Assembly (NCBI GenBank): GCA_902608845.1 | Contig: CACLPR010000002.1 | Location: 1-64,000 of the forward strand | Length of the DNA stretch: 64,000 nt | Reading direction: 5' to 3' | Source of the DNA: an uncultured Pelagibacteraceae bacterium | GTDB taxonomy: Bacteria > Pseudomonadota > Alphaproteobacteria > Pelagibacterales > Pelagibacteraceae | Part shown: positions 1-64,000 of the stretch, piece after piece | Layout: each line of letters opens with the position of its first letter | Position numbering within the stretch: the stretch's first letter is position 1 | The notes under the pieces: generated by a model | What the model was told of the DNA's origin: nothing | The model's database searches: none | What the model saw: only the letters and a program-made list of their open reading frames with translations | Translations under genes and position numbers: made by a program

Positions 1-203
1 AACATTATGTATAAAGCCATTAATATCCAAGCAAGAAAGAATGCTCCTAAAAATCTAATCATGAAAGCTGCTGTGTGATCAATAGCAAATTTATCCATGA
101 ATTTTTTTGTACCAACTAGCAATTGAGCAGCATAAAAAGCTAGCATTCCAAAGTGAACCACATAAATAATTAAGTAAAAAATATTATTAAATTTGGCTAT
201 CAT
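1..203 (-). CDS. partial small membrane protein (runs off the window start)
   Basis: Reverse strand reads MIAKFNNIFYLIIYVVHFGMLAFYAAQLLVGTKKFMDKFAIDHTAAFMIRFLGAFFLAWILMALYIM... with no stop; hydrophobic segments. Confidence 0.55.
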   Translation of the reverse strand, partial: MIAKFNNIFYLIIYVVHFGMLAFYAAQLLVGTKKFMDKFAIDHTAAFMIRFLGAFFLAWILMALYIM

Positions 204-212
204 TCTAATACT

Positions 213-1295
213 TTATAAGATTCTTTTATAATTTTCAATTATTCTATCCCACAGGAAGTTTTCAGCATTAATTTTTGCTTCTTTTCCGTATTCTAAATAT
301 TTATTATTTTTAAAAAGATTATCTATGCATGAATATACATCTTCCAATTTATTTCCATCACATATCAAGCCAGTTTTTTCGTGTTTAATTGCATCTGCTG
401 CTCCTCCATCTTTCCCCCCAATTGATGGAACTCCATATTGTGCAGCCTCTACATAAGCAATTCCAAAGCCTTCAACTGATTTTTTATAAATTATGGATGG
501 CATCACAAAAATGTTTGATTTTGCAACAAGAGCATTTTTTAAATCAGCTGGTATATCTTTTAAAAAATTTACCTGATCTTCTAATTTTAGCTCAACAACT
601 AATTTTTTTAATGTTTCTTCCTCTTCTCCATATCCAATGCATGTATAAATTATATCTGGATAAATTTCTTTTAGGTTTCTAACAGCCATAATAACTTTTT
701 CATGATTTTTTCTTTTATCAAACCTTGAAACTGTTATTAGTCTATTTTTTTTTCCTTTTAATATTTCCTCAGCCTCATCTAAGTATCTTTTTGGAACTTC
801 AACGGCTGGATCAACACCAGGATTAATAACAACTATTTTTCTTTCATCCACTCCAAGATCTATAGCTAAGTTTTTTGTATAATTTGAATTCGCAACAACA
901 TGATCAATATTATTTAGAACAGATAGTACTTTCTTATTTAATCCAGAGTCTTTAGGGTGATTTATTTCCTTTGAATGTATTAGGCAGATCTTCTTTTTGT
1001 TAGTTTTTATAAGCTCCAAACTTTTCCAATGATCAGCGATAATACATTGTACTTTATTATTTTGCTCAAGATAATCATTAATCATATATGATTTTCTATA
1101 TTTTCTAATAAGCTTCATTCCACTTACTCTTTCTATTGAAAATGAAACTGATTTATCAAACTCTTCATGATTTTCATGATAATCTGCAAAAACTTTTATA
1201 AGGTTAAGTTTTGAAAGAGACCTTGCTAGTCCCCACATTAGATTTTGCATGCCTCCTAATTCAGGAGGAAAAGTTCTAGTTATTACTAAATACAT
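213..1295 (-). CDS. glycosyltransferase family 4 (GT-B) protein
   Basis: N-term TRTFPPELGGMQ, VSRFDKRKNHEKVI, EGFGIAYVEAAQYGVPSIGGKDGGAADAI typical of GT4. Confidence 0.85.
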   Translation of the reverse strand: MYLVITRTFPPELGGMQNLMWGLARSLSKLNLIKVFADYHENHEEFDKSVSFSIERVSGMKLIRKYRKSYMINDYLEQNNKVQCIIADHWKSLELIKTNKKKICLIHSKEINHPKDSGLNKKVLSVLNNIDHVVANSNYTKNLAIDLGVDERKIVVINPGVDPAVEVPKRYLDEAEEILKGKKNRLITVSRFDKRKNHEKVIMAVRNLKEIYPDIIYTCIGYGEEEETLKKLVVELKLEDQVNFLKDIPADLKNALVAKSNIFVMPSIIYKKSVEGFGIAYVEAAQYGVPSIGGKDGGAADAIKHEKTGLICDGNKLEDVYSCIDNLFKNNKYLEYGKEAKINAENFLWDRIIENYKRIL

Positions 1296-1301
1296 TAATT
1301 A

Positions 1302-1853
1302 TTAAAACCATTTAATACTACAGCCCATACTAGGAAATTGTTCATTTGGACCATTGTTAGTTTTTGCAATCATTTTCATAGCATTTTTAAGTTCGCTATC
1401 TCCACTTTCTATTGGTTTTAAATTTTTTAATTCTCTAATTCTTCCTCTGTATTGAAGTTCAAGATCTTTATTATAACCAAAAAAATCTGGAGTACAGACG
1501 GCACCATAAGTTTTAGCCACTTCTTGCGTTTCGTCGATTAAATATGGAAAATTAAAATCATTATTTTTTGAAAATTTAATCATGTTATCAAATGAATCTT
1601 CTTCATATCTACTTGGGTCATTAGACATTATTGCTATAGATTTGATTCCTTCATTTTCTAATTCTTTACAATCTTCGACAATATTATTTATAACCGCCAA
1701 AACATACGGACAGTGATTACAGATAAACATTATTAGCGTTCCATTTTCACCCTTTGCATCATTTAGTGAAATTATTTTATTATCTATAGATTTAAGTTCA
1801 AAGTTATCAGCTTTTTTACCAAAGTCACAAATTGGTGTTTTAGTTAATGCCAT
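1302..1853 (-). CDS. thioredoxin-fold (AhpC/TSA-like) protein with CNHCP motif
   Basis: LIMFICNHCPYVLAV, AKTYGAVCTPDFFGYN. Confidence 0.8.
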   Translation of the reverse strand: MALTKTPICDFGKKADNFELKSIDNKIISLNDAKGENGTLIMFICNHCPYVLAVINNIVEDCKELENEGIKSIAIMSNDPSRYEEDSFDNMIKFSKNNDFNFPYLIDETQEVAKTYGAVCTPDFFGYNKDLELQYRGRIRELKNLKPIESGDSELKNAMKMIAKTNNGPNEQFPSMGCSIKWF

Positions 1854-1873
1854 GTTAAAAGACTATATAATTT

Positions 1874-2386
1874 ATGTTTTACGATTTAAAAGATAAAAAA
1901 CCAAAAAACCTTGGCGAAAATTGGGTAGCTCCCAACGCTGTTATAATTGGTGATGTAACATTAGAGAAAAACTCTAGTGTCTGGTTTAATGCAACATTAA
2001 GAGGTGATATAGAAAATATTCATTTAGGAGAAGGGTCAAATGTTCAAGACGGAAGTGTTTTGCATACTGACCCAGGTTACCCATTAATAATTGGAAAGAA
2101 TGTAACCATAGGTCATTTAGTGATGCTTCATGGTTGCACAATTGATGACAATTCTTTAATTGGTATTGGAGCTGTAGTTCTCAATAAAGCAAAAATTGGA
2201 AAAAATTGCATCATTGGAGCTAAATCATTAATTACAGAAAATAAAGAAATTCCAGATAACTCCTTAGTAGTGGGCTCGCCTGGAAAAGTAATTCGTCAAT
2301 TAACAGAAGATGAAATTGAAGCAGTAAAGCAAAATGCCGTTAGATATCAAGAAAACTGGAAAAAATACTCTAAATCAGTTTTTTAA
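1874..2386 (+). CDS. gamma-carbonic anhydrase family / hexapeptide-repeat protein
   Basis: NVQDGSVLHTDPGYPLIIGKNVTIGHLVMLHGCTI, left-handed beta-helix hexapeptides. Confidence 0.88.
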   Translation: MFYDLKDKKPKNLGENWVAPNAVIIGDVTLEKNSSVWFNATLRGDIENIHLGEGSNVQDGSVLHTDPGYPLIIGKNVTIGHLVMLHGCTIDDNSLIGIGAVVLNKAKIGKNCIIGAKSLITENKEIPDNSLVVGSPGKVIRQLTEDEIEAVKQNAVRYQENWKKYSKSVF

Positions 2387-2583
2387 AACAATAAATCATC
2401 AACAGAATAAATTATTAATCCTAAAATAATTACAAAAAATATTATAAAAGCTATTTGCTCACTAACTTTTTTTGTGACTTTAGTTTCTCCTTTTTTAAAT
2501 TTTCTGATTTGAAAAATACCAAACCTCATTACTGCCAATCCTCCTAAAACAAGCGCTACAGCAATAATAAATCCACTTAGCAT
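2383..2583 (-). CDS. small membrane protein, unknown function
   Basis: ORF with two hydrophobic segments. Confidence 0.55.
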   Translation of the reverse strand: MLSGFIIAVALVLGGLAVMRFGIFQIRKFKKGETKVTKKVSEQIAFIIFFVIILGLIIYSVDDLLF

Positions 2584-2584
2584 T

Positions 2585-3190
2585 TTATGGGACTAGCCAG
2601 TTTTGTTTATTATTTGAAATATCAAATCTTGCTCTTCTATGACCTTTTGCTGCAAGATAAAGCCACTCAATACTTTCAATATTACATTGAATTACAGTAA
2701 AGTTTTTATAACCTTCTTCACTTTGCTCCATAGTAAAGCCTGATTTTTCAATGTCCTCACTTAACCCTGAGCTCGGCTCTTCCATTTCTGTTCCAGGACC
2801 ATTATTTACTAAATAGCATTTTCTACTTACATGAGCTGTTTTTAACCATGATTGTTCAGTTATCTCATTATCATGATTGACTATGCAATTAACTTTAACA
2901 CGTAGCTGAATTTTTTCTTCTTTATCGTAAAAGATTAGTGCAGCATATTTATTTTTTTTTAATTTTGGAATTTTGTCAGATCGTATATCGCTATGAAACT
3001 GAAGAAGATTATTTGATTGGTCAGATTTTCTAAGAACAACAATTCTTCCACCAAAGTCTGACTGATCGCCACAAACAAAAACTGGAATTCGAAAAGGTGA
3101 TGATCTATTAGTCACTGCATCATCAAGCATCGACCATATTTTTTTCTTTATTTCAGAAAAGTCCTCATAGTATGGGACAGCATTTGACAT
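2585..3190 (-). CDS. pyridoxamine 5'-phosphate oxidase-like FMN-binding protein
   Basis: RIVVLRKSD...LQFHSDIRSDKIPKLKKNKYAALIFYD, C-term EWLYLAAKGHRRARF; start trimmed to MSNAVPYY. Confidence 0.8.
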   Translation of the reverse strand: MSNAVPYYEDFSEIKKKIWSMLDDAVTNRSSPFRIPVFVCGDQSDFGGRIVVLRKSDQSNNLLQFHSDIRSDKIPKLKKNKYAALIFYDKEEKIQLRVKVNCIVNHDNEITEQSWLKTAHVSRKCYLVNNGPGTEMEEPSSGLSEDIEKSGFTMEQSEEGYKNFTVIQCNIESIEWLYLAAKGHRRARFDISNNKQNWLVP

Positions 3191-3194
3191 TGAT

Positions 3195-4070
3195 TTATTT
3201 CTTTTTTTTGAGTCTAGCAATTAAACTAGAGCTATCCCATCGATTACCACCCATTTTTTGAACATCGGCGTAATACTCATCAACTATTTCAGTAATCGGG
3301 ACTGGTGAACCATTTCTTTTTGCTTCTTCAATTACAATCTTTAAATCTTTTCTCATCCAGTCAACTGCAAAACCATAATCAAATTTGTCTTCAACCATAG
3401 TTTTATATCTGTTTTCCATTTGCCAAGATTGTGCTGCTCCTTTTGATATAGTTTCCATTACTTTATCAATATCTAAACCAGCGTTTATTCCAAAATTTAT
3501 AGCCTCTGATAAACCTTGAACAACTCCTGCAATACACATTTGATTCATCATTTTCGTAAGTTGGCCACTTCCTGATGAGCCAATTAATTTTACTTTTTTG
3601 CTATAGCAATCAATCACTGGTTCAGCTTTTTTAAAAGCTTCTTCATCACCACCGACCATAACTGTTAAAATTCCACCTTCAGCTCCAGATTGACCGCCAG
3701 AAATTGGTGCATCTAAAAAAGCAAAACCTTTTTCTTTTGCTTTATTATAAAGTTCTCTAGATACTTCTGCAGACACAGTTGAATTATCTACATATATAGA
3801 ACCTTCTTTAGCACTATGAAATAATCCATTTTCACCTAAAGTAACTTGTTTCAAATCCTCATCGTTACCTACGCAAGTAAAAATAAAATCAGCACCTTCT
3901 GCAGCTTCTTTTGGTGTTGAAGCCATTTTACCTTTATACTCAGAAATCCATTTTTCAGCTTTGGCGGTTGTTCTATTAAAAACACTTACATTATGCCCAG
4001 CTTTTGATATATAACCAGCCATCGGATAACCCATTACCCCGAGACCTATGAAAGCAACATTACAAGTCAT
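3195..4070 (-). CDS. NAD(P)-dependent beta-hydroxyacid dehydrogenase (3-hydroxyisobutyrate DH / tartronate-semialdehyde reductase family)
   Basis: FIGLGVMGYPMAGYISKAGH, FLDAPISGGQSGAEGG, KMMNQMCIAG. Confidence 0.9.
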   Translation of the reverse strand: MTCNVAFIGLGVMGYPMAGYISKAGHNVSVFNRTTAKAEKWISEYKGKMASTPKEAAEGADFIFTCVGNDEDLKQVTLGENGLFHSAKEGSIYVDNSTVSAEVSRELYNKAKEKGFAFLDAPISGGQSGAEGGILTVMVGGDEEAFKKAEPVIDCYSKKVKLIGSSGSGQLTKMMNQMCIAGVVQGLSEAINFGINAGLDIDKVMETISKGAAQSWQMENRYKTMVEDKFDYGFAVDWMRKDLKIVIEEAKRNGSPVPITEIVDEYYADVQKMGGNRWDSSSLIARLKKKK

Positions 4071-4081
4071 AAATTATTTAT

Positions 4082-5290
4082 ATGTTTAAAAGTTTAAGTT
4101 TAAAAGTAATTATTTTTGGTTTTATTTTTACATTTTTTTCGTGTTTTGGACAGAGTTTTTTTATAGGATTGTTCAATTCTAGTATAAGAGAAACTCTTTC
4201 TATAACACATGGACAATTTGGCACGATTTATGCATCTGCAACTCTATTTAGTAGTTTGCTTCTTATTTGGATTGGAAAAAAAATTGATGATGTAAATGTG
4301 ATAAAATTTGCAATCTTTGTTACGATACTTTTATCTTTTTCCTCTTTTTTCTTTTCCAAAACATCATCAGTAGCTTTTTTATTTGTTGCAATTTTTTTAA
4401 TGAGATTCTCTGGGCAAGGATTAATGTCTCACACAGCTTCAACTACTATCTCAAGATATTTTACAAAATCTAGAGGTAAAGCGTTAAGCATTATTTGGTT
4501 TGGTCTATCTTCAGCAGAATTTATAATGCCTGTATTAATTGTTTACCTTTTAACAATGATTATTTGGCAAGATTTATGGGTAATCTTTTCTCTAATAATT
4601 TTAATTTGCCTACCTTTAGCATCTTACATTTTAGTTAAAGATGTGAAATTAGATACTAGAGAGAGAAATCAAAATGAAAATTTAAAAGAGGACAATATTA
4701 AAAACTGGAAAAGAATTGAAGTTCTTCAGGATTATAGGTTTTACATTATTTCATTAAATATGTTGGCTATGCCTTGGATAGCAACTGGAGTATTTGTATA
4801 TCAATCATTTGTCACTAATTCAAAAGGGTGGGGTGAATATACAATTGCACAATCTTTTATGTCTTACTCAATTTTTTCTGTAATTACTTTAGTTGTTGCT
4901 GGTTATTTAATTGATAAGTTTACAAGTAGAAAATTACTAATCTATATGAATATTCCATTATTTTTAGGAACTTTAGTGATCATATATTTTGATGCTCCAC
5001 TAACTGCTTTTTTATTTCTTGGATTAGTTGGAATATCAAACGGTCTAGCTAATTTATTAGGATCATCAACATGGGCAGAAATTTACGGTGTAAAATATAT
5101 TGGATCTATTAAAGCTTTGACTACAGCTTTAATGGTATTTGCAACTGCTTTTGGTACAGCATTGTTTGGTTTTTTTATAGATGCTGGATTTTCAATTGAA
5201 AAAATCGCATTTATTGCAGCAATTGCTATAGCATGCTCTATAGCTTTACTTTTCACTATACGAAAAAAATTAAATCCAGTTTATCTCTAA
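4082..5290 (+). CDS. MFS transporter
   Basis: ~12 hydrophobic segments, MFS-type loops. Confidence 0.85.
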
Positions 5291-5331
5291 TACTGCTTGA
5301 TTTTTTTATAATCGAGGTGTATCTAACCGCC

Positions 5332-5850
5332 ATGGCAAGAGTTACAGTTGAAGATTGTATTGATAAAGTTGATAGTCCTTATGAATTAGTACTAGTTGCA
5401 AAGGAAAGAGCAACTCAACTTAATTCTGGGTTAGAACCTACTTTAGATAGAGATAATGACAAAAATACTGTCATAGCATTAAGAGAAATTGCCGAAGAAA
5501 CAATTAAAGTTCCAGATTTAACTGATGCAGCGGTATATAAATTGAGAAAGCATGTTGAGCAAATTGATGACGCCTCAGAGGACGAAGATGATATTGGTGA
5601 CGATTTTGAAAATCTTTACAAAGGTGAGATTTCAAAAAGTGGTGTACCAATCCTTCCATCTAAAAGAGCTAGAAAAATTCCAGAAAAAATTCAAGTTTCT
5701 AAAGATGATTTAGCAGAGTTACAAAATACAGCTGAACAACCTTCATCTGAACCTGTTGAAGACACACAAGAAGAAGAGACCGATGTTTCATTAGACGAAA
5801 TGAAAGATCAAGAAGATACTGTATCTGACGAAACAGAAAAACAAGAATAA
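5332..5850 (+). CDS. rpoZ: RNA polymerase omega subunit with long acidic C-terminal extension
   Basis: [33 protein letters not shown]...[12 protein letters not shown]; start trimmed from ORF 5233 to ATG at 5332. Confidence 0.93.
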
Positions 5851-5851
5851 A

Positions 5852-6994
5852 TCAGCTAAATTCTTTTATTATTTTTTCCCTGTGCTCATCTAAATCAGGA
5901 ATATCACCTCTTGTATTTTCATCTTTATATGTAGACATTTTTATTGGATTTCCTGCAGATTTAAATTCACCAATAATTTTATGGTATGATTTTACAATCA
6001 TATTTCTTTCTTGAACTTGAGGATTTTCTACAGCTTGCTTTATATTAAAAATTGGTCCACATGGAATTTTCAATGCTTCCATTTCTTTTACCCATTCATT
6101 AGTAGTTTTTGAATTTAATTGTTTTTCAAAAATTTCTTTTAATTGATCCATGTTTTCACATCTTAATGAGTTAGAATTAAATCTTTTATCATTTGAAGCT
6201 TCAGGAATTTTTAATACATCACAAAGTTTTGCAAAAAGTTTATCATTTCCTGCAGCAATAATTATGTAGCTATCTTTTGTTTTAAAAGCCTCAAAGGGAG
6301 CAATAGATGGATGTCTTGAACCCATTGGTTCTGGAATTTCATTTTTTGAGAGATACCTTGCAATTGCATTTTCTAAAATTGCTATTTGACAATCTAACAT
6401 TGAGACATCTATAAAAGCTCCCTTGCCAGTTTTTTGTCTATCGTATAATGCTGCATTAATTCCAATTGCTGTAAATAGACCAGCAGTAATATCACCAATA
6501 GAAGTTCCAACTCTTGTTGGTTCTGAATTTGGATGGCCAGTTACACTCATCAACCCTCCCATACCTTGGACGACCATGTCATATGCTGGGAGCTCTTTTA
6601 AAGGTCCCGTTTGTCCAAAACCAGATGCTGATGCATAAATTAATTTAGGGTACTTTTTATTTACATCTTTCCAACCAAACCCCCACTTTTCTAAAGTGCC
6701 AGGTTTAAAATTTTCTACTAAAATATCTGCTTTAGAAAGTATTTTTTCAAATATTTTTTTGTCATCTTCATTTTTTAAATTCAATGCAATGCTTTCTTTT
6801 CCTCTATTTAATGACATAAAGTAAGCTGAGTAATCTTTCACAAAGGGTCCAAATTTTCTAGAGTCGTCACCTGTCTCAGGTGCTTCAATCTTTATAACTC
6901 TTGCACCTAAATCTGAGAGTATCATCGTACAATAAGGTCCTACTAAAACCCTTGTTAAATCAACAACTAGTAAATTTTTTAATGGTCCATCCAT
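5852..6994 (-). CDS. CaiB/BaiF-family (class III) CoA-transferase
   Basis: VVDLTRVLVGPYCTMILSDLGARVIKIE, DILVENFKPGTLEKWGFG. Confidence 0.93.
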   Translation of the reverse strand: MDGPLKNLLVVDLTRVLVGPYCTMILSDLGARVIKIEAPETGDDSRKFGPFVKDYSAYFMSLNRGKESIALNLKNEDDKKIFEKILSKADILVENFKPGTLEKWGFGWKDVNKKYPKLIYASASGFGQTGPLKELPAYDMVVQGMGGLMSVTGHPNSEPTRVGTSIGDITAGLFTAIGINAALYDRQKTGKGAFIDVSMLDCQIAILENAIARYLSKNEIPEPMGSRHPSIAPFEAFKTKDSYIIIAAGNDKLFAKLCDVLKIPEASNDKRFNSNSLRCENMDQLKEIFEKQLNSKTTNEWVKEMEALKIPCGPIFNIKQAVENPQVQERNMIVKSYHKIIGEFKSAGNPIKMSTYKDENTRGDIPDLDEHREKIIKEFS

Positions 6995-7041
6995 AATTAA
7001 ATATATGACATTTCCTTATATTGACTCTTACTAATAAGTTC

Positions 7042-7062
7042 AATTTAATAGACTATTAAATT
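7042..7062. promoter_or_regulatory. 21-bp perfect inverted repeat, candidate operator upstream of the TRAP operon
   Basis: aatttaatag-a-ctattaaatt; arms are exact reverse complements. Confidence 0.5.
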
Positions 7063-7081
7063 AATTTAAAGAGGGGAAAAC

Positions 7082-8092
7082 ATGTTAAAAAAAATAAGTT
7101 TTTATTTCACAACATTATTTTTAGCTTTCTCATTAATTGGATCAGCTTACGCTGTGACATTAAAAGCAAGTCACCAGTGGCCGGGCACTCCAAGAGCTGA
7201 TGGTTCTTTTGATCCAAGACATGAAATGGTTCAAATAATTGCTGATGAAGTTAAAAAAGCAGGTGTTGATTTAGATATTAGAATTTATCCTGCAAAATCA
7301 CTTTACAAACCAAAAGAGCAATGGAAACCAATGACTACTGGTCAGTTAGATATTTCAGCGTTTCCATTAGCATATGCATCAAAATTTCATCCTGAATTTG
7401 ATGCAACACTAATGCCAGGAACTGTTAAAAATCATGATCATGCTTTAAGATTTAATAAAGGTCCAATGATGAGTGAGATTAAAAGAATCATTAATGATGC
7501 TGGTGTAGTTGTATTATCTGATGCTTGGCTTGGTGGTGGATTTGCATCAAAATCTAAATGTATAAAAAATCCATCAGATGCTAAAGGACAAGTAATGAGA
7601 GCAGCTGGTAAAGCATTTAACCAAATGTTGGAAGCAGCGGGAGCGGGTATTCAAAGTATGCCTTCATCTGAGATTTATACTGGATTACAAACAGGAGTGT
7701 TAACTGGTGCAAACACTAGTTCAGGAAGTTTTGTAAGTTACAAAATTTATGAACAAGTAAGCTGCGCGACACCTCCAGGAAAATTTGGATTATGGTTTAT
7801 GTATGAGCCAATTTTGATGTCAAAAATGAGTTTTGATAAATTAAATTCCAAACAACAAAATGCTTTAATGGAGGCAGGTAAAGTTGCTGAGAAATATATG
7901 ACTGCGCAAGTCGAAAATTTAGACAAAAAATTTGAAGACGCGTATAAAGCAGCAGGAGTTAAGTTAGTATATATGGATGCAAACGACCATGCGGCTTGGG
8001 TTGAGATTGCAAAACAATCCTCTCACAAAGCATTTGCTGAAAAAGTTCCAGGCGGTGATAAGCTGATGGAAATGGCTTTAGCAGTTAAATAA
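7082..8092 (+). CDS. TRAP transporter substrate-binding protein (DctP family)
   Basis: signal peptide, LKASHQWPGTPR, AAGKAFNQMLEAAGAGIQSMPSSEIYTGLQTGVLTG; SD gagggg upstream. Confidence 0.92.
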   Translation: MLKKISFYFTTLFLAFSLIGSAYAVTLKASHQWPGTPRADGSFDPRHEMVQIIADEVKKAGVDLDIRIYPAKSLYKPKEQWKPMTTGQLDISAFPLAYASKFHPEFDATLMPGTVKNHDHALRFNKGPMMSEIKRIINDAGVVVLSDAWLGGGFASKSKCIKNPSDAKGQVMRAAGKAFNQMLEAAGAGIQSMPSSEIYTGLQTGVLTGANTSSGSFVSYKIYEQVSCATPPGKFGLWFMYEPILMSKMSFDKLNSKQQNALMEAGKVAEKYMTAQVENLDKKFEDAYKAAGVKLVYMDANDHAAWVEIAKQSSHKAFAEKVPGGDKLMEMALAVK

Positions 8093-8106
8093 AAAGATAT
8101 ATAAAG

Positions 8107-8140
8107 AACCCCTATTTAAAAATTAAATAGGGGTTTTTTT
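8107..8140 (+). terminator. strong hairpin plus U-tract between the TRAP SBP and DctQ (terminator/attenuator or mRNA stabiliser)
   Basis: aacccctatttaa-aaa-ttaaataggggtt followed by ttttt; 13-bp perfect stem, 3-nt loop. Confidence 0.85.
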
Positions 8141-8141
8141 T

Positions 8142-8636
8142 ATGAAGGAAAAATATTTAAAATTTTGTAATTTATCGTCAAAGGCTTGTGGTGCCTTTGC
8201 TGTTCTAGCATTAATCTTATCAATTTTGGTAATAGTTGAGCTTGTATTTGAAAGATATTTTTTTCAAAGAGCAATCACTTGGCAAACAGAGTTAGTCACA
8301 ATGCTTTTAGTTGCTTCAACATTCATTGGAAGCGCCTATGTTTTAAGTGAAAAAGCACATGTCAGTATGGAATGGATTTATGATTTTTTATCAAAAAAAA
8401 ATATTCTTAGACTTAAAATATTTACATCATTAATAAGTTTATTATTTTTCTTAATTTTATTCTATTTTGGATTTTTAATGGTGGAGGAAGCTTTTATTAA
8501 AAATTATTCGACAGGAACGGTTTGGGATCCACCTTTATGGATACCTTATTCTTCTATGATGATTGGAGCAGCTTTAATGATACTTCAATACATTGCTGAA
8601 ATTATTAAACTTTTTGACGAAGAGGGCACTAATTAA
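8142..8636 (+). CDS. TRAP transporter small permease (DctQ)
   Basis: size, position, 4 TM segments, TWQTELVTMLLVASTFIGSAYVL. Confidence 0.9.
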   Translation: MKEKYLKFCNLSSKACGAFAVLALILSILVIVELVFERYFFQRAITWQTELVTMLLVASTFIGSAYVLSEKAHVSMEWIYDFLSKKNILRLKIFTSLISLLFFLILFYFGFLMVEEAFIKNYSTGTVWDPPLWIPYSSMMIGAALMILQYIAEIIKLFDEEGTN

Positions 8637-9967
8637 TGGATCCTTTATTAATAGCAATAATAGTTGCTGTTTTTACTCTAATAGTTTTATTTTCGGGAAT
8701 ACCTATCGCGTTTGGTTTAAGTTTTGTCTCTATAGCACTTTTAGTAGCATTTGAAGGATTTCAAATGTTAGACGTTTTTGCTGAAACTTTTTATGCAGGA
8801 CTAAACTCTTTTGTTCTACTCTCAATACCAATGTTTATTTTGATGGGAATGGCAGTTGCTAATTCTCCAGCAGGAAAAGATTTATATACCGGATTAGATA
8901 GATGGCTTTGGAGAGTTCCAGGTGGACTAGTAATATCTAATATTGGGGCTTGTTCAGTTTTCGCTGCCCTCAGTGGATCAAGTCCAGCAACTTGTGCAGC
9001 AATCGGAACCATGGGGATACCTGAAATGAGAAAAAGAGGATATTCCGATCAAATTGCAACTGGAACAATTGCAGCTGGTGGGACTCTTGGAGTTTTAATT
9101 CCTCCTAGTATTGTTTTAATTGTTTATGGAATTGCAACAGGAACATCGATAGGAAGATTATTTTTATGCGGATTGGTGCCTGGCTTTATGTTGGCAGGAA
9201 TGTTTGCAATTTGGGCTCTTATACACAGTTACTTTATTGATAAAGACTCAGCAAAGGCTTTAAAAAATAGAACACCTCCTACATTTAAAGAAAAAATTGA
9301 GGTGTTGCCAAGAATTCTTCCTTTCTTAGCAATTATAGCTGGTGTCTTATATGTTTTGTATGGTGGTGTTGCTACACCCTCTGAGGCTTCGGGTGTTGGA
9401 GCATTTTTAGTTTTTGTATTGATCGCTGTAGTTTACAAAATTTATCAACCAAAAAAGATTTGGAATATTGTTAAAGTTTCAATGAAAGAAAGTGTGATGA
9501 TAATGTTCATCATTGCTGCCTCTTACCTTTTCGCTTTTACATTATCTCAACTTTATGTAACGCAATCTTTAGCACAGAGCATGGTTGAACTAAGCTCTAA
9601 CAAATGGGTAGTATTTATATTAATAAATATTTTTTTATTAATTGCTGGCTTCTTTTTACCACCAGTAGCCGTCATTGTTATGACATCTGCAATATTGTTA
9701 CCTGTTATAACAACCTTAGGATTTGATCCATATTGGTTTGCAATCGTATTTACAATAAATATGGAGATTGGTCTTATAACCCCACCTGTTGGACTTAATC
9801 TTTATATAATAAAAGGCATTACTCCAGATGTAAGTTTGTCAGAAATATTAAAAGGATCTATTCCTTTTATGATAATTATGGCTTTAGCAATATTAATATT
9901 GTGTATTTTCCCTGAAATTGTTACCTGGTTGCCTGATAAAATAATGGGCAAAAGTTTAGGTTTTTAA
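8636..9967 (+). CDS. TRAP transporter large permease (DctM)
   Basis: LLSIPMFILMGMAVANSPAGKDLY, ALSGSSPATCAAIGTMGIPEM, GGTLGVLIPPSIVLIVYG. Confidence 0.95.
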   Translation: MDPLLIAIIVAVFTLIVLFSGIPIAFGLSFVSIALLVAFEGFQMLDVFAETFYAGLNSFVLLSIPMFILMGMAVANSPAGKDLYTGLDRWLWRVPGGLVISNIGACSVFAALSGSSPATCAAIGTMGIPEMRKRGYSDQIATGTIAAGGTLGVLIPPSIVLIVYGIATGTSIGRLFLCGLVPGFMLAGMFAIWALIHSYFIDKDSAKALKNRTPPTFKEKIEVLPRILPFLAIIAGVLYVLYGGVATPSEASGVGAFLVFVLIAVVYKIYQPKKIWNIVKVSMKESVMIMFIIAASYLFAFTLSQLYVTQSLAQSMVELSSNKWVVFILINIFLLIAGFFLPPVAVIVMTSAILLPVITTLGFDPYWFAIVFTINMEIGLITPPVGLNLYIIKGITPDVSLSEILKGSIPFMIIMALAILILCIFPEIVTWLPDKIMGKSLGF

Positions 9968-9982
9968 TATATAAAAAACACC

Positions 9983-11290
9983 ATGTTAAATATAAAAAGA
10001 ATTTTTGAGACCATAGCTGATGCTGGACAAAAGATTTTAGAAAAAAAATCTATCAAAAGCATTACGAAAAAAAAAGATCTTCTTGATCTTTGTGATGATT
10101 TATTGTCAACTAAAGGCGCGGCCTTTGGAATAACACTAGCAAGAGATATCTTGTTCAGATATCAAAACTTATCTTTAGAGGATAAAAACAAATTTTTACT
10201 TCAGGTAAATGATAAGTATAAACCTGACACATTAAAAATAGATGAAGCCATTAAAAATTACAGCAAATCAAAGGATACCTCATCTATCTTAAATCTATCT
10301 AGAATTGCATCTGGAATAAGAAAAGAGCTATTTGTAAGACTAAATATGGCTCCAAACGGTACCTCAGAGATAGTTTCCTTAAGAGAAGACTTGTTAAACT
10401 TAATAAAAGACCACCCTGAACTTAAAAGTTTAGATTATGATTTAATAGATATATTTAAAAATTGGTTTAACCCAGGTTTTTTAAAATTAAAAAAAATAAC
10501 TTGGGATACAAAAGCAAATATTTTAGAAAAATTATTGAAATACGAAAAAGTTCATTCAATGAAAGACATGAATGAATTAAAAAGAAGACTTGGAAAAGAT
10601 AGAAGATTTTTTGCTTATTTTCATCCTGCTTTAGAGGATGAGCCTATTATATTTGTTGAAATAGCTTTAACCAAAGGATTAAGTCAATCGATACAAGAGT
10701 TAACAAGACCTTCAGACGAAAAAATAAAGAATTATGATACAGCAACTTTCTATTCAATAAGCAATTGTCAAGACGGCTTATCAAGAGTAACTTTAGGAAA
10801 TTTTTTAATTAAAAGAGTTGTTTATGAGCTTCAAGAAGAACTTCCAGATGTTAAATATTTTGGAACCTTATCTCCAATGGTGGGATTTGCTGATTGGTTT
10901 AAAAAAATGGACAGTGCTCAAGCTGCTGGAATATTAGGAGAGGCAAACAAAAATAGTTTAGATTTTTTAAAGTCTTCTGATTTAAAAATCGGAGATAAAA
11001 GAATTGCTGATAATAAAGCCTTGATTTGTAAGCTAGCGGTAAATTATTTAGTAAAACAGAAAAATGATTTTGGTTTTCCAATAAATGATGTTTGTAGATT
11101 TCATTTAAAAAATGGAGCAGATATTGATGATATAGCAGTAAATGCAAATGTTTCAGAGGTAGGCTTTAAAAGATCTTTTGGTGTAATGGTTAATTATCGA
11201 TACGAATTGGCAAAAATTGAAAAAAATCACCAAGAGTATGTAAACGAAAAAAAAATAAACATTTCGAATAAAGTTAAAAAACATGTCTAA
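9983..11290 (+). CDS. malonyl-CoA decarboxylase
   Basis: RRFFAYFHPALEDEPIIFVEIALTKGLSQSIQEL, FYSISNCQDGLSRVTLGNFLIKRVV, FGTLSPMVGF. Confidence 0.92.
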   Translation: MLNIKRIFETIADAGQKILEKKSIKSITKKKDLLDLCDDLLSTKGAAFGITLARDILFRYQNLSLEDKNKFLLQVNDKYKPDTLKIDEAIKNYSKSKDTSSILNLSRIASGIRKELFVRLNMAPNGTSEIVSLREDLLNLIKDHPELKSLDYDLIDIFKNWFNPGFLKLKKITWDTKANILEKLLKYEKVHSMKDMNELKRRLGKDRRFFAYFHPALEDEPIIFVEIALTKGLSQSIQELTRPSDEKIKNYDTATFYSISNCQDGLSRVTLGNFLIKRVVYELQEELPDVKYFGTLSPMVGFADWFKKMDSAQAAGILGEANKNSLDFLKSSDLKIGDKRIADNKALICKLAVNYLVKQKNDFGFPINDVCRFHLKNGADIDDIAVNANVSEVGFKRSFGVMVNYRYELAKIEKNHQEYVNEKKINISNKVKKHV

Positions 11291-12284
11291 GATTAATAGA
11301 TTGGTATCAGTAGCTCCTATGATGGATTGCACTGATAGGCACGAAAGATACTTTTTAAGATTGATAAGTAAACATGTCCTTCTTTATACAGAAATGGTGG
11401 TTTCCGAAGCAATTGATAGAGGGGATAAAGATAAATTATTATCGTTTGATCTAAGAGAAAAACCAGTTGCTTTACAATTAGGTGGCTCTACGCCAAAATT
11501 ATTAGCAAATGCTGCCAAAATTGGCGAAGATTATGGTTATGATGAAATAAACTTAAACTTAGGCTGTCCAAGTAAAAAAGTCCAAAAAAATAGATTTGGC
11601 GCATGTTTAATTAAGGAACCAAATTTAGTGGCTGATTGTTTGTCAGAAATGATTAACGCAACATCTTTACCAGTTACAGTTAAGACTAGAATTGGATATG
11701 ACGATGTTGAGGATTACGAACATTTTTTTAATTTCATAAAAACTTTAAAGGAGACTGGGGTTAAAACTTTTATAATTCATGCAAGGAAAGCCATGCTAGG
11801 TAAATTTACGCCTAAGCAAAATCTTAATATACCTCCTTTAAAATATGATTATGTGTATAAACTAAAGCAAGATTTCAAAGAACTTGAAATAATTATTAAT
11901 GGCGGTGTCACTTCGGTTGAGGAAGTAAAAGATCATTTAGATAAAGTGGATGGAGCAATGATTGGAAGATCTGTTTATCATTCTCCTTATCTTTTAGCTG
12001 ATATTGAAAAAGAGATTTTTAATAATAGCGATATTAAAGAGCGAGAAGAAATTGTTGAGGAGTTAATTGATTATGTTAAGGCTCAAGTACAAATAGGTAC
12101 TAGAGTAAATCAAGTTATGAGACATACACTAGGTTTATTCCATGGACAAACAGGATCAAGCCACTGGAAAAGATATTTGAGTGAAAATATGTGTGTAAGA
12201 GATGCGGATGTAAAAAAAATCGATCATATTATGGATAAAGTTAGACTTTCTCCTAAATTACATTCGGCAGGTCGAATTGATTAA
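11283..12284 (+). CDS. dusA: tRNA-dihydrouridine(20/20a) synthase
   Basis: VAPMMDCTDRHERYFLRLIS, LNLGCPSKKVQKNRFGACL, FIIHARKAML. Confidence 0.95.
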   Translation: MSKINRLVSVAPMMDCTDRHERYFLRLISKHVLLYTEMVVSEAIDRGDKDKLLSFDLREKPVALQLGGSTPKLLANAAKIGEDYGYDEINLNLGCPSKKVQKNRFGACLIKEPNLVADCLSEMINATSLPVTVKTRIGYDDVEDYEHFFNFIKTLKETGVKTFIIHARKAMLGKFTPKQNLNIPPLKYDYVYKLKQDFKELEIIINGGVTSVEEVKDHLDKVDGAMIGRSVYHSPYLLADIEKEIFNNSDIKEREEIVEELIDYVKAQVQIGTRVNQVMRHTLGLFHGQTGSSHWKRYLSENMCVRDADVKKIDHIMDKVRLSPKLHSAGRID

Positions 12285-13107
12285 TACTATTCTTTCTAAT
12301 CAGTACTATCTTTTAATTTTATTAATGATAATAACTGCTTTTCCTGTAGGATTTTTTGCAGGTTATTTTGGGATAGGTGGAGGCTTAATTTCTGTACCTG
12401 TGCTCTTTTTTATTTTTGAAACAGCAGATGTCGATAAATCTTATTTGATGCATCTTTCAGTAGGAACAGCTTTTTCTATTACAATTTTTACTGCTTTTGT
12501 TTCAGTTATGACTCATAGAAAACATAAAGCTGTAGATACAAATATTTTAAAAACTTATGGTCTATTTGTTATCTTTGGAGTTTTGCTTGGTACATACATG
12601 GCAGCATTGTTAAATACAAAATCTTTAGTTTTATTTTTTGCTGTAGTTGTATATTTTTTTGGTGGATACTTATTACTAGTAAAACAGGAATTAAAAAAAA
12701 ATATAAAGTTTAAGTTTCTACCCAGAGCAACTTTTGGTTTTATTTCCGGTTTTATATCTGCACCTATGGGTATTACAGGAGCTATGATGAATGTTCCAAT
12801 CTTAAGATATTTTGGATATCCTATAAGTAGAGCAATTGGAAGTTCAGCTGCAATAGGATTTGTAATAGCATCTATTGGTTCAATTGGTTTTTTGACATCT
12901 GGTTTTTTGCTAAATGCAAATCTTCCTTTAAGCTTAGGTTTTGTAAATATTCCTGCTTTTTTAATATTTATTCCAATTACATCTTTTATGGCTAGAGTTG
13001 GAGCAAATATGGTTCACACTACAGATAAAAATAAAACTCAAAGAATGTTTGGGGTATTTTTATATGTAATAGGGACTTTATTTTTAATTAGGTTTTTAGA
13101 TCTTTAA
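12277..13107 (+). CDS. TSUP/TauE-SafE family permease
   Basis: GFFAGYFGIGGGLISVPVLFF; TTG start overlapping the dusA end. Confidence 0.88.
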   Translation: MINTILSNQYYLLILLMIITAFPVGFFAGYFGIGGGLISVPVLFFIFETADVDKSYLMHLSVGTAFSITIFTAFVSVMTHRKHKAVDTNILKTYGLFVIFGVLLGTYMAALLNTKSLVLFFAVVVYFFGGYLLLVKQELKKNIKFKFLPRATFGFISGFISAPMGITGAMMNVPILRYFGYPISRAIGSSAAIGFVIASIGSIGFLTSGFLLNANLPLSLGFVNIPAFLIFIPITSFMARVGANMVHTTDKNKTQRMFGVFLYVIGTLFLIRFLDL

Positions 13108-14562
13108 TTAGATCTTTTGGTCGTATTCACCTATTTTACCAGTTTTTTGGAGCAAATCGTCGATAAATTCGAAGATTTTTTTCTTTCTCTCACCAGACGT
13201 TGGACTTTCAGTAACAACTACCAAAGAAGGCTTATTAGATGAGGCTCTTATCAAACCCCAAGAGCCGTCCTTAAAAGAAAATCTTATACCATTTACTGTA
13301 AGTATGTCCTCAATTTCTTGATTATCAATTTTAACATTATTTGATCTTAAATCCTCAATTTGTTTAATTATTTCTTCAACTACTTGATATTTTTCATTAT
13401 CTTCACAAAAAGGAGCCATGGTAGGTGATTGATAGGTATTAGGTAATTCGCTTATGATTTCACTCATTTTTTTATGATTATTATTTAGCAGATGACAAAC
13501 TTGTATCGCTGAATTTATACCATCATCGTATCCGTAACCTAAAGGTTTGTTGAAAAAGAAATGACCACTTTTTTCAAACCCCGCAAGTGCTTTTTCATTA
13601 TTTACTTTTCTTTTGATATGGGAATGTCCTGTTTTCCAATATAGTGTTTCACACGAGTTATTTTTTAAAACATCATCTGTTGAATATAGCCCAGTTGACT
13701 TAACGTCTACAACAAATTTAGATCCTTTGTGTTTTGAAGATAAATTTCTTGCAATCAATAATCCAATTTTATCTGAAAAAATTTCATTACCATTATCATC
13801 TATTACGCCTACACGATCACCATCTCCATCAAATCCGAAACCAATATCAGCATCATTTTCTTTTACAGATTTACTTATTGCATGTAACATTTCAAGATCT
13901 TCAGGATTAGGATTATACTTAGGAAAGGTATAGTCCAAATTGCAATCTAGTTCTATTACTTCACAGCCTATTCCTCTTAATATGTCTGGTGCGAAAATTC
14001 CTGCAGTTCCATTGCCACAGGCTACTACAGCTTTAATTTTTTTTTTAATTTTATTTTTATTTATAAGATCATTTTTATAAATACTTTGAAAATTATTTAT
14101 TTCTTTTTCATTTCCTGCTCCTTCAATAAACTTGTTATTTAAAGTTATATCTTTTAATTCTTTCATTTCCTCTGGTGCATGAGTTAATCCTTTCTCGATT
14201 CCCATCTTGACACCTGTCCAACCATTTTCATTATGACTTGCTGTTATCATTGCAACAGCATCACTCTCTAAATTGAATTGTGCAAAATAAACCATTGGTG
14301 ATAATGCTAATCCTACATCTTCAACGTAACAACCTGTAGAGATAAGTCCTTTTTTCAAAGCTGATTTTATTTCTTCACTATAAGATCTGTAATCATGTCC
14401 GACGATGATTCTTGGATTACTTTTATTTGTATGATTAATAACCTGAGTTCCTAAACCTTTTCCTAAATTTGTCACACCTTCTAAATTGATATTATCAGGG
14501 TACAACCATCGCGCGTCGTACTCTCTAAAGCCAAAAGGATCAATTTTTATTGAATTATTCAT
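13108..14562 (-). CDS. phosphomannomutase/phosphoglucomutase
   Basis: FREYDARW, MITASHNENGWTG, GFGFDGDGDRVGVID. Confidence 0.92.
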   Translation of the reverse strand: MNNSIKIDPFGFREYDARWLYPDNINLEGVTNLGKGLGTQVINHTNKSNPRIIVGHDYRSYSEEIKSALKKGLISTGCYVEDVGLALSPMVYFAQFNLESDAVAMITASHNENGWTGVKMGIEKGLTHAPEEMKELKDITLNNKFIEGAGNEKEINNFQSIYKNDLINKNKIKKKIKAVVACGNGTAGIFAPDILRGIGCEVIELDCNLDYTFPKYNPNPEDLEMLHAISKSVKENDADIGFGFDGDGDRVGVIDDNGNEIFSDKIGLLIARNLSSKHKGSKFVVDVKSTGLYSTDDVLKNNSCETLYWKTGHSHIKRKVNNEKALAGFEKSGHFFFNKPLGYGYDDGINSAIQVCHLLNNNHKKMSEIISELPNTYQSPTMAPFCEDNEKYQVVEEIIKQIEDLRSNNVKIDNQEIEDILTVNGIRFSFKDGSWGLIRASSNKPSLVVVTESPTSGERKKKIFEFIDDLLQKTGKIGEYDQKI

Positions 14563-14670
14563 GTTAATATTTTTATATTTTGTTTATTTTTTTATTGATA
14601 ATTTTTTTCTTAAGTTCTATAAATGTTCTATTGATTTGTTGGTCATATAGTATATTTACCAAACCATCAT

Positions 14671-14701
14671 ACAACATCTAGTTGTTTTACTTAATTAAGT
14701 A
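14671..14701. promoter_or_regulatory. two adjacent palindromes upstream of nrdA (candidate operator sites)
   Basis: acaac-atcta-gttgt (14671-14685) and tacttaattaagta (14688-14701). Confidence 0.35.
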
Positions 14702-14721
14702 TAGTACAAAAAAGGAGCTAA

Positions 14722-16659
14722 ATGAACAAGATTTTATCACAAGCTATTAGGAAAGCTGTCTCTGATTATACACCAAATTTGAATCAAGATCCTAAAGATA
14801 AAAGATTAGATTTATTTTCTCTCAATAGCGAAACAGAACTATTTCAAAATTCAAAAGGCATAACAATTAAAATTGATAGAAGCAGAGACGACAATTTAAC
14901 TGACTTTGGAAAAGCTACTCTTAAAGATAGATATTTGGGTGCTAACGAATCTTTTCAAGATTTGTTTGCTAGAGTTGCAAGCCATTATGCTGATGACAAC
15001 TTGCACGCTCAAAGATTATATAATTACATTAGTAATCTATGGTTCATGCCAGCAACACCAGTTTTATCAAATGGAGGAACTACAAGAGGATTGCCAATAT
15101 CTTGTTTTTTAAATGAAGCTAGCGATAGCCTAAATGGTATTCTTGATCTATGGAGTGAGAACGTTTGGCTTGCAGCACGTGGTGGTGGTATTGGAAGTTA
15201 CTGGGGAAATCTTAGATCAATAGGAGAGAAAATTGGAAGAGTAGGTAAAACTTCAGGTATAATTCCTTTCATCAAAGTGATGGACTCTTTGACAATGGCA
15301 ATTAGCCAAGGTTCATTAAGAAGAGGCTCAGCTGCTTGTTATATACCAATAGACCATCCAGAAATTGAAGAGTTTATTGAGATGAGAAGACCTACAGGAG
15401 GTGATCCGAATAGAAAATCATTAAATTTACATCACGGTGTTTTAGTTTCAGATGCCTTTATGAGAGCTGTCGAATTGGATGAACAATGGGGACTAAAAAG
15501 TCCAAAAGATGGAGCTGTTCAAGCAACTGTATCTGCAAGAAATTTATGGATAAGATTACTTACAGCAAGAATTGAAACAGGAGAGCCGTATATTATATTC
15601 ATCGATACTGTTAACAGACAAATTCCTCAACATCATAAACTTGCTGGTCTTACTGTTAAAACTTCAAACCTTTGTAGTGAAATTACTCTACCCACTGGAA
15701 TTGACAAGGACGGCAAAGATAGAACTGCAGTATGTTGCTTATCATCCTTAAACGTCGAAAAATACGATGATTGGAAAGATGATGAAAATTTCATAGGCGA
15801 TGTGATGAGATTTTTAGATAATGTGATGACAGATTTCATTGAAAATGCACCTGAGCAATTTAGTGATGCTACTTACTCAGCAATGAGAGAACGAAGCGTA
15901 GGATTGGGTGTGATGGGGCTTCATTCTTATTATCAAAAGAAAATGATTCCAATTGAATCTGTAATGAGCAAGGCTTGGAATAAAAAGATTTTTGAGCATA
16001 TTCATAAAAATGTTGATAAGGCATCAAAAGATTTAGCTGAGGAAAGAGGACCATGTCCAGATGCTTCTGATTATGGTATAATGGAAAGATTTTCTAACAA
16101 AACTGCAATAGCCCCTACAGCTTCTATCTCAATAATATGTGGTGGAACGTCTCCAGGTGTCGAGCCAATTGCTGCTAATAGCTTTACACATAAAACTCTT
16201 TCAGGATCTTTTAACGTACGAAATAAATATTTAAGACAATTATTAGAAAAACACGGAAAAGATACAGATGAAGTTTGGTCAAGTATTACGACTAATCAAG
16301 GATCAGTATCACATTTAGATTTTTTAACTCAAGATGAAAAAGATGTTTTTAAAACAGCTTTTGAGCTAGATCAAAGATGGCTTGTTGATTTGAGTGCAGA
16401 CAGAACACCTCATATTTCTCAAGCTCAATCTATTAACTTATTTTTACCTGCAGATGTACATAAAAGAGATTTGCATCAAATTCACTTCCAAGCTTGGAAG
16501 AAAGGATTGAAGAGTCTTTATTACTGTAGGTCTAAATCAATACAACGTGCTGAAAATGTTAATGATGCAAATTCAACTGACATTGCAGCAAACGTTTATA
16601 AATCCAAAGAAGAAAATAATAACCAACAAGATTATGAGGAGTGTTTATCGTGTCAGTAG
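14722..16659 (+). CDS. nrdA: class I ribonucleotide reductase large subunit, no obvious ATP-cone
   Basis: PATPVLSNGGTTRGLPISCFLN, SNLCSEITLP, C-term CLSCQ; N-terminus lacks a VxKRDG ATP-cone. Confidence 0.92.
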   Translation: MNKILSQAIRKAVSDYTPNLNQDPKDKRLDLFSLNSETELFQNSKGITIKIDRSRDDNLTDFGKATLKDRYLGANESFQDLFARVASHYADDNLHAQRLYNYISNLWFMPATPVLSNGGTTRGLPISCFLNEASDSLNGILDLWSENVWLAARGGGIGSYWGNLRSIGEKIGRVGKTSGIIPFIKVMDSLTMAISQGSLRRGSAACYIPIDHPEIEEFIEMRRPTGGDPNRKSLNLHHGVLVSDAFMRAVELDEQWGLKSPKDGAVQATVSARNLWIRLLTARIETGEPYIIFIDTVNRQIPQHHKLAGLTVKTSNLCSEITLPTGIDKDGKDRTAVCCLSSLNVEKYDDWKDDENFIGDVMRFLDNVMTDFIENAPEQFSDATYSAMRERSVGLGVMGLHSYYQKKMIPIESVMSKAWNKKIFEHIHKNVDKASKDLAEERGPCPDASDYGIMERFSNKTAIAPTASISIICGGTSPGVEPIAANSFTHKTLSGSFNVRNKYLRQLLEKHGKDTDEVWSSITTNQGSVSHLDFLTQDEKDVFKTAFELDQRWLVDLSADRTPHISQAQSINLFLPADVHKRDLHQIHFQAWKKGLKSLYYCRSKSIQRAENVNDANSTDIAANVYKSKEENNNQQDYEECLSCQ

Positions 16660-17660
16660 CAGAAAAAATTAATAAAGAAATAATTCAACCAAAAAAAAAT
16701 AATGGATTACTTGTAGGTAATCCTGTCTATAAACCTTTCAGATACCCATGGTGTTATGATGCTTGGTTAACTCAACAAAGAATTCACTGGTTACCAGAGG
16801 AAGTGCCTCTTGGTGATGATGTCAGAGATTGGCAAAAAAATTTATCTCAGTCTGAAAAAAATTTACTTACACAAATTTTTAGATTTTTTACACAAGCTGA
16901 TGTTGAAGTAAGCAACTGTTATATAAGACATTACATGAATGTGTTTAAACCAACTGAAGTGTTAATGATGATGTCATCTTTTGCTTCAATGGAAACTGTT
17001 CATATTGCAGCCTATTCACATTTGTTAGATACGATAGGGATGCCTGAATCTGAATATTCAGCTTTCATGAAATATAAAGAAATGAAAGATAAGTATGATT
17101 ACATGCAAGGTTTTGATATGAAATCTAATCATGATATAGCTAAAACAATTGCTGTATTCAGCGCATTCACAGAGGGCTTGCAGCTTTTTGCAAGCTTCGC
17201 AATTTTACTTAATTTTCCAAGACACAACAAGATGAAGGGAATGGGACAGATAGTAACTTGGTCTGTAAGAGATGAAACTTTACATTGTAATTCTATGATC
17301 AGGCTATTCAAAGATTTCATTAAAGAAAATCCAGAAATTTGGACGCCTCAACTTAAAAAAGAAATTTATGAAGCATGCAGAACTATTATTGAGCACGAAG
17401 ATGCTTTTATAGATTTAGCTTTTGAAATGGGTCCGATGGAAGGCTTAACTGCTAAAGAAGTAAAAGATTACATAAGATTTATAGGAAATAGAAGATTGGC
17501 TCAGTTAGGTTTAGAGCCAATTTATGATGTTCAAAAAAATCCATTAACATGGCTTGATACAATGTTAAATGCAGTTGAACATATGAACTTCTTCGAAGGT
17601 AGAGCAACTGAATATTCAAAAGCATCTACAAGAGGATCTTGGACAGAAGCTTTTTCTTGA
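16641..17660 (+). CDS. nrdB: class I ribonucleotide reductase small subunit
   Basis: ASMETVHIAAYSHLL (E..H...Y), AFTEGLQLFASFA, RDETLHC; GTG at 16650 is a plausible true start. Confidence 0.92.
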   Translation: MFIVSVAEKINKEIIQPKKNNGLLVGNPVYKPFRYPWCYDAWLTQQRIHWLPEEVPLGDDVRDWQKNLSQSEKNLLTQIFRFFTQADVEVSNCYIRHYMNVFKPTEVLMMMSSFASMETVHIAAYSHLLDTIGMPESEYSAFMKYKEMKDKYDYMQGFDMKSNHDIAKTIAVFSAFTEGLQLFASFAILLNFPRHNKMKGMGQIVTWSVRDETLHCNSMIRLFKDFIKENPEIWTPQLKKEIYEACRTIIEHEDAFIDLAFEMGPMEGLTAKEVKDYIRFIGNRRLAQLGLEPIYDVQKNPLTWLDTMLNAVEHMNFFEGRATEYSKASTRGSWTEAFS

Positions 17661-17662
17661 GA

Positions 17663-18787
17663 TTATCTTTGATTTAATTGAAGAACTTTACGGTGTTTGC
17701 TACCTTTGTAACTCGCCAAAGGTCTGATTAATTTATTTGCAGCATGCTGCTCAATAATATGAGCCGACCAACCAGTAATTCTAGAAATTACAAAAATTGG
17801 TGTAAAGAAGTCAGTATCAAATCCCATTAAATGGTAAGTTGGTCCAGTAGGGTAGTCTACATTGGGATAAATGTTTTTTCTATCAATCATTACCTTTTCT
17901 ACTATGTCATAAATTTTTTCAAACTTTGTATCTTTTTTGATTTTGGCTACTTTTCCAAAATATTTTCTCATTGTCGGAACTCTAGAATCTCCACTTTTAT
18001 AAACTCTATGCCCAAAGCCCATAACAACATCTTTATTGTCTAAAGCTTTATTTATCCATTTAAGTGCATTTTCAGGTTTTTTTATTTTATGCATCATATG
18101 CATGACTTCTTCATTAGCGCCTCCATGTAGAGGGCCCTTCAAGCTTGCTATAGCACCGGTGATGGCACCATGAATATCAGACAAACTACTTGTTATGGTT
18201 CTAGCTGTAAAAGTTGAAACATTAAAACTATGTTCTGCATATAAAATTAGAGACACATCAAACGCTTTTACTATATCTTTGTTTGGGACTTTACCAAAAC
18301 ACATATGAAAAAAATTTTCTGAAAAAGATAGATTTTTTTTTGGTGAAATAATTTTTTTTCCTTTTCTAGCTCGATAAAAAGCAGCTAGTGCAACCGGCAT
18401 TTTTGCAAAAATTCGCATCACTTTTTGCATATTTGCTTTAGGTGAATTGTCTTTGGTTTCTTTATCCTCAAGGCCCATAATGCTTACTGCTGTTCTTGCA
18501 ACATCCATAGGGTGAGCTTTTTTGGGAAAATTTTTGATATCGTCTAACAATGTTTTAGATAATTTTCTCTCTTTTCGTTCTTCTTTTTCAAATTTTTTTA
18601 ATTGTTTTTTGGTCGGTAGTTCGCCATTAAGTATAAGGTAAGCAACTTCTTCAAATTTACATTTAGCACATAGATCCTGGGCAGCATAACCTCTGTAAGT
18701 TAAAGAGTTGATCTCAGGCATAACCTTAGATACTTCTGTTTCGTCAACAACTATTCCTAACAACCCTTTTTTGATTTCATCACTCAT
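17663..18787 (-). CDS. prpC: 2-methylcitrate synthase / citrate synthase family
   Basis: SLTYRGYAAQDLC, GPLHGGANEEVMHMM, GFGHRVYKSGDSR; next to prpB/prpD. Confidence 0.9.
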   Translation of the reverse strand: MSDEIKKGLLGIVVDETEVSKVMPEINSLTYRGYAAQDLCAKCKFEEVAYLILNGELPTKKQLKKFEKEERKERKLSKTLLDDIKNFPKKAHPMDVARTAVSIMGLEDKETKDNSPKANMQKVMRIFAKMPVALAAFYRARKGKKIISPKKNLSFSENFFHMCFGKVPNKDIVKAFDVSLILYAEHSFNVSTFTARTITSSLSDIHGAITGAIASLKGPLHGGANEEVMHMMHKIKKPENALKWINKALDNKDVVMGFGHRVYKSGDSRVPTMRKYFGKVAKIKKDTKFEKIYDIVEKVMIDRKNIYPNVDYPTGPTYHLMGFDTDFFTPIFVISRITGWSAHIIEQHAANKLIRPLASYKGSKHRKVLQLNQR

Positions 18788-19683
18788 TACTCGTGTCCGT
18801 CTGTATTAAAATTATAAATTTTTTCGTCTAAAGAATTGTATTTCTCGTATTCCACAAGATCATATAATCTTTTCCGCGTTTGCATTTTATCAATAATATT
18901 GTTTTGATGTCCATCAGTAAAAATGGCACGTAAACCATCCTCTACATTTTTCATCGCTAATCGCTGAGTAGAAACTGGATAAATAACAATATTGTATCCC
19001 AGATCCTCAAGTTGTTTATAATTTAGTAATTTAGATTTTCCAAACTCCGTCATATTAGCCAAAAGATAACAATCAAGGGATTTTCTAACTAATTCAAACT
19101 CTTTTTCATCTTTTAAAGCCTCTGGAAATATTACTTCGGCACCAGCATCAACATATGCCTTACACCTCTCAACCATACTATCAATGCCTTCAACACTTTT
19201 AGCATCAGATCTAGCTATAATTTTAAAATTTTTGTCTTTTTTAGCACTTACACATTCTTTAATTTTTGATACCATCTTTTCTTTAGAGATAAGCTCTTTG
19301 TTATCTAAATGACCACATCTTTTTTGTTCAATTTGATCTTCTAAATGAACTGCAGCAACACCAAATTCTTCAAATGTTTCAATAGTTTCTTTGCAAGACT
19401 TAAATCCGGTATCAATGTCAACAATTGTTGGTAGATTTGTTACACGTGATATCAAGTAAGATCTAGTGCTAACATCTTGTAAAGTTGTTAAACCAATATC
19501 TGGAAAGCCCAAATCATTAGCCATTACCCCACCAGATACATAAACTGCATCATAACCGATTTCTTCTATTAACTTAGCTGTTAAGGGATTGTACGCTCCA
19601 GGTACCCTTAGAATTTTATTAGATTTAAGTTTGGTGTTTAGATCAATTCTTTTTTGCTTTAAATCTTTCTCAACAAAATGCAT
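18787..19683 (-). CDS. prpB: methylisocitrate lyase
   Basis: RVPGAYNPLTAKLIEEIGYDAVYVSGG, DIDTGF, HLEDQIEQKRCGHLDNK. Confidence 0.93.
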   Translation of the reverse strand: MHFVEKDLKQKRIDLNTKLKSNKILRVPGAYNPLTAKLIEEIGYDAVYVSGGVMANDLGFPDIGLTTLQDVSTRSYLISRVTNLPTIVDIDTGFKSCKETIETFEEFGVAAVHLEDQIEQKRCGHLDNKELISKEKMVSKIKECVSAKKDKNFKIIARSDAKSVEGIDSMVERCKAYVDAGAEVIFPEALKDEKEFELVRKSLDCYLLANMTEFGKSKLLNYKQLEDLGYNIVIYPVSTQRLAMKNVEDGLRAIFTDGHQNNIIDKMQTRKRLYDLVEYEKYNSLDEKIYNFNTDGHE

Positions 19684-21186
19684 TTAAAAAATCCCTTTTT
19701 TGTTATTTTTTTTTAAATATTTTTTACTTACCTCTATATTTAATTTACTAAGAGTTCCTTTTTTTAATTTTTTTAAATTTTGTACAGTTTTTATAAATCT
19801 ATCACTTTCTTTTTTAGATAATATTTTATTAGTTAAAGTTAAAAATTTATTTATGTAATCTTTTCTTTCAAAAGGTCTTGTACCAAAGGGATGTGCATCA
19901 GCTCTTTCTAATTCTTCAGATATTTTTTTACCATTATTCAGAGTTACAACAATTTTTGCTCCAAATGATTTCTTTTTTGGATCAGGATGATGATATTTTT
20001 TTGTCCATTTCTTATCTTCATGGGTTGTTATTGATTTCCATATTTTAATTGTACTTTTTTTGTTTGCTCTTGCTTTAGTATAGGATTTTATATGATGCCA
20101 ATCTGCATCCTCCAAAGCTACAGCAAAAATATACATTATTGAATGATCCAATGTTTCTCTAGATGCATTTGGATCCATTTTTTGAGGGTCATTCGCACCT
20201 GTTCCGATCACAAAATGTGTGTGATGGCTAGTAAAAATATCTATTTTTTTAATATTATTTAAATCTGAAATTTTTTTATTTAATTTTTTACCGATATCAA
20301 TTAATGCTTGCGCTTGGTATTCAGCTGAATATTCTTTTGTGTACGTTTCTAGAATGGCTTTTTTTGGCTCATTTTTCTTGGGTAATGGAACATAATATTT
20401 TGCTTTTTTTCCATCCAATATTCTTGCAATAACACTGTCCTCTCCCTCATAAATAGGACTAGGAGCACCTTCACCTCTCATTGCTCTATCAACTGCTTCT
20501 ATAGCTAATTTACCAGCATGAGCAGGCGCATATGCTTTCCAACTTGAAATTTCACCTTTTCTAGATTGACGTGTTGAAATTGAAACATGAAGAGCTTGTT
20601 GGACTGCTTGATAAATGGTTTCAGTATTTAATTTTAGCATTGAACCTATTCCTGCAGCAACGCTTGGTCCCAAATGTGCAATGTGATCAATTTTATGTTT
20701 ATGAAGACAAATTCCTTTTACTAAGTTTACTTGAACTTCATAAGCAGTAATTATTCCTCTTAAAAGATCCACTCCACTTTTTTTAAGTTTTTCCCCGACG
20801 GCTAAAATTGGAGGAATGTTGTCACCTGGATGACTATAGTCAGCTGCTAAAAAAGTGTCGTGAAAGTCTAATTCTCTTACTGCCGTTCCATTTGCCCATG
20901 CTGCCCACTCAGCATCAAATTTTATTTTTGAATTAACTCCAAATAAAGTTGATGCTCCCTCTCTCCTATGGGCTTTAGCCATTTCTCTTGCAGATATAAC
21001 TGGTTTTCTATTTAATGAGGCAATAGCAACTGATGCATTATCAATTATTCTATTGATAACCATATCTATTGAGTCTTTATTTAACTTTGAATTATCACTT
21101 GCAATTTCTGCAATTTTCCATGCAAGTTGTCTTTTCTTCGGAAGATTGATTTTCGAAGGGTATACTTTAACAGTGTTTAACAACAA
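19684..21186 (-). CDS. prpD: 2-methylcitrate dehydratase (MmgE/PrpD)
   Basis: [48 protein letters not shown]. Confidence 0.92.
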
Positions 21187-21239
21187 AATGTCTCCTAGCT
21201 TATGATTTTGTTTTAATAGTTAAAATAAATTAATCAATA

Positions 21240-21905
21240 TTAAAGATATTCATTTATAATTTTCTCAATACCCACGAAATCTTTAACCAAGTGATTATGA
21301 TATATTTCACTAGATTTCTTCTCAGTATATCCATATTTTAACAAAATTATTGGAATTTCTGCAGCTTTAGCTGCGTTTGCATCTGTTTCACTGTCTCCAA
21401 TCATTATTGATTTATTAATGTCACCATCTAAAATTTCAATAATAGTAGTCAAATGTCTTGGATCCGGTTTACAATATTCAAAAGTATTGTATCCAGCAAC
21501 GTACTCAAAGTAATCATAAATTCCAATTTTTTTTAAAAGATCAACCGCTAAATGCTCAGTCTTATTAGTGCATACTGCCATAGAAATACTTTCTTTTTTA
21601 CACCAATTCAAAAATTCCTTTACCCCATTTATTAACTTACTTTCGTGAAATATATTTTCTCCATAGTAAGATAAAAATTCATTTGTCATCTCGTTTTGAA
21701 TTTTTTCATCAAACCATTTCCATTGACCATTAGCTTTTGCCATCATTGCTTTTGCACCTCTACCAACAGCATTTTTTAATTCACCCAAAGTTTTTGTTGG
21801 ATATCCAAATTTTTTCATAACATGATTATGAGCACGAATTAGATCTGGAGCAGTATCAATCAAAGTACCATCTAGATCAAAAAGAATGGTAAATTTTTGT
21901 GTCAT
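21240..21905 (-). CDS. gph: HAD-family phosphoglycolate phosphatase-like
   Basis: ILFDLDGTLIDTAPDL, MIGDSETDANAAKAA. Confidence 0.88.
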   Translation of the reverse strand: MTQKFTILFDLDGTLIDTAPDLIRAHNHVMKKFGYPTKTLGELKNAVGRGAKAMMAKANGQWKWFDEKIQNEMTNEFLSYYGENIFHESKLINGVKEFLNWCKKESISMAVCTNKTEHLAVDLLKKIGIYDYFEYVAGYNTFEYCKPDPRHLTTIIEILDGDINKSIMIGDSETDANAAKAAEIPIILLKYGYTEKKSSEIYHNHLVKDFVGIEKIINEYL

Positions 21906-21974
21906 TTAAAAGTATTATTAAGAAATATATTGTGAATTAATTAAACTAATACCCAAATATATAAAAAATATCAA

Positions 21975-22595
21975 ATGAAACAAAAAAAATTAATAAACCT
22001 TCAATTAAGGTTAAGAAATAAATTTCAAAAAAAAGGTGTCAAAATGAGTGCACCTGATACAGTTTTTTTTTCTGAAAATACTAAAATTGGTAGAAATGTA
22101 ACTATAGAACCCTTTGTAGTAATTGCTGATAATGTATCAATAGGGAATAATGTAAAAGTTTTATCCTTCTCCCATTTAGAAGGTGTAAAAATTGAAAACA
22201 ATGTAAATGTTGGACCGTATGCGAGATTAAGACCTGGAACAATGCTTAAGTCAGGATCAAAAGTTGGAAATTTTGTAGAAATAAAAAAAAGCATTGTTGG
22301 GAATAGATCAAAAATAAATCATCTATCATATGTGGGTGATACTATAATTGGAGAAAAAGTTAATATTGGAGCAGGGACAATTACATGTAATTACGATGGC
22401 ATTAAGAAAAATAAAACAATAATTGATGACGGTGTTTTTGTAGGCTCTAATTCGTCACTTGTTGCCCCAATTAAACTTGAAAAAAAAAGTATAATCGGTG
22501 CTGGATCAGTTATAACTAAAAAAGTTTCAAAAAACTCATTAGCCATTACTAGAGCCAAACAAATAGAAAAAAAAAATTATAAAAAAAAAAAATAA
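21975..22595 (+). CDS. glmU: stand-alone GlmU C-terminal acetyltransferase domain (hexapeptide repeat)
   Basis: GPYARLRPGTMLKSGSKVGNFVEIKKS, LSYVGDTIIGEKVNIGAGTITCNYDG; no uridylyltransferase domain. Confidence 0.85.
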   Translation: MKQKKLINLQLRLRNKFQKKGVKMSAPDTVFFSENTKIGRNVTIEPFVVIADNVSIGNNVKVLSFSHLEGVKIENNVNVGPYARLRPGTMLKSGSKVGNFVEIKKSIVGNRSKINHLSYVGDTIIGEKVNIGAGTITCNYDGIKKNKTIIDDGVFVGSNSSLVAPIKLEKKSIIGAGSVITKKVSKNSLAITRAKQIEKKNYKKKK

Positions 22596-24416
22596 ATGTG
22601 TGGAATTATAGGAATAATAAGTTCAAAAGAGGTTTCTAGCAGAATAGTAAACTCGTTAAAGAAACTTGAATATAGAGGATACGACTCCGCTGGCATAGCT
22701 ACACTCGTTGACGGAAATATAAATGAAGTTAAATGTGAAGGCAGAGTTGATGTTTTAGAAAAAGATATATCTAAATTTAATCTTAAAGGAGATATTGGCA
22801 TTGGTCATGTAAGATGGGCTACACATGGTAAGCCTAGCAAAATCAATGCACATCCGCATTCATCTGAGCAAGTGTCTGTAGTACATAATGGAATTATTGA
22901 AAATTCAACAATATTAAAAAAGATTTTAGAGAAAAAAGGTTACGTATTTAAATCACAAACAGATACCGAGGTAATTGCTCACTTAGTAACAGACTATCTA
23001 AAAAAAAACTCAATAAAAAATACTATAATTAAAGTTCTAAAAAAACTTCATGGAAGTTTTGCTTTAGGAATTATTTTTAAAGATCAAAATGATTTAATGG
23101 TTGGCGCAAAAAGAGGGTCCCCACTTGCAGTAGGGTATGGTCCAAATGAGAACTATATCGGTTCAGACTCGTATGCTTTAAAATCAATGACTAATAAAAT
23201 TTCTTATTTGGAGGATGGAGAGTTCTGTATTTTAAAAAAAGATCAGATAGAATTTTTTGATACAGATGGATCTCATATAAATAAAAAAGTGATGAATTTA
23301 TCTAAAAATGAAATTGATTATGATAAAGGCCATTATAAATATTTTATGGAAAAAGAAATTGATGAACAACCATCAACTATTAATGATTGTATTAATGAGT
23401 ATATTGATAAGTATAATAACCAAGTAAATATTTTTAATTTTCCCTGGAAATCAAGTTCAATAAGATCTGTGATGCTTATTGGCTGTGGAACAGCTTTTCA
23501 CTCATGTTTAATTGCAAAGTACTGGATGGAGCAAAGTACCAACCTAGACGTAAATATTGATATAGCCTCTGAATTCAGGTACCGAAAAGTTAGATTTAAA
23601 AAAGATTGTCTTTATATTTTCGTTTCTCAATCAGGTGAAACAGCTGACACCTATGCAGCTTTAGATTTATGCAAAAAAAATAAAATGAAAACTTGTGCTG
23701 TTGTAAATGTTGTAGAGAGCTCAATAGCAAGAAATGCGGATTTAGTTTTGCCAATTCATTGCGGTCAAGAAATAGGGGTAGCTTCTACAAAAGCATTTAT
23801 GGGTCAAATGTTAGTCTTATATATTCTATCTTTAAAAGTTTCTTTTGACCAAAAGTCCATTACAAAGAAAGAATATAAATATAAGCTTAAAAATTTACTA
23901 AAATTATCTAATTCTGCAAAAAAAACACTTAATGTAGACCAAAAGATTTTAAATATTGCTAAGGTTTTTGCAGAAGCAAAAGGCTCAATGTTTTTAGGTA
24001 GAGGCTATTCATTTCCCATCGCATTGGAGGGGGCATTAAAGCTTAAAGAGTTGGCTTATGTTCATGCCGAGGGATATCCAGCTGGAGAAATGAAACACGG
24101 ACCCTTAGCATTAATTGAGAACGGCATGCCTGTTGTTGTTTTAGCCCCCAGAGATGAACATTATAAAAAAACAATCTCAAATATGCAGGAGGTTATTGCA
24201 AGAGGTGCTAAAGTTTTATTGATTACAAATAAAAATAAAGACGAAATAACATCAGAGAATATTTGGGAAAAAATTGAAGTGGATAACCTTGACGAAGACT
24301 TAATACCTTTTTTAATGACAATACCTTTGCAAAAACTAGCTTTTTACTCAGCTTTAAAAAAAGGATATGATATTGATAAACCAAGAAATTTAGCAAAATC
24401 TGTTACTGTAGAATAG
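22596..24416 (+). CDS. glmS: glutamine-fructose-6-phosphate aminotransferase
   Basis: MCGIIGIIS, GIGHVRWATHGKPSKINAHPH, C-term DKPRNLAKSVTVE. Confidence 0.97.
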   Translation: MCGIIGIISSKEVSSRIVNSLKKLEYRGYDSAGIATLVDGNINEVKCEGRVDVLEKDISKFNLKGDIGIGHVRWATHGKPSKINAHPHSSEQVSVVHNGIIENSTILKKILEKKGYVFKSQTDTEVIAHLVTDYLKKNSIKNTIIKVLKKLHGSFALGIIFKDQNDLMVGAKRGSPLAVGYGPNENYIGSDSYALKSMTNKISYLEDGEFCILKKDQIEFFDTDGSHINKKVMNLSKNEIDYDKGHYKYFMEKEIDEQPSTINDCINEYIDKYNNQVNIFNFPWKSSSIRSVMLIGCGTAFHSCLIAKYWMEQSTNLDVNIDIASEFRYRKVRFKKDCLYIFVSQSGETADTYAALDLCKKNKMKTCAVVNVVESSIARNADLVLPIHCGQEIGVASTKAFMGQMLVLYILSLKVSFDQKSITKKEYKYKLKNLLKLSNSAKKTLNVDQKILNIAKVFAEAKGSMFLGRGYSFPIALEGALKLKELAYVHAEGYPAGEMKHGPLALIENGMPVVVLAPRDEHYKKTISNMQEVIARGAKVLLITNKNKDEITSENIWEKIEVDNLDEDLIPFLMTIPLQKLAFYSALKKGYDIDKPRNLAKSVTVE

Positions 24417-24442
24417 TTAATTAATATTTAATAATATTCTGT

Positions 24443-25144
24443 ATGGTTCAAAAAAATTTTTACAAAAACAAATATTTTAGGAGCTTTGCAAAAAAAAAAT
24501 TAGGAATAAAAAAATTATTTGTAACAAATGATTGGGTAGCACATCATGGTATCGAAAGGAGTGGGACTAATTATTTAAGAGCAATTTTAATCATGTTGAA
24601 AATAAATCTCATAAATCAATTTGATCCTGCAGAAAATCATCCAACACACAAACATTTTAGATGGTACACAGACAAGTCGCTAATTCCAAATCTAAAAAAA
24701 TCACTAGTAAATAATCTTAATGCAAATAATATACATGATGTAAATAAAATATGTAAATATTTTCCGACTACCAATCATATTGTAATAAGAAAAAAAACTA
24801 TTTCAGGAGTTACATCTATTGCAAATTACTTTTATAATTTTAAATTTCTACAAGATAAAAAAGAATTAAAAAATAATATTCATATTATTTACAATGACTA
24901 TATTGCTTATTATGATTTTTGGCAAAAAATTTATGAAAAAAATCCATCTAGAGTGCAGATTATTTTTTATGAGGATCTTATTAAATCTTCAGAAGTACTA
25001 ATCAATGCTCTAAATATAATTGGAATTAATTCAAATATTGATATTCCAAAAAAAATAAATTTCGATGAACTTCAAGAGTCAAATATTTATAGAAAAAAAA
25101 ATTTTTCAGAAAATCAGATTTTAGAAATACTTTCCTATAAATAA
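24443..25144 (+). CDS. sulfotransferase-like P-loop protein
   Basis: GIERSGTNYLRAIL near the N-terminus, VQIIFYEDLIKS. Confidence 0.5.
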   Translation: MVQKNFYKNKYFRSFAKKKLGIKKLFVTNDWVAHHGIERSGTNYLRAILIMLKINLINQFDPAENHPTHKHFRWYTDKSLIPNLKKSLVNNLNANNIHDVNKICKYFPTTNHIVIRKKTISGVTSIANYFYNFKFLQDKKELKNNIHIIYNDYIAYYDFWQKIYEKNPSRVQIIFYEDLIKSSEVLINALNIIGINSNIDIPKKINFDELQESNIYRKKNFSENQILEILSYK

Positions 25145-25232
25145 TTTTAAATTTTTTTAACTTATTAGTTAATCAAGACAGGAAATGAGTAAATTAGGTC
25201 ATATAAATCAAACTTTTTTTCAATCAAAATTA

Positions 25233-25261
25233 TTTACTTTTTTTTAATTAAATTCTATATA
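25233..25261 (+). promoter_or_regulatory. candidate sigma70 promoter for DAHP synthase
   Basis: TTTACT-N17-TATATA, ~20 nt before the ATG at 25281. Confidence 0.35.
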
Positions 25262-25280
25262 TACACTCCTAGATTGAATT

Positions 25281-26660
25281 ATGAAAAAATGGAAAGTTAA
25301 TAGTTGGAGAAATTATCCGGTTAAACATATCCCTGAATATAAGGATGAGGGTGAACTAAATTTAGTTTTAAATAAATTAAAAAATTTTCCTCCATTAGTT
25401 TTTGCAGGCGAAACAAGACATCTTAAAGATCAACTATCAAACGTTGTAGATGGAAAAGCATTTTTGTTGCAAGGTGGAGACTGTGCTGAAAGTTTTGCAG
25501 AATTTCATCCAGATAATATAAGAGACTATTTTAAACTTATGTTACAGATGTCTCTAGTGCTCACATATTCAGCATCTTTACCTGTTGTTAAACTTGGAAG
25601 AATTGCAGGACAATTTTCTAAACCAAGAAGTGCACCGACTGAAAAAATTGGAGATGTAGAATTACCCAGTTATCTAGGAGACAATATTAATTCTATAGAA
25701 TTTACCGAAAAAGGAAGAGCCTATGATCCAAAGAGACTATTTAGAGCTTATTCACAATCTGCTTCAACTATAAATTTATTAAGAGCATTTTCTAATGGTG
25801 GATTTGCAGATTTAAAAAATGTTCATATGTGGAATTTAGGATATATTAAATCAACAGCTCAAGCTAAAAAATTTAAAGAATTAGAAGATAAAATAGCTGA
25901 TGCTCTAGCGTTCATGGAAGCTTGTGGAATAACAGCAGATTTTAATAGAAGATTGTATACAGTTAATTTCTGGACATCACACGAAGCTTTACATTTACCA
26001 TTTGAGGAGGCTATGACTAGAGTCGACTCGACGACCGGTGAATATCACGATACATCGGCACATTTTGTATGGATAGGTGATAGAACAAGGCAAATTGATG
26101 GTGGACATGTTGAATTTTGTAAAGGAATTGAAAATCCAATTGGAATTAAGTGTGGACCAACGTCCAAGCCCGACGAAATTGCACGAATTTGTGAACTACT
26201 TAATCCTAAAAATGAAAAAGGAAAAATTACTTTAATATCCAGATTTGGTCATGACCAAGTAGAGAAATATTTACCAAAACTGATAAGAGGAATAAAAAAA
26301 GAAGGACTAAATGTTATATGGTCATGTGATCCAATGCATGGAAATACAATTAAATCAACAACTGGATTTAAAACAAGACCATTTAACAATGTTCTTAATG
26401 AGGTAAAAAATGTATTTGGTGTACATCAAAGTGAAGGTTCTTACGCTGGCGGTCTTCATATTGAAATGACTGGACAAAATGTGACAGAATGTACTGGCGG
26501 AGCTCAAAAAATATCAGACACAGATTTATCAAGTAGATATCATACACAATGTGATCCAAGACTTAATGCTAATCAAGCCCTTGAGTTAGCTTTTTTAATA
26601 TCAGATGAGATTAAAAAGAATACCTTGTATGCTAAAAACGGAATAAGAGCGGCATCTTAA
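25281..26660 (+). CDS. class II 3-deoxy-7-phosphoheptulonate synthase
   Basis: LLQGGDCAESFAEF, RIAGQFSKPRSAPTE, CDPMHGNT, GLHIEMTGQNVTEC. Confidence 0.96.
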   Translation: MKKWKVNSWRNYPVKHIPEYKDEGELNLVLNKLKNFPPLVFAGETRHLKDQLSNVVDGKAFLLQGGDCAESFAEFHPDNIRDYFKLMLQMSLVLTYSASLPVVKLGRIAGQFSKPRSAPTEKIGDVELPSYLGDNINSIEFTEKGRAYDPKRLFRAYSQSASTINLLRAFSNGGFADLKNVHMWNLGYIKSTAQAKKFKELEDKIADALAFMEACGITADFNRRLYTVNFWTSHEALHLPFEEAMTRVDSTTGEYHDTSAHFVWIGDRTRQIDGGHVEFCKGIENPIGIKCGPTSKPDEIARICELLNPKNEKGKITLISRFGHDQVEKYLPKLIRGIKKEGLNVIWSCDPMHGNTIKSTTGFKTRPFNNVLNEVKNVFGVHQSEGSYAGGLHIEMTGQNVTECTGGAQKISDTDLSSRYHTQCDPRLNANQALELAFLISDEIKKNTLYAKNGIRAAS

Positions 26661-26758
26661 TCATTTAATTTTTTAAATTAATTATTATATTTTAAATATG
26701 GAACCTAGCAAAAAAAGTTACATTTATTAAGGATTGGATATCTAATTACGTAAATTCA

Positions 26759-27436
26759 ATGCCTAAGAAAGCAGAATCTTTAGTAATAGGGATTTCTGGT
26801 GGTATAGACTCTTCTGTTTCAAGCACGTTGAGTGCAATGACAGGACTTAAAACTATTGTTTTATCCATGCCTATAAAACAAAAAAGTTCACAACATGATT
26901 TAAGTTTAAAGCATCAAGAGTGGCTAAAACAAAATTTTAAAAACGTTGAAGGTATAACAGTAGAATTAGACAACCTTTTTTCTACATTTGAAAGCACTTT
27001 AAAAGACTTTAATAGTTTGCATGGTATGGCAAACTCCAGAGCTAGATTAAGAATGACAACCCTTTATCAAGTTGCTGCAGCGAACAATGGAATAGTAGTT
27101 GGCACAGGAAACAAAGTTGAGGACTTTGGTGTAGGTTTTTACACAAAGTATGGTGATGGTGGAGTTGATATATCACCAATAGCTGATTGTAATAAAACAG
27201 AAGTTTGGCAATTAGGAAAAGAGTTAAAAATTTTACAAGAGATCATAGATGCCCCACCAACAGATGGTTTATGGGACGATGGCAGAACTGACGAGGGTCA
27301 GTTAGGTTTAAGTTATAAAGAACTTGAAGAAGCAATGGAAAATGAAAATTCAAAAAATAGAGAAAAATATATCCAAATAAGAAACGCAAATTTGCATAAA
27401 ATGGATCCTATTCCAGTTTGCAAGATTCCTAGCTAA
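26759..27436 (+). CDS. nadE: NAD synthase; N-terminus probably begins further upstream (see findings)
   Basis: LVIGISGGIDSSVSSTL, GTGNKVEDFGVGFYTKYGDGGVDISPI. Confidence 0.92.
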   Translation: MPKKAESLVIGISGGIDSSVSSTLSAMTGLKTIVLSMPIKQKSSQHDLSLKHQEWLKQNFKNVEGITVELDNLFSTFESTLKDFNSLHGMANSRARLRMTTLYQVAAANNGIVVGTGNKVEDFGVGFYTKYGDGGVDISPIADCNKTEVWQLGKELKILQEIIDAPPTDGLWDDGRTDEGQLGLSYKELEEAMENENSKNREKYIQIRNANLHKMDPIPVCKIPS

Positions 27437-27481
27437 TCAAATAGATTCACAAATCTATAATTAAAGTATATTCCTAGAATA

Positions 27482-28843
27482 ATGAATAAAGATATTTTTT
27501 TAACAAATAGCTATGGTGGAAAAAAAGAAAAATTCCAACCAATTGATGAAAATAATATCAAAATGTATGTTTGTGGCCCAACAGTTTATGATGATCCACA
27601 TATAGGTAATGCAAGACCACTAGTTGTATTTGATTTACTTTATAAAGTCCTAAAGTGTAAATATGGTAAAGACAAAGTTACCTATGTAAGAAACATAACA
27701 GATATTGATGATAAAATAATTCAATCTGCAAAAGAAAAAAAAATCTCAATTAAAGATCTAACCACTAAAATTAACCACAATTTTCAAGAAGATTGTAATT
27801 ATCTTATTTGTGAAAAACCTAGCTTTCAACCTAAAGCAACAGAAAATATTAAAGAGATGATAAATATGATCAGAATTTTAATTGAAAAGAGTTTTGCTTA
27901 TGAAAGTAAGAACCACGTCTATTTTGAAGTTAATAAATTTAAAAATTATGGAAAATTATCAAATAAAAAAATAGATGATTTGATATCAGGATCTAGAGTA
28001 GAGGTATCAAGTAATAAGAAAAATGCAGAAGATTTTGTATTGTGGAAACCCTCGAACGATGACGAGCCAAGTTGGACATCACCGTGGGGAAAAGGGAGAC
28101 CGGGCTGGCATTTAGAATGTTCAGCGATGTCAAAAAAATATCTTGGTGATAAATTTGATATTCATGGAGGTGGTAGAGATCTATTATTTCCACACCATGA
28201 AAATGAAATTGCACAATCATGTTGTGCAAATGGAACTGAAACTTTCTCTAATTATTGGGTTCACAATGGATTTATTACTCAATCAAATGAAAAAATGTCT
28301 AAATCGCAAGGCAATATTTTAAAAATAAGTGATTTTAAAGAGAATGTTAACGGTCAGGCTTTAAGGCTAGCTCTTATGAGTACGCATTATAGACAGTCTT
28401 TAGATTGGAATGATAAACTTTTAGAGGAAAGTCATAAAACAATCGATAAATGGTACAACGGCTATATTGATTTAGATAAACCTAAATTAATCTCTGATGA
28501 TGATCTTTATCCTTTGTACGATGATTTAAATACACCAAAGTATATAGCTAACCTTCATAAGCTTTACGAAAAAACACAATCAGGGAATTTAGAAGATAAA
28601 AAAGAATTTGTATCTGCATGTAACTTTGTAGGATTGCTTACTGAAACAAGAGAGAAATGGGATAATTTTAAAAAAAATAAATCTACCTTAAGCAATGAGT
28701 TAATTGAAATAAAAATTAAAGAACGAAATAAGGCTAGAGACGACAAAAATTACGAATTAGCTGACAAAATCCGTAATGAGCTTATGGAAAAAGGAGTTCA
28801 AATAGAAGATAAAGATGGTAAAACCTCGTGGAAATTTAAATAA
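27482..28843 (+). CDS. cysS: cysteinyl-tRNA synthetase
   Basis: MYVCGPTVYDDPHIGNARP, GWHLECSAMS, KMSKSQGN. Confidence 0.97.
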   Translation: MNKDIFLTNSYGGKKEKFQPIDENNIKMYVCGPTVYDDPHIGNARPLVVFDLLYKVLKCKYGKDKVTYVRNITDIDDKIIQSAKEKKISIKDLTTKINHNFQEDCNYLICEKPSFQPKATENIKEMINMIRILIEKSFAYESKNHVYFEVNKFKNYGKLSNKKIDDLISGSRVEVSSNKKNAEDFVLWKPSNDDEPSWTSPWGKGRPGWHLECSAMSKKYLGDKFDIHGGGRDLLFPHHENEIAQSCCANGTETFSNYWVHNGFITQSNEKMSKSQGNILKISDFKENVNGQALRLALMSTHYRQSLDWNDKLLEESHKTIDKWYNGYIDLDKPKLISDDDLYPLYDDLNTPKYIANLHKLYEKTQSGNLEDKKEFVSACNFVGLLTETREKWDNFKKNKSTLSNELIEIKIKERNKARDDKNYELADKIRNELMEKGVQIEDKDGKTSWKFK

Positions 28844-30441
28844 TGTCAGACAAAATATATATTTTTGATACTACTTTACGTGATGGTGCGCAAACACAAG
28901 GGGTTGATTTTTCATTAGATGATAAAGAAAAAATCTCAGTGGCATTAGATAATCTAGGAGTAGACTACATTGAGGGTGGTTGGCCAGGAGCAAATCCAAC
29001 AGATACAGAATTTTTTAATAAAAAACATACTTTTAATAATTCCATATTAACTGCTTTTGGTATGACTAAAAAGTCTGATCATAGTGCTGAAAATGACCCA
29101 ATGATATCATCATTAATAAATTCTAAGGCAAATTCAATTTGCTTGTTTGGAAAATCGTGGGATTTCCACGTTGATGTTGCTTTAGGTATTTCAAAAGAGC
29201 AAAATTTAAAAAATATTAGTGAAAGCGCAAAACACATTATTAATTCTGGAAAAGAATTTATGTTTGATGCAGAACATTTCTTTGATGGTTATAAATCAAA
29301 TAAAGAATATGCTTTAAATTGTATTAAATCTGCTTATGACCAAGGAGCTAGATGGATTGTTTTATGCGATACTAACGGTGGAACATTACCGCATGAAATA
29401 TCTAAAATAGTTACAGATGTTACAAAACATATCCCTGGCAAAAACTTAGGAATTCACGCACACAATGATACAGAAAATGCAGTTGCAAATTCACTAGTTG
29501 CAATTCAAGCTGGTGTTAGACAAGTGCAGGGAACTATTAATGGTTTAGGAGAAAGATGTGGTAATGCCAATTTAATGTCACTAATCCCGTCTTTATATTT
29601 AAAACACGAATTTTCTAATAATTATGAAATAAATATAAATGAGGTGAATATTAAACATCTAACACAATGCTCTAGACTATTAGATGAAATTTTAAATAGA
29701 AAACCAAATAAACATTTGCCATATGTTGGTGCTGCAGCATTTTCTCATAAAGGCGGGATGCATGTTTCTGCAGTTCAAAAGGACCCGAAAACTTATGAAC
29801 ACATTGATCCTAAAGAAGTTGGAAATATAAGAAATATTGTTGTTTCAGATCAAGCTGGGCAATCAAATATCTTATCTAGATTAGAAACTATAGGTATCGA
29901 CATAAAAAAAAATGATCCAAAAATTAAACAACTCTTAGAAGAGGTTAAAGGAAGAGAATTTATTGGTTATAGTTATGATGGCGCAGATGCTTCTTTTGAA
30001 TTATTAGCTAGAAGAATAATAGGTAAAATTCCAAGATATTTAATAATTAAAGCTTACGATGTATCCGTGAAAAAAAATTCATCTGGAGAAATTGTTTCAT
30101 CAGCAAAAGCAGAACTAGAAGTCGATGGGGAAACAATTGTCTGTGAAGGAGAGGGTAATGGCCCAGTAAATGCGCTAGATAATGCAATTAGAAACAATAT
30201 AAATAAGATTTCTAAATATTCTGATTATCTTAAAGATTTAAGATTAGTTGATTATAAAGTAAGGATATTAAATACAGGAACAGAAGCAGTAACTAGAGTT
30301 TCCATTGAAAGTACAGACTCACAAGGCAAGAATTGGTTTACAATAGGTGTATCACCAAATATTATTGATGCTTCATTTAAAGCATTAATAGATAGTCTTG
30401 ACTATAAGTTATTTAAAGATAATGCACCAGCAAGTGCTTAA
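28843..30441 (+). CDS. cimA: (R)-citramalate synthase
   Basis: FDTTLRDGAQTQGVDFSLDDK, IHAHNDTENAVANSLVAI, C-terminal LeuA-type regulatory domain. Confidence 0.93.
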   Translation: MSDKIYIFDTTLRDGAQTQGVDFSLDDKEKISVALDNLGVDYIEGGWPGANPTDTEFFNKKHTFNNSILTAFGMTKKSDHSAENDPMISSLINSKANSICLFGKSWDFHVDVALGISKEQNLKNISESAKHIINSGKEFMFDAEHFFDGYKSNKEYALNCIKSAYDQGARWIVLCDTNGGTLPHEISKIVTDVTKHIPGKNLGIHAHNDTENAVANSLVAIQAGVRQVQGTINGLGERCGNANLMSLIPSLYLKHEFSNNYEININEVNIKHLTQCSRLLDEILNRKPNKHLPYVGAAAFSHKGGMHVSAVQKDPKTYEHIDPKEVGNIRNIVVSDQAGQSNILSRLETIGIDIKKNDPKIKQLLEEVKGREFIGYSYDGADASFELLARRIIGKIPRYLIIKAYDVSVKKNSSGEIVSSAKAELEVDGETIVCEGEGNGPVNALDNAIRNNINKISKYSDYLKDLRLVDYKVRILNTGTEAVTRVSIESTDSQGKNWFTIGVSPNIIDASFKALIDSLDYKLFKDNAPASA

Positions 30442-31154
30442 TGAATTTTAACAATATTTCATTTATTCTTCATAAACCTCAGCTATCTGAAAACATAGGA
30501 CTATGTGCAAGAGCTATGAAGAATTTTGGTTTTAACAATTTATCATTGATAGATCCAAAACCAATATTTCCAAATGATAAAATTATAGCAACTTCTGTCG
30601 GTGCAAAAGATATAATTAAAAAATCTAAAGTTTTTTCAAACCTTGAAAAATCATTAACAAAGACAGATATTCTTATTGCAACATCAGCTAGGTTTAGGAA
30701 TAAAAATATAAAACATATTTCATTAGATGAGTTAAAAAAAATAAACTTTACAAAGAGAGTCAGTTTTTTATTTGGTTCAGAAGCTTCTGGATTAACAAAT
30801 GATGAGGTAAGTTATGCTGATTATACATTACAAATTCCAAGTAATAGTAAATTTAGATCTTTAAATTTATCACATAGCTTAGTAATTGTAGCTCAAACAG
30901 TCTCTCACTTAATATCAGTAAATAAAGCTGATTTTCAAAAGTCAAAAAAAATACAAACCGCCACCAAGAAGGAAATATCTAGTATGCTGAATTTCTGTCT
31001 ATCCATCTTAGAAAACCAAAATTTTTTTAAACAAAAGGCAAAAAAACCTATTATGGTAGAAAATCTAAGAAGTATTTTTTATAAAATGGAACTCTCAAAA
31101 AAAGAAATTCGCATTTTATCAAGTGTATTTGCAGGTCTTACCAAAAAACCTTGA
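30441..31154 (+). CDS. trmJ: SPOUT RNA 2'-O-methyltransferase (TrmJ-like)
   Basis: ILHKPQLSENIGLCARAMKNFG, FLFGSEASGLTNDEV, QIPSNSKFRSLNLSHSL. Confidence 0.88.
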   Translation: MNFNNISFILHKPQLSENIGLCARAMKNFGFNNLSLIDPKPIFPNDKIIATSVGAKDIIKKSKVFSNLEKSLTKTDILIATSARFRNKNIKHISLDELKKINFTKRVSFLFGSEASGLTNDEVSYADYTLQIPSNSKFRSLNLSHSLVIVAQTVSHLISVNKADFQKSKKIQTATKKEISSMLNFCLSILENQNFFKQKAKKPIMVENLRSIFYKMELSKKEIRILSSVFAGLTKKP

Positions 31155-31182
31155 TTGACAAAAATATTTTGACGTCTATAAA
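31155..31182 (+). promoter_or_regulatory. near-consensus sigma70 promoter for rpsD
   Basis: TTGACA (31155-31160) - 16 nt - TATAAA (31177-31182). Confidence 0.7.
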
Positions 31183-31197
31183 CCCCATTACCACAAT

Positions 31198-31815
31198 ATG
31201 ACAAAACGATTAAATTCAAAACATAAAGTTGATAGAAGGCTTAAAGTTAATTTATGGGGTAGACCTAAAAGTCCTTTTAATACTAGGGCATACCCTCCAG
31301 GACAGCACGGTCAAACAAAATCAGCTAAACCATCAGATTACGGCATTCAACTTCAAGCTAAACAAAAACTTAAATGCTACTATGGAAACATGAACGAAAG
31401 ACAATTTCGAAATATGTATAAGAGAGCCATTATGAAAAAAGGTGATACTGCAGAAAATTTAATCGGTTTACTTGAGAGAAGGTTAGATGCAGTAATTTAT
31501 AGATCAAAGTTATCAAATACTATTTTTTCATCTAGACAATTAATAAACCATGGACATGTAAGAGTTAATGGTAAAAAAGTTAATATCTCTAGCTACCAAG
31601 TAAAAGAAGAAGATAGTATTGAAATAAGAGACAAATCTAAACAATTAGCTTTGATAGATATAGCTCTTGCTAACAAAGAAAGAGAAGTTCCTGAGTATTT
31701 ACAACTAGATGAAAAAAATAAAAAAGTTAAATTTGTAAGAATTCCAAAATTTGAGGAAGTTCCTTATCCTGTAGTGATGGAACCAAACCTTGTAGTTGAG
31801 TATTATTCTAGATAA
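31198..31815 (+). CDS. rpsD: 30S ribosomal protein S4
   Basis: [26 protein letters not shown]4 domain [11 protein letters not shown]...[16 protein letters not shown]. Confidence 0.97.
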
Positions 31816-31840
31816 TTAATCTATGAGACTTTAAGTAACC

Positions 31841-32179
31841 TTAGCTTTTCTTTTTAAATTCTATTCCGTTATCTTCAAGAAGTTTTACTAATTCTCCACT
31901 CTCGTACATTTCTTTAACAATATCACATCCACCAATAAATTCATTTTTTACATATAGCTGTGGGATTGTAGGCCAGTCACTAAAAACTTTAATTCCTTCT
32001 CTAAGATTTTGATCAGCTAAAACATTTACACCTTTAAAATTCACCTCAAGCATTTTTAAAATATTTGTAACAGCCATAGAAAATCCACACTGAGGCGCGT
32101 CTGGTGTTCCTTTCATGAATAAGCACACCTCGTTACTTTTAATTTCATTATTAATTAATTCATTAGTTTGATTATCCAT
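31841..32179 (-). CDS. grxD: monothiol glutaredoxin (Grx4 family)
   Basis: LFMKGTPDAPQCGFSM, SDWPTIPQLYVKNEFIGGCDIVKEM. Confidence 0.95.
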   Translation of the reverse strand: MDNQTNELINNEIKSNEVCLFMKGTPDAPQCGFSMAVTNILKMLEVNFKGVNVLADQNLREGIKVFSDWPTIPQLYVKNEFIGGCDIVKEMYESGELVKLLEDNGIEFKKKS

Positions 32180-32410
32180 TTAGTTCTCCTTAGTTTTAAC
32201 TGCTAGTGCATGTAATTCGTTGCCCATTTTTCCTTTGAGTGAATTATATACCATTTTGTGTTGTTGAATTTTACTCTTTCCTGTAAATTGCGACGAAATT
32301 ACTGTAGCTGAATAATGGTTGCCATCTCCAGCAAGATCTTGAATTTCTATCTTAGCATCTGGTAATGCTTCTTTTATTAAGCTTTCAATTTCTTTTAAAT
32401 CCATTGCCAT
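32180..32410 (-). CDS. BolA family protein
   Basis: size and DGNHYSATVISSQFTGKSKIQQHKMVYNSL; adjacent to grxD. Confidence 0.92.
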   Translation of the reverse strand: MAMDLKEIESLIKEALPDAKIEIQDLAGDGNHYSATVISSQFTGKSKIQQHKMVYNSLKGKMGNELHALAVKTKEN

Positions 32411-34605
32411 TAGTTAACCATATATTCCTTTAGCCAATTTTTATAGTCTTCTTTAATATCGTCAATTGATAATTTTAGATCATTTTCTAATGTAATTTTA
32501 TTGCCTTCTACCAGACCCAATTTATCTAAATGAATAGAGTCTTTTTTAAGCATATTTTCAACATTTTCTAAATTTTCTGGTTTAATTTCAATAATATATC
32601 TTCCTTGATCTTCACCAAAAAAATACTCAAATTTATTTACTAAACTCTCTAAAGGAAATAATTTTACCCCTCTACCGCTCCTAATACCCATTTTAGATAT
32701 GGCAGTTAAAATCCCTCCTAAAGATACGTCGTGACAAGTCTCAATTAAATTTTTATTTTTTAAATTTAAAACACTCATTCCATTTTGTTTTTCATTGAAT
32801 AAGTTAACTTCTGGTGGAGGACCATTAAATTCAGATAATATATTTCTTGCAAATACTGATTGATCTAAGTGCCCTTCAGTTTTACCTATTACTAAAAGAT
32901 AATTACCTTCATTCTTTAATTCCATAGTCATCATTTCTTTGTAATTAGATAATAATCCTATACCTCCAATTGAAGGTGTGGGTTTAATTCCCTTATCTTT
33001 TGTTTCATTATAAAAAGAGACGTTTCCTGAAACCACTGGGTAATTTAAATATTTAGAAGCCTCTGTAATCCCCTCAACACATTCAACAAATTCACCCATA
33101 TTTTTCTCTTTTTCTGGATTACCAAAATTAAGGCAATTTGTAATTGCTATTGGTTTTGCACCTACAGAAATCATATTTCTCCAGCTTTCACAAACCACTT
33201 GTTTGCCACCTGTTAATGGATGAGCATGACAATAAGTTGCAGAAGAGTCTACAGATGCAGCAACAGCTTTATTTGTGCCATGAACTCTAACAACACCAGC
33301 ATTCCCTCCAGGTTTCTGTATAGTATCGCCCATAACTGTATGATCATACTGGTCCCAGATCCATTCTTTGTCTGCAATATTTGGATCAATTAAAATTTTT
33401 TTTAAACAATCACCAAGTTTTAAAGATTTAAATTGTTCCTTTGAAAAATTATTTTCTTTTGGAAGTTTTGTTTTTATCCATTTTCGATCATACATAGGAG
33501 CATTATCTGCTAAAAAATCAATCGGAATTTCAGCAACCTTTTCATTCTTGAAAAACAATTCAATATTTTTACTACTTGTTGTTTTTCCAATTACTGCAAA
33601 GTCTAAGTTCCACTTATCAAATATTTTTTTTGCTTCATTTTCTTTTCCTTCCTCTAAAACTATGAGCATTCTCTCTTGACTTTCAGAAAGCATGATTTCG
33701 TAAGGTGTCATATTTTCCTCTCTACAAGGAACTTTTGTTAAATCTATTTCAATACCTAAATCACCTTTAGATGCCATTTCAATGCTAGAGGATGTTAAAC
33801 CTGCAGCACCCATATCCTGAATTGATATTATTGATTTACCAGCCATAAGTTCAAGACAAGCTTCAAGTAGAAGTTTTTCTGTGAATGGATCACCAACTTG
33901 AACAGTTGGTTTTTTTTCCTCTATTTTGTCATCAAAAATAGCAGATGCCATACTTGCGCCATGTATCCCATCTCTTCCTGTTTTTGAGCCTACATAAATT
34001 ACTGGTTTGTTAATTCCTGCAGCTTTTGAATAAAATATTTTATTTTTATTAACTAAACCCAATGTCATTGCATTGACTAAAATATTTCCATTATAAGATT
34101 CATCAAAGCAAGTTTGACCAGCAATTGTGGGAACACCAATACAATTACCATATCCACCAATACCTTTAACAACTCCTCTTAATAGATTTCTTGTTTTTTC
34201 ATGGTCTGGTGAGCCAAAATGAATAGAATTTAAATTAGCAATAGGTCTCGCTCCCATTGTAAATACATCTCTCATAATACCACCAACACCAGTTGCTGCT
34301 CCTTGATAAGGCTCAATAAATGATGGATGGTTGTGGCTTTCTATTTTAAATACAATCGCATCATCATCTTCAATGTCAACAACACCAGCATTTTCTCCAG
34401 GACCCTGAATAACCTGGTTACCTTTGGTGTGTAATTTTTTTAAATGTTTTCTGGATGATTTGTAAGAGCAGTGCTCATTCCACATAGCTGAAAAAATACC
34501 TAATTCAGTAATATTTGGTGTTCTCTTTAAAAGATTACAGATTTTCTTATACTCATCACTTTTTAATCCATGCTCAATTGCTATTTTTTCATTAACTTCA
34601 ATCAT
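32410..34605 (-). CDS. purL: phosphoribosylformylglycinamidine synthase II
   Basis: [52 protein letters not shown]. Confidence 0.97.
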
Positions 34606-35285
34606 TATAAGCTTTCAATTAAATTTTCAAAAAAAAGTGATCCATCTTCACCTGATAAAAATGGATCAATCATTCTTTCTGGATGAGGCATCATTCCTAA
34701 AATGTTTTTATCTTTGTTAAATATACCAGCTATATTTTTTAAGGCGCCGTTTGGGTTATTCTTTTCATCATCATTTCCTTCATGGTCACAATATGTTACT
34801 GCAATTTGATTATTGTCTTCAATTGATTTCAATTCATCGTTCGAGCAAAAATAATTTCCTTCATTGTGAGCAATATGGAGTTCTAAAACTTCTTTTTTAA
34901 TTTTTTTAAAATATTTATTTTCTTTATTTTTAATTTTTACAAAAACATTTTTGCAAATAAAGTTTAAGTATTTATTTTGTTGGAGTATTCCAGGTAACAA
35001 ACCTGTCTCGGTTAGTATTTGAAAACCATTACATATTCCAAGAACTAATCCTCCTGAATTTGCAAAGTCAATCACAGATTTAATTATTCTTGATTTTCCA
35101 GCAATACTGCCACATCTAAGATAATCACCGTAAGAAAAACCTCCAGGCAATACAATTAAATCACTTTTAGGTATTTTAACATCATTATGCCAAACCATTT
35201 GATTATCAAAACCGAATTTCTTTAAAGCTACATCCATGTCTCTATCGCAATTTGAACCAGGAAATATAATTACAGATGATTTCAT
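34605..35285 (-). CDS. purQ: phosphoribosylformylglycinamidine synthase I (glutaminase)
   Basis: [46 protein letters not shown]. Confidence 0.97.
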
Positions 35286-35292
35286 TCAGTAG

Positions 35293-35526
35293 TTACAAGA
35301 TTTTATAATCCTCAATAACTAGATTTGCTAAAAGTTTTTTACACATTTCTTCAACTTGAGATTTAGCTTTACTCTCATCACTTTCGTTTATCTCAATATC
35401 AAAATATTTTCCTTGTCTAACTTCTGAAACATTATTAAAGGCCATCCCATTCAAAGTTTGCTGTATTGCTTTACCTTGAGGATCTAGTACACCATTCTTT
35501 AGAGTGACTATTACTTTTACTTTCAT
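35293..35526 (-). CDS. purS: phosphoribosylformylglycinamidine synthase subunit PurS
   Basis: VIVTLKNGVLDPQGKAIQQTL. Confidence 0.95.
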   Translation of the reverse strand: MKVKVIVTLKNGVLDPQGKAIQQTLNGMAFNNVSEVRQGKYFDIEINESDESKAKSQVEEMCKKLLANLVIEDYKIL

Positions 35527-36308
35527 TTTTTCTTAATTTTTACAGCTTTTGGTTTTGGATAGGTTAATGGTCTTATGTTTGACTGCTCGTGTAATATATT
35601 TAATCTAACAGCTACTTCTTGATAAGCTTCTACTAGGTTCCCTAAGTTATTTCTAAACCTATCTTTATCTAGTTTTTTATCTGTACGCATGTCCCAAAGT
35701 CTACAAGTATCAGGGCTAATTTCGTCAGCTAACATGATTTCTCTTTTGCGATCACTTTCACTTCTTCCAAATTCAACTTTAAAGTCCACTAATTTAATTC
35801 CAACACCTCGAAACATGCCTTGAAGAAAATCATTTATTCTTCTTACTTCCTCATAAATAAAGTCTAGTTCAAATACATCCATCCATTTAAAAGCTAAAAT
35901 ATGTTCTCTACTTACTAATGGATCACCTAATTCATCGTTTTTTAAGCAATATTCAACTAATGGATAATCCAATACCGTACCATCTTCTATTCCTAATCTT
36001 TTTGTTAAAGATCCTGTAGCAACATTTCTGACAATAAATTCAATTGGAATAATTTCAACCAACTTTACAAGTTGTTCTCTCATGTTGAGTCTTTTTACTA
36101 AATGATTTTTGATACCAACATTGCTTAACTGAGTAAGAATATGCTCTGAAATTCTATTATTTAAAATTCCTTTACCTTCAATGATATCTTTTTTTTGATT
36201 ATTAAAAGCAGTAGCATCATCTTTGAAGTGCTGAATAACTAAATTCTTGTCACTGGTAGCATAAATTATTTTTGCTTTACCTTCGTATAATTTTTTACCT
36301 TTTTTCAT
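35523..36308 (-). CDS. purC: SAICAR synthase
   Basis: KLYEGKAKIIYAT, EFIVRNVATGSLTKR, LADEISPDTCRLWD. Confidence 0.97.
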   Translation of the reverse strand: MKKGKKLYEGKAKIIYATSDKNLVIQHFKDDATAFNNQKKDIIEGKGILNNRISEHILTQLSNVGIKNHLVKRLNMREQLVKLVEIIPIEFIVRNVATGSLTKRLGIEDGTVLDYPLVEYCLKNDELGDPLVSREHILAFKWMDVFELDFIYEEVRRINDFLQGMFRGVGIKLVDFKVEFGRSESDRKREIMLADEISPDTCRLWDMRTDKKLDKDRFRNNLGNLVEAYQEVAVRLNILHEQSNIRPLTYPKPKAVKIKKK

Positions 36309-37600
36309 TATTTAAACACTCTGTTAAAAATTAAATTAACATTCCTAAAGTGAGAGGAATAATCAAATATTTTTTTCATTTTTTTACGTGATATCCTAGA
36401 TGTAATGTTTTTGTCACTCATCACAACATCTAAAAGGTTAAGATTATCTGCTATGCATTTTTTAGCATGTGCTTGGACTAATCTATAGGAGTTTTCTCTA
36501 GATAAACCTGATTTAGTTAATTCAAGCATCAATTCTTGTGAGAAAATGGTACCCTTTGTGATATTAAGGTTATCAAGCATTTTCTTTGGATAAACTATCA
36601 TATTATTTAAAACACTAGCTAACCTCACTAAAGCAAAATCTAATGTAATATTTGCATCTGGTCCTATGTTTCTTTCTACACTTGAATGTGAAATATCTCT
36701 TTCGTGCCAAAGCGCAATATTTTCTAAAGCTGGAATGGTATAGCTTCTAACCATTCTAGCTAGTCCAGTTAGGTTTTCGCTTAGTATAGGGTTCTTCTTG
36801 TGAGGCATTGCACTTGACCCTTTTTGTTTTTTTGAAAAAAATTCCTGCAATTCATAAACCTCAGTTCTTTGTAAGTGCCTAATTTCAGTCGAGACTCTTT
36901 CAATTGATCCTGCAATAATTCCTAAAACTGAAAAATAGTATGCATGTCTATCTCTTGGAATAACTTGCGTAGAAACTGGCTCAGATTTCAATCCCAGTTT
37001 TTTTGCAACATGTCTCTCTACGTTTGGATTAATGTTTGCAAATGTACCAACAGCACCAGAGATTGCACAAGTTGATATTTCATCTATGGCACTAATTAAT
37101 CTTTTTTTATTTCTTTTAAATTCTTCATAATAAGAAGCTAATTTTAGTCCAAATGTTATAGGTTCAGCATGAATACCATGACTTCTACCCATGCATGGTG
37201 TATACTTATATTTTTTAGCTTTTGATTTTAAAACTCTTAATATTTGATCAATATCCTTTATTAAAATTTTACCAGACTGGACTAATTGAATATTAAAACT
37301 TGTATCTACCACATCTGATGAGGTCATTCCTTGGTGTAAATATCTAGCTTTAATACCTACTTTTTCAGTAATGGATGTGAGAAATGCTATAACATCATGC
37401 TTTACTTTAGCTTCGATATTATGGATTCTTTTAACATTAATTTTAGCTTTTTTTCTAACAGCACTTGCCACACCTCTTGGAATTGTTCCTAATTTTTCCA
37501 TTCCTTCAGCTGCAGCAATCTCTACATCTAACCAGATTTGATATTTATTATATTCGGACCAGATATCCGTAAGTTCTTTTCTAGAGTATCGTGTTATCAT
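36308..37600 (-). CDS. purB: adenylosuccinate lyase
   Basis: QGMTSSDVVDTS, GRSHGIHAEPITFG, KGSSAMPHKKNPI. Confidence 0.97.
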   Translation of the reverse strand: MITRYSRKELTDIWSEYNKYQIWLDVEIAAAEGMEKLGTIPRGVASAVRKKAKINVKRIHNIEAKVKHDVIAFLTSITEKVGIKARYLHQGMTSSDVVDTSFNIQLVQSGKILIKDIDQILRVLKSKAKKYKYTPCMGRSHGIHAEPITFGLKLASYYEEFKRNKKRLISAIDEISTCAISGAVGTFANINPNVERHVAKKLGLKSEPVSTQVIPRDRHAYYFSVLGIIAGSIERVSTEIRHLQRTEVYELQEFFSKKQKGSSAMPHKKNPILSENLTGLARMVRSYTIPALENIALWHERDISHSSVERNIGPDANITLDFALVRLASVLNNMIVYPKKMLDNLNITKGTIFSQELMLELTKSGLSRENSYRLVQAHAKKCIADNLNLLDVVMSDKNITSRISRKKMKKIFDYSSHFRNVNLIFNRVFK

Positions 37601-38370
37601 TAATTATATGGAGGCCTCTTATAACCTTTAACAGATTCTGTGAAAATTTCATAAGAGTCTTCTGTAATTCCTATTGTATGCTCAAATTGTGCAGATAAAG
37701 ACTTATCCTTTGTAACTGCTGTCCATCCATCATTTAAAACCTTAACATCAAATTTTCCAACATTGATCATTGGTTCTATTGTAAAGGTCATACCAGGTAT
37801 TAACTCATAACCTGTATTTTTCTTGCCATAATGAAGAATATTAGGCTGTTCATGAAAAGTATTACTTATGCCATGACCACAAAAATCCCTTACTACTGAA
37901 AATCCTCTTTCTTCAACAAAGGATTGAATTTCATATCCTATGTCACCTAATTTTATTCCTGGTTTTAAAATTTGTATCCCTTTCATCATAGACTCGTAAG
38001 TTGTTTCAATTAAATTTTTTGCTTTAACTGGTATATCTCCAATCGTAAACATTCGGCTCGTATCACCATAGTATTCATTCACTATTGCAGTTACATCTAT
38101 GTTAACTGCATCACCATCATTTAATACTCTATCAGAAGGAATGCCATGGCAAACAACATGGTTTAAAGATGTACACAAAGATTTTTTAAAACCCCTGTAG
38201 TATAATGGAGCAGAGTGTCCACCATTATCTCTAATGAATTCATATCCGAGTTGATCAATTTTATCTGTGGATACACCTTCCTTAACTTCATTTGTTAGCA
38301 TATCTAAAGTTTGAGATGCAAGTTTTCCAGCAATTCTCATTTTTTCAAATTTTTCTGAATAATTACTCAT
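37600..38370 (-). CDS. map: type I methionine aminopeptidase
   Basis: SLNHVVCHGIPS, DFCGHGISNTFHEQPNI, FTIEPMIN. Confidence 0.97.
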   Translation of the reverse strand: MSNYSEKFEKMRIAGKLASQTLDMLTNEVKEGVSTDKIDQLGYEFIRDNGGHSAPLYYRGFKKSLCTSLNHVVCHGIPSDRVLNDGDAVNIDVTAIVNEYYGDTSRMFTIGDIPVKAKNLIETTYESMMKGIQILKPGIKLGDIGYEIQSFVEERGFSVVRDFCGHGISNTFHEQPNILHYGKKNTGYELIPGMTFTIEPMINVGKFDVKVLNDGWTAVTKDKSLSAQFEHTIGITEDSYEIFTESVKGYKRPPYN

Positions 38371-39049
38371 CTAAAATTTTTATTTTTTTTTCAATTTTTA
38401 TTTCTTTAGAATTTAAACTGCATCTGTAAGCAAGAAAGCTTACACCAGATTTTTTAGCATCTAAATATTCTTTATAATAATTAGAATCTATATCTTTTGC
38501 TATTCTAAAATTATTTATACCCTGAATTTGAGTTAAAAATAAGACATAAGGCTTATATCCTTTTTTAATTGATTCCTTTAACTTTTGGAGGTGTTTTGTA
38601 CCCCTAGAGGTTACAGCATCTGGAAATTCAGCCAAATCATCTTTTCTTATAAGTGTTGTATTTTTTACCTCTAATATTTTTTTATCACATAAAAAATCAA
38701 ATCTAGTGTCGTCTGAATACTTGAATTCCGCTCGAAAATTTTTAATCTTACTAAATTCCTCTATTAATTTATTCTCTAAAGCATGTTCAACAATTCTATT
38801 CGCTCTATGAGTATTTACTCCTATTATTCTTTTTCTTACTTTTATCATTTCCAAGGTAAATTTTAATTTACGCTTAGGATCGCTATGTTCACTTATCCAA
38901 GCCTCATTCCCTTGATCTAATAAACCCATCATAGAGCCCGTATTTGGGCAGTGCGCTACAACAGTTTTATTATTTACTTCTATATCTGTGAAAAATCTCT
39001 TATATCTCCGGATTAATTTGCCTTTTAATAAAGTGTTGGTAAATTTCAT
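38363..39049 (-). CDS. sfsA: SfsA family DNA-binding/sugar fermentation stimulation protein
   Basis: GKLIRRYKRFFTDIEV, AHCPNTGSMMGLL, FPDAVTSRGTKHLQKL. Confidence 0.95.
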   Translation of the reverse strand: MKFTNTLLKGKLIRRYKRFFTDIEVNNKTVVAHCPNTGSMMGLLDQGNEAWISEHSDPKRKLKFTLEMIKVRKRIIGVNTHRANRIVEHALENKLIEEFSKIKNFRAEFKYSDDTRFDFLCDKKILEVKNTTLIRKDDLAEFPDAVTSRGTKHLQKLKESIKKGYKPYVLFLTQIQGINNFRIAKDIDSNYYKEYLDAKKSGVSFLAYRCSLNSKEIKIEKKIKILDE

Positions 39050-39071
39050 ACAATTTTATTTATATTTAGAA

Positions 39072-39824
39072 ATGACTGATAAAAAAGAAATATCTGCATC
39101 AATAATCATCATAGGTAACGAAGTATTATCTGGCAGAACAAAAGATCTAAATACAAGCACACTTGCAACTTGGTTAAATTCATTAGGAATTACGGTAGGT
39201 GAGGTGAGAGTGATACCTGATATTGAACAAACAATAATAGACACTGTGCATGAGTTAAGAGTTAAATACAACTATGTGTTTACTACTGGCGGTATTGGAC
39301 CAACCCATGATGATATTACTGCAGAATCAATTTCAAAGGCATTTAATATCGAGTATGGGTTTCATAAAGAAGCATTTGCTATTTTAGAAAAATATTATGA
39401 ACCTGGTAATTTTAATGATGGTAGACAAAAAATGGCAAAGATGCCAGTTACAGCTAATTTAATTTTAAATCCAACAAGTGGTGCCCCAGGATTTTATGTA
39501 GAAAATGTTTTTTCTCTTCCAGGTGTTCCATCAATACTAAAAGCAATGATTGGTGGACTTGGTAATGTATTAGTTGGAGGCGATCCAATATTAAGTAAGA
39601 CAATAAATTTGATGACTTATGAAAGTGAAATAGCAAGCTCATTAACAAATGTTCAAAATAATAATAAAGATGTAGAAATTGGTAGTTATCCTTTTTTCAG
39701 ACAAGGTAAATTAGGTGTATCAATTGTATTAAGATCAAAAGATCAAGATAAAATAGACTTGTGTAGCTCACTAATCTTTGAATTTGTAAAAACAAAAAAT
39801 ATTAAAGTAGTTGAATTAGATTAA
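39072..39824 (+). CDS. molybdopterin-binding / CinA N-terminal domain protein
   Basis: IIIIGNEVLSGRTKDLNTSTLATWL, VFTTGGIGPTHDDITAESISKAF; start trimmed to ATG 39072. Confidence 0.9.
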   Translation: MTDKKEISASIIIIGNEVLSGRTKDLNTSTLATWLNSLGITVGEVRVIPDIEQTIIDTVHELRVKYNYVFTTGGIGPTHDDITAESISKAFNIEYGFHKEAFAILEKYYEPGNFNDGRQKMAKMPVTANLILNPTSGAPGFYVENVFSLPGVPSILKAMIGGLGNVLVGGDPILSKTINLMTYESEIASSLTNVQNNNKDVEIGSYPFFRQGKLGVSIVLRSKDQDKIDLCSSLIFEFVKTKNIKVVELD

Positions 39825-40228
39825 TGTTATATTTTGCTTATGGAAGTAATCTTAATCTTTTTCAAATGAAGCGGAGATGCAAAGACTCTGTGTTCTTAAA
39901 GAAATATGAACTTAAAGGTTACAAGTTAAACTTTAGAAGCAAATATAGAGCAGCAGATATTGAAAAGAGTAAAAATTCTTTAGTTCCGGGTGCTATATTT
40001 GAAATATCAAAAAGTGATGAAAAAAAATTGGATGTATATGAAGATTTTCCAATTCTATATAAAAAACTATACTTTACTTATTATAATAAACGAGTGATGA
40101 CTTACATTATGGTTAAGAAAACAGAATTTAGATATCCAACAGAAAGATATCTTAATGTTGTAAAACAAGGCTATAAAGATTGTAAACTTGATAATAAATT
40201 TTTAATAAAAGCTTTAAATCAATTTTAG
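39824..40228 (+). CDS. gamma-glutamylcyclotransferase-like (AIG2/GGCT fold)
   Basis: MLYFAYGSNLNLFQMKRRC, VPGAIFEISKSDEKKLDVYED. Confidence 0.85.
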   Translation: MLYFAYGSNLNLFQMKRRCKDSVFLKKYELKGYKLNFRSKYRAADIEKSKNSLVPGAIFEISKSDEKKLDVYEDFPILYKKLYFTYYNKRVMTYIMVKKTEFRYPTERYLNVVKQGYKDCKLDNKFLIKALNQF

Positions 40229-41191
40229 AACATCAATTTCAGATATTTTAGTAATATCAGTAGAGTTATATAATTTTGTACTATTTAAAATTTTTACAGT
40301 TGAGTATTTTGGTGCAAACTTTTCTTCCTCTTTAGATCCTCCAGATCCAAATAAAAGAATCATAGGTGTTTTAGCTAAGCTAATCATATGCATAATTCCG
40401 TTGTTTATTGATACACTTGAGCTTAATCGGGTAGCTAAAGCAGTGACAAATGCTGGTTCTGAATATTTTGCATTCTCTTCAGGAATAATGGCTTCTTTAA
40501 TCTCATTCTTTATCTTGGAAATTAACTCTGTATCATTTTTCTTAATTAAAAAAACTGGAACTTTATTAATTTCTACAATTTTTTTCCCTAAATTTATAAA
40601 CTTATCCATTGGCCAATTTTTCTTTCTATAAGAGTTTCCTTGAGTTACAGATAATCCAACATAATTGTTATCTGGAAGGATTCTTTTAGCTTCATCAAAA
40701 TATTTTGGGTTTATGCTTTTAATATTATAATTATGAACAGTCAATTTTTTGTCTATTAACTTTTCAAGATTATTTAAAATCATTTTCAAATTATTTTTTG
40801 TATATACGTAATCTCTTTTCTTTGTAGAAAAAAAATAATTTAATGAAGAGGAATAAAAATTGTAACTAGGTATCTGTTTTAAAATTAGAGTATTTCTAAT
40901 TTTTGACTGAAGGTCTATAATTAGATCAAATTTATCTATTGATTTTTGATTAAATAATTTTTTTGCTAAAAACAAATGCTTCCATCTAAAACCGAAATAT
41001 TTAAGGTTCATTTCAAAAGTTGGTATGTCAATACCATATTCTTTTAAACTTCCTTGGAAGTGGTTCTCATGTGCACCTAAATAGAATAAAGAAGCATCTT
41101 TAAAATTAATTTTTAAACTTGTAACTAGATCAAATAATAGGATGCTATCTCCAAGCCCGCCCCCAGAATTATAAATGAGAATATTTTTCAT
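40214..41191 (-). CDS. glycosyltransferase family 9 (heptosyltransferase-like)
   Basis: NSGGGLGDSILLFDLVTSLK, SSSVSINNGIMHMISLAKTPMILLFG. Confidence 0.82.
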   Translation of the reverse strand: MKNILIYNSGGGLGDSILLFDLVTSLKINFKDASLFYLGAHENHFQGSLKEYGIDIPTFEMNLKYFGFRWKHLFLAKKLFNQKSIDKFDLIIDLQSKIRNTLILKQIPSYNFYSSSLNYFFSTKKRDYVYTKNNLKMILNNLEKLIDKKLTVHNYNIKSINPKYFDEAKRILPDNNYVGLSVTQGNSYRKKNWPMDKFINLGKKIVEINKVPVFLIKKNDTELISKIKNEIKEAIIPEENAKYSEPAFVTALATRLSSSVSINNGIMHMISLAKTPMILLFGSGGSKEEEKFAPKYSTVKILNSTKLYNSTDITKISEIDVLKLI

Positions 41192-41250
41192 TTTATTGAT
41201 ATTTAAAGATATAATTTAAAAAAAAAATAATATAATTTTCTCATTCAAAA

Positions 41251-41937
41251 ATGCTTACAAAAACACAACTATTTTCAAAGGGTTTTCTAGCTGTCGCACC
41301 GCATATGTTTTCAGTTATCCCATTTGGCATAATATGTGGTGCAATAGGTATAGAATTAGGTTTTGATCCTGTTTTAGTTTATGCAATGTCCATTATTATC
41401 TTTGGTGGGGCATCTCAAATAGTATTTCTTCAATTGTTATCAGGTGGAGCTTCGGCCTTGATTGCTGTTACTTCTGTTGGGGTAATAAATTCTAGACATT
41501 TGTTATATGGCGCAGTTTTATCTGAATACCTTGAAAAATTATCATTTATTAAAAAATTATTAATTTCCTACATCGTAGTTGATCAAGGTTTTGCTGAGAG
41601 TAATAAATTTTTTATGAAAAATAAAACTGAGCAACATTTACATTATCATTTAATTGGTAGTGGTGTTACACTTTGGATTTTTTGGCAGTTATCAACTTTA
41701 GCAGGTATAGTTTTAGGATCTTTTGTACCAGAGGAACTGGGTCTAAAATTTGCAATTCCTTTAACCTTTATTGCAATTGTTGTTCATGATTTAAAAAAAA
41801 TAGATCATGTAATAGTAATGATTACGTGTGGGCTAAGCTCATTATTATTTTATGATGCACCCTTTAAATCCTACATAATCATTTCACCTATAATAGCATT
41901 ATTTGTTGCTGCATTAGTTCTAAGGTTAAAAAAATGA
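41251..41937 (+). CDS. AzlC family branched-chain amino acid export permease
   Basis: PFGIICGAIGIELGFDPVLVYAMSIIIFGGASQIVFLQLL, NSRHLLYGAVL. Confidence 0.93.
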   Translation: MLTKTQLFSKGFLAVAPHMFSVIPFGIICGAIGIELGFDPVLVYAMSIIIFGGASQIVFLQLLSGGASALIAVTSVGVINSRHLLYGAVLSEYLEKLSFIKKLLISYIVVDQGFAESNKFFMKNKTEQHLHYHLIGSGVTLWIFWQLSTLAGIVLGSFVPEELGLKFAIPLTFIAIVVHDLKKIDHVIVMITCGLSSLLFYDAPFKSYIIISPIIALFVAALVLRLKK

Positions 41938-42245
41938 CTTGGCTAACAATTATAATTGCAGGAATAATTACTTACTTTACCAGAATGACAATGGTTGCTT
42001 TAGTCGATAGGGAATTATTAGGTGAAAGAGTTAGGGAGGTCTTAGCATATGTTCCCTCAGCGGTATTTCCAGCAATAATATTTCCTGGAATATTTATTAA
42101 TGATTATGGAACTTTTATAGAAATGAATGATCCTAAAATCTTTGGTGCAATAGTTGCAATATTGGTTGGTTACTTTTCTAGAAATGTAATAGCGACAATA
42201 TTATCTGGATTATCCTCCTACTGGATTATTATTTTCTTATTATAA
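41934..42245 (+). CDS. AzlD family permease subunit
   Basis: size, position, YFTRMTMVAL...VREVLAYVPSAVFPAIIFP. Confidence 0.9.
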   Translation: MTWLTIIIAGIITYFTRMTMVALVDRELLGERVREVLAYVPSAVFPAIIFPGIFINDYGTFIEMNDPKIFGAIVAILVGYFSRNVIATILSGLSSYWIIIFLL

Positions 42246-42273
42246 AATTATATTATCTATTATTATCAACCTA

Positions 42274-42516
42274 ATGAAATTTTTTTCTTACATATTATTT
42301 TTTATATTTATTTATGGTTGTGCAGCACAAGAGGTAAACACTATTAAGTATAAATTTAGAACTGAAGATATTGTTAAAAAAGAATGCAGAATAGCTGTTG
42401 AACAAAAAAAACTAAGTAGAAGAAATGACGTTACCTCTAAAAATTTTATTACTCATTATACCAAAGCTTTTAATGCAAATATTAAAGTTAAAAGAGCTTG
42501 CGATCCCTATAGATAA
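42274..42516 (+). CDS. small putative lipoprotein
   Basis: hydrophobic N-term ending IYGCAAQ (lipobox-like). Confidence 0.55.
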   Translation: MKFFSYILFFIFIYGCAAQEVNTIKYKFRTEDIVKKECRIAVEQKKLSRRNDVTSKNFITHYTKAFNANIKVKRACDPYR

Positions 42517-42557
42517 TTAATCTATTAAAAATATTAATTTTATTATAAAATTCATAT

Positions 42558-43457
42558 ATGAGTATCACTAGATCAGAGACAAACTTTTATAAAAAAAATG
42601 GCTATTTAGTTAAAGATCAGCTCATTTCAAAGAATGATATCAATAAATTAAATACTCTTATTAATAAAATTGTAACTAAGGAAAAGAAAAGTAAAAAAAA
42701 AGTTAAAGATCAAGGTGGAACACAAAGTTACAACAATTATCACTTTGTATTGAATAGCAACTCTTCAAAAAATAAAGAAATACTAAGATTAAATAATCCC
42801 CAAAATAACAATAAATTATTTTATGATTTATCAAGAAATAAAAAGATTATTGATATAGTTAAAAAGCTTATTGGTGGAACAGTAAGATTTCATCTTGGTA
42901 AATTAAACTTTAAGTTACCTAATAAGAAAAAAGGAAGTCTAGTTGAATGGCATCAAGACTTTGCGTTTTACCCTCATACAAACGATGATTTAATTACAGT
43001 AGGTATTTATCTTGAGGATTGTGATGAAAAAAATGGCCCTTTAAAGGTTATTAAAGGTTCTCATACAAAAGAACTTTTTAGTCATCACAGCAATGATAAT
43101 TATTTCGTAGGTAAAATTAATACTAAAAAAAATAAAATTAATTTAAAAAAATCAGTTTCTTTGACTGGAAAAGCAGGTTCTGTTGCTTTCTTTCATTGTC
43201 GAACAATTCATGGTTCAGGTTTAAATCATACCGATGGATCAAGGCCTCTTATACTATTTGGTTATAGAGCATGTGATGCATGGCCAATTATAAATGATGG
43301 AAATCCACATCCAGAGACAAATTTTGAAAATTATGATGCAAATATTATTTATGGAAAAAAATCAATAGTGCCAAGATGTACCAATGTACCTGTAATTATT
43401 CCATTACCCAAAAAGAAACATTACGTTTCAATTTATCAGCTTCAAAAAAGTAATTAA
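42558..43457 (+). CDS. phytanoyl-CoA dioxygenase family Fe(II)/2OG oxygenase
   Basis: EWHQDFAFYPHTNDDLITVGIYLEDCDEKNGPLKVIKGSH, FHCRTIHGSGLNHTDGSRP. Confidence 0.92.
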   Translation: MSITRSETNFYKKNGYLVKDQLISKNDINKLNTLINKIVTKEKKSKKKVKDQGGTQSYNNYHFVLNSNSSKNKEILRLNNPQNNNKLFYDLSRNKKIIDIVKKLIGGTVRFHLGKLNFKLPNKKKGSLVEWHQDFAFYPHTNDDLITVGIYLEDCDEKNGPLKVIKGSHTKELFSHHSNDNYFVGKINTKKNKINLKKSVSLTGKAGSVAFFHCRTIHGSGLNHTDGSRPLILFGYRACDAWPIINDGNPHPETNFENYDANIIYGKKSIVPRCTNVPVIIPLPKKKHYVSIYQLQKSN

Positions 43458-43506
43458 ATGAAATTTTTATGACAATATTTAGTAAGGGAATTTTGTTGAT
43501 AGTAAT

Positions 43507-43737
43507 CTAATCTCCAGCTTCACCTGCTAAGCTAAGGCAAATTCCTAAAGTAATCAGACCAGCAAGAAAACCAACTAATATAAAAAAACCATTCCATCCT
43601 ATAACATCTGGTATCCAATATAGAATTATAGGTATGGGATAACTTTCTTGAGGATTATTTATTAACCAAAAATAAGCATATCCTCCAACTATTATAGATA
43701 TTGGGAATTTTGCAACGCTAAAAAATTTCTTAATCAT
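43507..43737 (-). CDS. small membrane protein, unknown function
   Basis: ORF with two hydrophobic segments. Confidence 0.5.
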   Translation of the reverse strand: MIKKFFSVAKFPISIIVGGYAYFWLINNPQESYPIPIILYWIPDVIGWNGFFILVGFLAGLITLGICLSLAGEAGD

Positions 43738-43806
43738 TATTTTTTTTAAACGTATACTTATCTATTATTAATTGAAGATATATATTGGTATTTTAAAAAA
43801 CTTAAA

Positions 43807-44376
43807 TCAACCTTTTATAGTTTTTTTAGGTTTTTCAGTGCACATTAAATGGGCCTCAGTAATTTTTTCAGGAAATTTATCTAATTTCCAGTTGTTATCC
43901 AAAATATCAAAATACTTTTCAGGATTAAAATCATCAGATTTTGCAAGCGTTATACTAAATTCATTATCTTTTCGATAATCATTCATAATGCCATCAGTAA
44001 ACTCATCTAAAGGATAATACTCAGGAGCAGTAAACATCACAAAAAATGCCATATTACTAAAAGCCGGTCTAACAAGCACAACATCTGCAAAATTTAAGGT
44101 ATCAGACCCATTAATTCTTATCGGAACCTTCTTTCCTTGTAATTCAGGTGTGTCTGAACTTTTATAAGTCAAAAAGGAAAACATTATTCCAATTTTATTA
44201 CAGTTTCTTTTTTCAAGAACAAATCTCATTTTATCACCATACACAACTTCACCAGGAACACTTGCTACTACATAGCTTCCAAAATCATGAATATTCCATT
44301 CATCATCATTAGCATATGAGAACGTTGTAAAAATAATTGAAACTAAAAAAAAATTTCTTAAAACTTTAAAAAACAC
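43807..44376 (-). CDS. exported protein, unknown function (paralog of 44431-45006)
   Basis: signal peptide; shares GE-hGDK, FLT.K, YFDI..NNWKLD.F with its neighbour. Confidence 0.6.
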   Translation of the reverse strand: MFFKVLRNFFLVSIIFTTFSYANDDEWNIHDFGSYVVASVPGEVVYGDKMRFVLEKRNCNKIGIMFSFLTYKSSDTPELQGKKVPIRINGSDTLNFADVVLVRPAFSNMAFFVMFTAPEYYPLDEFTDGIMNDYRKDNEFSITLAKSDDFNPEKYFDILDNNWKLDKFPEKITEAHLMCTEKPKKTIKG

Positions 44377-44430
44377 TTAAAAATAATCCTACTATTTTAA
44401 TTATTACTAAAGCTTCCATCCCTACAAACA

Positions 44431-45006
44431 TCAACTATCCTTAAATATATTCTTTTCATTACAGCGCCTGTAGAATTCTTTAAAATTTTCAGAGAAATAA
44501 TCTAGTTTCCAATTATTTTTTCTTATATCGAAATAATTTTTAACCTCAAAATTTAAGCCATCATTTAATGAAATTTCGTAATTTTGATTTTCCTCAATAA
44601 AACCTGATAATTTTTGGGCATATTCTTTTGAATTATATGAACCTAGTTTAAATACTACCCAATGAGCTCTATGATCTAAAATTTTTTCTATATGTGTTAC
44701 TTCAGCAAAAAAATCGAAGTCGTTGATTTTTATTGGGATATTTTGATTTTCAAATTGGTAGATATTAGCATCACCTTTTGTCGTTAAAAAAGTAAATAAA
44801 TGATAAACGGTATCACAATCTTTATAATTCAAAGATAAAACAATTCTATCACCATGTATAAATTCACCATTTTTAGACATGTAAATAAAATTTTTATCTT
44901 TCTCAATTATAGCCCACCCATCATCCTGAGCTCTAGCATGAGGGTGGACTATTAAAAGGATAAAAAACGCTACTAAATGAAGGAAAAAGAATAATGATAA
45001 TCTCAT
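44431..45006 (-). CDS. exported protein, unknown function (paralog of 43807-44376)
   Basis: signal peptide; NYFDIRKNNWKLDYFSENFKEFYRRC matches KYFDILDNNWKLDKFPEKITEAHLMC. Confidence 0.6.
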   Translation of the reverse strand: MRLSLFFFLHLVAFFILLIVHPHARAQDDGWAIIEKDKNFIYMSKNGEFIHGDRIVLSLNYKDCDTVYHLFTFLTTKGDANIYQFENQNIPIKINDFDFFAEVTHIEKILDHRAHWVVFKLGSYNSKEYAQKLSGFIEENQNYEISLNDGLNFEVKNYFDIRKNNWKLDYFSENFKEFYRRCNEKNIFKDS

Positions 45007-45082
45007 GATTCTTTTCTTAGCAAAGTCGTATGTTAGAATTCAGTTTAAAATTTGTTTTAAATGAGGTTGAATAGAAAAACTT

Positions 45083-46183
45083 ATGAGTATCTTTAAAAGA
45101 AAAAATCTAAGTTATTTTTTGTTTAGATTAATTATATTTTTATCTTATTTTATTTTTAACCAAACTTATGCAGCAAATGTAGTTAATTATTCATTACTTC
45201 TTGGAGAGAATTCAAGTACTGTAATGTATATTTTTAGGTTTGATGATAACTCAAAAGGAGCATTTTTAGTAGAATACGGTGGTTCTAATTCTTTTAAAAA
45301 TGCACATACACTTGGACAGAATTATGGAAATTCTTACATCATGCCACCAAAATATGGTGACAATAACAAACAAGAAACATGGACAAGACTTGAATATAAA
45401 TTAAAAAACTTTCAATATAATTATGAAGTTAGAGGTAATGATCAAATTTTAGGTCTGGCTTCAAAAGAATCCATGCAATTAATCGAGAGATATATATCTA
45501 ATTATGAATCTTTCTCTTTTTCATCAAAAAATAACAATAACTTTTACAAAACTATTCTTGTACCAGCCAAAACTATATTTGACCTAAAAATTTTTTATAA
45601 AAATAATAAACGAGTTTATTGTAAAATTATTAATGAAACAGAGATAGTTAAGCACATAAATAAAGAATTAAATAAAAATTTAGTAACAATTTCTAAAGAC
45701 AATGGTTTGTTATGTAATAATAAATTTAAGGTTGAAAAACCTAAAGAGAAAACAAAAGAAAAAAATCAAACAAATAATGATCAAAAAAAATCTGATAAAG
45801 AAAACATAAAAAATAATACAAGTAAGAACAAAAAATTATCAAAGAATGATAATTATTTAAATGAATATTGGTTACATTTTGTGGTTTTATTTGTTGTAAT
45901 TTTTTTTATATTTAAAATTAATCGGTCAACAAACAAAGAAAAATTAAAAACTAGTTTATCAAAAAAGAAAAACGTTGAAAAAAAAGCTGCTAAACTAAAA
46001 AAAACTAAAATTAGAACAGATAAAAATTTGGAAAATAAAGAATTTATTAATGAAAAACTCAAAATAAAAATAAAGGAAGAAAAAAAAATTGTTAATAAAG
46101 AAAAAAAAGACAAAAATGTAATTAAAAAACAAGTAGAGAAACAAATTGATGAAAATCTTGATGATCTAGATTTTGATGTATAA
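45083..46183 (+). CDS. membrane protein: signal peptide, periplasmic domain, single TM, Lys-rich cytoplasmic tail ending DDLDFDV
   Basis: hydrophobic N-term to TYAAN; TM YWLHFVVLFVVIFFIFKI; Lys-rich tail. Confidence 0.6.
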   Translation: MSIFKRKNLSYFLFRLIIFLSYFIFNQTYAANVVNYSLLLGENSSTVMYIFRFDDNSKGAFLVEYGGSNSFKNAHTLGQNYGNSYIMPPKYGDNNKQETWTRLEYKLKNFQYNYEVRGNDQILGLASKESMQLIERYISNYESFSFSSKNNNNFYKTILVPAKTIFDLKIFYKNNKRVYCKIINETEIVKHINKELNKNLVTISKDNGLLCNNKFKVEKPKEKTKEKNQTNNDQKKSDKENIKNNTSKNKKLSKNDNYLNEYWLHFVVLFVVIFFIFKINRSTNKEKLKTSLSKKKNVEKKAAKLKKTKIRTDKNLENKEFINEKLKIKIKEEKKIVNKEKKDKNVIKKQVEKQIDENLDDLDFDV

Positions 46184-46196
46184 CTTTTTAAATATA

Positions 46197-47021
46197 TTAT
46201 AATTTTGTACAATAAAAATTTGACTTTAAAATTTTCTTATCAGCATTATTAATTAGATATCTCGGACTGTCGGTACCATTCATGTTGAATTCATGCAAAA
46301 ACCTCCCATCATTTGCTATAATAAAATAATTTAATGGATATTTTTTATCTTTTGGGGTCGTGGTTGAAAAAATAATATATTCATCTTTATCGACTAATAC
46401 ATAAAGTTTTTGTCTTTTAATTTCCTTATAATCAGACTCTTTTTTTATATTAGCACTTAAAAGTAACCATTTTTTTTCATTTTCTAATAATGCTGTGAAA
46501 TAAAAATTTTCGTTTTTTTTTTTACATTCAATAACCAATCTATCTTCCTCAGGTTTATTAAAACTATTTGAAGTTCTAAAAATTCTTCCGGACCACCAAA
46601 AAGTTCTAAAAATATTTATTCCAGCATTCTCTTCTAAAAATTCATTTATATCTATGTCACTTTTATCAATAACTTCGGAAAGTCGTTTACCATTCTTAAC
46701 CCCATGTAATTCTAAAAGTTTATTATGACCTGAATTCTTTAACTCGCTTACATAATTAAGATTAAAATCATTAATTTGATCTCCAAATTTTTTGCTAGTT
46801 TCACTACTTGTCATAACATTATCCGATTTATCAATACCTTTTAAATCTTCCATCTTTTTTCCCGCATCAGGAATTTCATCCGCACCTTTTTTCAAGAACT
46901 TAAATATTTGTTCAAAACTCTCTAATATTGGCTTAATGGGTATTGCGTATGAATTAGTTGTTACAAAAAATGAGAAAAAAAATATTCCTAGACATAGACC
47001 AATTTTATGTGGTTTAATCAT
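46197..47021 (-). CDS. exported protein, unknown function
   Basis: signal peptide GIFFFSFFVTTNSYAIP; divergent from the GrpE-like gene by 19 bp. Confidence 0.6.
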   Translation of the reverse strand: MIKPHKIGLCLGIFFFSFFVTTNSYAIPIKPILESFEQIFKFLKKGADEIPDAGKKMEDLKGIDKSDNVMTSSETSKKFGDQINDFNLNYVSELKNSGHNKLLELHGVKNGKRLSEVIDKSDIDINEFLEENAGINIFRTFWWSGRIFRTSNSFNKPEEDRLVIECKKKNENFYFTALLENEKKWLLLSANIKKESDYKEIKRQKLYVLVDKDEYIIFSTTTPKDKKYPLNYFIIANDGRFLHEFNMNGTDSPRYLINNADKKILKSNFYCTKL

Positions 47022-47040
47022 AAATGTTAATTGAGGTTAA

Positions 47041-47748
47041 ATGAATTTTTTATCTATTGCAAGTTACGTGGTACTAATTCTAGCTCTAATTCTATCAATA
47101 ATTTTATTTTATAAGCTTTATTTAAAAATTAAAAGTTCTGACAAAAGTAATTTTAACCTTATTGAATTTCCAAAAGAAACTAGTTCTAAAATAGAAAATT
47201 TTATAAACGAATCTAAAAAAAATAATGAAGAATTAATAAAATATTTAAATAGTCAATATAAAGATGCAAAATCAATTATAAAAGACGTAGACGAAAAAAT
47301 TGCTCCATTTGAAAAAGTTGCTAGAGAAAAAAATGATGAACTTAAGGAATACAAAAGAGGTTATGAGTATTCGAGAAATAAGTCGATACTAGATGGTATA
47401 ATTGATACGATTGTTTTCATTGAGAACGCTGAAAAAAAAATTCAATTAAATGATGATATTACAAAATCGTATTTCCAAAGCACAAAAGACAAACTTTTGA
47501 TAGTTTTAAATAATTCAGGAATAGAAATATTTACACCTAAACTAAATATTAATAGTATCGACCATCATGGTTGTGAAGTTGATGCAATCACTGAGCCAAC
47601 TAAAGACAAAGAAAAAAATAATTTAGTTCATTCAATAATTTCGAATGGTTATATGACTAAACTTAAAAATGATGAAATATTTTATCTTAAAAAAGCATTG
47701 GTAAAAATTTATGAATTTAATAATGATATAAATAAAGGAGCTAATTAA
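47041..47748 (+). CDS. membrane-anchored GrpE-like protein
   Basis: N-term TM VVLILALILSIILFYKLYL, coiled coil, then LKEYKRGYEYSRNKSILDGIIDTIVFIENA and C-term ...HSIISNGYMTKLKNDEIFYLKKALVKIYEF resembling GrpE. Confidence 0.65.
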   Translation: MNFLSIASYVVLILALILSIILFYKLYLKIKSSDKSNFNLIEFPKETSSKIENFINESKKNNEELIKYLNSQYKDAKSIIKDVDEKIAPFEKVAREKNDELKEYKRGYEYSRNKSILDGIIDTIVFIENAEKKIQLNDDITKSYFQSTKDKLLIVLNNSGIEIFTPKLNINSIDHHGCEVDAITEPTKDKEKNNLVHSIISNGYMTKLKNDEIFYLKKALVKIYEFNNDINKGAN

Positions 47749-47750
47749 GT

Positions 47751-49289
47751 ATGAGTAAAATTGTAGGAATTGATCTTGGAACTACCTTTTCAGCAATCGC
47801 AATCTTAGATGATTTGGGGAACCCAGAAGTATTATCTGATCCAATAAATAACAATAGAATTACTAGATCTGCTGTATATGTTGGAAGAGAAAAAGCAATA
47901 GTGGGTGATAAAGCTATTGATGCTGCTGTAACAAATAAAAAAAATACTATTCTTGAAGTTAAAAGTGAGATGGAAAACGATGTTGTTTGGTCAACATCTA
48001 AAGGACAATGGATTGATAGAGATGGTAAAAAAGATGTTAAGGGCTATACTCCATCTCAAATATCATCTCTTATTCTCTCAAAATTAAAAGACTACACATC
48101 TGGTGTTAAAAAAGCAGTTGTTACGGTTCCAGCAATGTTTGCAGAAGCCGCAAGAGTTGCAACAATTGATGCAGCTAAATTAGCAAAGCTAGATGTCGAG
48201 TTAATTAATGAGCCAACAGCAGCAGTTCTTCATTATGCAAATCTTCCAGGAGTATCAATTAGTGGCAGAGTGTTGATATTTGATCTAGGGGGAGGTACTT
48301 TTGATATAACCATAGCAGCTGTAAAAGATAAAAAAATTGATGTTATAACATCTGTAGGCGATAAGCACTTAGGTGGAAGAAGATTTGACGAAGAAATTAT
48401 CAAAATTTTAGATAAAAAATATAAGAAAGCAAAAGGTAAAGGACTAGATGATTTAAATGATGAAAAATTATTTCTTATAGCTGAGAGAATTAAGAAAATC
48501 CTTAGCAATAAAGAAACAGCATCAGAAATTATAGAAGGTCCTAAAGGTCCACAAAAAATAGATATTACTAAAAAAGAATTTGAAAATTCTATTGATACAT
48601 ATGTTGAAAAAATAAAGATGTTAATGGAAGAAGCTTTAGAACGGGCCGATTGTAAACCGAGCAACATTCAACAAACACTTTTAGTGGGTGGGAGTACAAG
48701 AATGCCTTTTGTTAGTGAAATTATTAAAAAAATTATGAAAAAAGCACCAGTAAAGGGAGTAAATGTTGATGAGGCTGTTGCTTGTGGTGCAGCTATTTAT
48801 GCAGGTATACAAAACAAAGATGAATTAAATCCTTCTCAAAAAAAAGCAATTGCAAAAGTAGATTTACAAGACATATGCAATTTTTATATGGGAACCTTAA
48901 TGGCAACAATTGACCAAGAAAAAGATCAATGGGGAGTAGTTAATGATGTTGTAATACCAAGAGATACAAAACTTCCATGTTCAATTACAAAGAATTATGC
49001 AGTTTTACATGATGACCAAGAAACAATTGATTGCTCTGTTACACAAAGTGAGGGTGAGGAGAGCAATATAGATTTTGTGGTAGTTATAGCAAAAGAACCA
49101 CTAAAATTGTCAAAAAACGCTAAACAAGGTGACCCTGTAGAAGTTACATATTCATATGACACAAATGGAAAAATGCATTGTGTATTTCAAGAAATGAAAT
49201 CGAAAAAAAAACATGAAATGACTTTAAAACCAGATGGATCTAAAGAATTTAAAAAACTAAAAGATGAACTTGATTTTGATATAGAATAA
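47751..49289 (+). CDS. Hsp70/DnaK-family protein, truncated (no lid domain)
   Basis: VGIDLGTTFSAIAIL, AVVTVPAMFAEAARVAT, LINEPTAAVLHYA, IFDLGGGTFDITI, LLVGGSTRMPFV; 512 aa. Confidence 0.95.
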   Translation: MSKIVGIDLGTTFSAIAILDDLGNPEVLSDPINNNRITRSAVYVGREKAIVGDKAIDAAVTNKKNTILEVKSEMENDVVWSTSKGQWIDRDGKKDVKGYTPSQISSLILSKLKDYTSGVKKAVVTVPAMFAEAARVATIDAAKLAKLDVELINEPTAAVLHYANLPGVSISGRVLIFDLGGGTFDITIAAVKDKKIDVITSVGDKHLGGRRFDEEIIKILDKKYKKAKGKGLDDLNDEKLFLIAERIKKILSNKETASEIIEGPKGPQKIDITKKEFENSIDTYVEKIKMLMEEALERADCKPSNIQQTLLVGGSTRMPFVSEIIKKIMKKAPVKGVNVDEAVACGAAIYAGIQNKDELNPSQKKAIAKVDLQDICNFYMGTLMATIDQEKDQWGVVNDVVIPRDTKLPCSITKNYAVLHDDQETIDCSVTQSEGEESNIDFVVVIAKEPLKLSKNAKQGDPVEVTYSYDTNGKMHCVFQEMKSKKKHEMTLKPDGSKEFKKLKDELDFDIE

Positions 49290-49290
49290 T

Positions 49291-50496
49291 ATGCTTGAAG
49301 TAGTAATAGTATGGGTTGTTTTAGCAATAGGTTGGGCCTTAATAAAAGGTGTTTTTGGAGCAATGTTTGGTGGTGGAGGTTCAAGCTCTAATCTTGAAGA
49401 AGTAGTTAAATCAAACCCGTTTTCAATAAAAATTACAAAAGGTATTCCTAAAGATACTGACTTAAAAATTAATTGTTTTAATATTGAAATGTGTGGAATG
49501 GTTAATCATCCTACTCAAGATGAAATAAAAGTTTTTCTTACAGTACAGGACATAACTGATGAAGAACCAGGACTCCCTGTTTTATCTGCACAAGCAGTTT
49601 TCTGTGAACCCAATAGTAGAGTTTTAGGTTTTTACCAGATTGTTAAAACAAGTTATGATGGATATTATCCAGACTGGGTGAAGTTTTGCTCTTTACCACT
49701 AGATTTTATTATACCACCTCACAAAGGATCAAGAAAACTTAAATTTATACTTTTAGCTTGTGATTACGACACAGAATTGGAAAGAGGCGTGGTTACAGAT
49801 ACTTCAAAAGTAAAACATTTTGCTTCTAAAGAAGTTAATTTTAGTTTTAAGGAACCAGGTTATATGGATGAAGTAAAAAACAAAGATAAAGTTGAAGAAT
49901 TGTCAATTAAACTAGGGATGTGTATGGCTGCAGCTGATGGTCATTTAGATCAAAAGGAGTTAAATGTAGTTAAAGATTGGGCAAGGAATGTAACGAATCT
50001 ACTTGATAATGATATTAAAAAAGAGAGAAATAAATTTTTTTCTAAATTGATTAAGGAATCATATATTGCAGCAAAAAAAAGAGATATCTCATTATCTAAA
50101 TTAGTTGATGAGTTTAATAATATTGCCTCAAAATCTCAAAAATATACAGCTATGCAGCTAATGTTAGATATAGCAAGTGCTGATGGGCGACTTAGCAAGA
50201 CAGAAGATCAGTTAATAAATAAAATTGCAAAAACAACTGGAGTAAATCTTAATACATTTAAAGAAATGAAAGATAAAGTTATTGCAAATGTTGACGAATT
50301 AGAAATTTCTGAAAAACCATCTGAAGAGAGCTTTGGGCTTACTGATGAAATGGAAGATATTGAAAAATGTAAACTATTAAGAAAAGAATATACTAAATGG
50401 AATGCTCAAACTAATCACAGGGAAGTTAAGAAAAAAAAAAGAGCTAAAGAAATGGTAAAAATTATAGCGGATATGCGTAAGCAGTATAATTGTTAA
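49291..50496 (+). CDS. membrane-anchored protein with two TerB-like repeats
   Basis: N-term TM; MAAADGHLDQKELNVV and IASADGRLSKTEDQLI repeats. Confidence 0.7.
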   Translation: MLEVVIVWVVLAIGWALIKGVFGAMFGGGGSSSNLEEVVKSNPFSIKITKGIPKDTDLKINCFNIEMCGMVNHPTQDEIKVFLTVQDITDEEPGLPVLSAQAVFCEPNSRVLGFYQIVKTSYDGYYPDWVKFCSLPLDFIIPPHKGSRKLKFILLACDYDTELERGVVTDTSKVKHFASKEVNFSFKEPGYMDEVKNKDKVEELSIKLGMCMAAADGHLDQKELNVVKDWARNVTNLLDNDIKKERNKFFSKLIKESYIAAKKRDISLSKLVDEFNNIASKSQKYTAMQLMLDIASADGRLSKTEDQLINKIAKTTGVNLNTFKEMKDKVIANVDELEISEKPSEESFGLTDEMEDIEKCKLLRKEYTKWNAQTNHREVKKKKRAKEMVKIIADMRKQYNC

Positions 50497-51620
50497 TGGA
50501 CCATTTCGATAAATACAAATTTAAAAGTGATAATCCTAATGAATTTGGAATAGATTTAAAAAAATTTAAAAAAAATGAAATTTTAGATGAAAGTCATTTA
50601 TCTAATTTACTATCTCATTCAATAAGAATTTCTAAGGATATTTTACCATCTGTTTCTCAATCAATTGATGCAGTTATAGAAAAGTTGGATATTAAAAATG
50701 AATTTGATTTCTTTGTTACGTCAGACAATTATCAAGCCAACGCTTCTTGCAGTCTTATGTCTCCATTCTCAAAACCATTTATTATTTTAACTTCTAAATT
50801 AATTGAGCTATTAAGTGAAAAAGAGCTTGAATTTGTTATAGGTCATGAAGTGGCACATTATATTTACCAACACTCATTGTATCCAAATCATCAAAATGAG
50901 GAAAATAGGAACTTGAGGTTAAATATATTGAATTTAAGTAGGGCAGCAGAAATTAGTGCTGATAGGATAGGTATTTTGGCATGTGGAGATTTGGAGGCTG
51001 CTCTAAGAGCTAATATTAAACTAACATCTGGTTTAAGTGATAAATATTTAAATTTTAAATTTTCAGCTTATTTAGATCAGCTAAGAGAAATTGAAACAAT
51101 TGGTAAGAGTAATAACCAATTGTGGAGCACTCATCCTAGTTTTTTAATTAGGATGCAAGCATTAATATGGTTTTCAATGACCAATGAGTATAACGAATTC
51201 TTTAAAACTAAAAAGAAAGGCACATACAACATCGCAGAAATTGATGAAAAAATTGAAAATTCTAAACAAAAAATGATAGGTAACGAAATTGAAACGTCAA
51301 ATCAAGAAATAATTAACAGAGCTTTTATGTGGGGTTCCTTGAACCTTTATTTAAGTGACAAGAAATTTACTAAATACGAACAAGAAGAATTTAAGAAAGC
51401 ATTTGGTGATGATGCAAAAAAAGCAATATCACTGATAAAAATTACAGATAAAAATATGCTTCAAAAAAAAGTAGAATCATCTTTTTTAGAGGCATCAAAA
51501 ATGCTTAAAACGAATAAAAGTAAATTGATCGATAAATTAAAAAATGTTTCTAATAATATAGAAGGTGACGCAAGTAAAAAAAAAAAGGTTTTAAAAGAAT
51601 TAATTAAATTTTTAAATTAA
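50490..51620 (+). CDS. M48-like zinc metalloprotease, predicted cytoplasmic
   Basis: ELEFVIGHEVAHYIYQH (HExxH), AAEISADRIGILAC; no signal peptide or TM; C-terminal TerB-like stretch. Confidence 0.8.
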   Translation: MLMDHFDKYKFKSDNPNEFGIDLKKFKKNEILDESHLSNLLSHSIRISKDILPSVSQSIDAVIEKLDIKNEFDFFVTSDNYQANASCSLMSPFSKPFIILTSKLIELLSEKELEFVIGHEVAHYIYQHSLYPNHQNEENRNLRLNILNLSRAAEISADRIGILACGDLEAALRANIKLTSGLSDKYLNFKFSAYLDQLREIETIGKSNNQLWSTHPSFLIRMQALIWFSMTNEYNEFFKTKKKGTYNIAEIDEKIENSKQKMIGNEIETSNQEIINRAFMWGSLNLYLSDKKFTKYEQEEFKKAFGDDAKKAISLIKITDKNMLQKKVESSFLEASKMLKTNKSKLIDKLKNVSNNIEGDASKKKKVLKELIKFLN

Positions 51621-53152
51621 TAACTAGTTTTAAACATTGCCCAACTAAGAGCATTTATAGTATTTTCAGGAACAACGTTTATATTTAGGAGTATTATAAT
51701 AAATACAATTAAAAAGTAAGACAAAATACCAAATCTTTTACTGTAATATGAAATTAGATTTTCTATTTTATTTTTGTTCTTAGACTTACTTAATTGAAAC
51801 GATATAATTGCAAGTATGTTTGGAGCCGCAGCATATACATATGAAGTAAGTATAATCCAATCCATCACAGTTAAATAATTAAGTTTAGGAAGTTCGTTAT
51901 CAATAACAAAATTATATGCAATTAATGAAAGAAGACATACAATTGTAATAGTAAGTTTTGATTCTATTTCCTTTCTGTCGACCCAAACAGAAGACCAGCA
52001 GACAAATAGTATTAACATTATTGGAAGAATAATTTTGAAAATATAATAAAAAGATTGTCTTTCTATCTCAAATTCAATTGTGCCTTCATTAAATATCAGA
52101 TTACCAAGATCTATTTTGTTTTGAACAGAAATTTTGCTGTCTATAATTTTCCATCCGGGAATCGAATTTTCCTCAGTAAGTTTTAAAATTCTATAACTTA
52201 TGTCGCTAAATTCAAAATAATTTTCCTCAAAATCATCCATATCAATTAGATGTATTTTTATTTTTTGCTTATCAAAAGGAAATGATAAAAGATTAAATTT
52301 ATTTCTTACACTCCAGGTTCCAGTGGTGTTGCCTACGATATTTAATGTAAGCTCTTCATCTTCAGCAGTAAAATATAAATCAACTGTATCATAAATTAAA
52401 TTTTGATCCTCTGATAATAAATTTTCAAAAGCAAGATTTTCTCCAGGATAGATTAATCTGTAATTTTCTGCTAAATCTTGTGGTATATCCATACAATCAT
52501 CTGAATTCCATTTTCCATCTTTAAATTCTGCTAAATATTTTTTTGCTAGATCTACAACAGGAAATATATTATTGTCGTAGTATTCTTTTCTTAAACTGAT
52601 TGTAGATGAAAACGTGACAACCGAATTAACAATATCTATGTCATTTATTGATTCTAAAGCAAAATCTACAATGTTATAGGTTCTTTCATACTCAACACGT
52701 TTTAAGGAGACTTCTTTTATTTTTTTATCTCTTTCATACACTAAATTAATAGTATCCTTATTTGGTGAATAAATTAATTCCTTAATAGTTTGATCATCCA
52801 AGGTATTAAAATTTTTTCCATCAATAGCAATTAATATGTCGTTTTTTTTAAAATAATTTAAATAAGGTGGATGAGAAATTAACCCAATATAAGGATAGCC
52901 TCTTTTATCTCTTCTTATTTTAGATAAAAAACTTGTATCTTTTAAATCTAATGTTGCTGGAGGGTCATAATTGAATGCAATGCCAAAATCATTAAACTCA
53001 TCCACAACATCCCATCTGAACTCTGGGTTATCTTTAGACTCTAATGTTAATGCTTCTAAAAAATCATAACAAGATGGAGATAAAGAATGACTAGTTTTTG
53101 AAACTGAAGCAACAAATAGCAAAATAAAAAAAATATATCTTAATTTTATCAT
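51617..53152 (-). CDS. pentameric ligand-gated ion channel homologue with N-terminal PDZ-like domain
   Basis: signal peptide; YPYIGLISHPPYLNYFKKNDILIAIDGKNF (PDZ-like); LLSFPFDKQKIKIHL; RQSFYYIFKIILPIMLILFVCW; LTITIVCLLSLIAYNFVIDNELPKLNYLTVMDWIILTSY (M2-M3). Confidence 0.85.
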   Translation of the reverse strand: MIKLRYIFFILLFVASVSKTSHSLSPSCYDFLEALTLESKDNPEFRWDVVDEFNDFGIAFNYDPPATLDLKDTSFLSKIRRDKRGYPYIGLISHPPYLNYFKKNDILIAIDGKNFNTLDDQTIKELIYSPNKDTINLVYERDKKIKEVSLKRVEYERTYNIVDFALESINDIDIVNSVVTFSSTISLRKEYYDNNIFPVVDLAKKYLAEFKDGKWNSDDCMDIPQDLAENYRLIYPGENLAFENLLSEDQNLIYDTVDLYFTAEDEELTLNIVGNTTGTWSVRNKFNLLSFPFDKQKIKIHLIDMDDFEENYFEFSDISYRILKLTEENSIPGWKIIDSKISVQNKIDLGNLIFNEGTIEFEIERQSFYYIFKIILPIMLILFVCWSSVWVDRKEIESKLTITIVCLLSLIAYNFVIDNELPKLNYLTVMDWIILTSYVYAAAPNILAIISFQLSKSKNKNKIENLISYYSKRFGILSYFLIVFIIILLNINVVPENTINALSWAMFKTSY

Positions 53153-53853
53153 ATTTTTTTTTTCTCAAATTCTTTTCTTTTTTTCTTTTGTTTATTTTTC
53201 AAAACTTTATGTAAATATAATGAGTAAATTATTAAAATTATAATAATAATCATTGATGAAGGGTAAATTAAATAATTATAAAATCCGTGAAATAAGTATG
53301 GTAATAATAAAGATAATAGCAAAAATTTCTTATTTCCAGTAAAAGCATACATTCCAAAATAATATCCCATCACAGCCCCATTTAATCCATGCAAAGGTAT
53401 AGCGCTATAAGATCTACCTAGAGCAACAAAATATGAATATACTTCAGGACTTTCATTGTCTTCATTTGCCCATTCAACTGCTAATTCATAAACATACGAA
53501 TAATTTTCATATGTTGCAAAACCTAGCGATACGACAACTCCATAAACCAAGCCATCCATTGGTTCATTGAATTCATTTCTCTTTAAAACGATTAGATATA
53601 ATATAGCAAACTTCAGTAGTTCTTCAGCCCATGCTGGTCCCAAAAAACTTATAGTCAAATTTTCTGAATAATTAAATTTTTCAAAAAATAGGCCATGACT
53701 TAATTCGTTCAAAATTCCTGCTGGTAAGCATATAAGGAAACCTAAAAAAAAAATTAAAATTATTGTTTTTAAAGGTTCTTTAAATTTATCGTTTAGAGTG
53801 AAATATAATAAAATTAATACAGATGGTAGAAAAGTTAAGACAGCTGTTAGCAT
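53149..53853 (-). CDS. PrsW-family intramembrane protease-like protein
   Basis: GPAWAEELLKFAILYL, DGLVYGVVVSLGFATYENYSYV, PLHGLNGAVMGYYFG. Confidence 0.83.
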   Translation of the reverse strand: MLTAVLTFLPSVLILLYFTLNDKFKEPLKTIILIFFLGFLICLPAGILNELSHGLFFEKFNYSENLTISFLGPAWAEELLKFAILYLIVLKRNEFNEPMDGLVYGVVVSLGFATYENYSYVYELAVEWANEDNESPEVYSYFVALGRSYSAIPLHGLNGAVMGYYFGMYAFTGNKKFLLLSLLLPYLFHGFYNYLIYPSSMIIIIILIIYSLYLHKVLKNKQKKKRKEFEKKKI

Positions 53854-53912
53854 CAGAAAAGCTAGATTAAATATTGTATAAACACAAGTTAATTTTAGTG
53901 TATAAATAAATT

Positions 53913-53981
53913 ATGAAATATATTTTATTAGGTGCTGCTATCGCTTTTGCAATGTATTTAGGTGATAAATACATTCTATAA
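53913..53981 (+). CDS. possible 22-aa hydrophobic small protein
   Basis: MKYILLGAAIAFAMYLGDKYIL, intergenic between PrsW-like and DUF4396 genes. Confidence 0.3.
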   Translation: MKYILLGAAIAFAMYLGDKYIL

Positions 53982-54034
53982 GATATGTCAATTTTATACA
54001 TAAATAATTCAATTAATTTTGATAAGAAGAATGA

Positions 54035-54478
54035 ATGAGTGCTGAAGCAATAAGTTTTAATTGGAAATGTAAACATACTTGGAGAAGAAGTGCCAAGAAT
54101 ACTGCTTGGTGCCTTTTAGGTTGTGCTATTGGTGATTTTGGAACTATATTATTTTTTCAATTAACTAAAATTCCTTTTCCAGTTTTAAGTATTATGATTT
54201 TAGCAATAATTAATGGTTTAATTACAAGTGTAATTTTAGAGACATTTATTTTAATTAAACAAAGCTTTACTTTTCAAAAAGCATTAAAAACTGCATTAGG
54301 AATGAGCTTTATTTCTATGATTAGTATGGAAGTTGCTATGAATATTACAGATTATGTATTTACAGGAGGCGCAATACTTACATGGTGGGTAGTTCCAATA
54401 ATGTTAGCAGTTGGATTTGTTACTCCTTGGCCATATAACTATTGGAGACTTAAAAAACATAATCAAGCCTGTCATTAG
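54035..54478 (+). CDS. DUF4396-like membrane protein
   Basis: WRRSAKNTAWCLLGCAIGDFGTILFFQ, MEVAMNITDYVFTGG. Confidence 0.7.
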   Translation: MSAEAISFNWKCKHTWRRSAKNTAWCLLGCAIGDFGTILFFQLTKIPFPVLSIMILAIINGLITSVILETFILIKQSFTFQKALKTALGMSFISMISMEVAMNITDYVFTGGAILTWWVVPIMLAVGFVTPWPYNYWRLKKHNQACH

Positions 54479-54505
54479 ATAAAATTAATTAACCAAAGGA
54501 CTATA

Positions 54506-54691
54506 ATGAGAATATTAAAAGAATTAGAAGATGTAAAATTAGTAATAGTTGATCTGGAAGTTAGATTAGGAGAAGAAGTTAGAAGTGCGCTAACTTTATG
54601 TGCAAAATATAAAGGTAAAATTATACCGCTTAATACCGCGCATGATGGTAGACCAATATTAATGAAAGAAGAAAATTCAATAGAAAACTAA
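54506..54691 (+). CDS. small protein, unknown function
   Basis: 61-aa ORF in a tight plus-strand series. Confidence 0.45.
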   Translation: MRILKELEDVKLVIVDLEVRLGEEVRSALTLCAKYKGKIIPLNTAHDGRPILMKEENSIEN

Positions 54692-54694
54692 ATT

Positions 54695-55084
54695 ATGATT
54701 GAACAAGTAAGTATTTATTTAACAGCAATGATTTTAGGAATTATGTTATTTTTTTCATTCGTTATTGCTCCAGTAATATTCACCACTTTAGATGAAGACA
54801 ATGCTCGAAAGTTTATTAGAAGAATATTCCCTTTTTATTATAATGTTAATTTAGGAATTAGTTTTATTGTTCTATTAACATTTTTATTTCTTAGTAAATT
54901 AGGAATTGATCTTTATTTAATTCTAGTAATCACAATTTTATTTGCTACATCAAACTATTTGTTGATGCCATTAATCAATAAATATAGAGACGAAAAGGAA
55001 GATAAAAAATTTAAATATTCCCATTTTATCTCAGTAGTTATTAATTTTGTTCAAATGATTTGTTTAGTATTTCTTTTAATTTAA
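54695..55084 (+). CDS. DUF4149-like membrane protein
   Basis: four TM segments, LFFSFVIAPVIFTTLDEDNARKFIRRIFPFYY. Confidence 0.7.
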   Translation: MIEQVSIYLTAMILGIMLFFSFVIAPVIFTTLDEDNARKFIRRIFPFYYNVNLGISFIVLLTFLFLSKLGIDLYLILVITILFATSNYLLMPLINKYRDEKEDKKFKYSHFISVVINFVQMICLVFLLI

Positions 55085-55089
55085 GAAGT

Positions 55090-55872
55090 TTAACTATTTT
55101 GTCTTTTGATTTTTAAAAAGATATTTTTAAATACCTGACGATAAAGTTCATAAAATGTAAGACAAATAAAGTATATATTTGAGATTAACCATATTCCTAA
55201 AAATAAATAATCAAAATTATTGTTAAGATCATAAAATGAGCTTAATAAAATTTTAAAAGAGGAAACAAACCATAGAACCATAAATACAGCAGAATATCTT
55301 CTATATTTATTAACTCGTAATGGATGAACAAATTTAATTGGTATAAATTTTAATAATATACAGGCAGATATCATAAATAAATTATATACCTGCGATAGAT
55401 CAAATAAATATAAATAAAAAAGTAAAATATTCCAGATGCATGGAAAGCCTTTATAAAAGTTATCTGATGTCATCAAATTATTATTCGAATATGATATTGC
55501 TGATACAATTAAAATGATTGAAGGTATAATAATTTCAAAAGCTGAGGGAACAAATTTAAACCAATAAATCATTACTGATGGAATTATTATGTAATTGAAG
55601 AAATCAATTACACTATCAAGCATTTTACCATCTATATTTTTTACAAATATAGATACCTTGAATTTTCTTGCCAATGTACCATCTACAGCATCTATCAATA
55701 ATGCAAGTCCTAAAAATAAAAAGGCTGAGGCTTCATCATTTTTAAATACGCATATTAGAGCTAAAAAGCCTGCTATTAGTCCAGAGCATGTTAACAAATG
55801 AACAGACCAAGCTAAAAAAGTATCTTTATCTTTTTTATTTTTAAACATTGAATTTTTTAACCTATGAACCAA
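55090..55872 (-). CDS. CDP-alcohol phosphatidyltransferase, phosphatidylcholine synthase-like
   Basis: DAVDGTLARKFKVSIFVKNIDGKMLDSVIDFFNYIIIPSVMIY. Confidence 0.82.
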   Translation of the reverse strand: MVHRLKNSMFKNKKDKDTFLAWSVHLLTCSGLIAGFLALICVFKNDEASAFLFLGLALLIDAVDGTLARKFKVSIFVKNIDGKMLDSVIDFFNYIIIPSVMIYWFKFVPSAFEIIIPSIILIVSAISYSNNNLMTSDNFYKGFPCIWNILLFYLYLFDLSQVYNLFMISACILLKFIPIKFVHPLRVNKYRRYSAVFMVLWFVSSFKILLSSFYDLNNNFDYLFLGIWLISNIYFICLTFYELYRQVFKNIFLKIKRQNS

Positions 55873-55960
55873 AATTTCTGAGATTAATCTTGTCGCGCTA
55901 TAATTATGCAGAATACTCCAATTTTGAATGTAGAATTATCTTTAAAATAAAAATAATTAA

Positions 55961-57181
55961 CTAAATGTAACGCATATTGTCTTCGTTAACTGCTTTTTCT
56001 AATCTAATTAAAAAATCTGGTATAGCACTTTTAACTCTACTCCATGTTGGAATAAAAGGGGTGTCCATTGGATTTTGATAGAAAGCATCACCTGCTTTCA
56101 TAATATTTGCAGCAAATAGTTCAACAGCTTTTTCTTCTGTATGAGAGTCAAATTTTAAACCATTCATTTGTGCATCGTTTCTATATGCATCTATTAAATC
56201 TAAAGCTGCTCTGTAATAAGTTGCTTTTAAAGATCTAAATTGTTCTTTACTAAATGAATGACCTTGAGTTGCTAATTTTTTTATAAATGTTTTAATTATA
56301 TCAATAGACATTCTTGATAGACCTTGTTTTTCATCATTAATAGATAAGTTTTGGTGTTTATGATCATAAGTATCTGCTAAATCTACCTGACAAATATTTT
56401 GAGGTGAAAAATTTCTTTGCATCTCAGATAAAATTCCAATTTCTATTCCCCAGTCTGATGAAATTCTTAATTCTGGTAAAATATTTCTTCTAAAAGAGAA
56501 TTCTCCTGCTAAAGGATATTTGAAAGATTTCATGAAGTTTAAGTAATCACTATTTCCTATAGTTTTTTCTAATGCATTTAAAAGTGGGAAAACTAGTAAT
56601 CTTGCAACTCTTCCATTCATTTTATTATCTGCAACTCTCGGATAAAAACCTTTGCAAAATTCAAAATTAAATAGTGGGTTTACAACAGGGTAAAATAGCT
56701 TTGCTAACATTCTACGATCATATGTTTTTATATCACAATCATGTAATGCCACAGACCTTGCACTGTCTCTAGCTATTGACATTCCTATACAGTACCAAAC
56801 ATTTCTACCTTTCCCATACTCATTAGGAGCAAGCCCAAATTTTTTTAACTCTTTATCCAATTTTCTAAGATTAGGTCCATCGTTCCAAAGAATAGTAAAT
56901 GGTGTTTCTAATTTTTCAAAAAAAGTCCAAGCTTTTCTTGCTTGAGCTTCGGTTGCTTTATCCAAACCAATAATTATGTGATTTAAATAATTTGTTTTGC
57001 TTATCTCATTTACAATTTTAGGTAATGCATCTCCTTTTAATTCTGAGTAAAGACAAGGTAAAATTAATTCCATTTTTCTTTCTTTAGAAAAATTTAATAA
57101 ATCTTTCTCTAGTTCTTTAGTTGATTTAGTGCCAAAATCATGAAGTGTTGATATGGTACCATCTTGATAAAAATCACTCAT
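55961..57181 (-). CDS. glucosyl-3-phosphoglycerate synthase-like glycosyltransferase
   Basis: LILPCLYSELKGDALPKIV, ARSVALHDCDIKTYDRRMLAKL, GFYPRVADNKMNGRVARLLVFPLL, SDWGIEIGILSEM. Confidence 0.85.
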   Translation of the reverse strand: MSDFYQDGTISTLHDFGTKSTKELEKDLLNFSKERKMELILPCLYSELKGDALPKIVNEISKTNYLNHIIIGLDKATEAQARKAWTFFEKLETPFTILWNDGPNLRKLDKELKKFGLAPNEYGKGRNVWYCIGMSIARDSARSVALHDCDIKTYDRRMLAKLFYPVVNPLFNFEFCKGFYPRVADNKMNGRVARLLVFPLLNALEKTIGNSDYLNFMKSFKYPLAGEFSFRRNILPELRISSDWGIEIGILSEMQRNFSPQNICQVDLADTYDHKHQNLSINDEKQGLSRMSIDIIKTFIKKLATQGHSFSKEQFRSLKATYYRAALDLIDAYRNDAQMNGLKFDSHTEEKAVELFAANIMKAGDAFYQNPMDTPFIPTWSRVKSAIPDFLIRLEKAVNEDNMRYI

Positions 57182-57195
57182 GGCGGGAACCTATC

Positions 57196-57999
57196 CTAAG
57201 ATTCAATTTTTTGTATAGCCGTTTTGATCACATCAGCCCATCCCATAGGTGATGGCTCAGTAGATTTGATTAAATTGTCTATGTTTATCAATGCACTATT
57301 AAAATTATCATTTCTTACTAAGCATGGATGGTCACACAATTTTAACATCTCTATGTCATTTTGATTATCACCAACACCAATTGTTACAACCTCATCATCA
57401 ATTTCTTTACTTATTAGTTCTATTATTTTGGACATAGCTTTTGATTTATTAATATTATCGCAAATATTAATTATTCTACCTCCAGTTTGAAGAGTTAATC
57501 CTACATTATTTAAAATTTCAATTAATTCATATTTTTCGATTTGACTTCCATTAAATTTGATTGGTATTGTGTATTTTCTATTTATAGCTAATTTTAGTTT
57601 ATTTAATGGAAGTCCAAAAATTTCTTCTTGTTTTTTTAAGTTTAAATTTTGAATAAGAGTAATTTTATTTTTTAAATTATTAGGAACATTATTATTATAA
57701 ATTTCATAAATTTTATCAACAGTTCTACTAATTAATACTTTCTTTGGTAGGTTGGGATTTATCAAATTTAATCCATGGATACATGAACCATTTTCTTCAA
57801 TAAAACTTAAATTTAGATTATACTGTTTATTAAAATCTAATAATTCTGCTTCTGTTTTACTTGAGTTTGGAATAATAATAATATTCTTTAATATTAATTC
57901 TCTAAAATAGTTTTCTATAATATTGAATTTAAAAGTATCTTTATCCAATAAAGACCCATCAAGATCAGTAAAAATTATAATTTGTTTTTTTTGTACCAT
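57196..57999 (-). CDS. HAD-family mannosyl/glucosyl-3-phosphoglycerate phosphatase-like
   Basis: IIFTDLDGSLLDKDTF, VTIGVGDNQNDIEML; start trimmed to MVQKKQ. Confidence 0.8.
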   Translation of the reverse strand: MVQKKQIIIFTDLDGSLLDKDTFKFNIIENYFRELILKNIIIIPNSSKTEAELLDFNKQYNLNLSFIEENGSCIHGLNLINPNLPKKVLISRTVDKIYEIYNNNVPNNLKNKITLIQNLNLKKQEEIFGLPLNKLKLAINRKYTIPIKFNGSQIEKYELIEILNNVGLTLQTGGRIINICDNINKSKAMSKIIELISKEIDDEVVTIGVGDNQNDIEMLKLCDHPCLVRNDNFNSALINIDNLIKSTEPSPMGWADVIKTAIQKIES

Positions 58000-58039
58000 T
58001 AAGTAATTATTACCATAAATACTTATTAAATTATAATAA

Positions 58040-58876
58040 ATGAAATTTATAAAAAATAATTCAGAAATTGTAGTCTGTGATATTGGCGCGAGTCCTTGCG
58101 ATCCCACGACTCATTTAGAGGAATTATTAAATAATACAAAATCTTTTTTATATGGCTTCGAACCAAATGAAGAAGAATTTAAGAAATTAATAAATACTGA
58201 CAAAAAAAAATTTTTTCAAAAAGCGATTGGAGATGGTTCTAATCAAAATTTAAATATATGTGCATATCCAGGCTGGACTTCTTTTTTGAAGGCAGATACT
58301 GATTATGTAAACAAATTTCATAACTTTGAAAATGCCTCAAAAATAATTAATAAAATTTCGCTCAAAACTGAAAAATTAGATGATATAAATTTTGACAAGC
58401 AAGTAGATTTCTTCAAAATTGATGTACAAGGTTTTGAATCCGTAATTATCGAAAATGGAAAAAAAAATATTTCTGACTCTCTTGTAGTTCAATTAGAACT
58501 TTCTCCTGTACCTATATATAAAAATGAAAAAAATTTATCATATGTTTCAAACTTAATGGAAAAACTTAATTTCAATTTGAATATGTTTCACAACATAAAC
58601 ACCAGAACATTTAAGCCAATGATTATTGCAAAAAATACTACAATAGGATTAAATACAATTTTTCAGTTGGATTGCGTCTTTGTAAAAAACTATAAAGAAA
58701 TAGAAAAGCTTAATGAAGAAAAATTGAAAAAATTAATTTTGATTATGTTTTATTCCTATAAATCATATGATTTTGTAGATTATTTAATAAATAAATTAGA
58801 TCAATTATTAGGTTCAAACCATATTGAAGAATTCAGAAAATTAATGCCTTCTCTTAAGGTTAAAAAAAAATATTAA
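58040..58876 (+). CDS. FkbM-family methyltransferase
   Basis: VVCDIGASPCDPTTHLEELLNNTKSFLYGFEPN, VDFFKIDVQGFESVIIENG. Confidence 0.82.
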   Translation: MKFIKNNSEIVVCDIGASPCDPTTHLEELLNNTKSFLYGFEPNEEEFKKLINTDKKKFFQKAIGDGSNQNLNICAYPGWTSFLKADTDYVNKFHNFENASKIINKISLKTEKLDDINFDKQVDFFKIDVQGFESVIIENGKKNISDSLVVQLELSPVPIYKNEKNLSYVSNLMEKLNFNLNMFHNINTRTFKPMIIAKNTTIGLNTIFQLDCVFVKNYKEIEKLNEEKLKKLILIMFYSYKSYDFVDYLINKLDQLLGSNHIEEFRKLMPSLKVKKKY

Positions 58877-58940
58877 AATTTTACTTATTCATCTTGTTCA
58901 ATTATAAATATTAGCATAAACACTCTTGAAATTAACTAAT

Positions 58941-59026
58941 GCCCTCGTGGTGAAATTGGTAGACACAAAGGACTTAAAATCCTTGCCATTTATGGAGTGC
59001 CAGTTCGAGTCTGGCCGAGGGCACCA
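58941..59026 (+). tRNA. tRNA-Leu (TAA), CCA encoded
   Basis: gccctcg...cgagggc acceptor, aagga-cttaaaa-tcctt anticodon arm, long variable arm, T-loop gttcgagtc, gcacca end. Confidence 0.95.
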
Positions 59027-59075
59027 GTAAACTTTTAATTCTTTTTTTTAATTTTTTAAAATTTATAATATTTTT

Positions 59076-60401
59076 ATGTCTAACAATTTAGAGATAGCTA
59101 AGAAACATTTTGAGATTGGATCTAAAAAATTTGACGAGGAACTATATAAAGAGGCGGAGCAAGAGTTTTTATCGTCTTTGAATTATTTACCTGATAGAGT
59201 TTCAACCTTAGTAAAACTTCTTCTTTGTAAAATTCAACTAAGAAAATACGATGATTGTAAAAAACTATTATCCCAAATTGATACAATTGATAAAGATTAC
59301 GTTTATGGAAAGTTTGCAAAAGCACTTTACCTTGGTGAAATTATAGAATTTGAAAAATCAAAAAAAGAATTACTGACAATTAATATTGAAAAGGAACCAA
59401 TAGAATTTAAGTCTACATATTTTAATTGTCTTGGAACCACACTCTATAATTTAAATGAATATGAAAATTCGATATTAAATTATCAAAAATCAATTGAACT
59501 AAATCCCAATAATAATTTAGCAAATTATAATTTAGGAACTGCGTATTTAAGTAAAAATAATTTCAAAGATGGATGGAAATACTATGAATATAGACTAAAA
59601 AAAAATAATCTAGATGTAAGTAAATATCCAAAAGACATAAAGGAAATTGTAGATAAACAAATTTTAATTAAGCATGAACAGGGTTTTGGTGACACAATTC
59701 AATTTTCTCGTCTTATTCCTGAATTAAAAAAATATAACTGTAGAATAGATTTTTTAATCCCAAAATCATTAAATGGTTTGTTTAGCATAAACGGAGTTAA
59801 TTTTATTAATCAGATTGATCAAAGTAAAAATTATCAATTTGAAATTAACTTGATGTCATTACCTTATTTTTTAAATCTTGATTTAAATAAACCACCACAA
59901 CAGATACCTTTAAACCCCAAGTTAATTATAAATAATAAAAATAAAATACTTAATATTGGGTTTGCTTGGTCAGGAAATGAAAACTATAAATTTGACAAAA
60001 ATAGATCAATAAATTTAAACTCATTAAGAAAAATTTTTGAGCTTAAAAAAACTCACAATATTAATTTTTACTGTCTTCAAAAGGACATAAGAGAAAAAGA
60101 TTTAAAATATTATAAAGAAATTAATATGAAAAATTTAGGTAATCTAGATTTTTATGATTTAGCTAAAGAAATCCTTAATTTAAACTTAGTAATTTCTTCA
60201 GACACAAGTATACTACATCTTTCATCCTCTATTGGCATTAGAACATACGGTCTACTAGGTTTCAGAGCTGATTGGAGATGGTTAGATCATGATAAAAGTT
60301 ATAGTTGGTATAAATCCTTAGAAATTTTCAAGTTAAAAAAAAATCAAAATTGGGAAGATTTATCTAATACTATTGTAGATAATATAACTAAATTGATTTA
60401 A
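59076..60401 (+). CDS. TPR protein with C-terminal glycosyltransferase-like domain
   Basis: YENSILNYQKSIELNPNNNLANYNLGTAYLSKNNFKDGWKYYEYRLK, LVISSDTSILHLSSSIGIRTYGLLGFRADWRW. Confidence 0.85.
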   Translation: MSNNLEIAKKHFEIGSKKFDEELYKEAEQEFLSSLNYLPDRVSTLVKLLLCKIQLRKYDDCKKLLSQIDTIDKDYVYGKFAKALYLGEIIEFEKSKKELLTINIEKEPIEFKSTYFNCLGTTLYNLNEYENSILNYQKSIELNPNNNLANYNLGTAYLSKNNFKDGWKYYEYRLKKNNLDVSKYPKDIKEIVDKQILIKHEQGFGDTIQFSRLIPELKKYNCRIDFLIPKSLNGLFSINGVNFINQIDQSKNYQFEINLMSLPYFLNLDLNKPPQQIPLNPKLIINNKNKILNIGFAWSGNENYKFDKNRSINLNSLRKIFELKKTHNINFYCLQKDIREKDLKYYKEINMKNLGNLDFYDLAKEILNLNLVISSDTSILHLSSSIGIRTYGLLGFRADWRWLDHDKSYSWYKSLEIFKLKKNQNWEDLSNTIVDNITKLI

Positions 60402-60422
60402 TTATTTATTTAGAATTAATTT

Positions 60423-61208
60423 ATGAAAAAATTATCTTATTCAAATATTTTTATTCTCTTTGATAAAACCACGCGTTCCATAAATATTAAAAACTTTATT
60501 GAAAAAAAGTTTAAAACTACCTCACCATCTAAATGTGATCTAATAATTGTTATTGGTGGAGACGGTTTTATGCTTTCATCTTTAAAAAGTTATAATAAAT
60601 ATAAAAAACCTTTTTATGGAATAAATGCTGGTAGTTATGGTTTCTTGATGAATAAGTTTTCATCTAAAAACACTATCAAAAACCTTTCTAGAGCAAGATT
60701 AGTTACTATCTCACCATTAGAGATGAGTGTAAAAAATAAATTTAATAAGACAAAAAAATCTATAGCAATTAACGAAGTATCAATTTTAAGACAAAGTAGA
60801 CAAACAGCATCATTGGAAATTTCTAATGGCTCACAAAAAATTATAAAAAAATTAGTTTCAGATGGAATTCTAGTCTCTACACCTGCTGGAAGTACAGCTT
60901 ACAATATGTCTGTATATGGACCTATTTTAAATTTAGATTCTAGAAAACTTTCAATAAGACCTATAAGTGCGTTTAGACCAAGAAGATGGAAGGGAAGGGT
61001 AGTTAGTGATAAATCAAAAATTGTTATTAAAAATTTAAACATTCAAAAGAGACCTATTAGTGCTGTAGCTGACAATTACGAAGTAAGAAACGCTAAACTT
61101 ATTTCTATTATAACAAATAAAAAAATTAAGTTTAATCTACTTTACGATTCAAATAAAAGTCTTCAAAAAAAAATTAAAATAGAGCAGATCAGAAAAGAAA
61201 CAAATTAA
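60423..61208 (+). CDS. nadK: NAD kinase
   Basis: IIVIGGDGFMLSSLKSY, GINAGSYGFLMNKF, DGILVSTPAGSTAYNMSVYGPIL. Confidence 0.95.
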   Translation: MKKLSYSNIFILFDKTTRSINIKNFIEKKFKTTSPSKCDLIIVIGGDGFMLSSLKSYNKYKKPFYGINAGSYGFLMNKFSSKNTIKNLSRARLVTISPLEMSVKNKFNKTKKSIAINEVSILRQSRQTASLEISNGSQKIIKKLVSDGILVSTPAGSTAYNMSVYGPILNLDSRKLSIRPISAFRPRRWKGRVVSDKSKIVIKNLNIQKRPISAVADNYEVRNAKLISIITNKKIKFNLLYDSNKSLQKKIKIEQIRKETN

Positions 61209-62356
61209 TGAGCAACAAAAATTTTGGGTTTGGAACTCAAATTAGAAAATCTCCATATTTTGATTCTACAGTTAAATGGGGAGCAACAGGTTTTTCTGTA
61301 TATAATCATATGTATATACCTCGTGATTTTGGTGACCCTGAACAAAACTTTTGGAACTTAATTGAAACAGCAATTTTATGTGACGTTGCTGTTGAAAGAC
61401 AAGTTGAAATTACTGGACCAGATGCTTTTAAATTTATTCAATTATTAACACCAAGAGATCTATCAAAACTATCAGTTGGTCAATGTAAATATGTTTTAAT
61501 TACAAACGCAGAAGGCGGGGTGCTAAATGATCCGGTGCTTTTACGTTTAGGAGAAAATCACTTTTGGTTATCTTTGGGTGACAGTGATATTTTATTATGG
61601 GCTCAAGGGGTAGCAATTAACTCTGGGTTAAATGTGAAAATAACAGAGCCAGACGTTTCTCCATTACAATTACAAGGACCTAAGTCAGCTGAAATAATGA
61701 TTAAATTATTTGGAGAAAGCATAAAAGATCTAAAATATTATTGGTTTAGAAAACTAGATTTAGATGGAATACCATTAATCGTTTCAAGAACTGGCTGGTC
61801 AAGTGAGTTTGGTTATGAATTGTTTTTAAAAGATGGTTCAAAAGGAAATGAATTATATGAAAAAATTATGTTTGTAGGAAAGGAATTTGGATTAAAACCA
61901 GGTCACACTTCTTCTATTAGAAGAATAGAAGGTGGCATGCTCTCTTACCATGCTGATGCAGATATAAATACAAATCCATTTGAATTGGGTTTAGATCGTT
62001 TAGTTAACCTAGATAGTGATGTAAATTTTATTGGTAAAGAAGCACTTAAAAGAATTAAAGCAGAAGGGATTAAAAGAATACAAGTAGGTTTAGAAATTAA
62101 ATGTAAAAAATTAAGTGGACCTAACACTACATTTTGGCCCTTAATATTTGATAATAATGTTATAGGAAAAGTAACTTCAGCTGTTTATTCGCCACGTTTG
62201 AAAAAGAATATAGCTTTAGCGATGGTTGACATTAAATATTCAAAAATTGGTTTAGAAATTGAAGTTACAATTCAGGAAAAGAATTTTAAATGTGAAGTTA
62301 TTGAAAAACCTTTTTTTGATCCAAAAAAACAAATTACATCAAAATCATTAACCTAG
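61208..62356 (+). CDS. GcvT-fold aminomethyltransferase / DmdA-like protein
   Basis: YNHMYIPRDFGDPEQNFWNLIETAILCDVAVERQVEITGPDA, LLTPRDLSKLSVGQCKYV, GWSSEFGYELFLKDG. Confidence 0.8.
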   Translation: MSNKNFGFGTQIRKSPYFDSTVKWGATGFSVYNHMYIPRDFGDPEQNFWNLIETAILCDVAVERQVEITGPDAFKFIQLLTPRDLSKLSVGQCKYVLITNAEGGVLNDPVLLRLGENHFWLSLGDSDILLWAQGVAINSGLNVKITEPDVSPLQLQGPKSAEIMIKLFGESIKDLKYYWFRKLDLDGIPLIVSRTGWSSEFGYELFLKDGSKGNELYEKIMFVGKEFGLKPGHTSSIRRIEGGMLSYHADADINTNPFELGLDRLVNLDSDVNFIGKEALKRIKAEGIKRIQVGLEIKCKKLSGPNTTFWPLIFDNNVIGKVTSAVYSPRLKKNIALAMVDIKYSKIGLEIEVTIQEKNFKCEVIEKPFFDPKKQITSKSLT

Positions 62357-62358
62357 TC

Positions 62359-62410
62359 TGGTGCCCCCGCACGGACTCGAACCGCGGACCTATTGATTAC
62401 AAATCAATAA
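62359..62410 (-). pseudogene. truncated tRNA-Thr (TGT): 3' portion only, likely att-type remnant
   Basis: Reverse complement attga-tttgtaa-tcaat (anticodon arm), cgcgg-ttcgagt-ccgtg (T arm), cgggggc-a-cca; no matching gcccccg 5' strand or D-arm where expected. Confidence 0.75.
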
Positions 62411-62480
62411 AGTTAATTATTTTTCCTTTCATTAACGTTGATATTAGTAACTTCCGGAATCCTCTTCAAGCAACTTAAAT

Positions 62481-62502
62481 AAATTCACTTCAAATTCACT
62501 TC
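62481..62502. repeat. 11-bp direct tandem repeat
   Basis: aaattcacttc x2 just upstream of the hsdM promoter. Confidence 0.6.
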
Positions 62503-62505
62503 ACC

Positions 62506-62514
62506 TGATATAAT
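62506..62514 (+). promoter_or_regulatory. extended -10 promoter element for hsdM
   Basis: TGATATAAT (TGnTATAAT), 8 nt before the ATG at 62523. Confidence 0.55.
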
Positions 62515-62522
62515 ATTTTATA

Positions 62523-63977
62523 ATGTTTGAACAAACCTTTAAAAATATTGATGATATCCTTTGGAAAGACTCTGGTTGTAGTACTGAACTTGATTATGCT
62601 GAACAATCATCATGGATACTATTTCTTAAATGGTTAGATGATTATGAAAAAGATAAAGAAACTAAAGCTAAACTAGAAAACAAAAAGTTTAAACCTACCC
62701 TAAATAAAGAATTTCAATGGTCTACCTGGGCTATTGTTAAAGACAAAGCTGGTAAAATAGATTTCAATAAAACTTTGACAGGGCCAGACTTAAAGAAATT
62801 TGTTGACGAGAAGTTGTTCCCTTACCTTTCTTCATTTAGAAACAATGCTGAAAGTTTTGATACACTTGAATATAAAATTGGTGAAATATTCTCTGAGCTT
62901 AAAAATAAACTCCAAGATGGATACACATTAAGAGATGTTGTGAATGAAGTTGATAATCTTCAGTTTCAAAGTAATGAACAAAAGCATGAATTAAGTGCTT
63001 TATATGAAGATAAGATTAAAAACATGGGTAATGCTGGTCGTAATGGTGGTGAATATTACACTCCAAGACCATTAATTAAATCTATTATTAAAGTCATTGA
63101 CCCTAAGGTTGGAGAGACTGTTTATGATGGTGCTGTTGGTAGTGCTGGCTTTTTAGTTGAAGCATTTGAACATATGAGTAAATCAAAATCGTTAACAACT
63201 TCAGAACTTAAAACACTTAAAACAAAGTCATTTTATGGAGCTGAAAAGAAAACCTTAGCTTACATAATAGGTATTATGAATATGATACTTCATGGAATTG
63301 AAAGCCCTAATATCATTCATCAAAATACATTGGAGACTAACATTCAAGAGATACAAAACAAAGATAGAGTTGATGTAATTCTTGCTAACCCTCCTTTTGG
63401 TGGAAAAGAAAAAACAAATATACAAGAAAACTTTCCTATTAAAACAAGTGAAACTGCGTATTTGTTTTTACAACACTTTATAAAAAAACTTAAAATTGGT
63501 GGAAGGTGTGGTGTTGTTATTAAAAATACTTTTTTAAGTAATACAGACAACGCAAGTATAGCTCTTAGAAAACAATTACTAGAAGAATGTAATTTGTTTG
63601 CAGTGCTTGATTTACCTGGAGGGGCATTTCTTGGAACAGGAGTTAAAACTGTTGTACTATTTTTTGAAAAAGGGAAACCAACTAAGAAGCTTTGGTACTA
63701 CCAGCTTAATGTTGAAAGAAATATGGGAAAGACCAATTCGTTAAATGAGAATGATTTAGAGGACTTTATACAATTATTCAAAACACAAAAGATGAGTGAC
63801 AATAGCTGGTCTATAGATATAGATAAATTTAATAGTAAAACTTTTGATTTAAGTGCTCAAAATCCTAACGTGGTCAAGGTAGTCGATGAAAGAGCCCCAG
63901 AAAAAATTATTTATGAAATAGAAGAATTAGATAGACAATCTAACAAAATACTAAAATCTATAAAAGAAATATTATGA
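62523..63977 (+). CDS. hsdM: type I restriction-modification DNA methyltransferase subunit
   Basis: NAGRNGGEYYTPRPLIKSII, VYDGAVGSAGFLVEAFEHM, VDVILANPPFGGKE. Confidence 0.96.
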   Translation: MFEQTFKNIDDILWKDSGCSTELDYAEQSSWILFLKWLDDYEKDKETKAKLENKKFKPTLNKEFQWSTWAIVKDKAGKIDFNKTLTGPDLKKFVDEKLFPYLSSFRNNAESFDTLEYKIGEIFSELKNKLQDGYTLRDVVNEVDNLQFQSNEQKHELSALYEDKIKNMGNAGRNGGEYYTPRPLIKSIIKVIDPKVGETVYDGAVGSAGFLVEAFEHMSKSKSLTTSELKTLKTKSFYGAEKKTLAYIIGIMNMILHGIESPNIIHQNTLETNIQEIQNKDRVDVILANPPFGGKEKTNIQENFPIKTSETAYLFLQHFIKKLKIGGRCGVVIKNTFLSNTDNASIALRKQLLEECNLFAVLDLPGGAFLGTGVKTVVLFFEKGKPTKKLWYYQLNVERNMGKTNSLNENDLEDFIQLFKTQKMSDNSWSIDIDKFNSKTFDLSAQNPNVVKVVDERAPEKIIYEIEELDRQSNKILKSIKEIL

Positions 63978-64000
63978 CTTTAAAAAAATTCAAAATTGGA
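63974..64000 (+). CDS. start of next CDS (MTLKKFKIG...), presumably hsdS; truncated by the window
   Basis: ATGA overlap with the hsdM stop; type I R-M order. Confidence 0.45.

Follow-up and report, generated by a model that had tools for sequence, protein, structure and literature searches.

The DNA between positions 43,459 and 53,878 of the window (the whole 64,000-nucleotide stretch that was analysed) is a composite block, located at a site whose gene content varies among SAR11 genomes. It comprises at least two independent modules together with variable exported genes and is not a single system. On the best reading, the core at 47,041–51,620 is a horizontally mobile four-gene operon encoding GrpE-like, Hsp70, TerB, and M48 proteins, and the adjoining channel–PrsW pair is a second cassette, inferred to be inherited separately. 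The fuller proposal, in which the block is such an island and the core encodes a membrane-tethered Hsp70 machine that feeds the M48 peptidase, is moderately probable. The host is a Pelagibacterales (SAR11) genome of 939 kb and 74% completeness, in which the window lies within contig C2; the named genomes nearest to it in the collection searched are single-cell and metagenome genomes of Pelagibacterales.

The initial annotation described an accessory block of about 10 kb with nine to ten genes on both strands. Both points hold: the ORF listing contains ten open reading frames (ORFs) on both strands at 43,807–53,853, and gene order and blastn confirm the limits, since the block is absent from the same site in the three close relatives G031, G004, and G005. 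At its left end are two reverse-strand genes for exported proteins. The first (43,807–44,376; 189 aa) has no known family by ORF analysis, family search, and hydrophobicity, and is a weak relative of the second (44,431–45,006; 191 aa). They are followed by a forward-strand gene for a 366-aa protein (45,083–46,183) with a single internal hydrophobic segment (residues 258–284), a Lys-rich tail, no evident signal peptide, and no known family, and by the reverse-strand gene for exported protein c14 (46,197–47,021; 274 aa), which is oriented divergently from the GrpE-like gene, 19 bp away. The four core genes, all on the forward strand, encode a predicted nucleotide exchange factor that resembles GrpE and carries a hydrophobic helix at its N-terminus (47,041–47,748), a short Hsp70 of 512 aa (47,751–49,289), a membrane-anchored, co-chaperone-like TerB protein (49,291–50,496), and a soluble M48-family metallopeptidase (50,490–51,620). 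The reverse strand then carries the gene for a pentameric ligand-gated ion channel, which has a PDZ-like domain at its N-terminus (51,617–53,152), and that for a PrsW-family intramembrane protease (53,149–53,853), the two overlapping by 4 bp where the protease gene ends and the channel gene starts. Profile searches back the Hsp70, TerB, M48, PDZ/channel, and PrsW families, while the GrpE match is sub-threshold.

This content is indeed rich in chaperones, proteases, and membrane proteins, but the claim that all of it belongs to the envelope or periplasm is unsupported. Hsp70 and M48 have neither a signal peptide nor a hydrophobic segment and should therefore be cytoplasmic, so the proposed role of the core in periplasmic protein quality is not borne out. 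The membrane topology of the core proteins was judged from hydrophobicity.

In G031 (L131), the homologues of the genes at 41,251, 41,934, and 42,558 run straight into those of 54,035, 54,506, and 54,695 with 428 bp between them, compared to 10.5 kb in the window. G004 (L132) has about 0.6 kb at the block site, and G005 (L130), whose AzlC is 99% identical, has a single unrelated gene there. In blastn comparisons, DNA homology to L130, L131, and L132 stops at 43,458 and restarts at 53,879, and within the block a stretch of approximately 170 bp (about 44,890–45,062) is kept in all three. The kept piece is the 5′ (signal-peptide) end of gene 44,431–45,006, of which the first 40–50 codons alone persist as a truncated 40–50-residue ORF with the same signal peptide. 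Its retention implies two indels around it, of about 1.4 kb and about 8.8 kb, by which block DNA is absent or replaced in the relatives. This remnant suggests loss in the relatives besides, or in place of, gain in the window genome, with uncertain polarity. The gene at 54,035 is present in 44 of 61 relatives, including 18/18 of the best-quality genomes, and AzlC (41,251) is present in 30 of the 61. Different genes occupy the block site in nearly every genome examined, which makes it a variable site. At the right edge of the block, positions 53,913–53,981 hold an ORF of 22–23 codons (MKYILLGAAIAFAMYLGDKYIL) that is conserved in three relatives and may encode a small membrane peptide.

The product of 47,041–47,748 is a divergent GrpE homologue with a hydrophobic N-terminus. 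Its match to Pfam GrpE (PF01025) falls below the cut-off (E 0.0018, 18.4 bits vs. gathering 25.8), and hhalign aligns it to GrpE with E 2.7e-5 and 74% probability. GrpE is found in each of the top six Foldseek rows for its AlphaFold model (mean pLDDT 69.6), which superposes on 1dkg_A (Z 12.3, rmsd 3.1, 108 residues aligned) and contains the long helix, helical bundle, and beta wing of the GrpE fold. The same genome has a separate GrpE gene elsewhere.

The Hsp70 matches PF00012 (E 2e-81) over residues 4–497 and profile positions 1–501 of 599, and its best PDB relative is a DnaK. It retains the ATPase domain, whose motif residues do not vary across up to 25 sequences, and the beta substrate-binding domain, but has no C-terminal lid region; the profile match ends at 495–501. 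It belongs to the Hsp70 superfamily but is not a housekeeping DnaK, scoring 283 bits against the NCBIfam equivalog cut-off of 823.

The TerB protein contains a hydrophobic helix, a beta-sandwich (residues 45–186), a TerB domain (about 190–332; E 1.3e-13), and a J-like tail, and its model (pLDDT 82) shows helix, beta-sandwich, TerB domain, and helical hairpin in that order. Structure 2ou3 supports the TerB fold (Z 13.3). No family was assigned to the beta-sandwich, for which only generic Ig-like matches were returned (Z 8 or below). The tail matches J domains weakly by hhalign (E 2.6e-4, probability 42%) and lacks the HPD motif, with KWN-type residues in its place in nearly all 26 distinct homologues. 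The match is suggestive, rather than firm, and the tail, which would be a degenerate J-like one, may not stimulate Hsp70.

The M48 protein carries the HExxH motif and downstream Glu of its family (His-119, Glu-120, His-123, and Glu-154), invariant in 25 sequences. It is not HtpX, scoring 26.9 bits against an equivalog cut-off of 285 and having no hydrophobic segment. A TerB-like domain considered for its tail was dropped (hhalign probability 2%).

The four core genes are separated by 2, 1, and −7 bp. When genomes of bacterial and archaeal species were queried with M48, 19 loci were returned, all in Pelagibacterales (L022 is the L009 locus). Counting the window and L151, there are 21 distinct SAR11 core loci, and the short Hsp70 and TerB protein accompany M48 in every one. 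A profile search of 385 genomes of the class found, besides the window's own genome, six further core loci in distant alphaproteobacterial families; the Hsp70–TerB–M48 order is the same in 6/6 and a GrpE-like gene stands in front in 5/6, with a truncated Hsp70 frame in one (L052). Across the whole phylum (398 genomes), two weak M48 matches and no others were found outside the window's own genome, and TerB and M48 relatives were not found in plasmid collections, phage collections, or viral contigs. Within the genus the core occurs in 10 of 399 genomes (2.5%), which are drafts, so that absence in one genome is weak evidence. Partner identity matrices correlate at 0.86–0.98 (Hsp70–M48 0.98, Hsp70–GrpE 0.95, and Hsp70–TerB 0.91), partly reflecting the near/far split of the sample. 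By visual assessment of translations, L056 is flanked by transposase-like ORFs and L054 by recombinase-like ORFs.

The gene beside the core is exchangeable. In most SAR11 loci it encodes a protein of about 1,000 aa with a weak leucine-rich repeat (LRR) match, whose place is taken by c14 in the window, L017, L018, and L035; c14 homologues were seen solely beside the core, in the latter three loci. Most SAR11 LRR-type loci lack a GrpE gene, and GrpE is thus not essential to the core module. LRR-type loci of the L023 kind carry PDZ domains on the TerB protein. The proteins encoded at 43,807, 44,431, and 45,083 have no match in any of the related loci retrieved. Only about 20–26 bp separates the start of the first core gene from that of its divergently oriented partner, whether c14 or LRR-like (window 47,022–47,040; L009:10577–10602). 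At L151:4024–17462, genes for DUF2130-like, GrpE, Hsp70, TerB, M48, LRR-like, and MkoA-like helicase proteins are consecutive on one strand.

In the channel protein, a PDZ-like head is joined to an extracellular domain that contains FPFD and to four hydrophobic membrane segments; FPFD, these segments, and homology to solved channels place it among the pentameric ligand-gated channels. Its matches to NCBIfam LGIC_1 (E 8e-20, below the full-length cut-off) and PDZ_2 (E 8.8e-5, below cut-off) are joined by matches of the channel domain to ELIC/GLIC structures (E about 1e-15). Unlike ELIC and GLIC, it has an N-terminal PDZ-like domain and a PrsW neighbor. The neighbor is a PrsW family member by a profile spanning nearly the whole protein (PF13367, E 6.8e-34, 117.6 bits vs. 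cut-off 23.5). Bacillus subtilis PrsW is linked to an anti-sigma factor and a sigma factor, whereas the partner gene of the block protein and its relatives encodes a channel or exported protein.

Among 101 SAR11 relatives, the channel occurs in 13, PrsW in 14 above cut-off, and both in eight (hypergeometric p = 1.4e-5). The two genes are neighbors, in several orientations, in all eight genomes that have both (window 51,617–53,853, L104, L105, L106, L107, L109, L110, and L112). A phage CII/CP76-like regulator is present at channel–PrsW loci L104, L106, and L112, and also at channel loci L113 and L114, where PrsW is not nearby. In L017, L018, L035, and G048, PrsW instead adjoins other exported proteins, which suggests that its partner, an exported or membrane protein, changes from locus to locus. 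L112 holds two different channel genes inside 7 kb (2690–4486 and 7049–9127), one of which adjoins PrsW.

The initial annotation argued for one integrated function, and the entire block could be read as a single envelope stress and repair unit, since its genes are located together, many of its products are exported or membrane proteins, and c14 is confined to this core type. That reading is improbable. The L017 core is near-identical to that of the window, with a 100% identical Hsp70, yet it has no channel and a different PrsW cassette, which indicates that the modules assort independently; the channel–PrsW pair is also present in seven genomes in which no core was found. For the entire block, the phyletic patterns are thus independent, the outcome that the initial annotation had named as refuting its claim. 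The opposite extreme, that unrelated genes piled up randomly where insertion is tolerated and form no functional unit larger than the single gene, would fit a site content that differs in nearly every genome, but is highly improbable given the four-gene order kept across distant families and the constant adjacency of channel and PrsW despite varying orientation.

The reading of the core as a mobile membrane-tethered machine draws on its observed gene identities, conserved linkage, co-divergence, sporadic distribution, and intact ATPase and peptidase motifs, from which a mechanism can be inferred. Its hydrophobic anchors, GrpE and TerB folds, and soluble, intact M48 point to a cytoplasmic machine tethered to the membrane that would unfold and cleave clients. 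The inner membrane would anchor the GrpE-like and TerB proteins, their working domains facing the cytoplasm, and these two proteins would keep the lidless Hsp70 at the membrane. Sensing of stress or membrane state may fall to the TerB protein, whose beta-sandwich, TerB, and J-like parts may pick the clients. Hsp70 would then partly unfold these clients and be reset by the GrpE-like factor, and the M48 peptidase would cleave them. In the second cassette, PrsW may act on the channel, or on the PDZ-like head of the channel, by processing or switching it.

The core resembles several known systems in part. Like the DnaK–GrpE–DnaJ system, it has an Hsp70 whose ATPase motifs are intact and, in the same operon, a partner with the GrpE fold. 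It differs in that its Hsp70 is lidless and its GrpE-like factor is anchored in the membrane; the cassette includes an M48 peptidase in addition, contains no canonical J protein, and is mobile. DjlA is a membrane co-chaperone with a transmembrane helix, a TerB-like domain, and a C-terminal functional J domain (PMC11709261). The TerB protein has an N-terminal hydrophobic helix, TerB domain, and C-terminal J-like tail in the same order, but differs in its extra beta-sandwich, its lack of HPD, and its tie to its own Hsp70 and peptidase. The core M48 shares the catalytic motif of HtpX and other M48 peptidases, but, lacking hydrophobic segments, it is not an integral membrane protease, and it is linked to Hsp70. 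GAP1-N2 GTPase-centric conflict systems include Hsp70 with GrpE in accessory neighborhoods, and a subset has a second Hsp70-domain protein without a peptide-binding domain (PMC7159879). The core shares the accessory Hsp70 and GrpE, but has TerB and M48 instead of a GTPase, and its Hsp70 retains the beta substrate domain. The literature searched, with subscription papers largely outside its scope, yielded no description of Hsp70–TerB–M48 clusters or of PrsW with ligand-gated channels.

The core may instead be an anti-phage (conflict) system, in which the Hsp70 machine and its swappable partner, the LRR-like protein of about 1,000 aa or c14, detect infection and M48 is the effector. The core is sporadic and apparently mobile, and several LRR-type relatives lie near defence genes: DISARM DrmA/DrmB/methylase (L023), Z1 and an HSP90-like ATPase (L025), AIPR and a cytosine methylase (L031), and MkoA-like (Mokosh-like) helicases (L021, L033, and L151). 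Z1 itself occurs in just 7 of 101 SAR11 genomes. However, these loci may simply be general hotspots, and PADLOC 2.0.0 profiles gave only marginal matches to the core proteins (E 1.7e-4 or weaker), with no fitting model. Defence is possible but rather unlikely, and it was not adopted as the main explanation because none of the ten proteins of the block itself is a known defence protein. A bolder version is more doubtful still: that GrpE–Hsp70–TerB/J-like–M48 is an undescribed mobile chaperone–protease immune system with interchangeable sensors (LRR-like or exported protein), and PrsW–PDZ–channel an ion channel switched by intramembrane proteolysis. For the core as a membrane-tethered machine, the best reading of its predicted use is in stress or anti-phage responses.

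Compared with known Hsp70 systems, the core is a new version whose function is putative. Hsp70 systems are usually regarded as housekeeping, and here an Hsp70 resides in a mobile cassette. If the proposed mechanism is true, the lidless Hsp70, membrane exchange factor, DjlA-like anchor, and peptidase would constitute a self-contained unfold-and-cut device. The linkage of channel and PrsW offers a candidate regulator for bacterial ligand-gated channels, whose roles are mostly obscure. The core is rarely seen and widely scattered, and its occasional retention by highly streamlined free-living bacteria makes the benefit that it may confer of interest.

Follow-up and report, generated by a model that had tools for sequence, protein, structure and literature searches.

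Natural ligands and biological roles have been established for few of the bacterial pentameric ligand-gated ion channels (pLGICs). Among those with solved structures are channels that respond to protons. ELIC is gated by primary amines (PMC3119659). The architecture common to ELIC, GLIC and sTeLIC comprises an extracellular (periplasmic) ligand-binding domain (ECD) and four transmembrane (TM) helices, with a Pro-loop of the form FPFD, a pre-M1 arginine and an M2 pore, and no extra domain precedes the ECD. DeCLIC of Desulfofustis, a calcium-sensitive channel, carries an added N-terminal periplasmic domain made up of two jelly-roll lobes (PMC9897478, PMC12664993). In the PBP-I-fused pLGICs of Tasneem et al. 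(PMC549065) a sensor domain is likewise placed ahead of the channel; the fused domains there are binders of small molecules, and neither PDZ domains nor proteases are mentioned in that paper. Pertinent passages of papers on the evolution and structure of prokaryotic pLGICs describe PBP-I, Cache, MCP-N and jelly-roll additions, and no PDZ domain. PDZ domains are found in a different class of periplasmic sensors, the DegS and RseP stress sensors, where a periplasmic PDZ is coupled to intramembrane proteolysis. Such domains dock or present substrates for RseP/site-2 proteases and for DegS. PrsW of Bacillus subtilis, an intramembrane metalloprotease, cuts the anti-sigma factor RsiW, acting as a site-1 protease (PMC3498285).

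Here we describe a SAR11 locus in which a pLGIC carrying a PDZ domain is encoded directly beside a PrsW-family protease. It lies in a 64,000-nucleotide stretch of DNA, analysed as a whole and referred to as the window, from a draft genome of ~0.94 Mb (74% complete) that, among named relatives, is nearest to single cells of Pelagibacteraceae (SAR11). A sequence-only reading had assigned this DNA to a marine alphaproteobacterium and recognized in it a pLGIC homologue with an N-terminal PDZ-like domain, an architecture that it regarded as non-standard. The coordinates that it gave are exact and delimit a single, uninterrupted ORF on the minus strand (Table 1), whose 511-aa translation contains every motif quoted, and the closest relatives indeed come from SAR11. 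In the open-licence literature we found no paper on a PDZ-bearing pLGIC (PDZ-pLGIC), a PrsW-linked pLGIC or a pLGIC of SAR11, which agrees with the view of the architecture as non-standard. There is very little doubt that the gene product is a PDZ-bearing pLGIC. For the full mechanistic reading, that of a PDZ-bearing cation channel gated via its peptide-binding PDZ and forming one functional module with PrsW, we estimate a probability of roughly 0.5.

Table 1. Features of the PDZ-pLGIC locus in window coordinates
Feature	Position	Strand	Basis
PDZ-pLGIC gene, 511 aa	51617..53152	-	ORF; ELIC 7.5e-16; AF2 pLDDT 89.4; Foldseek pLGICs
Signal peptide, ~residues 1-24	53081..53152	-	hydrophobic N-terminal helix 2-17 (model) and sequence; cleavage site estimated by eye
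N-terminal helix, residues 26-41, with C28	53030..53077	-	model; C28 in 47/47
PDZ domain, residues 50-154; carboxylate loop F56-G57-I58; aB helix 120-128	52691..53005	-	profile, AF2, Foldseek, G57 46/47
pLGIC extracellular (periplasmic) ligand-binding domain, residues 156-365, ending at pre-M1 Arg365	52058..52687	-	model, Foldseek, alignment
Pro-loop motif FPFDKQ, residues 291-296	52265..52282	-	F291, P292, D294 47/47; Q296 44/47
M1, residues 367-390	51983..52054	-	AF2 model
M2 pore helix, residues 396-418; E-2', K0', T2', V6', L9', A13', F16', D19'	51899..51967	-	ELIC alignment, model, conservation
M3, residues 429-456	51785..51868	-	AF2 model
M4, residues 461-493	51674..51772	-	AF2 model
PrsW-family intramembrane metalloprotease, 234 aa, directly upstream	53149..53853	-	PF13367 6.8e-34; motifs intact; adjacent in 32/47 relatives
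ATGA overlap, PrsW stop / channel start	53149..53152	-	ORF coordinates; overlap in 29/32 adjacent pairs

The assignment of the second half to pLGICs of the ELIC/GLIC type is borne out by several independent lines, and the TM region does match pLGIC profiles. A phmmer search of the PDB with the single protein recovered ELIC over residues 279-467, and a family profile reached 4e-29 and also matched GLIC, sTeLIC and DeCLIC. The Pfam Neur_chan_memb model scores the single protein below its gathering cut-off (E 0.0013) and matches 43/47 relatives at E <= 0.1. An AlphaFold2 model built with 47 homologues (pTM 0.83) displays the ECD and four TM helices, and Foldseek searches with it retrieve DeCLIC, at the top, along with GLIC, ELIC, sTeLIC and GABA-A receptors (1e-18 to 1e-17). 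The Pro-loop pLGIC features that sequence and model can show are present, namely the FPxD signature with the pre-M1 arginine, and four TM helices with the M1 proline and the M2 pore: F291, P292, D294 and R365 are shared by all 47 relatives and Q296 by 44, and P377 of M1 is invariant. In M2, E-2', T2', L9' and A13' occur in 47/47 with a K/R at 0' throughout, V6' is found in 45/47, and F16' and D19' in 46/47 each; this prime numbering was derived from the ELIC alignment together with general convention. The resulting pore pattern, as in GLIC, ELIC and nAChR, points to a cation-selective channel. No cysteine is found in residues 278-305, so that the two-Cys loop of the animal Cys-loop receptors is absent and the loop, judged by sequence, is of the prokaryotic Pro-loop type only. 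Two other cysteines, C28 in the N-terminal helix and C220 in the ECD, are conserved in 47/47, and we consider a C28-C220 disulfide a candidate pairing. The ECD is too divergent for the aromatic-box ligand-site residues of ELIC to be mapped by sequence.

The sequence-only reading had further recognized a PDZ of the periplasmic-protease type, and the N-terminal region does fold as one. The single-protein Pfam match (PDZ_2, 8.8e-5) is sub-threshold, and given such weak matches standard annotation could miss the domain. A profile of 25 N-terminal segments searched against the PDB recovers a site-2 protease PDZ tandem at 3.1e-13, followed by DegP, RseP and PSD-95. Folded on its own, the segment attains an AlphaFold pLDDT of 91, and Foldseek ranks the PDZ domains of CtpA, HtrA, DegS and EpsC at the top, with marginal E-values (best 1.2e-3) and a probability of 1.00. 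Fold and homology are accompanied by the functional elements of the domain, namely an aB helix at residues 120-128 in the AF2 model and a hydrophobic-G-hydrophobic carboxylate-binding loop, in which G57 is retained in 46/47 and residue 58 is F, I or L in 45/47. The N-terminal placement stands only in so far as the PDZ precedes the ECD; in the model it does not occupy the extreme N-terminus but follows the N-terminal helix (26-41) and precedes the first long ECD strand, which starts at ~153, and it is hence an insertion. Sister SAR11 channels of ~400 aa possess the same Cys-containing N-terminal segment and then pass directly into the ECD, with no PDZ. As compared to ELIC, GLIC and sTeLIC, the protein therefore has in addition a ~105-residue PDZ, an N-terminal helix with an invariant cysteine and a PrsW partner. 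It resembles DeCLIC in having an added periplasmic domain, but the domain is a PDZ in place of jelly-roll lobes, and DeCLIC does not appear among the best sequence matches of the N-terminal domain when the family profile is run against the PDB. As the single-protein Pfam scores for both halves fall under the gathering thresholds, we weighed the possibility that two ORFs had been joined by chance or in a chimera; the recurrence of the same architecture in dozens of independent assemblies, together with the high-confidence fold and the purifying selection, excludes such an artefact, and its probability is negligible.

The survey of marine alphaproteobacterial homologues yielded ~50 PDZ-pLGIC relatives from SAR11 and other marine Alphaproteobacteria, and reached beyond them to SAR86 and another gammaproteobacterium. 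Full-length profile matches are present in 12/148 Pelagibacterales genomes. A tree built from 89 channel cores requires two changes of the PDZ state; it contains several long branches, and its deep order is unsure. Several outlying long members (L049, L053, L060, L061, L063 and L089) are not recognized by the PDZ profile, and their PDZ may be divergent or degenerate; the ~700-aa pLGICs of other Proteobacteria likewise give no match to this profile and, by eye, resemble the PBP-I fusions of Tasneem et al. (PMC549065). Tandem PDZ-pLGIC genes occur in L022, L023 and L026, and in L049 two long pLGICs flank PrsW; these pairs could possibly form heteromers. At L059:4153-5675 the PDZ and channel parts are in two ORFs, possibly a pseudogene or an assembly error, the near relative L051 being intact.

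Among the PDZ-less sister channels, one ~400-aa SAR11 pLGIC is directly preceded by a flavin amine oxidase with a twin-arginine-like signal (L015:6925-8253; PF01593 1.7e-44), and the same pair recurs in 11 further loci (L016, L017, L019, L021, L024, L028, L031, L050, L054, L056 and L057). Because ELIC is gated by primary amines, the PDZ-less form may, by analogy, be an amine-sensing channel paired with a ligand-degrading enzyme.

The sequence-only reading had proposed that unfolded or cleaved periplasmic peptides might gate the channel. The canonical carboxylate-binding loop makes it plausible that the PDZ of the channel binds C-terminal peptides. Among relatives the PDZ and ECD show a median identity of only ~21%, and one ligand common to all PDZ-pLGICs is therefore unlikely. 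This strong divergence of the PDZ sequence would also fit a channel that responds to a small molecule, like ELIC with its primary amines, with the PDZ serving as a structural or assembly element devoid of a regulated ligand. Such a reading draws further on the solved prokaryotic pLGICs, which answer protons, amines or calcium, and on the amine ligands to which the oxidase-linked relatives point in the sister clade; yet the near-invariance of the loop glycine, along with dN well below dS in the PDZ of close pairs, indicates a domain under constraint, and we regard small-molecule gating as unlikely.

The peptide-gating reading gains its second component from the gene upstream of the channel, missed by the sequence-only reading: a PrsW that shares an operon with the channel, whose EExxK, EN, H155 and HxxxN motifs are intact and whose 4-nt ATGA overlap with the channel start suggests translational coupling. 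A PrsW gene is adjacent in 32/47 PDZ-pLGICs, 31 of them having it immediately upstream on the same strand and 29 with overlapping ORFs, and this linkage is kept in 21/28 clusters at 50% identity and includes SAR86, gammaproteobacterial and other alphaproteobacterial loci (L051, L053, L058, L060 and L063). The catalytic residues E77, E78, K81, E116, H155 and H189 are conserved in 47/47, N117 in 46/47 and N193 in 45/47. Across 148 Pelagibacterales genomes, PrsW occurs in 9/12 with a PDZ-pLGIC versus 12/136 others (Fisher 7e-7, uncorrected for relatedness), and shared ancestry accounts for part of the linkage seen among related SAR11 genomes. The distance correlations of PrsW with the channel, 0.72 for the TM region and 0.49 for the PDZ, are uncorrected for shared ancestry and hence were not counted as evidence. 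Neither partner is strictly tied to the other: 12/148 genomes of the order have PrsW in the absence of a PDZ-pLGIC (see also loci L096-L102), and 5/47 channels have no PrsW in the available flanking DNA, the contig being short on one side for L035 and L061.

The partner shares both family and motifs with B. subtilis PrsW, which acts on the anti-sigma factor RsiW (PMC3498285), whereas in SAR11 it is paired with a channel, and ECF sigma region 4 (PF08281) was detected in 0/58 genomes of the order, the controls being positive in 13/14. The known PrsW target pathway thus appears to be absent from the order, a role as a classic anti-sigma protease is rejected, and PrsW needs another substrate. Its own C-terminus, which in many cases closes with a hydrophobic residue (EYEKKI/L/V), was considered as the PDZ ligand and set aside, since the Lys-rich tail is probably cytoplasmic and its sequence reflects the nucleotides shared with the start codon of the following gene.

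The overlapping, conserved gene pair and the lack of a known sigma/anti-sigma target could also be accommodated if the PDZ served the protease, by docking PrsW or presenting its substrates, such that the channel would be a regulator or substrate of the protease with no direct peptide gating. The best profile matches of the PDZ being site-2 protease PDZ tandems, the weak match of the family profile inside a SAR11 M50 (RseP-type) gene (G089), and the PrsW genes without a pLGIC, which in SAR11 adjoin other signal-peptide/exported or paired TM proteins as if periplasmic partners were exchangeable, all favor this view. It is countered by the position of the PDZ, which lies inside the periplasmic portion of a channel that is complete, well conserved and equipped with every coupling residue, the usual place of allosteric modulators, and by the PDZ-pLGICs of L047, L048 and L062 that lack a PrsW neighbor. 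We rank this docking role close behind peptide gating, as a serious rival if a somewhat doubtful one. In DegS and RseP, close PDZ relatives, the PDZ belongs to the protease itself; here it belongs to the neighboring ion channel.

Most of the remaining neighbors of PDZ-pLGICs vary between loci. In the window, an operon at 47041-51620 (+), convergent with the channel, encodes GrpE-like, Hsp70-like, TerB-domain and M48 peptidase proteins; two other genomes carry the same set near a PrsW gene that lacks a pLGIC (L100:8107-11564, L101:7122-11724), and its composition suggests a proteostasis-type island. In the second family of the order a TerB-domain protein and a large coiled-coil membrane protein are found beside PDZ-pLGICs (L091:2082-5294, L092:1788-4997, L093:7711-10177). 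A trypsin-like (HtrA-type) serine protease with acidic, calcium-binding-like repeats is encoded directly downstream of the PDZ-pLGIC at L029:6272-7489, L042:5912-7159, L043:6287-7615 and L046:5708-6967. A CII-like regulator (Phage_CP76) is often situated near PDZ-pLGIC loci, and was not found beside the channel/PrsW pair of the window.

Two independent locus comparisons, as opposed to a survey, reveal replacement of the periplasmic half, which the sequence-only reading had likewise missed. In both L020/L026 and L015/L030, DNA identity is ~86-99% over PrsW, signal peptide and TM region but falls with sharp edges to 57-76% over the PDZ and ECD. A recombination scan was run over all pairs, of which most are too divergent and the close ones alone informative. 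As dN is below dS in the swapped PDZ and ECD, recombination between alleles that diverged long ago seems a better account of these halves than runaway point mutation. With the periplasmic half exchanged and the pore and PrsW kept, the sensor would change specificity while the output remains the same.

This allelic replacement of the sensor, the patchy presence (12/148 genomes), the islands with TerB, Hsp70 and M48 peptidase, and the CII-like regulator near many loci are also reminiscent of a conflict or envelope-defence system, in which a variable sensor (PDZ and ECD) would detect a phage or competitor and the channel or protease would respond. Ordinary niche or ligand adaptation fits similar patterns. 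Moreover, PADLOC returned no match for the channel or PrsW and only weak ones for neighbors, which eliminates a known anti-phage defence system for the pair, and no homologue was found in phages or viral contigs, which dismisses a phage origin. We consider a defence role highly improbable.

Under the peptide-gating reading that we prefer, the mature protein would be an inner-membrane, cation-selective pentamer displaying five PDZ domains, made together with PrsW from the overlapping genes as one functional module. The PDZ would bind periplasmic peptides or proteins by their free hydrophobic C-termini, and the bound C-terminus would bias the ECD such that the pore opens or closes. PrsW would work in this pathway too: it could trim the channel or the clients held by the PDZ, or inactivate the channel by cutting it, and would thereby produce, remove or reset the signal. 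Both the gating by the PDZ and the substrate of PrsW are what we infer. Only tentatively, and at well below even odds, do we extend this to a dedicated signalling unit in which C-termini are converted into ion flux and sensor alleles are shuffled among SAR11 populations.

The fused domain, which belongs to the peptide-binding PDZ class, and the conserved partner PrsW each direct attention to peptides and proteolysis, and thereby make the role of this bacterial pLGIC testable. They suggest a previously undescribed link between ion flow and the sensing of protein quality or peptides. If true, a PDZ inserted just in front of strand one of the ligand-binding domain would represent a new design of allosteric channel. 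SAR11 are among the most abundant marine bacteria, and since no ECF sigma envelope-stress signalling was found in them, the PDZ-pLGIC could provide a substitute route for sensing the state of the periplasm.
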